DNA from: Chamaelirium japonicum
Lineage: Eukaryota; Streptophyta; Magnoliopsida; Liliales; Melanthiaceae
NCBI GenBank assembly: GCA_947650365.1
Contig: OX393555.1
Location: forward strand, 17,368,512 to 17,432,511
Length of the DNA stretch: 64,000 nt
Direction of reading: 5' to 3'
Part shown: positions 1 to 64,000 of the stretch, piece by piece
Layout of the letters: every line of letters starts with the position of its first letter
How positions within the stretch are numbered: position 1 is the stretch's first letter
Program-made: the position numbers and the translations under genes
Notes under the pieces: generated by a model
Told to the model about the DNA's origin: nothing
The model's database searches: none
Seen by the model: the letters and a program-made list of their open reading frames with translations, nothing else

Positions 1-575
1 GCCATGGCTACATCTTGGGGTTCCGATTAACAGGACTAGAGTTCCAGACCACCGATGCACAGTAGAGAGAGGCCCATCGGCCGGAATCCACAAGGATCCA
101 TCCACCAAAAAGGAACCCAAAAAACTAGGCGACTCACCGCCAGCTCCAGCTGTACAGCACGATCTTGATTTGGAGTAGCAACAGCCACAACCCACCGTCG
201 ATTGCCGCCGCCGCCACAGCACTGCCAAGAGACCACCCACCGTTGCCGAGGATTCGCTCTGAAAAGCCACCGATAGAGAACCTCAACGCCGGGGTTAGAT
301 CCGATCACCCCGTTACATCCGACGGGAAATCAGGCCCCGACGACGAGCGAGAGCCAACCACCGACCGATGGGGGGAAGTCGCGACACCGGCGTTACGAAC
401 ACAAAATAGCCGGCTGCCGGAGACACCTATTCACAGAGGGGAAATGAAGGGGGCCAGATCCCACCCCTAGGCGCTTGGATCCAACTCCTGGCCTCCCCAG
501 ATCCGCCGCCGGTGGCCTAGGAGGCCAAGAACAAGCCCGGCAAGCAACCTTAACCCTAGGGGAAACAGTGAGAGG
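1..575 (-). mobile_element. R-family retroposon, copy 1 (truncated by window edge)
   Basis: GC-rich block without a convincing gene. Read on the - strand it aligns by eye with the + strand of 58726-59450: both have a GGCCTCC start, then GATCTGGCCCC, then a TTTTCAGA segment followed by a GGCGG-rich stretch. It is therefore one of five copies of the same dispersed family (others near 6.1, 17.6, 22.8 and 58.7 kb). No reverse transcriptase is encoded. The open frames here are low-complexity by-products of GC-rich sequence. The 3' end lies outside the window. Confidence 0.6.

Positions 576-647
<72 letters not shown>
576..647. repeat. (CT)n microsatellite, about 72 bp
   Basis: Uninterrupted CT dinucleotides separating R copy 1 from the LINE remnant. 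Confidence 0.98.
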
Positions 648-649
<2 letters not shown>

Positions 650-680
650 GCCATTTTTTTGGGGGCATCATGACAGGGTT

Positions 681-1990
681 GGATGCATGCATCTTATTTC
701 GTGGAAGGCAATCACGAAGGAAAAAGCTCAAGGTGGCCTTCAGATCCAACGTTTCTTCCCTAGACAACAACAATTAGGGATTGCTACTCTTGAGTACTTA
801 CTGCATTCTGATCATGGAGGAGCAAAATGGATACGTGTTGAAACTCTATTATCTGTGGAGAATTGGCAACAGTGGGAGGCCGTACAAGCTTCTGCCGGAT
901 TGTGTCGGACAATTCGGATGATTCAGAGAATGGATTCTTCTTCCACAGGGATTCAGCCAAAATATATTCGCAAATTAGCAATTCTTTGCGGAGAAACACA
1001 TCCTACGCCGGATATTTCTGCCAAGTTGGAGGGGGTAGACTTATGGATATTGAGGGTTCCTCCGAGGGTGCATTTGTTCGTGTGGAAACTGCTCCATCGG
1101 GCCTTGCCGATGGCTACCTTCTTGAGGCGCCGATTGAGTATGGGATACCGAGAGTGCCCTTGGTGTCGTGATCCGGAAGAAGACATAAATCACGTTTTTT
1201 GGGAGTGTCATTGGGCTAGGGGCTATTGGAGGGCACTGAAGCAGGTGACCGGGCTCAATTTCTATCAGCTGGACATTCTAATGCCTGGTTCAAAAGAGGA
1301 AAGACGGAGATCAAACCTGGTCCCGGGGGAATCCTTGGCGGTGGCTATGTGGTTTTTATGGAAGGCTAGGTGCGAGAAACTTTTTGGGAGGCAGAGGGAG
1401 TCACCATCGAGGGTTGTTCACAGGGGGCAGTCGCTACTCACCCATTTTGTCAAGCAGTACCAGACTCCTACACCGAGAGGTTTATGGGGTAGAGAGGTGG
1501 AGTTTATAGTTTGGACGGACGGTGCCTTCAAGTCATCGGACGAGGTGGTGAGTGGAGCTTGGATCCTCGCAGCCATAGAAGGACAGGTGTGTGATGCAGC
1601 TTCTTTTCCGGTGTCAGGTGCACTCTCCTCTGCAGGCGAAAATTTGGGCTATCAAAGGGGCCCTAGCAGAACTGGAAAGAAGGACCCTCCAGAGAGTGGT
1701 GGTGCTAACTGATGCTGCGAAGGCTCGGGATACCGTTTTGTTTGGCAAATGGTGTACATCGGGAACTGGTCCTCTAATCCAGAATTATCAGCAGCTTTGG
1801 ACCGGCATGCCAGAAGTAGCGATTCACTGGGTGTCCTGAACTGCGAATGGAGCGGCGCACTGGTTGACGCAAGAGACGAGGGTTTATGGGATGGAAGGTT
1901 ATTGGGATAGTGTTATCCCTAATGTGCTTTCAACTCTAGTGTCAATAGACCTACAGGTCATAATGTCGTGACCATATTTGGAATACCAAA
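681..1990 (+). mobile_element. 5'-truncated LINE ORF2: RT tail, zf-RVT and RNase H, frameshifted
   Basis: An open frame from 687 to 1712 begins in the region just after RT (HLISWKAITKEKAQGGL, the usual W-K-x-I-x-x-x-K-x-x-G-G-L signature). It continues with a zinc-binding zf-RVT domain (ECPWCRDPEEDINHVFWEC, C-x2-C...H-x4-C) and enters an RNase H-like domain at WTDGAFK. A frameshift near 1600 moves the RNase H domain into the frame of 1591-1839 (IWAIKGALAELERR... VVVLTDA). A TGA at 1837-1839 interrupts TANGAAHWL, and that frame ends at 1969-1971. The conserved Glu of RNase H looks replaced (QAKIWAIKG). The element finishes with GGAATACC followed by nine A, a retrotransposon tail. The RT catalytic core is missing. 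This is a dead, 5'-truncated copy of a plant L1-type element. Confidence 0.85.
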
Positions 1991-2323
1991 AAAAAATACT
2001 CGATCGACATCGTATCCGGGTACTCGCGCATTGCTCAGGGTTAGTACCAAGGCTAGTACTACTAGGGGTATAAATCGGGCCAGGACGGATCGAGCTCAAA
2101 GAGTGTTAGGCTAGGCAAGGTCAGGGTCATGGGGCTCGGGCCAAGGGTCCCAACCCGGGCCCCCGTAACTATGTAGTTCTGGTCCAATTAGAATGTTTTC
2201 CTTCAGTGGGTAGGGAGAGAACTCACACATTGGGGTGCATAGACATAATCCTATGTGGGGTGGATCGACCAATGCTCAATGCATCAGCCATCACACTGTC
2301 TCCCCAATATAGCGAGCGAAATG

Positions 2324-2574
2324 GGGATTTTTTCATGCACCCCCCTGTCTAATAGTGATATTACATAGGTTTTATTAATAACTCCATGACATATTGTCTT
2401 TTGGTAAAAACCAGCCACCAGGGGGGTTTATGTAATGTCTATGAGGGCATCATGTAATCATGCAGGGGTTTTTACTCTGTCAGAATAATGCTAGGGGGTT
2501 ATTAACAAAACTTATATCTCAGGGGTGTTTTATATAATATCAATATTTGTGAGGGGAGGTGTACGCAAAATCCC
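2324..2574. mobile_element. Foldback MITE, GGGATTTT termini
   Basis: About 250 bp with imperfect inverted ends: GGGATTTTTTCATGCACC on the left, and a right end that reads GGGATTTTGCGTACACC on the other strand. TAATATCA-type inner segments are also inverted. No protein. I did not find a clean target-site duplication. Confidence 0.6.
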
Positions 2575-2587
2575 TTCCAAATAAAGA

Positions 2588-2925
2588 TAGACTACAATAC
2601 TAAAATGGGACCCTCTCTCACCTGCTGCGACACATGGACCACTTTTGAAAAATCAGAATCCTTATGGCTTCTATAAACGCAACTCTTTTATAAATCCTAT
2701 TAAAAACCTACTATAAAAATAATAAAATACCACATTTAATGGTAACTTGATGTTAATCAGAAAAATCATTAATAGTCTCTTTTTATGTCTCTAACAAGTG
2801 AATCACATTCAAACGAGTGAATCGTAATCTCTTCGGATTGCACACTTCATCGGACTGTTGTGATGTCGTATGTGCTAAGTGGCGTGCATCAAGTTCATCC
2901 TGGTATTGCCTGGATTTCTTACTAG
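2588..2925 (+). mobile_element. Non-autonomous Helitron family A, copy 1
   Basis: Matches the family seen at 12349-12694, 40290-42460 and 45905-46142. It has a degenerate 5' end resembling TCTAGTAGTATAATACTAAAA, a middle containing GTGAATCACA...GTGATGTCGT, and a 3' end TTTCTTACTAG followed by T. The 5' TC / 3' CTAG ends with insertion between A and T are the Helitron signature. No Rep/helicase is encoded. Confidence 0.7.
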
Positions 2926-3009
2926 TCATCCAGTTATGCGGGAGTAGTCATAACTTTGATGTGGTAGGCTCCCTGAATTTCTCTTACAAATTAAATATAG
3001 TATAATACT

Positions 3010-4555
3010 CTTTTGAGAAATGATTTAGATCTCACCTTCTACGGGCCCCAAAGAAGCCCCATGACGTGGCAAAAGTGCAAAAGTCTTATTTGCCCTCAAG
3101 AGCAGGCTTTACATGCGCTAAACAGTGGTTCCCATTTACTTCCGGATTTTAAAATAATTGTGATTTTCACTTTAAAAAATACATAACTTCTTGTAAGAAT
3201 ATCAAAATTTAAACAAATTTGTATTTTTGGAATCTACTCATGAAGCTTTATAAAACTAGACCCATATTGCTTATGAAATTCCCAAAAAAAAAAAGGATAT
3301 AAGACTACCCAAGGGGTGTAAACAAAGCCCATCGGTCCGATCCCGGTCCAGTCCGGTCAACGGCCCGATCCGAACACACCATGGGTCGGGCTCGAGCTGC
3401 CACCTTGGGCCCACAGCCCGGCCCGACCCAACCCGATCCACAGCCTGGCCTGATCCGGCCCAAAAAATAAAGTGTCTTGACTAAATATTACTTTTCCGAC
3501 AGTTGGTCTCTTGACTAGATTAAGAGACTTTATCGGCAATTTGTCTCTTGACTAAATTGAGAGACACTTTATTGGCAATTGAACTCTTAAGTAAATTAAG
3601 AGACACTTTATCTTTGGTTTGTGTCCGATAAAGTGTCATGATTTTGCAAGTGTCAGTTTATGTGACATTTGCTTTTGTAAGTAGCATTTGGTCAGTTAAC
3701 GTGAATCCAAGATTTCGAAAGTGATATTTAAGTTTTTGATAGTTGTAAAATTAAGAGACACTTTTATCGGCAGTTTGTGTCCCATAAGTGTCTCTTGATT
3801 TTGTAACTGTCGATTTTACGTGACATTTGTTTTTGTAAGTGATATTTAGTCAATTAACGTGAAACCAAAATTTCAAAAGTGATATTTCTAGTTTGTGTCA
3901 GTTGTAAAATTAAGAGACTTCTATCGATAATTTGTGTTCGATAAAGTGTTTCTTGATTTTGTAACTGTCAGTTTTACGTGACATTTGCTTCTGTGACATT
4001 TAGTTAGTTAACGTGAAATTAAGATTTCAAAAGCGATATTTTTACTTTTTATAATAATCAGATCAGGCTTCGGGTTGGGCTGCGGGTTCAAGGTGGTGGC
4101 TCGAGCTCGGCCCATGGTGTGTTCGGGCCAGGCCGGGTCGGGCCGTTGATCGGGCTGGATCGGATTCGGATAGGGTTCGGATTGATGGGCTTTGTTTACA
4201 CCCTTAGGGTAGTCTTATATCTTCTTTTTTTTTTTACAATTTTATAGGTAATATGGGCCTAATTTTATAGATCTCCATGAGTAGATTCCAAAAATATATT
4301 TTTTATAAAATTTCGATATATCTATAAAAAGTTATGGTTTTTTTAAAGTGAAAAACACAACTCCCAAAACATACTATTTAAAAAATCCGATGCAAATGTG
4401 AGCATATGAATACCGCGTACATATTCTGCTATTGAGGGCAAATCAAACATTTGAACTTTGGTTTGCTTTTTATATTAAATTGTTAAACCGTTAGATAGTT
4501 GCCACGTCATGGAGCTTCTTGATGGGGCTCCCCTATCACTACTCTACTTCTTTTG
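3010..4555. repeat. 1.5 kb imperfect palindrome (foldback element)
   Basis: The left arm (about 3015-3470) and right arm (about 4050-4550) are inverted copies. Matching landmarks are CCCCATGACGTGGC with GCCACGTCATGG, CTACTCATGAAGCT with CTCCATGAGTAGAT, and GGTGTAAACAAAGCCCATC with GATGGGCTTTGTTTACACC. The inner 3313-4203 section has its own hAT-like TAGGGGTGTAAAC-type ends, so one inverted element probably lies inside another. No coding region was recognised. Confidence 0.75.
3597..4050 (+). repeat. Three tandem units of about 157 bp inside the palindrome
   Basis: The segment TTAAGAGACACTTTATCGGC...GTGTCCGATAAAGTGTC...TTACGTGACATTTGC...TTAACGTGAA recurs starting near 3597, 3752 and 3908. Shorter related units of about 40 bp (GTCTCTTGACTAAATT) precede it from 3473. 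The units diverge by scattered substitutions. It lies in the loop of the larger palindrome. Confidence 0.8.
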
Positions 4556-4560
4556 GATTA

Positions 4561-4945
4561 GGAGAAAGAGTAGTGATGAGGTGACAACCATCCAACGGCT
4601 TAACAATTTAATATGAAAAGCAAACCAAAGTTTAAATGTCTGATTTGCTCTCAAGAGCAGGATCTGTACACGATATTCATATGCTCTCATTTGAATCAAA
4701 TTTTTTAATTAGTATTTTTTGGGAGTTATGTTTCCCACTTTAAAAAATTCATAACTTCTTGTATATATATCATAATTTTATAAAATTTGTATTTTTGGAA
4801 TCTACTCATGGAGTTCTACAAAATTAGACCAATATTACCTATGAAATTTTAAGAAAAAAAATTAGATATAAGACTACCCTAGGGGTGTAAACAGAGCTCA
4901 TCGGTCCCAACCCGGCCCGAACTCGGCCCACCCCGGTCAACGACC
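4561..4945 (+). repeat. Third arm copy of the 3.0-4.6 kb palindrome
   Basis: Begins GAGTAGTGATGAGG and continues through AATATGAAAAGCAAACC, CTCTCAAGAGCAGG and CTACTCATGGAGTTC to AGGGGTGTAAACAGAGC. This is the same order as the left arm and the reverse complement of the right arm. It is most similar to the right arm, suggesting one inverted duplication followed by another copy. Confidence 0.75.
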
Positions 4946-5178
4946 ACCCTCATCACCTTCCCCTCCAGCGTGGTGGCTTGACGGAGGGGAAGGGGTGCGA
5001 GTAGGATTCACCGGCGGGGCTAGAGGTTGGGGAGGGGGGCACGATCACATTTGTGGGAATGGCGAGGGTGTTTGTGATTCATTGGAGGTTTTCGATCGGA
5101 TGGATGATAATTTTAAATCGGACAGCTAAAAACCGGCAGCCCAATTTCGAAATAGGCTGACAGCCTATATCCCGTATC

Positions 5179-5443
<265 letters not shown>

Positions 5444-6100
5444 ATGTTGCCAATGTTTTGTCGAGCTCACTCAGAATAGTTAGGAATTTTCATGATCTCT
5501 AGGTTTAATCTCTCGCCAAATTATTTCCAAAGCCATTTTTAATATGCATAAAATCAATACAGCCTTAATATAACTCCATATAAACAAGAAAAGTTCTCTC
5601 TCATCACAAACTTCTTTAAATTTCTAAATATGTATAATGACTTAGTTTTCTCTCTCATCGCAAACTAATTCAAACTACAATAGAAATTTAAGATTTTTTG
5701 AAGTTTGTGATGGGGTTTGAAGTAGATGTAAACTTCTTGTAGTTGTCAGACCTCCCCCATCTCTCAGTCTGCCGGCACACTCCTGTTCTCCTAAAGGCTG
5801 CTAAGTCCAGCCTCCTTCTCACACTAGAGGAGTTCCTAACCAACGATACGAGCCTATTTGTCAGTGTCGGTATCTAGGAGGAAGCTAGAAGCCTGAATGA
5901 CAGCTTCGACGGGAGACTGGTAAGAATGGAGGATCTCCTCATCATTAGTTCGGCGATGTACGAAATCATGGACCGCTTCCTAAATGGGACGGCTCAAAAC
6001 TCTTACTTCTTTGACTTCTACCAATTTTGTTGTTTGGTTGCTAGTAGTGTCCAAACTAAAAACTCTAACTTCTATGACTTCTACCAATGTTGTTGTTTTG

Positions 6101-6682
6101 TTTTTTTTTTTTTTTTTGGTATGCTGAAGGGGAGATCTCAACAGATCTCTGGAGGTACCATAGCCTGGTACTAGCAGGAGGCGCCACAAATCGGCGCAAA
6201 ACACCACAACCACCCACTGGAGAGGGGGGGAGACACTCCCATGCCGCACACAGGCGGATCAACAAACTACGGCCGCCTCCCCGGCCGCCGACGGTGGAAC
6301 AAGAAACCCTAGACTAAGACTAAGGAAACAAATCGAAAAGCCAAAGAGACTTACAAAACCATCCAACACAAAAACAAGATCCACAGTTGGATCTGACTCC
6401 CTCGAATCCGGCGACGAAGCAGAGCCGCGCCTCGACCCCAACCACCACGATCCACCACCGCCAGCCCGAATCGCAAGAATCCACCACCGCGCAAAGGAGG
6501 GGACTGGAAAGCCACGGCATATTCCGGCCGGTGTCCAGATCCACCTCTCCTCCACAAACCGGCCGGAAACCCCCCGATCCGTCAGCAAAGAAGCAAACCG
6601 AGGAGGGGCCGCCACTCGACTCTGGAGATGGCGAATACAAAACCCGGCCGAGGGAGGAACGCACCTATGCACAGACTCAAAA
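6101..6682 (-). mobile_element. R-family retroposon, copy 2
   Basis: A left poly-T (6101-6117) followed by GGTATGCTGAAGG is the reverse of a 3' end ...CAGCATACC-poly(A). The body shares the family's GC-rich text with 17645-18060 and 22765-23262. Flanking sequence is similar on both sides (GACTTCTACCAATGTTGTT on the left, GACTTCTACCAATTTTGTT on the right), consistent with a target-site duplication within a locally repeated host stretch. No RT. Confidence 0.7.
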
Positions 6683-6868
6683 CTCTGACTTCTACCAATT
6701 TTGTTTGGTTGCCAGGAAATGGGTAAGTTTTGAACATTGGGAAAATGTATACGATGATGTGGCATTTTAGCACTTCCCCAATCACACAGAAGTAGGGGCT
6801 GAGCCACATTAGGGCAAGGGTGGGCTCAACTCTCAAGCCAACTTCTCCTTTGGACGTACATGCTTTGA

Positions 6869-6886
6869 GTACCAAAAAAAAAAAAA
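6869..6886 (+). mobile_element. Tail-only retroposon insertion with 11-bp TSD
   Basis: The 18 bp GTACC plus A-run is flanked on both sides by ACATGCTTTGA (6858-6868 and 6887-6897). GTACC-poly(A) is exactly the 3' terminus of the R/LINE families in this window, so this reads as an extremely 5'-truncated insertion. Confidence 0.7.
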
Positions 6887-6978
6887 ACATGCTTTGATTT
6901 CAAGCAGACATTGCTTCTTTTTCCCCAAATCCACCAACTACCGCACGGCTCCAGCCCCACCACCAAACCTTGTACCGG

Positions 6979-6981
<3 letters not shown>

Positions 6982-7063
<82 letters not shown>
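6982..7063. repeat. (CT)n microsatellite, 82 bp
   Basis: Pure dinucleotide tract. The Ser-Leu open frames across it are artefacts. Confidence 0.98.
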
Positions 7064-7065
<2 letters not shown>

Positions 7066-8467
7066 GTTTGCCGAATCGCCAATCTCATCGGGCCATGAGA
7101 GACAAGACCATGATGCCATTATCCGGATCCGGGATCCCCATCGGTTTGACTGTTTGCCAATTGCCAAATTGCTGAATTATAAATACACACAAGATTGTTT
7201 GCCAAATGGCAAATCGCCGAATCTCTTTAACTCTTGTTCGGTTGTTCTTCAGGATCCCAACTCGATGAAAGAGGTGGTGAATAATTTTTGTCTCATCAGC
7301 ACTTCAACTCCAGGACCCCCCATCTCGATTTTGGTGAAAGAAGACAGTGAACAATTTTATTATTATACGTATTTCAACTAGCAATTTCCATTTTAAAAAA
7401 TTTCCTTGGGAGTTGGGACTGCTGAAAATTTTTAGTTTCTTTGTCAAGTTTATAGTTTGTTTTTTGTTTTTTTTTTCTGCTCGTTTTGTAGTTGGGAATT
7501 GGTCGATACTTTTTATATACCTTATGGTTGTTATTTTGATGTTACGTACGATCTCGTTTCGCTTTTATTAATAAATTTATGGTGATTTTGGAATATGAGG
7601 AGTTCGAAAAAATTCGGATCGAGAGCTTCACCCCCGAAACCCCGAACAGGGGGGCCCCCAATCGCCTTTGACGTCAGCGTAAGTGGTATAACTATAAGCC
7701 ACCATACCAAACGCTGGAACTCATCCACTTCGCGGACTTCCACCACTCTGGGCTGCGCTTTCGAGCACCCAAACACGTCCTAAGAAGTGGAATCGGATAT
7801 TTCCTACTTTCTTTGGAAACCAATTTGATTGAGTGCTACACACGGGTCGTGTATGTCATGCCATCGGATGGCTGCTATGTCTTCGAGATTCGAATAAAAT
7901 CCGGAATACATATACATTTGCAACCAAAGTCGTCGTATCTCCGAGATCCATTGCCACGAGGCCTGCACCATTTCTAAAAAAAAGTTTATAACTTATCTTT
8001 ACTTACAAAATAAACATTTGCTAAACAAAACAACCTTTACCTGTTAAGAATTTGATCAAGTCCTAAAATTACTAGTTTAGAATAAACAAATTTTCAACAG
8101 GCTATGCCCGGGGGGAGACCACTCTTGGCATCACCTAAGCACCTCGTCGCCATCACCCGGGCTCACTCAGGCCCCTCATGGGTATCCCCTTTTCCACCAT
8201 GAAACCATTACTTCTGATGGAGAATGATTTTGTTCCAACCACTTTAAAGAGGTTGGAGCATTCCCCTCTCTCTCCCAATGGTCCATTTCAGAGTGATATT
8301 TTTTAGTTTCCAAGTCCTTCATTCCATCCGAACAATTACTAGCCATTATTTTCAAATCATGAAATTCGGAATGGAAATAGATTGTTCCGGAATGATGCGA
8401 AACACCCCCTTATAGGCTCGATGAGGCTAGTTGGCCCCAGTGAGCTCAAGTGCTAGCACTGAGGTGA
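7064..8467. other. Intergenic DNA, nothing recognised
   Basis: I see no gene, no clear transposon terminus and no structural RNA here. Short frames lack recognisable domains. Confidence 0.5.
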
Positions 8468-8720
8468 ATTTTTTTTATCCTTTGTAATTCGAAAACAAAA
8501 ACCTACTATCCACCCAACAACAATGAGGCTTCATGCAGGTCACCTCCCTAACAAGGGCCTGAAGAAACAAAGAAAAATTGGAGGACCAGTATCCTTCCAA
8601 GCCACAAAGCCGAGCTTTCGAAGCAAGCCAATGTGCCGCAGAGTTTGCAGTCTGAGGAATCCACTGCACAAAAAATGCCAAGCAGCCGGTGCCACGCGTT
8701 CTGAAATCTTGTTCACACAT
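8468..8720 (-). mobile_element. LINE 3' fragment: end of the RNase H domain
   Basis: The - strand encodes FVQWIPQTANSAAHWLASKA and a following GLEGYW. The same C-terminal RNase H tail occurs in the LINE at 1840-1905 (TANGAAHWLTQETRVYGMEG). The left edge carries an oligo-T (8468-8475), i.e. a short 3' A-tail on this strand. Upstream ORF2 is absent, so it is heavily 5'-truncated. Confidence 0.75.
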
Positions 8721-8760
8721 TCAAACATGCTTCGTAATGTTTTCATCACCTACTTCTTGT

Positions 8761-10004
8761 ATCTTTGATTTCAATTTCGAAAAGAATTTCAAATATATTG
8801 TATGCATGAAAATTATAGGTCGAACTTCATCATATGGATTTATATGAATTTTTACGGAATTTTTGGATCACAAATGAAAATGCTCACTTGACATCCATGC
8901 AGGACAACTTGCTCTGTTTTTCATGCGCACGATCTGGGAGTGTCGTGCTCATGGCCCAGTTTTGAACCATATTGAGGTCTCTTGGAGACCTCACTCGTCT
9001 TATTTCCTTTGGTAGCCCTATTGGTCCCTTTGCAAGAGAAACCATATTCCCTTTGCATATAGGGCTAATTTTTTATCGTCCTTCATTAATCAAACCACGA
9101 ACTAATCCGTCTCAAGGAAAAGGGTTTTAATTGATTCTTTGATGGGTTCCAAGAGATGCTAGGTTTTGAAGTACTTTCTTTATTCCTTCCTTCTTCTCTA
9201 TCTTGTGTGAGGAAAAGCACTTTCTTTGTGTTGAATGTGCCTTCACCAAGGTTAAGTCCGCGGTGCTTCTTAGTGTCGTTGGGTCGATCAATGGTGGCAT
9301 AAAGAAGATGCGCATAACTCGTGTGAGGAAGTGATTTAGAGGAAAAGGAAAGGAGAGTAGCAGGAAGACAATGATGGCGTGAGTTACGTTTCAGTCATCT
9401 GTAAACCATGGTGAAGTGGGTCGGGTCTTAAAGGGTATATCTCTAGCTCTTGCTTGTGATATCTTACTTCGTTTAGTGGATTGGTTTGCATATCCGAGCT
9501 TGCTTGAGGTGGGTTTTTTCGTTTGGTTTTTCCCCTTAAAAATTTTCGTGGGGTACTTTACTTTATTGCAAATTGATAGCTTCTTTCATGTTTGCACTCA
9601 ATTGAATCCACCATTTGGTGAATTAATTGATTGTATTGTGCTTCAGCTTACATAGTTGGTGTTAGATACCCTCACGCCCCAAAACCCGGGTTGTAAGGGG
9701 AGGTCCACATAGGGTATATAAAGCGGACGTAAGGTGCCCCCTTTACTGATATGGGACTAACCGGTGGACCCCACATCGAGAGTCCATCGCGACACTGTGA
9801 CGCAATCTATTGTTGGACCAGCCTCAAGCTAGGCGCTCCGTACGGTCCTGACGATGCGCGCAGTAATGTAGATGTTTCTCGATGTCAACCCACATGTCAC
9901 AACCTCCAGCCTCGAGCAGATGAGGCCTCGGGCCTCTTTCTCCAACCTTTAGTGAAGCACTCGCCACCAATTTCTGCTCCCAATTTGAGTCTCCATGTAA
10001 TCCC
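8761..10004. other. Intergenic DNA with a possible LTR-like segment
   Basis: Mostly unrecognised. Around 9670-9790 a segment CACGCCCC...GGGTATATAAAGCGG...ATATGGGAC has the look of a retroelement promoter with a TATATAAA box, but I cannot pair it with a second LTR or an internal region. Confidence 0.3.
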
Positions 10005-10146
10005 GGATAATGATTCCAATCTTTGCCCAGATATTTAATCACAATTAAGGGCATATAAAGTTGTATCATTTAATCAAAATTAATGACATGTAATGAAGAA
10101 AAAGAAAAATACAGGATAATGATTCCAATCTTTGCCCAGATATTTA
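10005..10146 (+). repeat. 33-bp direct repeat, 109-bp period
   Basis: GGATAATGATTCCAATCTTT followed by GCCCAGATATTTA occurs identically at 10005-10037 and 10114-10146. The 76 bp between is AT-rich. Confidence 0.9.
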
Positions 10147-10186
10147 CAAGCAAAAAACCTGTGCAATGCACGCGGATTATGACCAA

Positions 10187-10415
10187 CTAGGAGTGATCTT
10201 TTGCCGAGACACCAAGTGGTAAATAGCTATACCTACAACCAACAATAGTTATAGATTGCAATTGTTCCACTAAGATTGAGCCAACGTCTCGGAGGAGGCT
10301 TCACGCGCCATCGTTACCTCACGACCATGCCTCACTGGATCAAGTGCGATCTATGACTATCGTTGATTGTCGATAGCTATTTCCCACTGGGCGTCAGAGC
10401 GAAGGATCACTCCTA
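10187..10415. mobile_element. MITE with about 45-bp inverted repeats
   Basis: The left end TAGGAGTGATCTTTTGCC... runs to AAATAGCTAT. The right end reads, on the other strand, TTAGGAGTGATCCTTCGCTC through to AAATAGCTATCG. About 230 bp, non-coding. The TA/TAA flanks would suit Harbinger- or Tc1-type, but I cannot decide. Confidence 0.65.
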
Positions 10416-10458
10416 ATCGATCGCACGAGTTTTTTACTTGTCAGTTGGCATTGAGTTG

Positions 10459-10637
10459 AGAGCGATGCTATGCATACACACCGTGTACATGCTGCATCCT
10501 TGCCGCAAGCGCGTTGCACGATTCGTGATGTAGAGCCATGACATCAAGATTACATCATCCCACATGCGTCTCACCCACGTTCGTGGCGAGGATGCAGCAT
10601 TGTACATACACGGCGTGTATGCATAGCATTCCTCTTG
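10459..10637. mobile_element. Short foldback element, about 50-bp arms
   Basis: The left arm GATGCTATGCATACACACCG...CTGCATCCT is matched by the inverted right arm AGGATGCAG...CGGCGTGTATGCATAGCAT. Non-coding. Confidence 0.7.
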
Positions 10638-10659
10638 CATTGATTAAGGTTTAAGAAAA

Positions 10660-11290
10660 AAAAGGAGAAGAGATGTTTAGGTTTAATGTGCGTTAGGTCC
10701 CTTGACAATAGATCAGTCTGGTGAAAAGGATAGACAAAAATTTGGTTAAGTGCAAAGTCCTTTCATAACTAATTTATTTTAAGTACCTGTTTTACCCCCA
10801 CGTGCAGCTGTATAGGGGAAGCATATAGAATCGGGATGTTGACACAAATCACTCTTGTGAAGTCTCGCTGAAATTTTTTTGCTACAGGGTAATCTATATA
10901 GCAAAGAGTAACAATCTACGTAGATTGTTACTCTTTGCATTGCCGATTGTAACTCTGTGCTACAGTAGAATCACTGTACACTGTAGCAATTTGTTTTTTG
11001 ATAAATCATGGTTTAAAAAAGATTGCTACAGTGAAATCACCGTAGCAAAGAATAATAATGTGTAAAGATTATCACTCTTTGCTACAGTCAATCACTAACA
11101 AAAAATCTGCATAATACCGTAAAAAATAAGATATGAGCATTTTTTGTCATTTGGATGGTTTGAAAAAGTCAAACCGGTGGTTGGGAGACTTGTTGTAATA
11201 GGGTGTTTTGAAGAGGGACCTCGTGTAAAATTGATATTTTGCCTGTCCTTTAGCTCATAATAGTTTTCTTAAAAGGACTTCTGGATAAGT
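10660..11290 (+). repeat. Dispersed repeat with GTTACTCTTTGC/GCAAAGAGTAAC inverted motifs
   Basis: Related to 39590-40220. Shared features are a TAGGTCCCT / GTCAGAGACCTA-type edge, a TGCAAGTGTATAGGG-type segment, repeated CTACAGTGAAATCA, and inverted pairs of AGAGTAACAAT. It contains a perfect 38-bp palindrome at 10901-10938 centred on CTACGTAG. The GTCAAACCGG...GGGAGACTTGTTGTAATAGG end recurs at 12727-12774. Confidence 0.6.
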
Positions 11291-11599
11291 CCCACATTTA
11301 TTTCTTGAGAAATGATATTGATACTGATAGCTTTTATTGATTCCTTTACACAAAAAGATGTGGCATCCAATTACAACTTACCTTTGCCTGTCGCTCTAGG
11401 CTGAGTGTCATTCACTGGTCGGTGAAAACGGATGGTTCTGATCGAGACACATAATTCGTTGCAAATGATTTGCTAAAAGCTTTGGGGTAAATAGTATTTT
11501 CCTTATTATATATTAGTAATGCCCATGCCTCGGCACGGCAGCGGCCACCTTCGGCGGCTGAGACCCTACCTCCGCCGGCTGCCACACACACACAGAGAA

Positions 11600-11601
<2 letters not shown>

Positions 11602-11654
<53 letters not shown>
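11602..11654. repeat. (GA)n microsatellite
   Basis: Pure dinucleotide tract of 53 bp. Confidence 0.97.
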
Positions 11655-11655
<1 letters not shown>

Positions 11656-11966
11656 GTCTTCGACGGCCTGACCCTTCACGTCCCGCCAACTCTCCAGGGC
11701 CGATCCGTCGCGTCCTAATTTTAATAGCGCAGAAAGAGGGGGCTTGAGGGGAGCAGGATAAATTATCCAATGGAACCGGTGTATATGCTGCCTACACTTG
11801 AAAAATTATACGACATATTTAAAACATACCCTTGTTTGTCCTGTAGCAAAGGATTTGTCTTTTAGTGATTTTTTTTTACGGTAATCCTACTCATCCATAG
11901 TGATTTGAAAAAGAAATCACCCGACACCTCTCCTGCCAAAACTTCCAAATGGAATCATAAAAGATG

Positions 11967-12146
11967 GAGAAATGCTATTCAGCCCAAAGGTTTTCCCGAA
12001 TCCGCTCAGCCCGATTGATGTGACAGCGTTCAACTGGTGGGGTAAAAGATTTAAATGTCTCTATTGAGTTCAGCCACCAGTTAAATACTGCCATGTTAAT
12101 TGGGCTAGCGGAATCGGAAAAACCTTCGGGCTGAATAACATTTCTC
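11967..12146. mobile_element. Mutator-type MITE family M, copy 1, with 9-bp TSD
   Basis: 180-bp near-palindrome with ends GAGAAATGCTATTCAGCCC and, inverted, GAGAAATGTTATTCAGCCC. It is flanked by TAAAAGATG at 11958-11966 and 12147-12155. A 9-bp duplication points to a Mutator-like transposase. Sister copies are at 18890-19057 and 42805-42985. Confidence 0.85.
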
Positions 12147-12177
12147 TAAAAGATGTTCAGTCAATGAGAGAGAGTTT

Positions 12178-12183
<6 letters not shown>

Positions 12184-12256
<73 letters not shown>
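12184..12256. repeat. Compound (GT)n(GA)n microsatellite
   Basis: GT tract to about 12218, then GA tract. Confidence 0.97.
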
Positions 12257-12259
<3 letters not shown>

Positions 12260-12348
12260 ATTGTACTCTCCCTAGCCGTAAAATTGAACAACTAAAAATA
12301 TATCGTGTTTGTCTCTCATAACAGGAAAGCCTTCTTCATTATACGATA

Positions 12349-12694
12349 CTAGTAAGAAATTTGGGTAATACTTGTATGAACATGATGCCTGTCATTTGGC
12401 ATAAATGACAGTACAGTTGTCTGAAGAAGTGTGGAATTTGAAATGAGTATAATTCACTCGTCGTGATGTGATTGACTTGTTAGAGAAAGATATAATATAA
12501 TGATTTTTCTAATTAACATCAAATGATCATTAAATGCCATTGAATGAGTATTTATCATCTTTATAGTATGATTTTAATAGGATTTATGAGAGAGAGAACA
12601 TTCACACATAAAAAAGGATTTTGGCTCTTAAAAAAAGATCCACGTATCACAACATAGGAGAGAGGGCTCCGTTTTAATATTAGATACTATTAGA
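12349..12694 (-). mobile_element. Non-autonomous Helitron family A, copy 3
   Basis: On the - strand the element opens TCTAATAGTATCTAATATTA after an A and closes TTTCTTACTAG before a T. Internal segments match the other family A copies (ATCATTAAATGCC, TTAACATCAAAT, GGCTCCGTTTTAAT). No protein. Confidence 0.8.
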
Positions 12695-12928
12695 TTAGAT
12701 GAGTATTTTTGTAATTTTGATAGCTTGAAAAAGTCAAACCGACGTTTGGGAGACTTGTTGTAATAGGGTATTACCCGTTGTCGTCCGCCACCGGCGGCGC
12801 GGACGACAATGGGTGGTGGTTGACAGGGCGACGACGACGGGTCATGGTTGACGGGGAGACGACAGGCAACCGATGGTTGCTGGGGGTGGTGGCCGGCAGG
12901 CGACTACGGTGATGGTATCTCCCTAGGG

Positions 12929-13364
12929 TACGGGTGGCAATGGGTCGTGTCGAGTCGGGTTTGTGTCGTGTCTAACCCCCCTAGACCCGAACCCGACATG
13001 TTTAACTAATCATGTCTAGACCCTAAACCCGTACCCGACCCATTTATAAATGGGTAGACCCGATAAAACCCGTTTACCACACGGGTCTATTTAGTTGACC
13101 CGATCTGAACCGATCCGACTCGACCCGATATGACCCCCGGTACTACATACTACAGTATCGGATTGTGGGTAGACCCGATCGGACCTGACCCGTTGAATTT
13201 TAAACGGGTCTTCTCGGTTCTATCATGCCTAGACCCTAAACCCGGACCGGATCCGTTTATTAAACGGGTCTACCGTGTCGACCCGTTTACGACCTGAACC
13301 CGTTTAACCCTAACCTAGACCCGCTAACTTCGTGTTGGGTCTGCCGGGTCCAGAATTGCACCCT
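12929..13364 (+). mobile_element. hAT-type MITE family H, degenerate copy
   Basis: Body of repeated GACCCG words in the same order as the intact copies. The left end TACGGGTGGCAATGGGTC has one substitution relative to the family. Flanks CCCTAGGG and CCCATAGGG are a near-duplicate. It is the most decayed of six copies. Confidence 0.65.
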
Positions 13365-13764
13365 CCCATAGGGTTCATCCCATGACTATAGATCGTGGCC
13401 ATTGATTTATAATAGCCAAGTGTCGGTCTCCAAAAGTCTTCGACTCAAAAGGCAGACGATCATCAATGGAGAGAAGTCGGACTCGTGATTGAGTAATGCT
13501 GTGCGAATGATTCGGTAAGAGATTCGGGGTAAATAGTATTTTCCTTATTTATATAGGATATATATGATATAGTCACTCCCCCTCCATTACCTCTTTCCCC
13601 GGTTACATTCCCTGCCCTGGCGCCAAGGCCAATTGACGCCACCACCGTCCAACTTCTCGCCGGCCGCTTGCGACCGTGTCGCCCCTTCGCTCGCCGCCTG
13701 CCTCGGGCCACGCCGTTGCCGTCCGGGGGGTCTCTCGCCGAGGAAACGACATCGCCGCCGTTTC

Positions 13765-14690
<926 letters not shown>

Positions 14691-14694
14691 GAGA

Positions 14695-15248
14695 AGGGAA
14701 GCACCCCCCCTCGATATCACGATCAACCTACTGTTGAGGCTTCCAACGAGTTCTGTTGTAAGACTCTGGTGTGCCTGCAAGCTCTGGCACTCCATAACTT
14801 GCTGTCCCTACTTCATTGATACCCACCTCGAGCACACCTAGAGCTCCAAGGCAACATCTGCTTGCCAGTATTCCCAGGCGGCGGGCGTCATTTTGCTTGG
14901 TACTTTGAGGTACCCGAAATGGACTTATGGATGCTAAATGACCATAGTAGTACCGCCATCCACCACGAATGGACTCGAAGGTACTCTATCATCTTTCCCT
15001 GGAGGGATGCTCAACCAACACCTCTATTCATCCACAATGAAAAGGTTCTGGTGCACCTAACCGATGCAAGCGGCAATAGATTGTTGCGCTATCATCACCT
15101 CAAGAGCAATACCAACGGAAGTGACAAAGAAGCCAATGAGTTCAGAAGGCACGAAGAAGTCAACAATCGCAACTTACAACCTTTTGTCCATGTGGAAAGT
15201 TTGGTTGCATTACCACCAACTCCCTCGAGGCGATCGGTCATGCCATAG
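14695..15248 (+). pseudogene. F-box protein pseudogene (F-box plus FBA-type C terminus)
   Basis: Two pieces of one F-box protein lie in different frames. From about 14710, in the frame of 14731, the sequence reads DITINLLLRLPTSSVVRLWC then ACKLWHSITCCPYFIDTHLE, the typical F-box helix pattern (L-L-R-L-P, C-K-x-W, D-P-Y-F-I-x-T-H-L). A stop follows. From 14862, in another frame, an uninterrupted 128-codon stretch contains YFEVPEMDLWMLND, EWTRRYSI, PLFIHNEKVLVHLTDASGNR and FVHVESLVAL, typical of the C-terminal part of the F-box-associated domain. No good ATG precedes the F-box. The middle of the FBA domain is too short for a complete protein, so an internal deletion plus frameshift is likely. 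Intact family members act as substrate adaptors of SCF ubiquitin ligases; this copy should not. Confidence 0.7.
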
Positions 15249-16364
15249 GCCTTTTTCGTTGCAAAACATTCACATATGTTTGGCTCTCTACCCGACAATT
15301 TCCCCCTATTTGCATCGCATGTATGTTCAACGCTTGTTGCATCAATTCTTAGCATTTGTTGCATAGTTCTTGTGACTTTTGAAAAATTTTCAGGGTGGGG
15401 AAATGTTGTATGCGAGCTCCATCGAGCAGGTAAGCTACATTGTGTTGGTTTGAGTTCATGTTGCTTGATTATACTGGAAGCACTCCTTAGTATTGATTCC
15501 ATTTTCCATTCTGAAGATGCATCAGTTTAACTATTAGTGATTATAGCATGACAAATTTAAGCTGTTATTACTCAGTTTGAAATAGGTAAATGAATCATGT
15601 AACCACATGATGTATAATGGTACTACCTAATAGTCTTTACTCACTTATTCCATAGGCCTTTTCTGGATCTATGTTTTCTTGTATTCTTATGGTCTAATTG
15701 GTGCTTTTGGAAGTATATTCAAATAGGAAATTAGCAAACTATTATTAACCAAACATGCATTTCCAAATGGCACTGCTGAAATTTACATGCTGATTCTTTG
15801 AATGCAGTGCCATTGCCTTAGTTTGCTATCGTCGACCGACAAGTATAATTTTATATTACCTGCTTAAAATAGCTATTCTTAGTTGGAACTGTAACTTATT
15901 TCTTTTGATATTCTTGAATAATGTTTTTAGTAAAGCTTGGTCAAAGTAAAGCATCAAGTAAAATAGAAATTGTTTTTTCGTTTTCTCGGTATCCGGGGCA
16001 CTAAATTATAGGCTGTATTTCTCCTTGTTCATTTTTGCGAACAAAATTACATCTTATGAGTCCATAAACCAAATATCCAGTTGCGTATTATATTTACTTA
16101 TTTTTCTTTGATAATAAAGATAGTTTTATGAAGAGCAATGATGAAGTTTGTACAATATTACCTTTCAAGGAGATATGATGTTATTAAAGTATATAATTTT
16201 AGGCAACTACAGAACGAGACCACCTTCTGAAATTATATATGGAATCAGTTCAGGAGATAATAGGTAACATACTAATAAATGCTTGTGTCTGTTTGCACTC
16301 GGACGGCCGCCTTCGGCAGCGGTGTGCCTGTACTCGGATGGCGCCTTCGACAGCACTGACTGCC
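15249..16364. other. Intergenic AT-rich DNA, nothing recognised
   Basis: No gene or repeat terminus identified. The first 100 bp may be decayed sequence downstream of the F-box pseudogene. Confidence 0.5.
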
Positions 16365-16590
16365 TTCATGGTGTGATTCACTTGTTAGAAAGAGAGGAGA
16401 GAGAGAGAGGGTACTAATTAAACTTCCAAAAAAAAATACTAATTAACATCAAATTGCCATTAAATGCCATTGAATAATTTATCATCTTTATAGTAGATTT
16501 TTAATATATTTATTGTTTGTTTTTAATATGATTTATGATTGAGCCATATTCACACACACGAGAGAGTGCTCCGTTTGAATTCTATCTCTT
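16365..16590 (-). mobile_element. Non-autonomous Helitron family A, degenerate copy
   Basis: Retains GTGTGATTCACTTGTTAGA, TTAACATCAAATTGCCATTA and GTGCTCCGTTTGAATT in family order on the - strand. Both termini are eroded. Confidence 0.6.
16422..16436 (+). mobile_element. Tail-only retroposon insertion with 10-bp TSD
   Basis: ACTTCC plus nine A is flanked by TACTAATTAA (16412-16421 and 16437-16446). The other Helitron copies show the uninterrupted CTAATTAACATCAAAT here. The inserted bases resemble the 3' end of the LINE at 40421-42344 (ACTTTCC-poly(A)). Confidence 0.7.
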
Positions 16591-16689
16591 CCTCTCTCTC
16601 TCTCTTCGGATCTTGATTGACGGCTAGATCTATCCCGTGTCTTTTTGTCCTAATCAGCTTATGAACAACAGTAGTATGTTATATAGACT

Positions 16690-16740
16690 GGTTCATGCCC
16701 ATGCCTGTCGGCACTGCAGCGGGCCGCCTTCGGCGGCAAG
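16690..16740. repeat. Dispersed GC-rich hairpin motif
   Basis: GCCCATGCCTGTCGGCACTG leads to GCCGCC-TTC-GGCGGC (16723-16737), a 6-bp stem with a 3-nt loop. Related text is at 11519-11560 and 16298-16325. Confidence 0.5.
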
Positions 16741-17644
16741 ACACCCCTCGGGCATCACCACCACCACCAACACCATCGTATTCGCACGGCAACACATCTG
16801 ACCGCCTTCGGCAACAAAACACTTTCGGCGGTAACACCGACCTACAGTGGCTAGCTTAAGGGCATCGTGACTAAGTGATGGATATTCTCACGGTGAGTCG
16901 ATAGAGGATGCACAGCTCGTTTGGAGGTTTTTTGAAAATTAATAAAATATTTTTTATGGAATTCGATTGAAAAATGAAATCATCTGATCAGCGCATCACA
17001 TGATTCGAACCAGAGGAGAACCTCGGAGTTCTACGGAGCTTAACGGAGTATGATGATGGCTTGCGAATGTAGCATGGAGAACACCCAGGCCTGCCACCAT
17101 TTCTCTATGTTCTATTTCTTCCTTTCATTTTTCTTCTCTTCTCTTTATTTTCTTTTCCTTTTCTTTCTCTTTTCATTTCTTTTTCCTTTTGCCCATCACA
17201 CCCGACTTAACCCATTTCAACCTTATTCGACTTGTATGCAAACCAACTATTCAAACCCAACCAGCCATGCATGTCCAAAACCTCCACACAACTCAACCCA
17301 TGAATGTGAGTCCAAGAACCCGAGTCCCTCGCATCCAGCTCTCATCCGAGACCCCCTTGGGATTCTCTCTCTAGTCCGAGCCGATACCCGATCAGCGGGA
17401 AAATTTTCAGCACAACCTGCGTACGCTAGCTACAACCATTGCCCAGAGCCTATTAGCATGCTCCAAGTACTGGAGGCTACTACCCCCATGTGTTGGGGCC
17501 GGCTATATCATGTCTCTTGAGTCGCAGTGGGCCCCGCGGTTGTAGAGTAAAAAGGATGTTTGTATAATATGTGCAAATTTGGAAATAAGTCGAGATGAAA
17601 AAACCCGCAGGAAGAAGAATCTGTTGGGAACCTGAATGATTCGC

Positions 17645-18060
17645 TTTTTTTTTTTGGTACTTTGAAGGAGAGATCACAATAGATCTCAGAAGGCACCACT
17701 GCCTGGTGCAAGTTGCAGAGAGTCGCCACTTCGGTGAAAGGGGAAGGCCAACCGGCGCACAATCTAGACGCCACACCGGCGTACAACAAGATGCAAGGAC
17801 GCATCCGGAAAAAATAAACCTAAAAAAAAAGGTGAAACAAACACCACCTCGCCCACCGGCCGGAGACAACGCCACCACCGGCGCTCCAAAAAAAAAGAGA
17901 CCAAAATAAGGCAAACCATAGCCTTCAGCTCTAGCAACCCGACCAAATTGTAGTACACCACAACACCACCTGCCGCCTTCGATTGATGCCGCCATTGCAG
18001 CTTCGAGACCCACATCGCCGGCCATCGGAGGCCGATCTGAAAAACCACAGCCGCCAACAT
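17645..18060 (-). mobile_element. R-family retroposon, copy 3
   Basis: On the - strand the body includes TTTTCAGATCGGCCTCC... GCGATGTGGGTCTCGAAGC... GTACTACAATTTGGTCGGGT. These align in order with 59023-59120 in R copy 5. It ends CTTCAAAGTACC-poly(A), seen as a T-run at 17645-17655. Five-prime part missing. No RT. Confidence 0.75.
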
Positions 18061-18880
18061 CATGAATTGAAGGGAAGCTCTATTGACAATCTTCTGAAGT
18101 ATTCTGCAGATAGCTCTTGACCACATATATATACACAGCCTGTATACAACACTATGTAAAGACATAGTGAAGTATTGGTGAACATATTTGCATCGCTTGG
18201 ATACATATTTACACAAGGGAATGCTACATATCTTCAACAATTGGTATAAAACTTAATTTATTAATTCTAGAAGGAATAATTTGTGCTAGAGAGATGAATG
18301 CTATTCTCTGTATCAAATCTTGACGTCTATCATCTTTGTCTAGAGTCTAGACTCTTTCCTTGTCTAGAGGGGGAACCTTATCGCGATGTTTCTTTGTGGC
18401 GTGAGCTCAAAATGTGCAACCACCAACCGATAAGGTCGGTTCTTCTACCCCCCCCAACTAGCCTCTAGGTTTCTTGGCATGCTCCTCTCTTTTTATTTTC
18501 TCCAAAAAGTCTCCAAACACAAATAACTTGGACTTGAAGTGCCACTCCAAAGTTCCTTGAACAACTATCGGGGATTAGCAATGCCACTCCAAAGTTCAAC
18601 GAACAGCTAATGGGTTACTTCAAAGTTCCGCACAACTACCCCCCCCCCCCCCCCCCACCCCCTCCCCCCAAATACACACACACACAGAAATGGAGTAAAA
18701 ATGGCTGAAACTTTTTTTTGGTGTCCTATGAGGTCCTACTAGCATGGGACCTCCTCAAGCTCCAATCACCTCCAACTCCCCTTGCATAAAAATTGGCTAT
18801 GTCGGCAAACCAAGCTACCGACTAAGTTATGAATTTTGTTCATATCCATGATGTCAAAAGCTTGGTCCACCGACAACAGT
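18061..18880. other. Intergenic DNA with a poly-C tract
   Basis: Contains a C homopolymer at 18640-18657. Nothing else recognised. Confidence 0.5.
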
Positions 18881-18889
18881 TTTTGAATT

Positions 18890-19057
18890 GAGAAATGCTA
18901 TTCAGCCCGAAGGTTTGTCCCGAATTCGCCGGCCCGATAGATGTGGCAGCGTGCAACTGGTGGCTGAAACCCACTAGAGATTTTTAAATCTTTAACAGCA
19001 CCAGTTGCACGCTGCCATGTCTTTCGGGACAAACCTTCTGGCTGAATAGCATTTCTT
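18890..19057. mobile_element. Mutator-type MITE family M, copy 2, with 9-bp TSD
   Basis: Near-palindrome with GAGAAATGCTATTCAGCCCG ends, flanked by TTTTGAATT at 18881-18889 and 19058-19066. The inner arms CGTGCAACTGGTG / CACCAGTTGCACG are inverted, so a transcript would fold along its whole length. Confidence 0.85.
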
Positions 19058-19781
19058 TTTTGAATTCCTTACAAGTCCCTGATTTCAGTACCTTGACCGA
19101 TCGATACATATCCACAAGTTCTATTTTTTACATCCACTTCCATAAGGAAGATGTAGCTTCACTTTTTATAAGCACTTCCATTGCAGAGCTGTAACATAAA
19201 AAAAAAAATGAAGCTGCATCCGAATTATCTTTATGTCGGTAGTTTGATATTAACATTTCCCAAACCCCTAGAAAATCTCATGTTGAATATTTCAAAATGC
19301 AGCTTTAGGTTTCAGCTATGAAAACAAGTTTAATATGCCTTTTTTGTTTTCAAATTGACAAACTAAATTTCAGATTGAAATTTTGTAAAGAAATATTTCA
19401 ACAAACATAACTTTATTTCCTAAGGTTTAAGGGTTTTAAACTTTATAAATATGAGGGAAATGTTTTCTTTTAGCTGCTGAAGTTTGCAATCGTTTCCCCC
19501 TTGGTCCCTTTCTAAGGTCACCAAATTTTTACTAGGGTTTTAGGGTTTGCCATTGGTGGTGCATCATAAGGTATGTTTACTGATCTATTTAGGGTTGCGT
19601 TTTCGATGTTGTTGGTGGACTGGTTGGTTAAAACAATCATTTGGGTGATCCTCATTTGTTCTTTGTTCTTCCTTGAATTAGGTGGTTCAGATATTCTTGT
19701 ATTTATAAATGTATCCATGATTGTCACTGGCCTGATTATTTACAATATAGGCTTACTTATTGTACATGTGTCAATGAGTTA
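19058..19781. other. Intergenic DNA, nothing recognised
   Basis: AT-rich. The open frame at 19573-19782 is hydrophobic but has no recognisable domain, and I do not call it. Confidence 0.4.
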
Positions 19782-20220
19782 ATGGGCTAGCCCGAACTCG
19801 GCCTGAAGCTCGAATAATAAAATGGGCCGAGTTCGGGTTGGGTAGGTTGATTTTTATTCGGTTTGTATTTGGGCTTGGGAGAGCTAACTAGGTTTCGGGT
19901 AGGATAAGACTTGCCCGACCCAGCCCTACCCGATTGACAAGCCTAAATAAACCTCCTCACTATTTCTAACACTATATAAAAGCTCAATGAATAGCTCTAA
20001 CAAACTTCTTAACAAACATAACATCCTAACTAGCAACTCGTTAACAAACATAACCCTAGGTCCGTAACTCACTATCTCTTTATATAAACACCCCACTGGG
20101 TCACTTGGGATTTGTTTCATCTCTCGATCTCTCTCTCCCAACTGCAAAACAAAGATCTCACTCTTCCTCTCACCCGACGATCTCGCGCCCGTGACTCTCC
20201 CTTTCGGTGACGACGCAGAG

Positions 20221-20822
20221 ATGCCTCCTAGCCTTTAAGCTCCGACCATCCATGAGACTAGACTTGACCTGGAGATCTCTCTGACTGGATGGCCGGAGCT
20301 TCAGGCTTCAGTTGCATCATCGCAATCCATGGTGATCTGTTGGATCAAGGATATACGCTCCATCCAGCACCGAGGTCCGAGCCGGGAGCAGATCGTCGGT
20401 TTCTCCTACATGCCGAGTGTCCTGCGTCTATCAGTCGGTCAACAGTCTCTTTTTTTAATGACTGTTGAGTCCAACGACACATATCTCATTGGCTAAAGAG
20501 GTTCTTGACCAGCAAGAGCAACATCTTCATTGTCGTTGGGATCAGGGGAGATGCCGGAAGGTTGGAGGCAGACTTCGAAATGGGCTACTAAAATCGGTGG
20601 ATCTCCTCGCGCGCTACTGAGATGCGAGTGGAGGAGATTGTGGACGGCTCACTCCTCTGCAAATCCTTAACAGATCCATCCCGAGGAGGGAGAATGAGGT
20701 CGCAACTCCAGCTCGTCCAAGTGATCATTAAATTGGGATCGGTGCCCTTGAAGGCTACTATGCCCACAACCTAGGGCGTTGTCTGGTGCACTAAATCGTC
20801 TCCACTATGTTTTGTTCTGTCT
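20221..20822 (+). pseudogene. Exonuclease-like pseudogene, left arm
   Basis: Starts ATGCCTCCTAGC, with an in-frame TAA six codons in. Decayed reading frames then give ICWIKDIRSIQHRGPS, IVGFSYM, SVLRLSVGQQSLF, and LEADFEMGY after further frame changes. The order resembles plant 3'-5' exonuclease-domain proteins of the Werner-like (DEDD) type, where VGLDxEW, LQLCVG, FVGVG and the VDL segment follow each other. The first catalytic D-x-E is not visible (IVGFSYM in its place). Upstream are a TATATAAA box (about 20080) and a pyrimidine-rich leader, suggesting the original was an intronless expressed gene. The family assignment is by eye and moderate. No functional protein is encoded. Confidence 0.5.
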
Positions 20823-20831
20823 CCAAACAGA

Positions 20832-21420
20832 ATAGAATAGAGAGGAGATGATCTAATGCACCAGAAGGCACCCCGGCTTGTGGGCGCAGTACCCTTCAAG
20901 GGCTCCGATCCTGATTTAACGATCACTTGGATGAGCCGGAGCCATGGCCTCATTCTCCCTCTTCGGGATGGATATGCCAAGGATTTACTGAAGAGCGAGC
21001 TGTCCATGATGCCCTCCACTCGCATCTCAGTAGTAGAGAGGAGATCCACTGATTTTAGTAGCCACACTTCAAAGTCCGGGCATCTCCCTTGATCCAGACA
21101 CCGACAAAGATGTTGCTCTCGCTGGTCAAGAACCTCATTATCCGACGGGGGATGCCGCTGGACTCAGCAGTCATGAAAAAGAGAGGCCGTTGACCGACGG
21201 GTAGACGCATAACACCCGACATGTATGAGAAGCCGACGATCCGCTCTCCACTCGGACCTCGGTGTTGAATGGAGCGTACATCCTTGATCCAACAGATCAC
21301 CTCCGCGGATTGCAACGGAGGCAACCAAAGCTTGAAGCTCCGATCATCCAGTCAACAAGATCTCTAGGTCGCGTCTTGTTTCATGGATGGTCGGAGCTTG
21401 CAAGTGAGGAGATATGTCTG
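20832..21420 (-). pseudogene. Exonuclease-like pseudogene, right arm
   Basis: Inverted partner of 20221-20822, better preserved. Two long open stretches in different frames (21324-21055 and 21067-20771) encode VICWIKDVRSIQHRGPSGER, IVGFSYMSGVMRLPVGQRPL, FFMTAESSGIPRRIMRFL, NIFVGVWIKGDA and, after one frameshift, LLKSVDLLSTTEMRVEGIMD. The pattern VGxxxLFF...SGIP...FL...FVGV...D...KSVDL fits the exonuclease-domain family. The DEDD first-motif acids appear lost. Its leader and TATA box lie at 21420-21620, so this copy would be transcribed toward the left-arm copy. Confidence 0.55.
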
Positions 21421-22353
21421 TGCACCATCGAGAGGGAGCATTGCGGGTTGGAGGGGGAGCGTGATTGTTCGGGCGAGAGAGGAAGAGCGAGATCTCTGCT
21501 TCGAGAGGGAGAGCGAGATCTCTAATTTGCGATCGGGAGAGAGAGATCGAGAGATAGAACAGAGCCAAAGTGAGACAGTCGGGCATTTATATAGTATTAG
21601 AGATAGTGAGTTAGGGATCTAGGATTATGTTTGTTAACGAGTTAGTTTGTGAAGAAATTTGTTAGAGGTATTCTTAAAGCAAGATTATATAGTGTTAGAG
21701 ATAGTGATGAGGTTTGTTTAGGCTTGCTAATCGGGCTGGGTTGGGTCCAGGCTTGCCCGGACTCGGCCCAAAACCTAGTTGGCTCTCCCAAACTCGAACC
21801 CAACCCAAATAAATTTCAACATGCCCAACCCAACCTCGGCCAATTTTATTATTTGGGCTTCGGTTGAGTTCGGGCCAGCCCATTTACTTAGTCAAGAATG
21901 ATTTTCATGTTGTTACCAAATTTATCACTACATGTATGAGTGCTGAACCTACATTTTCATCAGATCAAAGCCCTTTTGGGTGATCCTTGTTGCCAATGCA
22001 TCTTAAAATGTTAACTGTGACATATCAGTTGTCTTCGCGTTGAGTATACTAAGAAGATGAAGTGGTTCATCGCGCATCTTGAGATGTTCACTGTGATTTC
22101 ACGATCGACAAACTGTTAAGGCTTCGTGGATGCAGTATTCCCATAGCTACCAAGTCAGAGGTCGGGAAAAAATCTGCTAGGGAAGAATTCGGAAAAATCA
22201 GAAAAAAGTCGGAGACGTTGGAAAACAAATCTAGCACAATGTGGAACACGCACCCGATATCACATTCACATGACAATCTCAACAATCGTGGCTCACGGTT
22301 CCGCGGACACGGTCATGGGTATGGCAATGCCAACTCCTTCAGTGACACGGCCC

Positions 22354-22764
22354 GCTAGAAATCATCTATTCCGATGTCTGGGGACCAGCTCCGATTCAAT
22401 TTTTTACTCGAAATCGGTTTTATGTGCACTTTATGGATGCATTCAGTAGATTCACATGGGTACTCCCTATAGCCCTAGAACAGTGATGCTGTACCTTGCT
22501 TTATTCAATTTTAAACTCCTGTTGTTGAGAATTTGCTTGGGGTGGAGAGTATTGGACTGTTTCTTCATACTTAGCCTCCCACAACATTGGGCATCGAATC
22601 TCGTGCTCACATACACATCAACAAAATGGTGCTGCTGAAAGGAAACATCGACATATCGTGGAGGCCGGTCTGGTCCTATTGGCCCATGGTTCAATTCCAT
22701 TCCATTTCATCACCCTAACTGATTTCTGGTTGAATATCTTTTTCTTTGTTACCTTTGAACCCGA
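22354..22764 (+). mobile_element. Ty1/copia integrase remnant
   Basis: LEIIYSDVWGPAPIQFFTRN, FYVHFMDAFSRFTWVLPIAL, then after stops and frame changes QQNGAAERKHRHIVEAGLVL. These are the integrase-core landmarks of copia Pol (SDVWGP, F-x-D-x-F-S-R-x-T-W, QQNGxAERKHRHI). A Gly/Arg-rich piece resembling the end of gag precedes it (about 22281). The RT is absent. The reading frame is cut by R copy 4. Confidence 0.85.
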
Positions 22765-23262
22765 TTCTTTTTTTTTTTTTTTTTGGTATTTCAAAGGTGG
22801 AAGGTCACAACCTGGTGCAAGCAGGAGATGCCACAGTCTGGTGCAAGCACGAACCACCGCAACCTCCTGCGGAAAGACAGGCCCCAGGCCTAAACAACAA
22901 CACCACACCACACCACCGGGGGGGGGGACACCACCAAGCCGCAACCAGGCGTAGAGCAGACCCGCAACCGGGCAACCGAAGATCACATCACCAACCACTG
23001 GCGGGGGACAGAAACAGACTCACACAGAGACAAGAAACATACAACAAACCTTTAAAAAAACCCCAAAAAAAATCGGAACCAGCGCCGGATCATGCCTCAT
23101 ACAGCACCGGCGACGTAGACAGCCCCTCCGCGTCCTCTCTCACCACTAACCAACTGCCACCGCCAGGATCCAAAACCACGCAGAGGATGGTCTGGAAAAA
23201 CCCACGGCGAACTCCGGCTGGGGTCCAGATCACCACTCCAGCCGCGAAATCAGCCTGGAGCC
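22765..23262 (-). mobile_element. R-family retroposon, copy 4, inserted in copia remnant
   Basis: Left T-run (22766-22783) and GGTATTTCAAAGG are the reverse of a TTTGAAATACC-poly(A) tail. The body shares family text such as CCTGGTGCAAGCAGGAG. CCGATTC occurs on both sides (22760 region and 23260 region), a possible short TSD. Confidence 0.7.
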
Positions 23263-23428
23263 GATTCATGCTTGAAGAGAAAAATCCATTAATCTTTGAA
23301 GTACCCGGACAAACAAATGCATTATGAAGAACTATTTGTTTGGCTAAAAATTTAGCGCTCTACTAAGTTATTTCGATGACTCGCTACTTTAAAGAAATCC
23401 TGCATAACGTCGACTTTTCTACAAGCCC

Positions 23429-24117
23429 TCGGGTGTCCTGCGTCTGTCTGTCGGCCAGCAGTCTCTCTTCTTCATGACTGCTGGGTAGGGCTGGCAATTT
23501 CGGACCCGACACGGCAGACCCGACACGAAGTTAGTGGGGTCAGGGCTAAGCGGTTCGGGTCATAAACAAGTCGACACGATATAACCGTTTAATAAACGGG
23601 TCAGGTCCGGGTTTAGGGTCTGGACATGGTAGACCCGGGAAGATCTGTTTAAAATTTAACGGGTCTTGTCGGGTCGGGTCGGGTCGGGTCTACCCGCAAT
23701 CCGATACTGTAATATATAGTATCAGTGGGTCTATCGGGTAATGTCGGGTTGAGTCGGATCGGGTCAACTGAATAAACCTGTGTGGTAAATGGGTCTAACG
23801 GTCTTATCAGATCTACCCGTTTATAAACAGGTCGGGTACGGGTTTAGAATCTAGACACGATTAGTTAAACGGGTCGGGTCCGGGTCTAGGGGTTTTGGAC
23901 ACGACCTGAAATTAGACACGACACGAACCCGACCTGACAAGACCCATTGCCACCCCTACTGCTGGGTCCAATGACATCCGCAGTCATCTACAGAGCTCCG
24001 AAGCGAGAGCAACACTTCATCGGCGTCGGGGGAGATGCCGGAATGTTGGAGGCGGACTTCGAAATGGCTCCCCTGAAATCAGAGAATCTCCTCACCAGTC
24101 TCTGCTGCTGAGATGCA
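23429..24117 (+). pseudogene. Third exonuclease-like fragment, split by hAT elements
   Basis: 23429-23485 reads GVLRLSVGQQSLFFMTA, and 23967-24120 continues with GGDAGMLEADFEMAPLKSENLL in shifting frames. This matches the segment at 20400-20640 of the palindrome arm. Two family H hAT elements interrupt and then end it. Single copy, same strand as the left arm. Confidence 0.6.
23486..23958 (-). mobile_element. hAT-type MITE family H, 8-bp TSD CTGCTGGG
   Basis: 473 bp. It begins TAGGGCTGGCAATTTC and ends ATTGCCACCCCTA, with CTGCTGGG on both sides (23478-23485, 23959-23966). The body is built of (A)CCCG/CGGGT words around a CGATACTGTAATATATAGTA centre. Confidence 0.9.
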
Positions 24118-24120
24118 AGT

Positions 24121-24570
24121 TAGGGGTGGCAATGGGTCAGGTCGGGTCGGGTTCGTGTCGGGTATAGTTTCAGGTCATGTCCAAAACCTCTAGACCCGAA
24201 CCCGACATGTTTAACTAATCGTGTCAAGATTCTAAACTCGTACCCGACCCGTTTATAAACGGGTAGACCCATTAGACCCATTTACCACACGGCTTTATTC
24301 AGTTGACCAGATCCGACTCGACCCGACCTAACCCAATAAACCCACTGATACTATATATTACAGTATCAGATTGCGAGTAGACAGGACCCGTCGAATTTTA
24401 AACGGGTCGTTCTCGGATCTACCGTGTCCAGACCCTAAACTCGGATCCGACCCGTTTATTAAACGGGTCTATCGTGTCGACCTGTTTACGACCCGAACAA
24501 GTTTAGCCCTGACCCGGACCCGCTAACTTCGTGTCAAGTCTGCCGTGTCGGGTCAGAAATTGCCAGCCCT
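24121..24570 (+). mobile_element. hAT-type MITE family H, TSD ATGCAAGT
   Basis: Begins TAGGGGTGGCAATGGGTC and ends AAATTGCCAGCCCT. ATGCAAGT flanks both sides (24113-24120, 24571-24578), so the terminal A was lost. It sits in the exonuclease fragment in the opposite orientation to the neighbouring copy. Confidence 0.88.
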
Positions 24571-24900
24571 ATGCAAGTGGAATTTTATGTGACCAAATTG
24601 AACCCAAGACCTCAACCATAACCCTAACCCAACCCAAGCTCGTACTTAGGGTTGGCAATGGGCCCAAATCCAGCCAAATGTCTGATTAAGCCCGGCCCAT
24701 TTGGAGCAGATTTAGGCCTATAGTTCAAAGATTAAATATAGGCTTGGGCTTATATCTTGGGCCTAAAGCAAAACTAGACGGGCCCAGGCTTGTATAGGTT
24801 TGGCCCGAATCCGACCCACAGTCATAATTGGTGTTGGGTGTACCCGACATGTCTAGAAAATCTTGGAGTTTCTTGTGACCATCGCTAGCTTACAACACAA

Positions 24901-24930
24901 TTACAAATATAATTATAATTATATTTGTAA
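24901..24930. repeat. Perfect 30-bp AT palindrome upstream of SAP18
   Basis: TTACAAATATAATTA and its exact inverse, about 150 bp before the presumed 5' leader of SAP18. It sits in sequence with GGGCCC-rich hAT-like words (24648-25080). Confidence 0.9.
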
Positions 24931-25084
24931 AATTAGAAAAAATATGTGTAATCCTAGACCCGAACTATCCATATGGGCTTAGATTTGGGCCTTCTCTTTA
25001 AAGCCCGATATAAAACGGACCTGGGCTTAGGCCGAAGAAAAGCAATTATTGGCCTAGGCCGATACCCAACCCGATCCGCGGCCT

Positions 25085-25220
25085 GCTATGTATATGCGCG
25101 GGGTTGCCTGCATTTTCTAGGGTTTTATCTCGCCGAGCTCCGGGCAAAGAGGCTGCCGGAGACCCCCCGACCTCCTCCTCGTTTCCGTGCGATTTACATC
25201 ATCAACCCGCCTCGTTGAAG
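25085..25220 (+). promoter_or_regulatory. SAP18: SAP18 presumed non-coding first exon
   Basis: A pyrimidine-rich stretch containing TTTTCTAGGGTTTT (a common plant leader motif) ends CGTTGAAG|GTACTCC, a good donor. An acceptor CTGGCAG at 25691 precedes the coding exon. The leader and its intron are inferred from splice signals; the transcription start is a guess. Confidence 0.55.
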
Positions 25221-25732
25221 GTACTCCTTCCCTCCATCCCCTTCTGTTACTGTTCTTGATTCCCTTTCGTTATGACATCACAGATTTCGATTTCAAGGGA
25301 AAAAATTTCTAACAAGAGACAGAGATTTTTTTTTGGGTTTGATGTTCAAAACCAAAAAAGATGAATTCTTTAGTCATACTTCATAACGGGTCAACATCAA
25401 AATGAGTTCTTTAGTCTTTATAGCTTGAATCAGTAACTATAGGCAGTGTTGATCGCCTAATTTACGATGTACATAATTTTCTGGTAATCCCAATAGATTG
25501 GGTTATCGTTTCGTTGGAACTTTTGATTTTTTGATTTTTTTTATGTCGGGCACTTTCATATCTTTAATTCAGCTATGCCCTCATTTTATCCCTTTCGATT
25601 GGGTAATCGTTTCATGTCTGTAAATGCTTATGGTTCCAATACTAGGATTCCATTCTAATTAGCATTTTTTGCCTTTTTCTCCAACTGGCAGCATTGCCAG
25701 CTCCTCCTGCTAGTTGGGATAGTGAAAGAGAG

Positions 25733-32532
<6,800 letters not shown>

Positions 32533-32886
32533 GAGGGAGTCGGTTGTGCTTGCGGTCGAAGGCTGGGGTGACGTGTCAGCGTGTTTTGCTTATGGTGCCT
32601 GTATAATACGCCGATCATGTTGAAGAATGGCAGTGAGAGATTATCTCTTCCCCATGTGCAGATGAAATTGTCGTCCTGATCTTGGTTGATTTCATCGCCA
32701 CAAAAAAAAAAAAAAACTTTGTTCTGCGACTTTGTTTCCCTTTAGACATGATGTAGTTCTAGACATGGCTAGGGTTTTAAGTATGATATGCTTTTGTTGT
32801 ATGATGTGTTAATGTCTGGGATTTTGATGGTGTCTTTTAAAATTCAAATGCTTCCGTTTCTTTGCAATCAATTGGAGCACTGCTAC

Positions 32887-33105
32887 TTGAACATACAAGG
32901 AGACATACTAGCTGACATGATGTCGACGTGGGAGCCATCGGCCAGCACTCGGAGTGCTGGTCGATGGCCGGCCCCCACATCTGTATTATGTCTGTGAGTA
33001 CGTTCAATAGCATTTTCCAATCTATTAAGGCGACTGGTTGGTAAGCAAACAGGCCGGTCCAGCCTGATCTCCAAACCCAAATTGTGGCTCTCATTTGTAT
33101 GTTCG
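32887..33105. mobile_element. Small inverted-repeat element with a 17-bp hairpin
   Basis: Ends TTGAACATACAAGGAGA and, inverted, TCGAACATACAAATGAGA. Inside, 32934-32950 and 32951-32968 form a stem GCCATCGGCCAGCACT / AGTGCTGGTCGATGGC with one mismatch and almost no loop. Just downstream of SAP18. Confidence 0.55.
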
Positions 33106-33203
33106 AATAATGGTACTTGGAATTTACGAGGGTATTTCAAAACGAAGAAAAAGGAAATTATAGGTTTTGATTCCCTTCATTTGCTAATTTTCTTGGTTGC
33201 ATA

Positions 33204-33691
33204 TAGGGCTGCAAATGAACCAAGCTGTTCGTGAGCGGCTCCGGCTCGATAAAAGCTCGTTTGAGTTAGTTCGGTTACTGGTCAAGCCATGCCCAAGCCT
33301 AGAGTTTACACTCGTTTAATAAACGAGCCAAGCTCAAGCAGACCAAAACTCGGCTCGTCTGGGCTCGCGAACATACTTGTTTAGGACTCATGAACAAACT
33401 CGATAGGCTCATAAAGGGCTCGTGAATAGGCTCATAAATGGCTTGAATAAGTCTTAACATATAACCTAGTCTGAAGTTTAGGTTCGTGAACAAGCTCGAT
33501 AAGGGACTGTTCAATCTCTAATTGAGCATAGCCTAGTCTGAAGCATAGGCTCGTGAACAAGCTCAAGCCGACCAAAGCTCGGCTTGGCTTGATTATTAAA
33601 CAAGCCGAGTCCAAGCCTGAAATATAGGCTCGTTTAATAAATGAAAAAGCTCAAACAGGCCAAAGCTCGGCTCGGCTCGTTTGCAGCCCTA
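33204..33691 (+). mobile_element. hAT-type MITE, TAGGGCTGCAAA termini
   Basis: 488 bp. It begins TAGGGCTGCAAATGAACC and ends CTCGTTTGCAGCCCTA, flanked by GTTGCATA / CTTGCATA (7 of 8 identical). The body is made of GGCTCG / CGAGCC words. Non-coding. Confidence 0.82.
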
Positions 33692-33788
33692 CTTGCATAG
33701 TTCAGGCATGTTGGATTTGGTTGCGGTGGTGGATTTGATCAGCTGCCTAAGGGACATCCCTCATCCCTAACTTAGAGATAAAAGAATT

Positions 33789-34015
33789 GGAGGGACAGAG
33801 GTTTTATAATTTACTGATTTTTGGTTAGGGTGTTCACCTTGTCATAGATAGGACTCTCACCAAAAATTAGCAAATTATAAAACCTCTAGGTCCCTCAAAT
33901 ATGCTCTTCAATTTAACGGTTAAAAATGAATGATCGATAATAAATAATACATTTGAGGGGCCTAGAGGTTTTATAATTTATCAATTTTTGGTGGGGATCC
34001 TATTTATGGCAAATA
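33789..34015. mobile_element. Foldback element, third relative of 29383-29645
   Basis: Three GAGGTTTTATAATTTA / AAATTATAAAACCTCTAG segments in alternating orientation around CAAATATGCTCTTCAATTTAAC, the same core order as at 29.4 kb. Confidence 0.65.
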
Positions 34016-34745
34016 CCGGACCACAGAGTTACTCTTGATTCCAATGCAACCACGGGACCACTATTGTCGGTCGTCGAACCACCAATAGACTATCGTCGTC
34101 GGTTGTCGACTTGTCGAACCACCGACGGACCATCTCCCCCATCACTAGGTCGCCATTGATCGCCATCGGACCCTTGCGGGATCACCATCGACTGCCAAAC
34201 CACTATCGTCAGCCCTTAGATCATCGTCTCCGACCATCGAACCGTTGTTGATCGATCAACGGACCACCGCAGGACAATCAGCTCCGATCACCAAACGACT
34301 ACTAATTTTTTAAACTTTTTTATTTTGATAGACTTTCCAATGCTTACCTCAAATTTTATTTCAAAACAAATGTAGTAAGGCCTTCAAATACATCACTTAT
34401 TACTGGTATGTGCATTACCTCCATCTAAAAAGAGCCTTACATAGTCAGCCATAACCATAATCTTTGAGTGAGGATTTATGATGCTTTTGGATTTGAAACT
34501 TTCAAAAGGACTTTTAGAGTTTAGAAAAAAAAATTTAAAATTTGTAAAGACAACCTACCATGCAGGAAACAAAAAAGATTAAAATTTTGGATTATGTAAT
34601 GGTCCGATGGCGATCAACGGCAGCCCAGTGATGGGGGAGATGGTCCGACAACTAATGTCGATGGTCTGATGGTGGTCCGACGACCGACAATAGTGGTCCA
34701 CGGGTTGCATTGTAATCAGGAGCAACTGTTCAAACCGGTATTTAC
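34016..34745. mobile_element. Foldback element with about 150-bp GC-rich arms
   Basis: Left AATACCGGACCACAGAG...CAATGCAACC...GACCACTATTGTCGGTCGTC is matched by inverted right GACGACCGACAATAGTGGTC...GGTTGCATTGTAATC...CCGGTATT. The centre is AT-rich with no protein. Confidence 0.75.
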
Positions 34746-36399
34746 CTTATCACTTATTTTGTGGTATTGGAATTCTTGAGTTATGAGGTATCAGTGATAC
34801 TTGAGGTAAGTTGAATACCTTACCTCAAATCGACTTAGTTCAAACCAAACAAAGTGGCGGTTAATCTCATTATTTTTCTCCCGACGGTCGCATGATCGAA
34901 TCCTAGGCTTGTCTTAAGCCGTGTGGCTTAAAATAAAGTGGTGCACCTATGGATAGAAAGAAGACTCGGTCTTTGGCGAGGAAACAAGTATTTTGCGCTT
35001 TTGTAGTTGGCATATATCCAACCATGGTCTCTCTTGTGCCATGACACTTACAGGCATTGCTCTAACTTGCACATGTATGTACTATTAAAAAAGAAAGGGG
35101 GCTTAGTGATAGGTCCCTGATAAAAGTACCGACTTGCAATAAATCCCTCTACAAGTCCTGTGTTGCATTAGCCCCCCCGATCCAAAGAGAAAAAATAAGG
35201 ACAACAATACACAGACGAAGTTCATCAAATTTACATTTCCTGTTGTCAACTAAACCTGAATGTTTTCTTACATAAAAAATAATTTGGAACACTCCAGACC
35301 ATAGATTTACAATCACAAACAATTTTATTTTTTTTCTATATATTTTCATTAAAAAAAATGTCAACCAAACAAATATTTACTCGTTTTTACCAAATTGTTA
35401 CTCTTTAAGTGTGAGATAGAATCAACTTGGTTTCGCATGATCAAATAAAATTTTGTCGTAAAAAAATCATATTTTGATAAGATGCGCATAAATACTATTT
35501 AACAAATAGTTACTCTTTTTTTTCCCTGAATTGTTACTCTTTTATATGTGAGATATAATTGACTTTATTTGACATAGTTAAATACATTTTTTTGTAAAAA
35601 AAAAAAACATATTGAGACTAGATGTATATAAATATTATTTGTAATAAGCTACAATAAATCTACAATTAATGTATGTCACCATATCAGATTGTTACTCTTT
35701 CCTATCTGATTTTTACTCTTATATGTAGGAGTAAAATTAGCATTTAAAAAATTTTGTTAGTACCTGCACACTGTAGAAGGATCTCGCGCTAACCAAAGTC
35801 CATCGACTTGGACTTTAACTACAAAATTTACCCTTCCTTAACGTTAAACGAGAAACTTTTTAAGAACCTGACTCCAATTACCCTAAAAAAAATATTCTTA
35901 TCCATAACTCAGCAAATCTTAGTTAAGCAATTCATAGTATAATCCTGGAACCCAATCTAACCCTAATGCTTCATCATCACCACTATTCCACCTAATTAAA
36001 TTAGCAAGCTGCACTGGTTGACCAATACATCTTTTGATGTGGCGCTGCTAAATGGTGGGTTATGATATCTCAAATAATAAAGAACAATTAAATGCTTATA
36101 AACAAACCTCTATGTAAAATTTTGTCTTTCTTGACTCTTTTTTTTTTTTGACTTTTAGTAATGATCCCTAGTTTTATAAAGAAACAATTTCTTTTATATA
36201 TGGTTTAGGTTGGTTGAGGGAACAATAATTTTGATACCTACTAACAGATCTCTATGATGACTATAATATATGTGGTAATAGCATTTATTGTAATTTATGA
36301 TCTTGATATCCATTAAATGGATATGTAATAATCTTTCTAAATTACAAATTAAAAGAAAAGATCTATATAAAACAACTAGAGGGATTTATAATTCCTTAT
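34746..36399. other. Intergenic AT-rich DNA
   Basis: No gene. Between 35394 and 35730 TTGTTACTCTTT occurs several times, each followed by a TGTGAGATA-type phrase. This links it loosely to the repeats at 10.7 and 39.6 kb. Confidence 0.4.
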
Positions 36400-37110
36400 C
36401 GGAAGGTCAAAGTATGAAAACTTTAAAGTCCTTGTATTATCTAAAACAAGCTCCAAAATAATGCCAAGAAAAGTTTGATAACAATGTTATTTCTAATAGT
36501 TTGTTATTAATAATTCATATAATATGTATACTTCAAAATCATTAAAAATGATTATGTAATTTTATCATATATGTTGATGATATTCTAGTACTAGGAAATA
36601 ACTATATAATCATAGATGCCAAAAATTTCTTAAATCAAATGACACGAAACACTTATATATGACTGACTCTATCTTAGGTATAAGGCAAATAAAATATTTA
36701 TAAACTCAGATTGTGGAATAATTCTATACCAATCTTATTATATTGAAATGATGTTGATAAAGTTTACTATGTTTGAGCATAAACAGGTAGATATATCTTA
36801 CGATCTAAATATAAAATTAAGAAAAAGTCAAGTTGATTGTATCCTCCAATCAAAGTATTTCTAAATCATTGGTATTACTATGTATTTGATGCATTGTACA
36901 AGACTGGACAAATCACATACTATAATGAGATTGGGAATATATACATGCATACCTGATCAATCATGTTGGAATATACTGAAAAACTAATAAAACATGAATT
37001 ATTGAAAGAATACAATGATGCAAGTTGAATCTTAGTTTTAGATAAAATCAAATTCACGAGTGAATATATTTTTACTATTGGAGGGGAGTTTTTGCCATCG
37101 AATATGAACT
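36400..37110 (+). mobile_element. Strongly decayed Ty1/copia RT and RNase H
   Basis: With many stops, the + strand still reads KSLYYLKQAPK, then FIIYVDDILVLGNN (the YVDD catalytic box of RT), and later EYNDAS...FTSEYIFTIGGE, equivalent to the YSDADW...STSGYVFTLGGG stretch of copia RNase H. AT content is very high and no LTR could be placed. Confidence 0.7.
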
Positions 37111-37888
37111 TCTCTTGAAATGATTAAAAATAAAACATAATGGCTTTAGGGTTTTTAATTTGATATGTGCATTATAGAGAAACCCATTTTCGATATTTAT
37201 ATACGATCTAATAATAAATCTACAATAACAGTATAGGTTGAAAAAATATTGTACGAAAACTTCCACGTGCATATTTATTTGATGCAAGATCACAAAAAGA
37301 CTAAATTCAATAGGGGCTACTTTTTTTATTGCATTAATCAAATTCGAGTCTAGTAGAGCCCTTGATTAAGGAAATTTTCAAGATAATAATTTAGGAGTTA
37401 TCAAGGGAATATGACTTTTCCCTACATCAAAGTCATCATCAATAATAACCTAACATATCTAACTAAGATTCCAAGGGGTAGATTCAATGGCTAAGAACAA
37501 GATGATTCAGTGACAAATAAGAATAATAATTTTATAGAACTATTTTTCTTAATCTCATGCATATAATGTTATTCCTCAACTATAACATAAGGAGAAAGAA
37601 CAATTTTTTTCCAAATGAGTTAGAGGTCTAAAAATGATGATTGAGTTGTGTAGTACATATGAAGACTAAAGTATATATGGGTGACAATGAGGGTGCAATA
37701 AATAAAACTTGGATAATTTTCAAGAATAATCCTAAAATAAGATATTGTAGAAAGCCATAATGCACGAACTAATCAGAATTCAACCTATTACTATTATTTT
37801 GAGTTTGAGTTTTAAGCTTGATCTCTATATAAGGCTTCAAGTTTAAGTCATAGTTCACTTAGAACTTGTAAATGCAATGACTTTTAAT

Positions 37889-38345
37889 TAGGGGTGGCAA
37901 TGGGTCGTGTCGGGTTGGGTTTGTGTCGTGTCTAGTTTCGGGTCGTGTCCAAAACCCCTAGACCCGGACCCGACCCGTTTAACTAATCGTGTCTAGATCA
38001 TAAACCCATACCCAACCCGTTTTTAAACGAGTAGACCCGATAAGACCCGTTTACCACATGGGTTTATTCAGTTGACCCGATCCAACCCAATCCGACTCGG
38101 CCCGACCAAACTCGATAGACCCGTTGATACTATATATTATAGTATCGGATTGCGGGTAGACCAGACCAACATGACCCGTTGAATTTTAAACGGGTCTTCC
38201 CGGGTCTACAGTGTCCAGACCCTAAACCCGGACCCGACCCGTTTATTAAACGAGTCTATCATGTCGACCCGTTTACGACCCAAACCCGTTTAGCCCTGAC
38301 CCAGACCCTCTAACTTCGTGTCGGGTTCGAAATTGCCAGCCTTAC
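37889..38345 (+). mobile_element. hAT-type MITE family H, 8-bp TSD CTTTTAAT
   Basis: 457 bp with TAGGGGTGGCAATGGG... and ...AAATTGCCAGCCTTA ends. Perfect CTTTTAAT at 37881-37888 and 38346-38353. Confidence 0.92.
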
Positions 38346-39589
38346 TTTTAATAATAGTGTAAGTGCAATGACTTTTAATAGTAGAAGAATACTCAAGTAT
38401 GGAAGATACCTTTATTTGAAAACACGATAAAATTTAATATAATATTTTCTTTCTTTTTCCTACACTTAAAATTTTGTAGGGATTGTCAGAGATTTGAAGT
38501 ATTTTAATTAAAAATTTCACACTTAAGAGGCAAACCAAAATTTGGAATTTCCTTGATTGGGATGAAGGACTCTATATCATTCTCATTCTTTGGTCCCACA
38601 TTGCCAAGAAAATGTGCAAATATCTCCTTGTATATGGCATTTCAACCCTTGGGGTGGGTCCTAAGGTGCACCACATTTTATGCCCATTGGGCACAATCAT
38701 ACCGCCCCATCCATGCGTGTGCGTGTCGTGTTAAGCCGAGCTAGAGGTACGGTGCGGTGTGGTGGGGTGTGATGCAAGCATGGTCTAGTTTGTGTCTCAA
38801 AATATTTGTTTGTTTGTTTTGTTTTTAAAGTCGACGGGTGTCCTGAAACCTTTTGGGCAATGCTCACTTCAGGCTCGGACTAATCCCTCCAGAAGTGAAG
38901 CCCAACCCACTCGGATTCCCACCGAGTCGAACACACAATCTCCTCACAAGCATCACTTGCTTGCCAACTCTCCTATCACCTGGTGGGTGTTAAATTTTGA
39001 TTTTTGATTCAAAGGCAACTGGACTGAATGGTGCTTTGCATTTTAGGATGTTCTGGCACTACCTAGGAAGGAATGAATGGGTGTGTCGACTTAGTACACA
39101 CGAGCCAAATTTGTCATATTTTCTTGCCCGAGTACTAAGAACAAACAGAGAATATCTGATTTATATTCTATATCTTTGCAACTTTCATATGTTTCTTTTC
39201 TTCCAATCTTTGTAAAACTAAGCATTGAACAAGAGGTCAAGTTGGAGGCTGACTAACCATTGTACACCGAGAGCAGTCGAGTGATTTATTGTATTTTTGA
39301 TGCAAATAACTAGCTAGGACATTTGTGCACTGAGAGCAGAATACATTGCTTCGAACTCAACGTCTTGAAAGTTGAAACACCTTATACCTATGTTAATCAA
39401 TTTAAATTTTATAGATCCAGAAGAAAAAAAGTCAATAAATGATACAAAGTTCTTATCCCAATTTTTGAGAATTATTTACTATAACACCCACACAACCCAT
39501 TGTATATTTATTATAGAAAAGCAATAACATACCTAAATTAGTTCTCTTCATACTGGACAAATTGGTCTACAGTCCTTCATACAAATCAT
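38346..39589. other. Intergenic DNA, nothing recognised
   Basis: Short frames at 38553-39215 show no domain and no splice support. Confidence 0.5.
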
Positions 39590-40220
39590 ATTTAAGGATA
39601 AGGACAAGTAAAAAGATGTATTGGAGTTAGGTTCTGCCATATGAAAAATGTCAATTTTACTCCTACATGCAAGTGTATAGGGAAATCACATAAAGAGTAG
39701 CGATTCGGTAATAAAGCGTAATATTTCTTTGAAATCATATTTCACTGTAGCTACTACAATGATGCTATTATAGATTGCTACAGTTATTTCACTATAGCAA
39801 AGAGTAACAATCTGCTATAGTACTTTGAGATTAAAACTCTTTGTTATAGTACTTTGTAGATTGTTACTTTTTGCTATAATGAAATGATTGTAGTAGTTAC
39901 TATATATGCTACACTGAAATCAATGTAGCAGAGAGTAACAATATGCAAAGAGCTGTAGCAAAAGAGTAACAATTGCTATAGTGCAGATTGTTACTCTTCG
40001 CTACAGTGAAGAGTAACATTTGCAAATTGTTACTCTTCGCCACAGTGAAGAGTAACATTTGTGCTTTTAGTATTAGGGACAATTTTGTTATTTAAAGGAG
40101 AAAAAAAGTCAACAGTGTGACTTGCTGTAAATGCATCTTTTCGGGAGGGGCCTGGTGCCGAACTATCTCTTTGTTTGTTATTTTCACCAATAAGTTATGT
40201 TGTCACTTGTCAGAGACCTA
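39590..40220 (+). repeat. Dispersed repeat with inverted AGAGTAACAAT motifs
   Basis: At least six copies of AGAGTAACA(A/T)T or its inverse, interleaved with CTACAGTGAA. It ends with CAGAGACCTAACACTAAG. Same family as 10660-11290. Confidence 0.6.
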
Positions 40221-40289
40221 ACACTAAGTTCCCCTAACTTTTATTTGGTTTTTGTTGCTTAGGCCAGTAAATCTATCTATAAATCTATA

Positions 40290-42460
40290 TCTAGTAGTAT
40301 AATACTAAAATCCTTCTCCTGTGTGTGAACATGGCTCTCTCTCATAAATCCTATTAAAAACCTACATCTATTCAATGGCGATTAATGGTCATTTCATGTT
40401 AATTAAGAAAATCATTATTCTCCATTGCTATGGAAAGTCTGACCTTGGCTCTGGAGGAAGGATTGAGACACAAGGGCAATGCTCCTTGTGTCTCTCACCT
40501 TTTGTTTGATGATAATCTTATGGTGTTTTTTGTGGCTACAGGGAAGTCCTTGAAAGGGGTTGCTAGTATCTTGGAGGAATTTGGCAGAGATACATGTTTG
40601 TGTGTCAGCAAAGATAAGAGCACATTATATATGTTACTAAATTTGTTTCTATTGGTCAGGAGTTGGCTAATGAGCTGGGTGTCTCCTTAGGAAGTTTGCT
40701 TGTGAGATATTTAGGTTTGCCTTTATTCCCAAAAAGGAAGAAAACTTCCCGTTTTAAGCCTCTGATTAATAGGTTTAAAGTGATGCTAGCATGTGGGATT
40801 CAAAAAGTTTATACTTTAGGGGAAGGTTAACCTTGGTCAAGTCAGTTCTAGCTTCTTATGTTTACTATTGGGCTGCAGTATTCACGATTCTATAGTGTAC
40901 AAATCTCTCTTGAGAGAGTTATGAGAAAATTTCTGTGGGAAAATTCGTCTATGCATGTTAGATGGTAAGATGTTTGTAAACCCATCGGAGAAGGAGGTTT
41001 GGGCATTAAGAGTATTGCTGATATTGGGAAAGCAAGTTATCTTAAGATTAGGTGGATATTTTTGGTCCATGAGAAGGACCTAAGGGCAACCTGGATGAAA
41101 ACTGGGTACCTTGGCACTCAATCATTTTGGAAAGCCTCCCCTACCCATTCTGCTTCTGAGGTGTGGAAATGTATCCTTAAAATAAGGGAAGAGCTTGCGT
41201 CAAACTTGAAATTTCAAATAAGGGAGAAGTCCTTTGCAAATTGTTGGTATTAACTCCTTACCTGATCTCCATTTGGGATGGCCTAAAATTGGCTCCTGGA
41301 TAGCGGAAGGTGCTTGGAGGATTCCACTCCCTATTAACTTGAAGCTATCTAATCTGTATGACAGAGATTCATATTGACCCTCCTCCTTCTATAGATGCTA
41401 TAAGCTGGATCAGAACTAAAAATGGGATCTTCTCTTCGAAATCTACTTGGGAAGTTGTTAGAAGTGTTGGTGAGCAGAAAGTATGGGCATTAGTTGTTTG
41501 GAACACTCTCTTCCCTCCCAACCACAGCTTCTGCACATGGAGAGCAATCAGAAATAGGCTACACATCTTACAATGAGTTCAAAAGCATGGTACCACTGTT
41601 GCAAACATGTGTTCCCTTTGCTCTCAGGAAGAGGAATCAGTGAAGCACTTGTTCTTTAAATGAAGTTTCTCTTTGAAAATCTGGGAGGACTGATGTATTA
41701 AAATGGGGTGGACTATTGAAGATACATGAAATACATTGAAGAAAGTGTTCAAATTTATTTTGCTTATCCCTGACAAGCCTATGAGACTGTTGAGTAAGGC
41801 TCTGCTGACTTCTGTCGTCTTCTACATCTGGATTGAGAGGAATTGTAGAATGCTAGATTGCCTAGCAATTTTAGTTAAGGATGTCTTCTCCAGTATTGCT
41901 GCCAAATTTGTGGAAATTATCTAAACTAGTAAGGGTAGTAAGGTGGTGCCTGTTTCTGACCAGTTAGTGAGCCTTTGAATTGGTAGTGCTCCCCTCCCAA
42001 CCATGATGGATCCCACAACTAAACCTCCAGATTAAGTTGGAGTCCTTTGTGCAGTTTCTTCTAACTTGCATTTGGATTTGTAGGTGTTGGAGCTGTTGGT
42101 TTACTATAGTCTTTTTTGCAGTGGAGGTTAGAGCTTCTGTAGGTTTATTTCAGCAGTGTTGATCTCTATTGTCCTAGTTTGAATTGGGTTTTTTATCTTG
42201 AGTTGAGCCTTTGAGTTGTGTCAGGACTTAGAACATGTGGAAGCATCCTTGTTGGTATGATTTCCCTTTGGTCTCTTCTCCCCAGTTTTTTATTTTGTTT
42301 TTTTTTTCTTTTGTCAATGAAATACTTACTTTCCAAAAAAAAAAGTGAATCACACCCCGATGAGTGAATCACACACTCTACATTGCACATGCACTTCTTT
42401 GGATGACTGTGATGTCGTCTGTGCCAAGTGGGGTGCATCATTGCCTGGGTTTCTTACTAG
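40290..42460 (+). mobile_element. Helitron family A, copy 2, interrupted by a LINE
   Basis: Starts A|TCTAGTAGTATAATACTAAA at 40290 and ends TTTCTTACTAG|T at 42460. Helitron sequence occupies 40290-40420 and 42345-42460 (GTGAATCACACCCCGATGAG...GTGATGTCGT). The middle is the LINE at 40421-42344. Confidence 0.85.
40421..42344 (+). mobile_element. 5'-truncated, multiply broken LINE
   Basis: Successive broken frames in ORF2 order: VSHLLFDDNLMVFFVATGKS (the region of the RT catalytic F-A-D-D box, here F-D-D-N), VRYLGLPLFPKRKKTSRF, KPIGEGGLGIKSIADIGKAS, and a zf-RVT zinc knuckle CSLCSQEEESVKHLFF. Frameshifts and stops separate all of them. The 3' end is AATACTTACTTTCC-poly(A). A different subfamily from the LINE at 681-1990. 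Confidence 0.88.
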
Positions 42461-42804
42461 TAAAAACTTATAAAGCTGAGGCTTTTGGTGCCATGCGGCA
42501 ACCTGCCCATCCTCCTATTTTTTCTTCTCTCTCGCACGCAAACACTCTCTCTTTCTATGAACACGATGGGGGAGCGGCCGGGATTTGATGCCGGATGTGC
42601 AATCCAATCGAGCCGTCCATACATGCACGAGATTAGAACTAGTGAGATTTAAAACTTCACTCATGCACCTACACTATTAAAGACGTTAATGTTTTACCCA
42701 CCAATGACCGTTGACCATATATATGGGCCAGGCCGAAATACTTTATAGTAGAGTTAAGAATTTTTTTTTTTTGGTAATTGTAGAATAGAGAATCAATGAA
42801 GAAC

Positions 42805-42985
42805 GATAAATGCTATTCAGCCCAAAGGTTTTCCCAATTTTGCCTGCCCGATTGCCGTGGCAGCGTGCAACTGGTACTATTAAAGATTTTAAAATCGCTA
42901 GTGGATTTCAGCCACCAGTTGCACGCTGCCACATCAATCGGGCCGGCCAAATCGGGACAAACCTTCAGGCTGAATAGCATTTCTC
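42805..42985. mobile_element. Mutator-type MITE family M, copy 3, with 9-bp TSD
   Basis: 181 bp with GATAAATGCTATTCAGCCC ends, flanked by ATGAAGAAC at 42796-42804 and 42986-42994. Confidence 0.88.
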
Positions 42986-43310
42986 ATGAAGAACCAATCC
43001 CATTTAACAATTTTTTAATTACTACTCTTATAAAGCTGAGGTGTTTGGTGCCATGTGTCAAGCTACCCATCCTAATTTTTTTATAATTAGAAATATATTC
43101 CCCCTCTCTCTTTCTCTCTCTAAAACGTCAGGGAGCTGGATTTGGTGCCAGATGTGTGATCCGTTTGAGTGGATCGCAACCGTCCGTGCTCTTCAAGGAT
43201 TAGTACTACTAATCAATAATCTATTTATATTACTCTTAATTATAAGCTGAGGCCTTTAGTGCCACACGGTAGTCTCCCCATTCACCACTTTCCCCTTTTA
43301 ATTTTATTTA

Positions 43311-44385
43311 GGGTAAATTACACTGACACCCCCTAAATTATCTGATAATTACACTGACGCCCCCTTTCGTTTATGAAATTACACCGGCACCCCTTATAGT
43401 TTAATTGTCTGTATCAGATAGCCCCACCCGTTCGTCAACAGTTAAAGAAATGGATGGGAAATACTAACATATACCGATGTTGGTCCTTTTTAATTTGAAA
43501 ATTTCTAGTTTACCCTCAACTCTTTAAACAAGCATGATCTGATTTTTTCACATGTAAGAAAAAATAAATGCTAGGGGAGAGAAAGGGGTTTCTGGTGTAT
43601 GCATATCCGCCAACTCCGCCGCCATCTTCCGATGATCTCTGTCCAAATCTGGTATTCCCCAGCGATCTTTGCCCAGATCCGACCATCCTCCGGCAAGCTC
43701 TACCAAGATCCGACCATTCTTCAGCAATCTCTACTCGTGAATTTGGAAAGATCTACCCGAAATCAACTCGTCTTTCTTCCTTTTCTTCTTCTTTTCCTTT
43801 CCCCCATGCATGATCGAAATCACCATCCCTTTTGTCCCTCATCTATGGCCGAAATGATGGAGGAGGAGGGTGGAATGTGGTGGTGGGAGGAGAAGAAGGA
43901 GGTGGTGGCCAAAATCCCATCCCACCCCCCTGCGCGCGCCCCCTTCCACACACGCGTACCTCCTATTCTTCTTCCTCTTCCCCTTGGCCGAAACCACTCA
44001 TTCCTCCTCCATGCCTTGGCTGAAATTGAAGTGGGAGTGGTGGAGGTTGTGGAAGAGATGGTGGTGTGATGATATGGTGGCCGAAATCAAGGAAGATTTA
44101 AAGGTGGAGTAGTGATGGAGAGGAGGAGTTGGAAGAGTGGTGGAGATGGTGGTCGAATTTGATGGAGGAGGGGGAGGAGGAGGAGGAGGAGGACGAGGGG
44201 AAGGCGACGGAGGAGGAGGATGAGGGAGAGGAGGAGGGGGGGGTAAATTTGGAAAAAAAAATTATCTGTTAACACCGCTTAGGAGACAAGTTTGACAGGA
44301 GGTGCTCGTGTAATTTCAGAAACAAGAGAGGGTGCCAGTGTAATTATCAGATAATCCAGGAGGTGTTTATGTAATTTATCCTTGT
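43311..44385. mobile_element. Foldback element with about 90-bp terminal inverted repeats
   Basis: Left GGGTAAATTACACTGACACC...ATTATCTGATAATTACACTG is inverted at the right end (CAGTGTAATTATCAGATAAT...GTAATTTATCC). The interior is Pro/Ser-rich then GGA-rich. The 156-codon frame at 43599-44069 is compositional and resembles no protein I know. Confidence 0.75.
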
Positions 44386-44699
44386 CAGATGATCCAGAAT
44401 GCATTCCCGATGACAATTCAATCGAGCGGCATCACAACCGTCCGTGCATCACACGGGATTAATACTGGTTACTTATAAAGCCGGGGCTTTGGTGCCACGT
44501 GGCTGCCTACCAATTCTCGTTTCTGGGAGTGGGTATTATGGCACATCTGTGATTCAATCAAGGGGCATCACAGCCGTCCATGCAATTTAGTACTAGTGAC
44601 GTTTAAAGCTTCACTTGTGCAGCTATTGAAGTTTTACCCACGGATGAAAGATGAGTGATGAGCAATTGAGCATGTACATATGGATGGGCCGGCCCGAAA

Positions 44700-45218
44700 C
44701 ACTTGCTTACAAATCAACCCCTACAATCTTTTTTATTTACATATAAACCCTATAAAAGTGATACTTATATATTGACCTCTCAATTCATTCAAATATTACA
44801 ACTTAACCCCTGTAGTTAGGGGATATCAAAACAAGAGAATATTTTTGATTTCAACCTTAATCTTTTACCTAAACTCTGTAAATACCCCTCCAATGTGAGA
44901 ATTCTTCGGATTAGACTCAAGTTATATTCGGATTATGTCTGTTATTGTTTTGGATTAAGTCCATGTTCAATAAAGATGTCAATTTAAGTAATTAAAATTA
45001 TGGATAAATCAGTTATTTTTCCTTTAGATCAATAAGATAATAAGCGAATGATGGAATATTTCGGAAATATTTCTCATTTTGGATGCCAACTAACTATAGG
45101 GGTTGATATATAAACATTGGATTCTTTAAGGGGTTTATATGTAAATATTAACTTTACAGGAGTTTATATGTAAGTAAAGAATTTACAGGGGTCTATTTGT
45201 AAAAAACCCAATACTTTA
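44700..45218. mobile_element. Foldback element, ACATATAAACCC motifs
   Basis: Left TTACAAATCAACCCCTACA...TTTACATATAAACCCTA is matched by inverted right TTTATATGTAAATATTAAC...GGGGTTGATATATAA...GGGGTCTATTTGTAA. It ends about 250 bp before the LOH start codon. Confidence 0.7.
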
Positions 45219-45367
45219 CAGGAGGAGAATCAATGAAAAACCAAGCCCATTTAACAATTCCTCTTTTTTTAGTACTACATCGCATCTCTTTGGTTCCTTT
45301 GTTTTGATTCATCAACAGGAGTGGGACACTGCTCTTTCCAGTTCTACAGTTCTACTCTTCTGGATCT

Positions 45368-45368
<1 letters not shown>

Positions 45369-45408
<40 letters not shown>
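45369..45408 (+). promoter_or_regulatory. CT repeat in the LOH 5' leader
   Basis: About 20 CT units between 45369 and 45408, followed by a second CT-rich stretch, ending 67 bp before the ATG. Y-rich leaders like this are common in plant promoters and 5' UTRs. The exact transcription start is unknown. Confidence 0.5.
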
Positions 45409-45409
<1 letters not shown>

Positions 45410-45475
45410 GATCTCTATTGGTTGCTTTCTCTCTCTAGTTGTTAGGATCTCTATTGGATCCCAATCGAGTTGCAG

Positions 45476-47967
45476 ATGGATCTGATGGAAGCCTTTGCTT
45501 CCATCGATTGGGAGAAGGAATCCTACCCCAAGTACGAGGACTTCATCGCGCTGCCGTTCTTCGTGTTGTTCTTCCCCATCCTCCGCTTCTTTCTCGACAG
45601 ATTCGTGTTTGAGGTGCGTGATTACACTTCCTCCTTGCTGGGTTTCTGTCTCTTGCCTCAGTTTTTGTCGTTCGAATCGAGTTACCTTTACTTTTATTTG
45701 TTTGAATCGAACAATAACTCCTATTTCTTGTTTAGGTTGTTGGGTTTATGATTTCGTGAAATGGCTTTTTTTTTTTTTGGTATCCTTGTGTGAAATTTGA
45801 CATGGGAGCTGTTTTTAGTGATTGCGAGGGAAGCAACGATCTCTTATCTAATGTAATTATAGTTCTAAGGACATGGGGCAAAATCATCGTAACTGTTAGT
45901 CATACTAGTAAGAAACTCTAGCAATTTCCAAATGAGTTTGATGCGCGCCATTTGGCATGGACGACATCACAACTGTTCAAAAAAGTGTGAAATCTGAACT
46001 AAGTGTGATTCACTTGTTAGAGAGAGAGAGAAAGAGAGAGAGATTAACATCAAATGACCCACGGAAGAAGGATTCTATATCTTTAAAAGACGCCCACATC
46101 AACACGGGAGAGAGGCTTCTATTTTAGTATTATACTATTAGATGTATTATGTATAACCTAGTGCATATATCCGTCCTCTGTACATAAGCCTCATATGAGA
46201 ACTATAGATGTTGGCCCATTGATCCTATTGAGAAGTCGGTTACTTCTCTCCCAAAACCCTAGCCTCCTCCCTTTCTCTCTCTCTCTTGTTCCCATAGGGT
46301 TATTGATGACATGGTATTAGTGTGAGCGCTCCAGTCCTTTTCCGCACGCCGTTGATCCTCTGCTTCGATCTCTCTCCTTCCTCTGCGAACCCGCGACGAA
46401 GGCCGCACGTCTCTCTCCTCTTGAGTCTTGACTCCTCTTGGGTAATGAATTCAGCCCCTCTCCCTCGATCAAACTCCAGCTCCAGCAACTCCTCGACCGA
46501 CATCTCTAAATCCCGGGATTCCTCGAGAGCTACTCTGCTATGCTATCGGTGAGATCCCTCGAGAGCTACTCCGATATCCATCTACGACTCGGAGATCACC
46601 TCGATCTTTCGTCTGCTCTGAACTCCTTTGGTCTCCTCGAGCCCTCTTCTCATCCGGCCGCTCGATCGAGCCCTCTTGACGATCATTGCTCCGATCCGGC
46701 CAACCCTCTCTGGAACTCGAGGTGCCGGTCGAATCTCAAGCTCGCCAGCCGCTCTGCAACTCCAGCTCGACGGCACCTCTGCAACTCCAACGATGCTGCC
46801 ATCCAGACCAGGCACCTAAAACACCGATCTGGCACTCACTGAGTGCACCCCCTATACTGCCTCTCTTAGCAGCCTCTTTAAGATCAGGCACCCTGTGCCG
46901 CTCTAGCACCCAGATCTGGCAATACCCAGCACTAAGGGCATCCTCCAGCACTACCCATACTGAGGGCAGATATGGAGAAAGAATAGAAGAGAGTTCAATA
47001 TTGATGGACGGTCTTAGATTCGAGATGGACCCAACGAAAGCGAGCTGAGAGAGATTGGATGCCGACGCAATTTGGTGGCAGCGGCAGTAGACCTGGTCCG
47101 TCAACTCTATATTGTTGATTTATATGATTAGGGACTACCATGGGTTGACAAAGAAGGCACAAATATTAGTCCTTGATACATGAGATGACATTCGGGCATG
47201 GCCTTCAAGGTTGGAGATTCTTGATCAAATGGCTAGGCAAGTTTCCAAGAGAGAGCACACGAACTAACGAGGAGGAACTATCGACCATGTTGAGCTGGAT
47301 GTGTGGAAAAACTATCAACCATAGAGTATGGAATGAGTGTAGTAGGGGAAGTATTGGAGTGACAGTAATTGAGGACAAGATAATGGATAACATACTAAAG
47401 TGGTTTGGACATGTATAACATATAGCAAATGAGGCCCCGATAAGTTGAGGATCTCAAGTTTACTGTGAAAGGTCCAAAGAGGAGGGGAAGACCTAGAATA
47501 ACATTCATGGAAGTTAGAAAGGACATAAGAAAACTTTCATTGACAACAGATATAGCCCTAAATAGAAATGAATGGCGACAACGATTCATAAAGCTGACCC
47601 CAGATAGATGGGACATGACTTGATGGTTATAGTTATGGTTTATGGAACTATCGACCATGTTTTGCATGAGCAACATGTTCAAAACTTCTCGTTAGAGTCG
47701 AGCAATTTTTCATTGTGGAAATTGATGCAAAGTCATCATTGGTACATCCAAGGTGCACATAAGTTTGTGAATTGGAGGTCCTTTGTAGTATGTTTTGTCA
47801 TATCTTTTTCTATTTTTGCAGCTTGGAGAGCTTTTGTTATAATTTTTGAACATATGAGGCTAAATGAAAGAGGGGAAAGAGCATTTATGCAAAATAGGGG
47901 TTGCCAACTCGTAACTAGCCAACAGCTGTTTATTTCCTTATTTTTAGTAAGTTAGATGGGGAATAAA

Positions 47968-48061
<94 letters not shown>

Positions 48062-51000
48062 CACACACACATGAGAGGTCCCACACCCCACCCCCCCACC
48101 CACCCACAAGTGGGTGGAGTCAATGGGAGTCACTTCCATGGAAAGGAGTGTCGGGGTTCCTCAATGGACAACTCTTCCACTTCAAAAAAGGGGACCGCCC
48201 ACCTTTTCCAATGGAAGAATTATCTTCCATTGAGTTCGGCCTTCCCTCTCTCTTATATATGTTGAGGCCTTTTTTTGTTGGCTGAAATATATGAAATAAT
48301 CATATAAATTCAAAAAATATAGAAAAAAAGCAGAAAGAGAAGAATAAAAATGCTGGATACCTTTTCCCCTTTAAATTTTGGTACTTTTTTATTTTAATTT
48401 TTGAGACTTATTCAAGTTGCAGCTCTAGTGGGTTGTGCCTATACAAGTAGAGGGTCTTCATCACTTGGTAATCAGATAATTTGAGAATTGATTCCAGATT
48501 TCAGCTTTCTTTATACTGAGAAATACATGATATGTAAAATTGTACACCCCTAGATAGTGTAGAAATGTGATCAAAGTGTTCCAAAGTGTGTATCTATGCT
48601 TGATTTATGTTTGTCTAGAGTTACGTTAAAAATCTCATCAAAAAATTATTACTCCCACCATCTCTACAAAAATCCGATATTTCGACAATGCCCAAATAGT
48701 TGCACGATATGTTTTCATATCTGGCAGTGTCGATTTTGATTTTTTGAACCTTGAATTTCACATTAGTTTTTAGTCTACATAACCTTTTTATATAAAACTA
48801 CATATGTTTGCTTGCTGATTTTGGTTATTTGATTGGTTTGTTCTCCACTTCTCCTCAAATACATATTGTTTCCTGAAGTGTCTAATCTAATGCCTTCTTT
48901 TATCAAAATCTGTTACTTATCTTGAACCAGATGTGTTATGTTTACTGTAGAAGGTGGCAAGGCGACTTATTTTTGGAAGGGGATTTGAAAAACTCAAAGT
49001 TGAAACAGATGAAAGGAGAAAAAAGGTTAATAAATTTAAGGAATCAGCTTGGAAGTGTGTTTATTTTCTCTCGGGAGAGCTTCTTTCTCTGTATGTTACA
49101 TATGATGAGCCATGGTTCACAAATACCAGATCCTTTTGGGTAGGGCCTGGGGAACAGGTCTGGCCTGACCAAAAAGTAAAGTAAGATATTATGTAAATAT
49201 CTAGTAGCTCTCCATTAACTTATGTCATGACCATATTATATTTCTGGAATTTTATTGATTGGGTGCTTTTTTCTCTACAGATTTGAACTTAAGGTTGCAT
49301 ATATGTATGCTGCTGGATTTTACACATATTCCATATTCGCATTGATGTTTTGGGAAACAAGGCGGTCCGACTTTGGGGTGTCATTGTCCCATCATGTCGC
49401 TACTGCTGTTCTCATACTGCTGTCGTACCAATTCAGGTTTGTTTCTGACTGTATTGGCTATTATAAGGCCTACTTTTTGCTATCATTTGTTCTCATTATT
49501 TCCAATAATCAAACCCTAGCTTTCTAGAAGCTTGAGCCTGCAAGTCATGTTGTCTATTTTATGCTTTTGATCAACTTTTGCTATACTGTCTTACTGCTGG
49601 GCGGCCATTTCTTTGTTTGATTCTAATTTACAATGGTTATTAATTTTTTTCTTGCTCTCCCTCATTCTCTTCCTCTACTTTCGTAATGTACATACCTTTT
49701 TATATTTTATTAATTAGTCATTTCGTTTTCATAATTATAATTTTCTCCCTTCCTCATTAGGTAGCGTCACCTATTAACTGCTATACGTCAAAATCTCTAA
49801 CACAGTTTCTAGGAGGGCTAACATCTGTTTGACGGCCAATTCAAATTTTTTGCTCAATTATTTTGTGGAACTCTTTGATTCTAAAAGTTTTCTCCATAGT
49901 CAACCCAAAGCAATGGGGTAAGGCTAGTCTTTTTTTTATCGTGCTTGCTACTCTAGCTTAGTGTTGGAGTGAATGCATAATCTCTTTCATGTCATACAAC
50001 TGATATGCATGGTGAATAGGACTCATGTCCATTGAGAAAGGTAACATGATGAGGTTATGTACAGAACTTGAAACAGAGGTGGAGGTGGGAGGAGGGTATA
50101 GTAAATACAAGACAGAGAGAAGAAAATAGTTAAATAAGAGAGGAGAGGTGGATGCTTAAAAGACTTGTTTAGTTTGTATGGTTCCCTATTTTTTAATTAA
50201 CAAAGGGACCATTCACTTATTGGATGCTTGAATGCTTCAATAACTGTGTAGAAGACTGAAGGAGGAGTTACCAAATACGCATAGAATTCCCATGCTTAGC
50301 TAAACGATTGCATTGATTCACATAGGGTCAGGTCCACATCTAGAGATGAACTAAAGTTGGGAAGAAAGAAATGTGCCTCCTGAACACTTGTTTAGGGAAG
50401 GAATCTGATTCTGTTTCCCTAAAGTGAGGAAGTGGTTTGAAACAAGTGAGAAGTGCAGTGAAGGCCAGCAAGAAACTCATGGGAAACATTGCAAAACCAG
50501 TGTTCAGAAACTCGGACTCGACTGAAAGTCAGCCAAGTCGAGGAAACTCGGTCCGACTTGTCTGAATTTTTTCCCCAACTCGTTCTCACTCAGCCATTCG
50601 ACTTGAAATATGGCCAAATCGAGTCAACTCAGTCCGACTCAGCCAAGTTTTATCCAGTTTTAAAACACTGGACAAAACCTATGAAGAGATCACATTGAAA
50701 CCATTATTGACCATTTCTTATTTATTTCTCATTCGTTTGAATGGAGTTTGTTATTACTTTAGAGAATCGAATACCTAGTTTGCAAGAGATAAATGTGCCT
50801 TGTAACTTGTTGAGAGAATTGATTCTGATTTTGCAAAGTAGAAGCGCCTACAAAACATGGAGAAATGAGTGAATACTTGGGAAACTATTAGGAAACATGT
50901 TAAGACATATTAAGACAGCATAGGTGAACCATTGTTGTACAGTTTCCTAGTGCTTCCGTGGATTCTAACGCATTTCTTGTTGTTTTCCATTTCTTTTACA

Positions 51001-54000
51001 ACACCATCTCTTCTTTCCCTCACTAGAAACTTTTTCCAATCCCTATTTTCTGCTTCCGTTTCACACAACTTGATAATATATGATATGGTCTACATGCTTT
51101 CGGAAGTTAGCCATGACAAATTTCTGGGTTCCAAACAAGATTCAAGGTGGGGATGGGTAGAATACATTCATGTATGTGATTAGTTCAATAACCATATTGA
51201 CTACGCAATTTCAATACATTGTAACATTTGTAAGTATAAGAACCAAACTAGTAATCTTTATTTACAATCCAACTTGTCTATCATCATAATTGTGATCATT
51301 ATAAGACATCCAACTCATTGGCGCTTACAAAATGTGTCTTACTACATTGCTGAACAAGGTTCTCTCATCATATGACTCGTTTGTTCTTCTCCACCTTAAA
51401 ATGTGTTTCAAGTGATATGCTTCATTACACCTCAAAAAAGCCAAGTCCTCCCTTACTCATGCTCCTGATCCCTAGAAAAAATATTATATTATTCACAAGC
51501 ATTGCAAGTGTGATCACAACCATCAATGTAAACCTATCTTTCCTCTCCATGAGGTGATAATTTCATCAATTATTTAGAGTGAGATCATCATTTTCATCAA
51601 TTAATACGAGATCTCAACCATTCATGTGTGCTACACCTTGTGCTCACATTCTTCTACCACACTCCCTGTATCACATCCCATGTAAAGCCATCTCGTTTTC
51701 CATTTGCTTATGAAAGATCCAATCAGTCGTGTGCATAGCACCTGTGATTATAACCACCAAATGTCTCTTCCCTTCCATATAAGGTTACCCTCATTTATTG
51801 CAATTATGGGATTAAAATTATAACCACCTTTTCTGAGGACATTAATTCCAAGACTTCAAACATTTATTGTGCACTAGCAATCCTTCTCTGCCCTTTCATG
51901 TTAGATTCCCATTGTCTATCTGCTAACGAGAGATCCCAATCTTTCAAATGCATCTCACATGTAATCAAAACTGTGAACCAAACATGACCACCATTGGCTA
52001 TCTGCTACTGAGATATCACTTGTGCATGTAGCCGTATATCACTATTTCGGTATTTCCTCCCTTTGACAGCAAAGTTAAATTGATACAAGCATGAATACAA
52101 ATTATGGAAATGTCACCATATTGGTGCAGATACCGGACTCAAACATGTAGGCAAACACGCCAGCATGGACTCAAGTGGCCACCAAAATATGGCTATGTCA
52201 TAATTAATGCGTTTTGCACTAATTTTCCTATTGTGATAGAATATATCAGTGGAAAGTACTTTATGTTTCAGAGTTTAGTAGAGTTGAAGAATGGGTTACA
52301 TATATTTCAAGCATGAATGGTACATAAACTCAGAGATCAGTTCTAGAAGGGCTTGCAATGAGTACTTTGTTTAATTTCAGAGACTATATCTGTATCTGAT
52401 AATGAATATATCTTTGTTTCTTTATGACAACTAGCTTTTGACAACTAATGCAGCATTCGGTTTGAATCTAACAATTTTTTACCTTCCTCGTCAAACAGAT
52501 TTGCTCGTGTTGGTTCAGTTGTTTTAGCCATTCATGATGCGAGTGATGTGTTTTTGGAAATTGGAAAGATGTCCAAGTATAGTGGCTGCGAATGGCTTGC
52601 TGTTATTTCGTTTCTTCTTTTTGTTGCTTCGTGGATCATACTTCGGCTAATATACTTTCCGTTCTGGATCCTACGAAGTACAAGGTGAATTCAACTTCTG
52701 GATGTAGGTGTTATTTGGTGGGGCTTGGGTGTTGTTTTCCTCTAGCTTTCTCTCTCTTTCTTTCACCACAAGCAAGAAAATGAACCATTAGATTAGTTTT
52801 AATGCATCATATAGTTGTGGTAATGTAATGGTTGTGGAAATTATTTATGAATTTATTTTTTATTAAGATGTTTTTGGTGCATTTTTTTCTTATGAAAAAC
52901 TTGCAATTTATTAGCGACTCCAATCAACATTTGGAGTACTTCATCATTGAAATAGCATTTCTTTTAACGTTTGTTGTATAACTATTATTAGAAAATTTCT
53001 TTTCTATATGTGCAACTATTTACTATCTCAAAAGGCTATATTTTCATTAGAAGCCTAAAGTTTTTCTTTCATGGTGGCGACAACTTCAAAAGGAACGGCA
53101 TGTTTTCATTTTATATTTGAATCAATTGGTTTCATTGTTTGAGCTTCTTTTTTACCTGACATGAACCTTCCAACTTTTTATCCGGTTTTGGGACTGCCAT
53201 CGATAGTGTTCTTTTATGAATGATCATCATCCAAGTCTTGTCCCATCAAGATGGGATCGTCTATAGGGAAGATTAACAAAAATTTTCTGACTGGATGTCA
53301 ACCTTATATCAGCCCTCCAAGATCGGTGTAGAAAAACTGACCAAGGTTAACTTGGCAAGAGGGGCATGTCAAGAAACCTAAAAGGCCATTTGGCGTGTAG
53401 GGAAAGCTTCCTTGTTTTTTTGACATCAATGGGAAAGCTCCCTTGTTGGTTACACTATTGAAGCTCATGCAACCATGGAGCAGCCCTCCAAGGTTTCCCT
53501 ATATTTTGAATAGCCTTGATGAAGAGAGCAAAAGGCGGTGTTTTATATAGTGGATTGCATTCATCTCTATTGCACAAATTATAAGCTGAAATGAAGCAAC
53601 ATTCCCATCTATTTTACCTATGTAATATAAGCATTTGTCACCATGAAATTTTTTGACATAAGATTCACTAGCTTGATGAATAGACATAGGTTAGCAAACT
53701 TTCCCCGCTTTAGTGTACAACCTACTTGGTGAACAATCATCAATCGACAGTTGATAGGATAATAATCAGATTGGGAAAACCATTTCATTTATATGCAAAT
53801 TTTGCTAAATTACCGTTGACAACTGATAGTTACTTCCCGACTTCTTATTAGTTGGTTGCTTTCCCTGATGAGAATACATGAAACTATAATCTGGCTTTTT
53901 TAGGGTGTTGGAGAGTTGGTGGAATTCGTATGAACTGGAGAGAGATGGCTGCGGTTTAGTTTTTGATGCAGGCTCCGATGAGGAGCACTACAATACTAAG

Positions 54001-55349
54001 CCATTTAAGGCTCATTTTTTGTCAACAAACTAAGGCTTATTTATCAATATAGCGCAATATTACTCAAAAGGGCCGCAAACAAATTGTTATTTTCCATAGT
54101 TCTATGAGGCATACGCATTCAATATCAAGCATGGATCGAGATCTAACAATTTAAGATGCAATGCTATCACGAAAACAGAATTTCAGCAAATAATAATGCC
54201 CATCGCAGCAGCATATTTTAAGATAAATGACAAACTATGTATGCTTGCAAGGGACCAAAATAATATATAATGCTATAATGGCATTCGGGCACAAACGAGG
54301 CGGTATGAGACTTCAAATTGGGACAATAAAATGAGTAATAGGACTACGGTATGAGGCGGAAGCAATGCAAAAAAGGTAAAGGGTGGTGGATACGAAGAAT
54401 AAGACAAAAAAAGATAGATAATGTCTGGGGTTTTTTGCTGTGGGTCAATGCAAGGATGCACCGAGGATCCCGTTCACGGTGTAAGACCGGACGTCGAAAG
54501 AAGTCGGATCTTTCGGAAGAACAAGCCGAGGCCTACTCGAGGCGAAGTCGAGGGTCTTCATGAGACAGTCGAGAAAACGGCGAGGGTCGGGGACACGAGT
54601 TTCTCCCGGAAGTTCTCACGAAGAGATACAAATTTCTGCCAAAATCTGAAATCTCTCTTTTCTTTTAAAGTCTAGGGTTTGATGGCTGATTGTAAGGATT
54701 CAATAGCGAAGGAATGGAGGGCTCAGATCGGAGGACAAATAAGGAGAGAAAAAGGGGAAACATGCACAAGAGGGGAGAGAAAAGGGGGGGGGGGGGGGGG
54801 GGGGGGGGGCTCGTTAGGGAGAAAGAGAATGGTTGAACCCTCTCTTCTTCTCTTTCTTGCTCTTCTTTTGCTTGTTCTTCTTTCTTCTTGCTCTTCTTCA
54901 ATGATCACACACAAAGATTTAGGGTTTCAAAGAAAAAAAGGGAGGAGAAGAGAGGGGGGGGGGGGGATCTGGAGTTCACAAGATTCAAGAAATCCTCCTC
55001 TGATGGAATCCAATCCAGGGTCAATGCTAAAACTATAATTTATTTTATATTCACTCATAAGAATAAAAGAGGAAAAGCCCGGCTCTTATATAATGAGTTG
55101 GCTTACATTCATAAACATCCTTAGAAAATGTGGGACTAAAAAAGATGAAGTGACTTGCAACCAAAATCAAAAAAATTGGCCTAACAAATGTGACGAAAAT
55201 GACAGATAAATACCAATAAATAAATAAAAGCTAAATGGGTCCTTGGCGAAGGTTGGCTACTCTCCTAGCCAAAGTGAGATTGGGGTAGCTCTGACATGCC
55301 TGCAATGTGTGTAAATCTACTGAAAGGGTACAAAAGGACGCGTGTCCTC

Positions 55350-55444
<95 letters not shown>

Positions 55445-55895
55445 CCCCCCTTTGCAAAAGTGCATCGCACGTGCGTATTTCTAGTTTGATGTAAAGACAG
55501 TTGTTTCGGTCTGATCAGAAAGTTATGTACAGAATGGGGCTTTTAAATGCTTTGGGCTTTACATGCCTTTTATCTAATGTCCTTTTTGCCTCATTTGTCA
55601 CAGTTCTGAAGTTGTTCTGACTCTGGACAAGGAGAAGCACAAGTTTGAAGGACCCATTTACTATTATGTATTCAATACCCTTCTATTCTCATTGCTTGTC
55701 CTTCACATCTATTGGTGGGTATTAATTTATCGGATGCTTGTGAAACAAATCCAATCAAGCGGTCTTGTTGGGGATGACGTTCGATCTGGTAGGATCTCTT
55801 TCCTTTTATTGTAGCAATTTTTGTCAGGATCCCTTTAATTATTCTTTTTGTTTTTCTTTCTAGATTCTGAAGATGAAGATGAACACAAGGATTGA
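45476..55895 (+). CDS. LOH: Ceramide synthase, LAG1 homolog (LOH1/LOH3 class)
   Basis: Coding exons: 45476-45613, 48951-49180, 49281-49436, 52499-52684, 55604-55788, 55864-55895. All borders are GT-AG and frames join exactly to give 308 aa, the family's normal length. Exon 1 gives [15 protein letters not shown] and the first membrane segment. Exon 2 has [16 protein letters not shown] and YDEPWFTNT. Exon 3 ends with [12 protein letters not shown], holding the conserved His pair. Exon 4 carries the Lag1 motif [17 protein letters not shown]. Exon 5 covers the last membrane segment, and exon 6 the acidic tail [10 protein letters not shown] typical of this class. The enzyme acylates sphingoid bases to ceramide in the ER; SIDWE-type proteins prefer very-long-chain acyl-CoA and trihydroxy bases. 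Introns 1, 3 and 4 are about 3 kb and full of repeats. No lesions seen; an upstream in-frame TTG is not the start. Confidence 0.95.
45905..46142 (-). mobile_element. Non-autonomous Helitron family A, copy in LOH intron 1
   Basis: The - strand starts TCTAATAGTATAATACTAAA and ends TTTCTTACTAG, between A and T. Shorter than other copies because the middle is deleted. Confidence 0.82.
46143..47110 (+). mobile_element. LTR end and leader of a retrotransposon (partial)
   Basis: TTATTGATGACA|TGGTATTAG near 46302-46320 looks like an LTR end followed by a primer-binding site like the initiator-tRNA-Met TGGTATCAGAGC. A GC-rich stretch follows with no recognisable gag or pol. It abuts the Helitron start. 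In LOH intron 1. Confidence 0.4.
47170..47640 (+). mobile_element. RTE-type LINE 3' end in LOH intron 1
   Basis: [16 protein letters not shown]...[16 protein letters not shown], then after a frameshift [19 protein letters not shown] and [16 protein letters not shown]. This is the well-known C-terminal tail of plant RTE-clade reverse transcriptases (RMLRWMCG..., LRWFGHV, GRGRPKKTW, ADPT.WD). The sequence ends GATGGTTATAGTTATGG, the usual TTG/TTA-rich 3' end. Confidence 0.85.
47641..48950. other. Rest of LOH intron 1
   Basis: Includes an 88-bp CT microsatellite at 47971-48058 and AT-rich sequence to the acceptor TTTACTGTAG at 48950. No other feature recognised. Confidence 0.6.
47971..48058. 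repeat. (CT)n microsatellite, 88 bp
   Basis: Pure CT in LOH intron 1, on the sense strand. The poly-Ser-Leu frame is an artefact. Confidence 0.98.
49437..52498. other. LOH intron 3
   Basis: 3.06 kb intron. Apart from the hAT element at 50498-50670 I recognise no gene or mobile element; short frames have no domain. Confidence 0.6.
50498..50670 (+). mobile_element. Short hAT-type MITE, CAGTGTT termini
   Basis: Starts CAGTGTTCAGAAACTCGG and ends AGTTTTAAAACACTG. Flanks TGCAAAAC / GACAAAAC match at 6 of 8 positions. The body has CGACTC/GAGTCG words. In LOH intron 3. Confidence 0.65.
54784..54809. repeat. Poly-G homopolymer, 26 bp
   Basis: Single uninterrupted G tract; length may be imprecise in assembly. 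A second, shorter G run is at 54953-54966. Confidence 0.9.
55352..55441. repeat. (CT)n microsatellite, 90 bp
   Basis: Pure CT followed by a C run in LOH intron 4, 160 bp before exon 5. Confidence 0.98.
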
Positions 55896-57118
55896 TGTGC
55901 ATGAACACAGTTGCCCCTCAATGACGAGATCCTTGAAAGACCATGACCGCCGCTGTTGCATTCTGATTTATTTATATTGCGCCGGCCACTGGAACTCAAA
56001 ACAGATGCAGATAGTGGGAAAAAGGACCACCATGCTCTGTTTTTGTAGATTAACCTCAACCAAGCTTTTCAGTTATTGGGGGTCCCATGCTCTCTTATTG
56101 GATGTATTCTTTGAATCTGTGATTGATTGTCATTGGAGGGCTTTTGTACATTAATTCGAGAAACAAACAAATGCTAACTGGACAGGAGATTTGATTCATG
56201 TCGTCTGATCATTAGGCTTCGAAGTTGCGTCATGTATGATTTGATTGAATTGCATTCTTCATTTCCTGATTATAAATCAATGAATGAGTAGTAAGGGTGG
56301 TAAATTCCCCTTACTAAGTTGTGGTGTTCGTATGGGTTAGAGCATCTCCAACGGGCTCCTATGATTCTTCTCTATTCTTCAAAACTCATAACTGCCACGC
56401 AGGTTGGGAATGGAAGAGCACTTCAATGGATTCCTCAATCTCTCTCTATTTTTATGTTAAATGACCGAATCAGGACCCATGAAATCAATCTTAGAGATTT
56501 CGGGCTTCCAGAATCCTGTAATCGAAGCGTATCCAACCAGGACCTAAGAATCCCAGAATCAAAATCCTATCCAAACTAGGGCCTCACTTTCCCTTTCATG
56601 TGGGCAAGCTCCTACCAAATTTGAAATTTTAGAAATTTTGAAATATAAGCTCTCGATTGCTTAGCATGAAAAAAGCTCTAATATATGTGGAAAATCTCTC
56701 AAGTAAAGAGGGCCTCCTTCACAGCACTGGAATGAAGCAACAAAGCCATAGCTCCCTTCAGATATCGAAGATGTAGAGAACATCTGATCCACTTTGATCT
56801 CTACAGCCGTTCTCTTAATGAACTAACCCTTGATTCATGATAGGAAGTGCGAGTTTGAGATGTCAGTCACGGTGGTGGTGTCTGGAGATACCGCCGCCTC
56901 CATGGATGACCGAGAAACCAAAGAATTCATGGCGATTGGTTGCACAGGATCGGCGGCGACGGAGGCAATGGTGAGGTGTATGGGATCGGTGGTGGAGACG
57001 ATGGTGTCGTATCAAATTTTTCTTTGAGATTGGCGGCGACGGAGGTAATCCATCAGGCATTTCTCTTTTGTTGGGGTGCAAAAAACACCACCTATTGGTA
57101 TATGAGTGAAACAAAAAA
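55896..57118. other. LOH 3' UTR and downstream DNA
   Basis: The 3' UTR probably runs to about 56290 (TATAAATCAATGAATGAG near the end may serve in polyadenylation). Near 56340 AGAGCATCTCCAACGGGCTC is a phrase common at plant MITE ends. A GGCGGCGACGG-rich stretch at 56950-57050 has no recognised protein. Confidence 0.5.
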
Positions 57119-57308
57119 AATTTGGAGTTCAGATCTCCTCCGGTCGGTCGGCACCCGGTTGGTGGCCCGGTGGGCCAGGCGCACATCACAGCCACACAAC
57201 GGCAGACGGTCAGAAAATGAATCATACTCCAGCTAACTGCATGCGGCTGTGATATGCATCGGGCCCACCAACCGGGCCGACTGACTAGAGGAGGTCCGAA
57301 CTCATAAA
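57119..57308. mobile_element. MITE with about 65-bp inverted repeats
   Basis: TTGGAGTTCAGATCTCCTCC...CACCCGGTTGGTGG is matched by inverted CCACCAACCGGGCC...GAGGAGGTCCGAACTC. TCACAGCC / GGCTGTGA close the loop side. Non-coding. Confidence 0.75.
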
Positions 57309-57476
57309 TTTGAATTTCCAATCAAATCCGAGTTAGGGCATCCTAAAGAACTATCCTACAGATCTGGGCCCCATTTTTAGATCGTGGGTCCCAATTTTAG
57401 ATCGTGGGCCCCATTTTTGTAGCCATCTCATCAAACTTTCTAGATGGGATGAGTTCCACTCCAACCAAGTCCCAAC

Positions 57477-57730
57477 CAGTGTTTTCAAAACCGGACCGGA
57501 AGGCGAACCGAAAAGACATCTGGTTCGGTCCAAATCGGTTCAAACCGATGGTTCAACCATTTGAACCGTATGAAAATATGTTTTTTTATATAGATATCTA
57601 CTAAATTCGGGAAGGTTTGATTCCTAGGTTAACATACAAACCGGTTTATTCAAAGACCAAACCAAAACATGTTCCGGTTCCGGTCCAAACCGGTTGAACC
57701 GCCCGGTCCGTTCCGGATTTCAAAACACTG
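57477..57730 (+). mobile_element. hAT-type MITE, 8-bp TSD GTCCCAAC
   Basis: 254 bp, CAGTGTTTTCAAAACCGGAC to CCGGATTTCAAAACACTG, with perfect GTCCCAAC at 57469-57476 and 57731-57738. The body has GGTTC/GAACC words. Confidence 0.9.
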
Positions 57731-58027
57731 GTCCCAACGACGATATCCTAGCTACTTTGCACAAAACCCCCTACTATCCAACCCTTCTAAATTTGCAAAC
57801 CTCCTCCCAATGGGTCAAAAAAATCCAACGGCTCAAACCTTTAAAAAATCCAACGGGTCAAAAAATGATCTTTGGGATCAAAAGAGTCAAAAAAAAAAAA
57901 AAATGTAATGATTTGATATTGGGTCTGCAATATAGAGGAATAAATTTTTAAATGAGAATAAAAGGGGGGTTTGTGCGAAAGTTTTGGTGGATCCAGACCT
58001 TTCGTCTTGGGATAACTCCCTCATACG

Positions 58028-58501
58028 TAGGGGTGGCAATGGGTCGGGTCGTGTCGGGTTCGTGCCGTGTCTAGTTTTGGGTCGTGTCCAAAACCCCTAG
58101 ACTCGGACCCGACCCGTTTAACTAATCGTGTCTAGATCCTAAACTCGTACCCGACCCGTTTATAAATGGGTAGATCCGATAAAACCCGTTAGACCCGTTT
58201 ACCACACGGTCTATTTAGTTGACCCGATATGACCCAGTCCGACTCGACCCGACCTGACCCGATAGACCCGCTGGTACATCATATTACAGTATCGGATTAC
58301 GGGTAGACCCGACCCTACCTGAAACTATCAATTGAATTTTAAACGGGTCTACCGTGTCCAGACCCTAAACATGGACCCCACCCGTTTATTAAACGGGTCT
58401 ATCGTGTCGACCCATTTATGACCCGAACCTGTTTATCCCTGATCCAGACCCGCTAACTTCGTGTCGGATCTGTTGTGTCGGGTCCCAAATTGCTAGCCCT
58501 A
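58028..58501 (+). mobile_element. hAT-type MITE family H, 8-bp TSD CTCATACG
   Basis: 474 bp, TAGGGGTGGCAATGGGTC to AAATTGCTAGCCCTA. CTCATACG at 58020-58027 and 58502-58509. Confidence 0.93.
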
Positions 58502-58725
58502 CTCATACGTCAGCATCATCCGAAGGGGAAAGAAACAACATAGGTCTTAGAGCAATCCTTCGGATATACAAAAAAAGTGAATGCAAACATATATATAAGA
58601 AGTGAAAACCATTTATACCAAAAAATTTTAATTAGTCGTCATATAGTTTTTTCAAAACTTTTTGACCACAGATTTCTCTCAGGCTCGCGCTCTAGCCGCA
58701 TTTGAAAGAGGAGTATGTTTTTTCT

Positions 58726-59450
58726 GTTGATTATTATTGCTCCCACCCCCCACCCCCCCCCCCCCTCTTGGCCTCCTTGGATGCCGACGAAGGTTCCGGG
58801 GAGGCTACGCTTTTCAGGACGGGATCTGGCCCCTTTCAACCCCCCTGTATATAGAGGGGGAGAGGCTCCCCCGGTGGCTAGTTTTTTGTGATCGTTATGC
58901 CGGAGATGCGCAGCGACCCTCAGCCTAGTTTGTTGGCCTCCGCTAGCATTGGGGGCGCGGTGCCTCGCCGGTTGTAGCCAGAGGAGCAGATCTGGCCCGG
59001 TCCCCCTGTTGGCTGCGGTGGTTTTCCAGATTGATCTCCACTGCCCGGTGATGCGGGTCCCGAGAGCTGCGGTGGCGGTGGTGTTTGACATCGGCGGGTG
59101 GTGCTGCTGCGTACTATTCTCATTTTGTCTGGTTGCTGGAGACGATGGCGGTGGATCGCCTTTTTTTTGTGGGGGTTTTTATGGTTGTGGTTCGCTGGTG
59201 TGGCTTCATGTTGTACGTCGGAGCGCTGTGTTTTATTTCCTTTTTTCCTAGGGTTTTTAGGATGCGTTCTGGCATTATGTTGTTTGTCTGTGTGGCGATT
59301 TGTTGTGCACCGGTATGATGATTTCCCTGGCTGATCAGCCTTGTTCCCGCCGGAGGTGGTGGTCTTCCCCTCTATTGCACCAACATGTGGCGCCTCCTGG
59401 GGGTCCGATTGTGACTCCCACCTAGATGACAAACCCAAAAATAAAAAAAA
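58726..59450 (+). mobile_element. R-family retroposon, copy 5, with 16-bp TSD
   Basis: Reference copy of the family: 725 bp between GGAGTATGTTTTTTCT (58710-58725) and GGAGTATGTTTCTTCT (59451-59466), 15 of 16 identical. It ends with an A-rich tail (59435-59450). The 5' part is C-rich and the interior GGCGG/TTTTTGTGG-rich, without RT, zinc knuckle or a tRNA-like A/B box I could identify. The long TSD and A-tail show target-primed reverse transcription using another element's enzyme, most simply an L1-type LINE. It may equally be a 3' UTR fragment of such a LINE. Confidence 0.85.
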
Positions 59451-59593
59451 GGAGTATGTTTCTTCTCTTCTCATCAGTTGTAGAGAGGGATCTCTCGCTA
59501 GATGCAAAGGGATTTGAATCATTTTATAGAAATTTTGTCCAGTGATTACAAGTCCATAATCTATCTCGACTGTATAGAAAGAAAATCCCAAGC

Positions 59594-60123
59594 CAGGGGT
59601 GTGCAGGATCCAAACCAAGCCGATCAAATCGACCAAACCAAACCAACCCGACCGGTTTTGATCTGTTTCGACACACTCAATGGATCGGATTTGATTGAGT
59701 CTTTTAAAAAACAAACATGATCCGATCGGTTGACGGATTTATAAATGTAAAACCGACCTAAACCGAATATATACATATAATATTTTATTAAATGTATCAT
59801 ATGTCCTTATATATCTTTGCCACTAACAACCTTTGCAGTACTTAGGATGACTCAAAATAACTTAAAAGTATTATTTAGGCCTAATTATTTTGACAACAAC
59901 TATTTTTTATAAAGTTAAAACTAGTTCCTAATAGAAGGAAAATATAGCCCAATTAATATATGGGCCAAAGTCCAAACCGACCATCCAATCTAAACCGACT
60001 TTAATTGGATTGTATTCCAGTCTTAGTTTGGTTTGGATCGGATTGAAAATCCTCAAAACCGACCAAGGTTGGATCAGTTTAGGTTTTGCCTAAATAGCTT
60101 GGTTTCGAACCGATGCACCCCTA
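59594..60123. mobile_element. Probable hAT-type element, CAGGGGTGTGCA termini
   Basis: Left CAGGGGTGTGCAGGATCC and right, inverted, TAGGGGTGCATCGGTTC. The body has CCGACC/GGTTTGG words around an AT-rich centre. No clean TSD seen. Confidence 0.55.
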
Positions 60124-60965
60124 CAAAGCAATACCCACTACTACCCTTACCTCAAGTGAAACTAGGGCTGGCAATTTCGGACCCGATACGGCAAACCCGA
60201 CACGAAGTTAGCGGGTCTGGGTCAAGGCTAAACGGGTTCATGTCGTAAACGGGTCAACACGATAGAACCGTTTAATAAACGGATCGGGTCCGGGTTTATG
60301 GTTTGGACACGGTAGACCTAGGAAGACCCGTTTAAAATTCAACAATTATTTCGGGTCATTCCGCAATCCGATACTGTAATATATAGTATCAGCGGGTTGA
60401 GTCAGATTGGGTCGGATCGGGTCAACTGAATAAACCCGTGTAGTAAAAGGGTCTTATCGGGTCTACCCGTTTATAAATGGGTCGGGTACCGGTTTAGGAT
60501 CTAGACACAATTAGTTAAACGGATCGGGTCCGGGTCTAGGGGTTTTGGACACGACACGAACCCGACCCATTGCCACCCCTAAGTGAAACACAGCATTATA
60601 AGAACAATATTGTAGATTTTTTGCCTTTTTCAGATATTAATTTTGAGCTGTAAAGAAGAAGAAAAAAAAGGGTAAATTAATTCAGGGTCCAAAGTCTGGT
60701 CACAATATAATAAAAAATCATCTGTTAAGAGATCTTTAAAGCTTGCCCCAATTTCACAAAAAATTTAAAACTAGATCCATAGCCATTGTCCTCGTGAACG
60801 ATGAAAAAAATAAATGACATAAATAGCCACAAGAAAAGTGTCTTATTATACAAGCCAAAGCAATACCCACTGCTACCCTTACCTCAAGTGAAACACAGCA
60901 TTAGAAGAATAATATTGTAGATTTTTTGTCTTTTCAGATATTAATTTTGAGCTCCAAGCAAGAAA
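60121..60965 (+). repeat. Local duplication with filled and empty hAT sites
   Basis: AAGCAATACCCACTACTACC...CTCAAGTGAAAC (60127-60162) continues after the hAT as ACAGCATTATAAGAAC...TTAATTTTGAGCT. The second copy (60858-60955) has the same text uninterrupted: CTCAAGTGAAACACAGCATT. Confidence 0.9.
60163..60581 (-). mobile_element. hAT-type MITE family H, 8-bp TSD AGTGAAAC
   Basis: 419 bp, TAGGGCTGGCAATTTCGG to CATTGCCACCCCTA, with AGTGAAAC at 60155-60162 and 60582-60589. A paralogous empty site with a single AGTGAAAC exists at about 60890. Confidence 0.95.
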
Positions 60966-61783
60966 AATTAAAAAAAAAAGACATTAACCCCACATTGGGA
61001 GGAAACAACAAGAAGTTTACCTATAAGATGAATTTCCTCGACAAATAGGAGATTAGCATGATTGCTTTACAGAGATCATCAATAAGAAGCAATGTTTTAC
61101 AAAAATGCTCGTCAGACCTAAGGCGGTGGGTGAGCTCCAAGGAAGCAAGGCGGATACAGGGGGGGCCTAAGCGAGCGCCTAGAGATTAGAAAATTTTATA
61201 AAATTATTTTTTAAATTTTTAGTTAACTACTATGTTATCATTGTCATTCTTCTTTCAGGCATTCACAATGAACCATAGGAGGCAGTGTCATATTTCATTC
61301 GAGTGGTAATAGTTGGCCAAGGGAGCAAATTACAATAGCTACACAGCAGTGTACTAGCTGAAGAAGAAAAAAACAAGAATATAGAAAGGACACGAAGAGA
61401 GAAAGGAAACTTAAAGCGGGTAGTTTCGACGGTCACACTAACAATCTCTCCTCTGAACGAAAAGAAAAGCGGTCATAACTCATACGATGTGGGGGGCAAG
61501 ACTCAAAACACCTAGGCGGCTGCCCGAACCGCTTTTTAGAACAGTAAGAATTTATTACACACCAAAGGTAATAAACCAGTATCAATAGATGCACACTCGG
61601 GTGTTCCTTGCAAACTGCTCCAAATCATTCGATTTTCGGTGATTGAATTGTTTGTGTAAAATGATACAAGCAACACAACAATTTCATTTTATTTGATACA
61701 TACTCTGCAAAATGATCTCTTGCTTTGCCCATTTCAGTTTATATAGCAACAGATATTGTCAGGAGTAATTAAACAGAATCACC
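60966..61783. other. Intergenic DNA and AIH 3' UTR
   Basis: Nothing recognised except that the last 150 bp or so should be the 3' UTR of the - strand AIH gene. Confidence 0.5.

Positions 61784-64000
<2,217 letters not shown>

Follow-up and report, generated by a model that had tools for sequence, protein, structure and literature searches.

Within the 64-kb window analysed here, i.e. the whole stretch of 64,000 nucleotides taken from contig OX393555.1 of Chamaelirium japonicum, the region 19777-21888 forms a palindrome whose two halves face each other across a very short centre. Its main parts, and the TATA-like motifs found in both halves, are the following:

19777..20820, forward strand: left arm of the palindrome, with an outer TE-like piece, a promoter-like part, a leader and a decayed coding region (repeat search, blastn, alignment)
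20821..20826, no strand: centre of 6 nt separating the arms (repeat search)
20827..21888, reverse strand: right arm, with its parts in identical order and opposite orientation (repeat search, blastn, alignment)
19973..19979, forward strand: TATA-like motif 1 of the left arm (motif match only)
20081..20087, forward strand: TATA-like motif 2 of the left arm (motif match only)
21685..21691, reverse strand: TATA-like motif 1 of the right arm (motif match only)
21587..21593, reverse strand: TATA-like motif 2 of the right arm (motif match only)

Architecture and divergence of the arms

When positions 19001-22800 were compared with the window using blastn, the region 19777-21888 matched its own reverse complement with 74.3% identity over 2204 columns, gaps counted (E 0.0), while a repeat search located the inner arm segments at 20614-20820 and 20827-21033, separated by 6 nt. 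A preliminary description of this DNA had spoken of two opposed arms of about 1 kb almost touching at 20825, which agrees well with the ca. 1.05 kb of each arm and the centre at 20821-20826; both the coordinates and the convergent layout that it gave are right. The region 19777-21888 is thus a long inverted repeat with a short loop, one of the features expected of a natural hairpin locus producing siRNA.

A global alignment of the arms, with the centre included (19777-20823 against the reverse complement of 20824-21888), contains 1099 columns, of which 1013 are ungapped and 810 of these identical (80.0%, K2P 0.24). The differences comprise 143 transitions, 60 transversions and 86 gap columns. 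These figures bear directly on the possibility of an assembly or library artefact, i.e. a chimeric inverted copy, which the preliminary description had raised against its own reading of the locus. Artificial inverted copies are generally known to occur in assemblies, but they would be nearly identical, whereas the arms differ at 203 of the 1013 aligned bases, besides the gap columns, and do so in a transition-rich manner. The artefact was therefore rejected on the 20% divergence as very unlikely, with next to no probability left to it, and the palindrome is almost certainly non-artefactual, real and old.

Concerning the promoter-like parts, one TATA box had been named for each arm; TATA-like motifs are indeed present in both, but the motif search gave two per arm, at offsets of 196 and 304 within the left arm and of 197 and 295 within the right one. 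In the right arm the two motifs sit within a 23-bp direct repeat, the copies of which are 98 bp apart. Because both motifs are present in both arms, the small direct repeat that holds them would probably predate the inverted duplication. A pyrimidine-rich leader is visible in both arms on inspection of the sequence.

The decayed coding region and its third copy

The coding region occurs in both arms and, partially, a third time to the right of the palindrome:

20239..20799, forward strand: decayed, putatively exonuclease-like coding region of the left arm, with stops and frameshifts; bounds approximate (translations, copy alignment, profile search)
20830..21351, reverse strand: decayed, putatively exonuclease-like coding region of the right arm; bounds approximate (translations, copy alignment, profile search)
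23402..23485, forward strand: first piece of a third, partial copy of the coding region (repeat search, blastn, translations)
23967..24119, forward strand: second piece of the third copy, beyond a hAT-like insertion (blastn, translations)

Translations and alignment bear out the proposal that the two arms share one broken coding region, oriented towards the centre in each. All translated frames of both arms and of the third copy contain stops, i.e. no reading frame is intact, and readable coding pieces can be aligned among the three copies. Searched against the PDB up to E 10, the three-copy profile retrieved only 2e6l (E 0.2) and 2fbt (E 0.35), both of Werner-type 3'-5' exonuclease, with which the decayed region aligns over about 65 residues; a control with the three rows reversed retrieved one unrelated chain (E 0.88). 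Neither the separate pieces nor the three read-through rows matched any Pfam family up to E 10, and PDB searches with single sequences of the coding pieces gave no match. Structure prediction from two sequences, a 98-residue right-arm piece and a left-arm piece, was uninformative (mean pLDDT 33.4), and the phrase 'Werner syndrome-like exonuclease', combined with plant, tandem and pseudogene, appeared in none of the papers listed by a literature search. The name of an exonuclease-like gene, given in the preliminary description, consequently keeps weak but specific support from the PDB profile, the reversed control being negative for Werner, and receives none from Pfam; the modest E values, the Pfam result and the broken frames are also what sets the region apart from the Werner-type enzymes. 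An exonuclease-like origin of the coding region is likely but weakly shown.

The third copy is located 1.5 kb from the palindrome and contains neither its promoter nor its ends. It is split by an insert at 23486-23958, hAT-like at its ends and flanked by an exact 8-bp repeat, CTGCTGGG; another hAT-like insert, at 24121-24570, lies at the end of this copy, with the 8-bp repeat ATGCAAGT and ends similar to those of the first, the bounds and repeats of both inserts having been read by eye. Over the 215 columns common to all three copies, the arms are 83.7% identical to each other, and the third copy is 73.5% identical to the left arm and 73.0% to the right one, in a rough gapped alignment for which the flanks of the third copy were joined with a few insert bases. 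The greater likeness between the two arms suggests that the third copy had already branched off when the inverted duplication took place.

Differences between the arms were also counted by codon position in four overlapping or adjoining stretches. In one of them, 20245-20480, positions 1, 2 and 3 differ at 11 of 79, 9 of 78 and 20 of 77 sites, respectively (p = 0.07), a hint that one or both copies may have been coding for a while after the duplication. The corresponding counts are 8, 4 and 10 in 20332-20480, which is part of that stretch, 4, 2 and 6 in 20499-20595, and 15, 11 and 12 in 20595-20790, the last with no coding pattern.

Outer ends and mobile elements of the window

The outer ends of the arms, and the short repeat that adjoins them, show the following features:

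19782..19945, forward strand: outermost, hAT-like piece of the left arm; bounds approximate, likeness to a hAT terminus at the inner end only
21719..21881, reverse strand: counterpart of this hAT-like piece in the right arm, again outermost; bounds approximate
19770..19774, forward strand: GTCAA next to the left arm, one of the two units of a 5-bp direct repeat that flanks the palindrome; a weak candidate for a target duplication
21891..21895, forward strand: GTCAA, right member of the 5-bp direct repeat

The hAT likeness of the outer pieces is judged by the usual form of hAT termini and by comparison with the two inserts that begin at 23486 and 24121. At its inner end the piece agrees at 16 of 20 bases with an element-like start at 24643-24662, a pair compared without shuffle control, and in the left arm the match between its outer and inner termini scored 14, the 95% level of shuffled sequences being 16. 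The claim that both outer ends bear the same hAT-like piece therefore stands as regards its presence in both arms and the hAT-like inner end, but the search yielded no convincing second terminus and no convincing 8-bp duplication.

Target duplications are of 8 bp in hAT and of 9-11 bp in Mutator elements. With 27 shifts tried at the symmetric outer ends, no exact 8-bp target-site duplication was found, and the candidate of the whole palindrome as a hAT element was rejected for lack of such a duplication at matching ends. The only exact direct repeat of at least 4 bp obtained with these shifts is GTCAA, which adjoins outer ends alike at 12 of 15 bases; this is suggestive, but to our knowledge a 5-bp duplication fits no common plant DNA transposon. 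Among the 20 rows listed, longer or near-exact direct repeats (e.g. TTACTTA, 7 bp exact) have mismatched ends or fall inside the arms. The earlier suggestion of a transposon-borne duplication is thus left with a 5-bp direct repeat at symmetric ends and is not borne out.

A broader version of the same idea would see the palindrome as a non-autonomous DNA transposon of the Pack or foldback type that captured a gene, has very long terminal inverted repeats and moved as a unit. The arms do reach from the outer end almost to the centre, the outer pieces appear TE-derived, and the partly matching ends beside GTCAA would suit such an element; however, the length of GTCAA departs from the hAT and Mutator sizes given above, the longer repeats pair with the wrong ends or positions, no second full copy occurs within the 64-kb window, and the third copy of the coding region comes without promoter and ends. 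We therefore regard this origin as unlikely.

Other elements of the window are of diverse kinds. At 18891-19056 there is a short foldback repeat (arms of about 60-70 bp), parts of which are found again at 11968-12000, 12116-12145 and 42952-42984, as in a MITE-like family. The broken frames at 22083-22700 look as though they derive from the gag and integrase of a Copia-type retrotransposon; Pfam searches with three frames of this stretch gave no gag or integrase match and one chance-level hit below the cut-off. An open frame at 471-1709 contains a zf-RVT domain (Pfam, E 1.8e-12) and is probably a non-LTR retrotransposon remnant.

Hairpin potential and mode of decay

The minimum-energy fold of the whole palindrome reaches -1410.6 kcal/mol for the forward strand, with 877 of its 889 pairs running from arm to arm, and -1396.7 kcal/mol for the reverse strand (871 of 883 pairs), as compared with -657.8 to -695.5 kcal/mol for eight dinucleotide shuffles of the forward strand. 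The single RNA with a stem of about 1 kb that had been envisaged is, judging from the 877 arm-to-arm pairs, possible. With G:U allowed, 881 of the 1013 aligned positions pair in the forward-strand RNA, and the longest helices are of 29 nt (forward strand) and 36 nt (reverse strand). Comparing the arms in windows of 21 nt, 4 of 1079 are perfect and 506 have four mismatches or fewer. At this latter threshold 65 of 1027 21-mers of the left arm and 20 of 1045 of the right arm match the third copy; with two mismatches or fewer the numbers are 25 and 5, against 3 and 0 elsewhere in the window, 19701-24700 being left out.

The stable fold, the long G:U-containing helices and the preference of arm 21-mers for the third copy all speak for a working natural hairpin locus, whose read-through RNA would be diced into siRNA silencing intact relatives of the exonuclease family. 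Furthermore, in tobacco, hpRNA constructs with one mismatch in four positions still gave RNAi, and the mismatches prevented self-silencing and self-methylation (PMC9263138); therefore, a divergence of 20% does not by itself exclude activity. The same source adds that RNAi becomes less efficient when dsRNA stability is reduced, presumably via poor Dicer processing, which tells against a working locus, as does the fact that the third copy is itself broken. Signs of maintenance are also missing where they were sought. A hairpin kept from one strand is expected to favour transitions that leave G:U pairs on that strand, but such transitions number 71 for the forward-strand and 72 for the reverse-strand hairpin (p = 1.0); no strand bias and no conserved core indicative of a hairpin kept by selection were found, and identity is flat along the arms (0.70-0.85 in 11 blocks of 100 columns). 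Hence, a working hairpin locus seems improbable to us, and its special form, a mismatched natural 1-kb hairpin in which arm divergence would block self-methylation while siRNA would still be made against the exonuclease family, considerably more so.

The changes themselves offer some indication of how the arms decayed. Transitions affect 43 of 112 C/G sites in CG context, 27 of 90 in CHG and 73 of 341 in CHH (CG vs CHH, p = 0.0007), an excess in CG context that fits what the decay of methylated cytosines would produce. Against this view, the arms are not CpG-poor: their observed/expected CpG ratios are 0.78 and 0.79, with 0.70 for the window, 0.67 for the 5 kb to the left and 0.86 for the 5 kb to the right.

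The reading we prefer, with a probability of about 0.68, is that a copy of a plant gene, together with its promoter-like region, underwent inverted (foldback) duplication long ago and is now decaying. A head-on duplication of one copy would have come first, perhaps through a template switch at a short inverted repeat in the middle. This step is suggested by the short spacer only, a spacer of the kind to be expected after foldback or template switching; in yeast, inversions of the foldback type that pass through hairpins have been described (PMC7467729). From then on both copies would have behaved, for the most part, as neutral, methylated DNA and decayed accordingly. Given past or present activity of either promoter, read-through would yield a single long imperfect hairpin RNA, and the two promoters would give complementary RNAs as well, which plant Dicer-like enzymes could cut into siRNA. 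We think that any siRNA output so predicted would be incidental and not a selected function; most probably, the palindrome is what neutral decay has left of an exonuclease-like gene, and its hairpin potential is equally incidental. Counter-points to the relic reading, besides the codon-position hint and the CpG ratios, are that the fold is far more stable than those of the shuffles and that a mismatched hairpin can trigger RNAi.

Several plant loci of related anatomy have been described. In Arabidopsis, inverted gene duplications yield siRNA or young miRNA (PMC1790633); the palindrome shares with these small-RNA loci and young MIRNA genes of the MIR161 and MIR163 type the inverted protein-coding copies and the foldback potential, but differs in its 1-kb arms, in having promoter-like parts in both, and in being known from sequence alone. 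Poplar ARR17 likewise has partial inverted gene copies able to form a hairpin, for which published work reports 24-nt siRNA as well as methylation at the promoter of the target (PMC9636151), whereas siRNA from the palindrome is a prediction. The teosinte Tpd1 locus, also a plant locus of long hairpin RNA, makes abundant 22-nt siRNA against its gene, and its 4,480-bp hairpin precursor includes a 73-nt stretch of nearly full complementarity (PMC11390486); here the hairpin is predicted and arm identity is 80%. In the soybean I locus, inverted CHS gene copies are able to silence relatives, from a 27-kb cluster with siRNA shown (PMC3804491). With known siRNA loci the palindrome would appear to share only anatomy and, since siRNA-making inverted duplications are already known, it would be at most one more case. 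If siRNA is made from it, the palindrome would be an example of the arm divergence that a natural hairpin tolerates before it fails; as a relic it records no more than what commonly becomes of inverted gene duplications.
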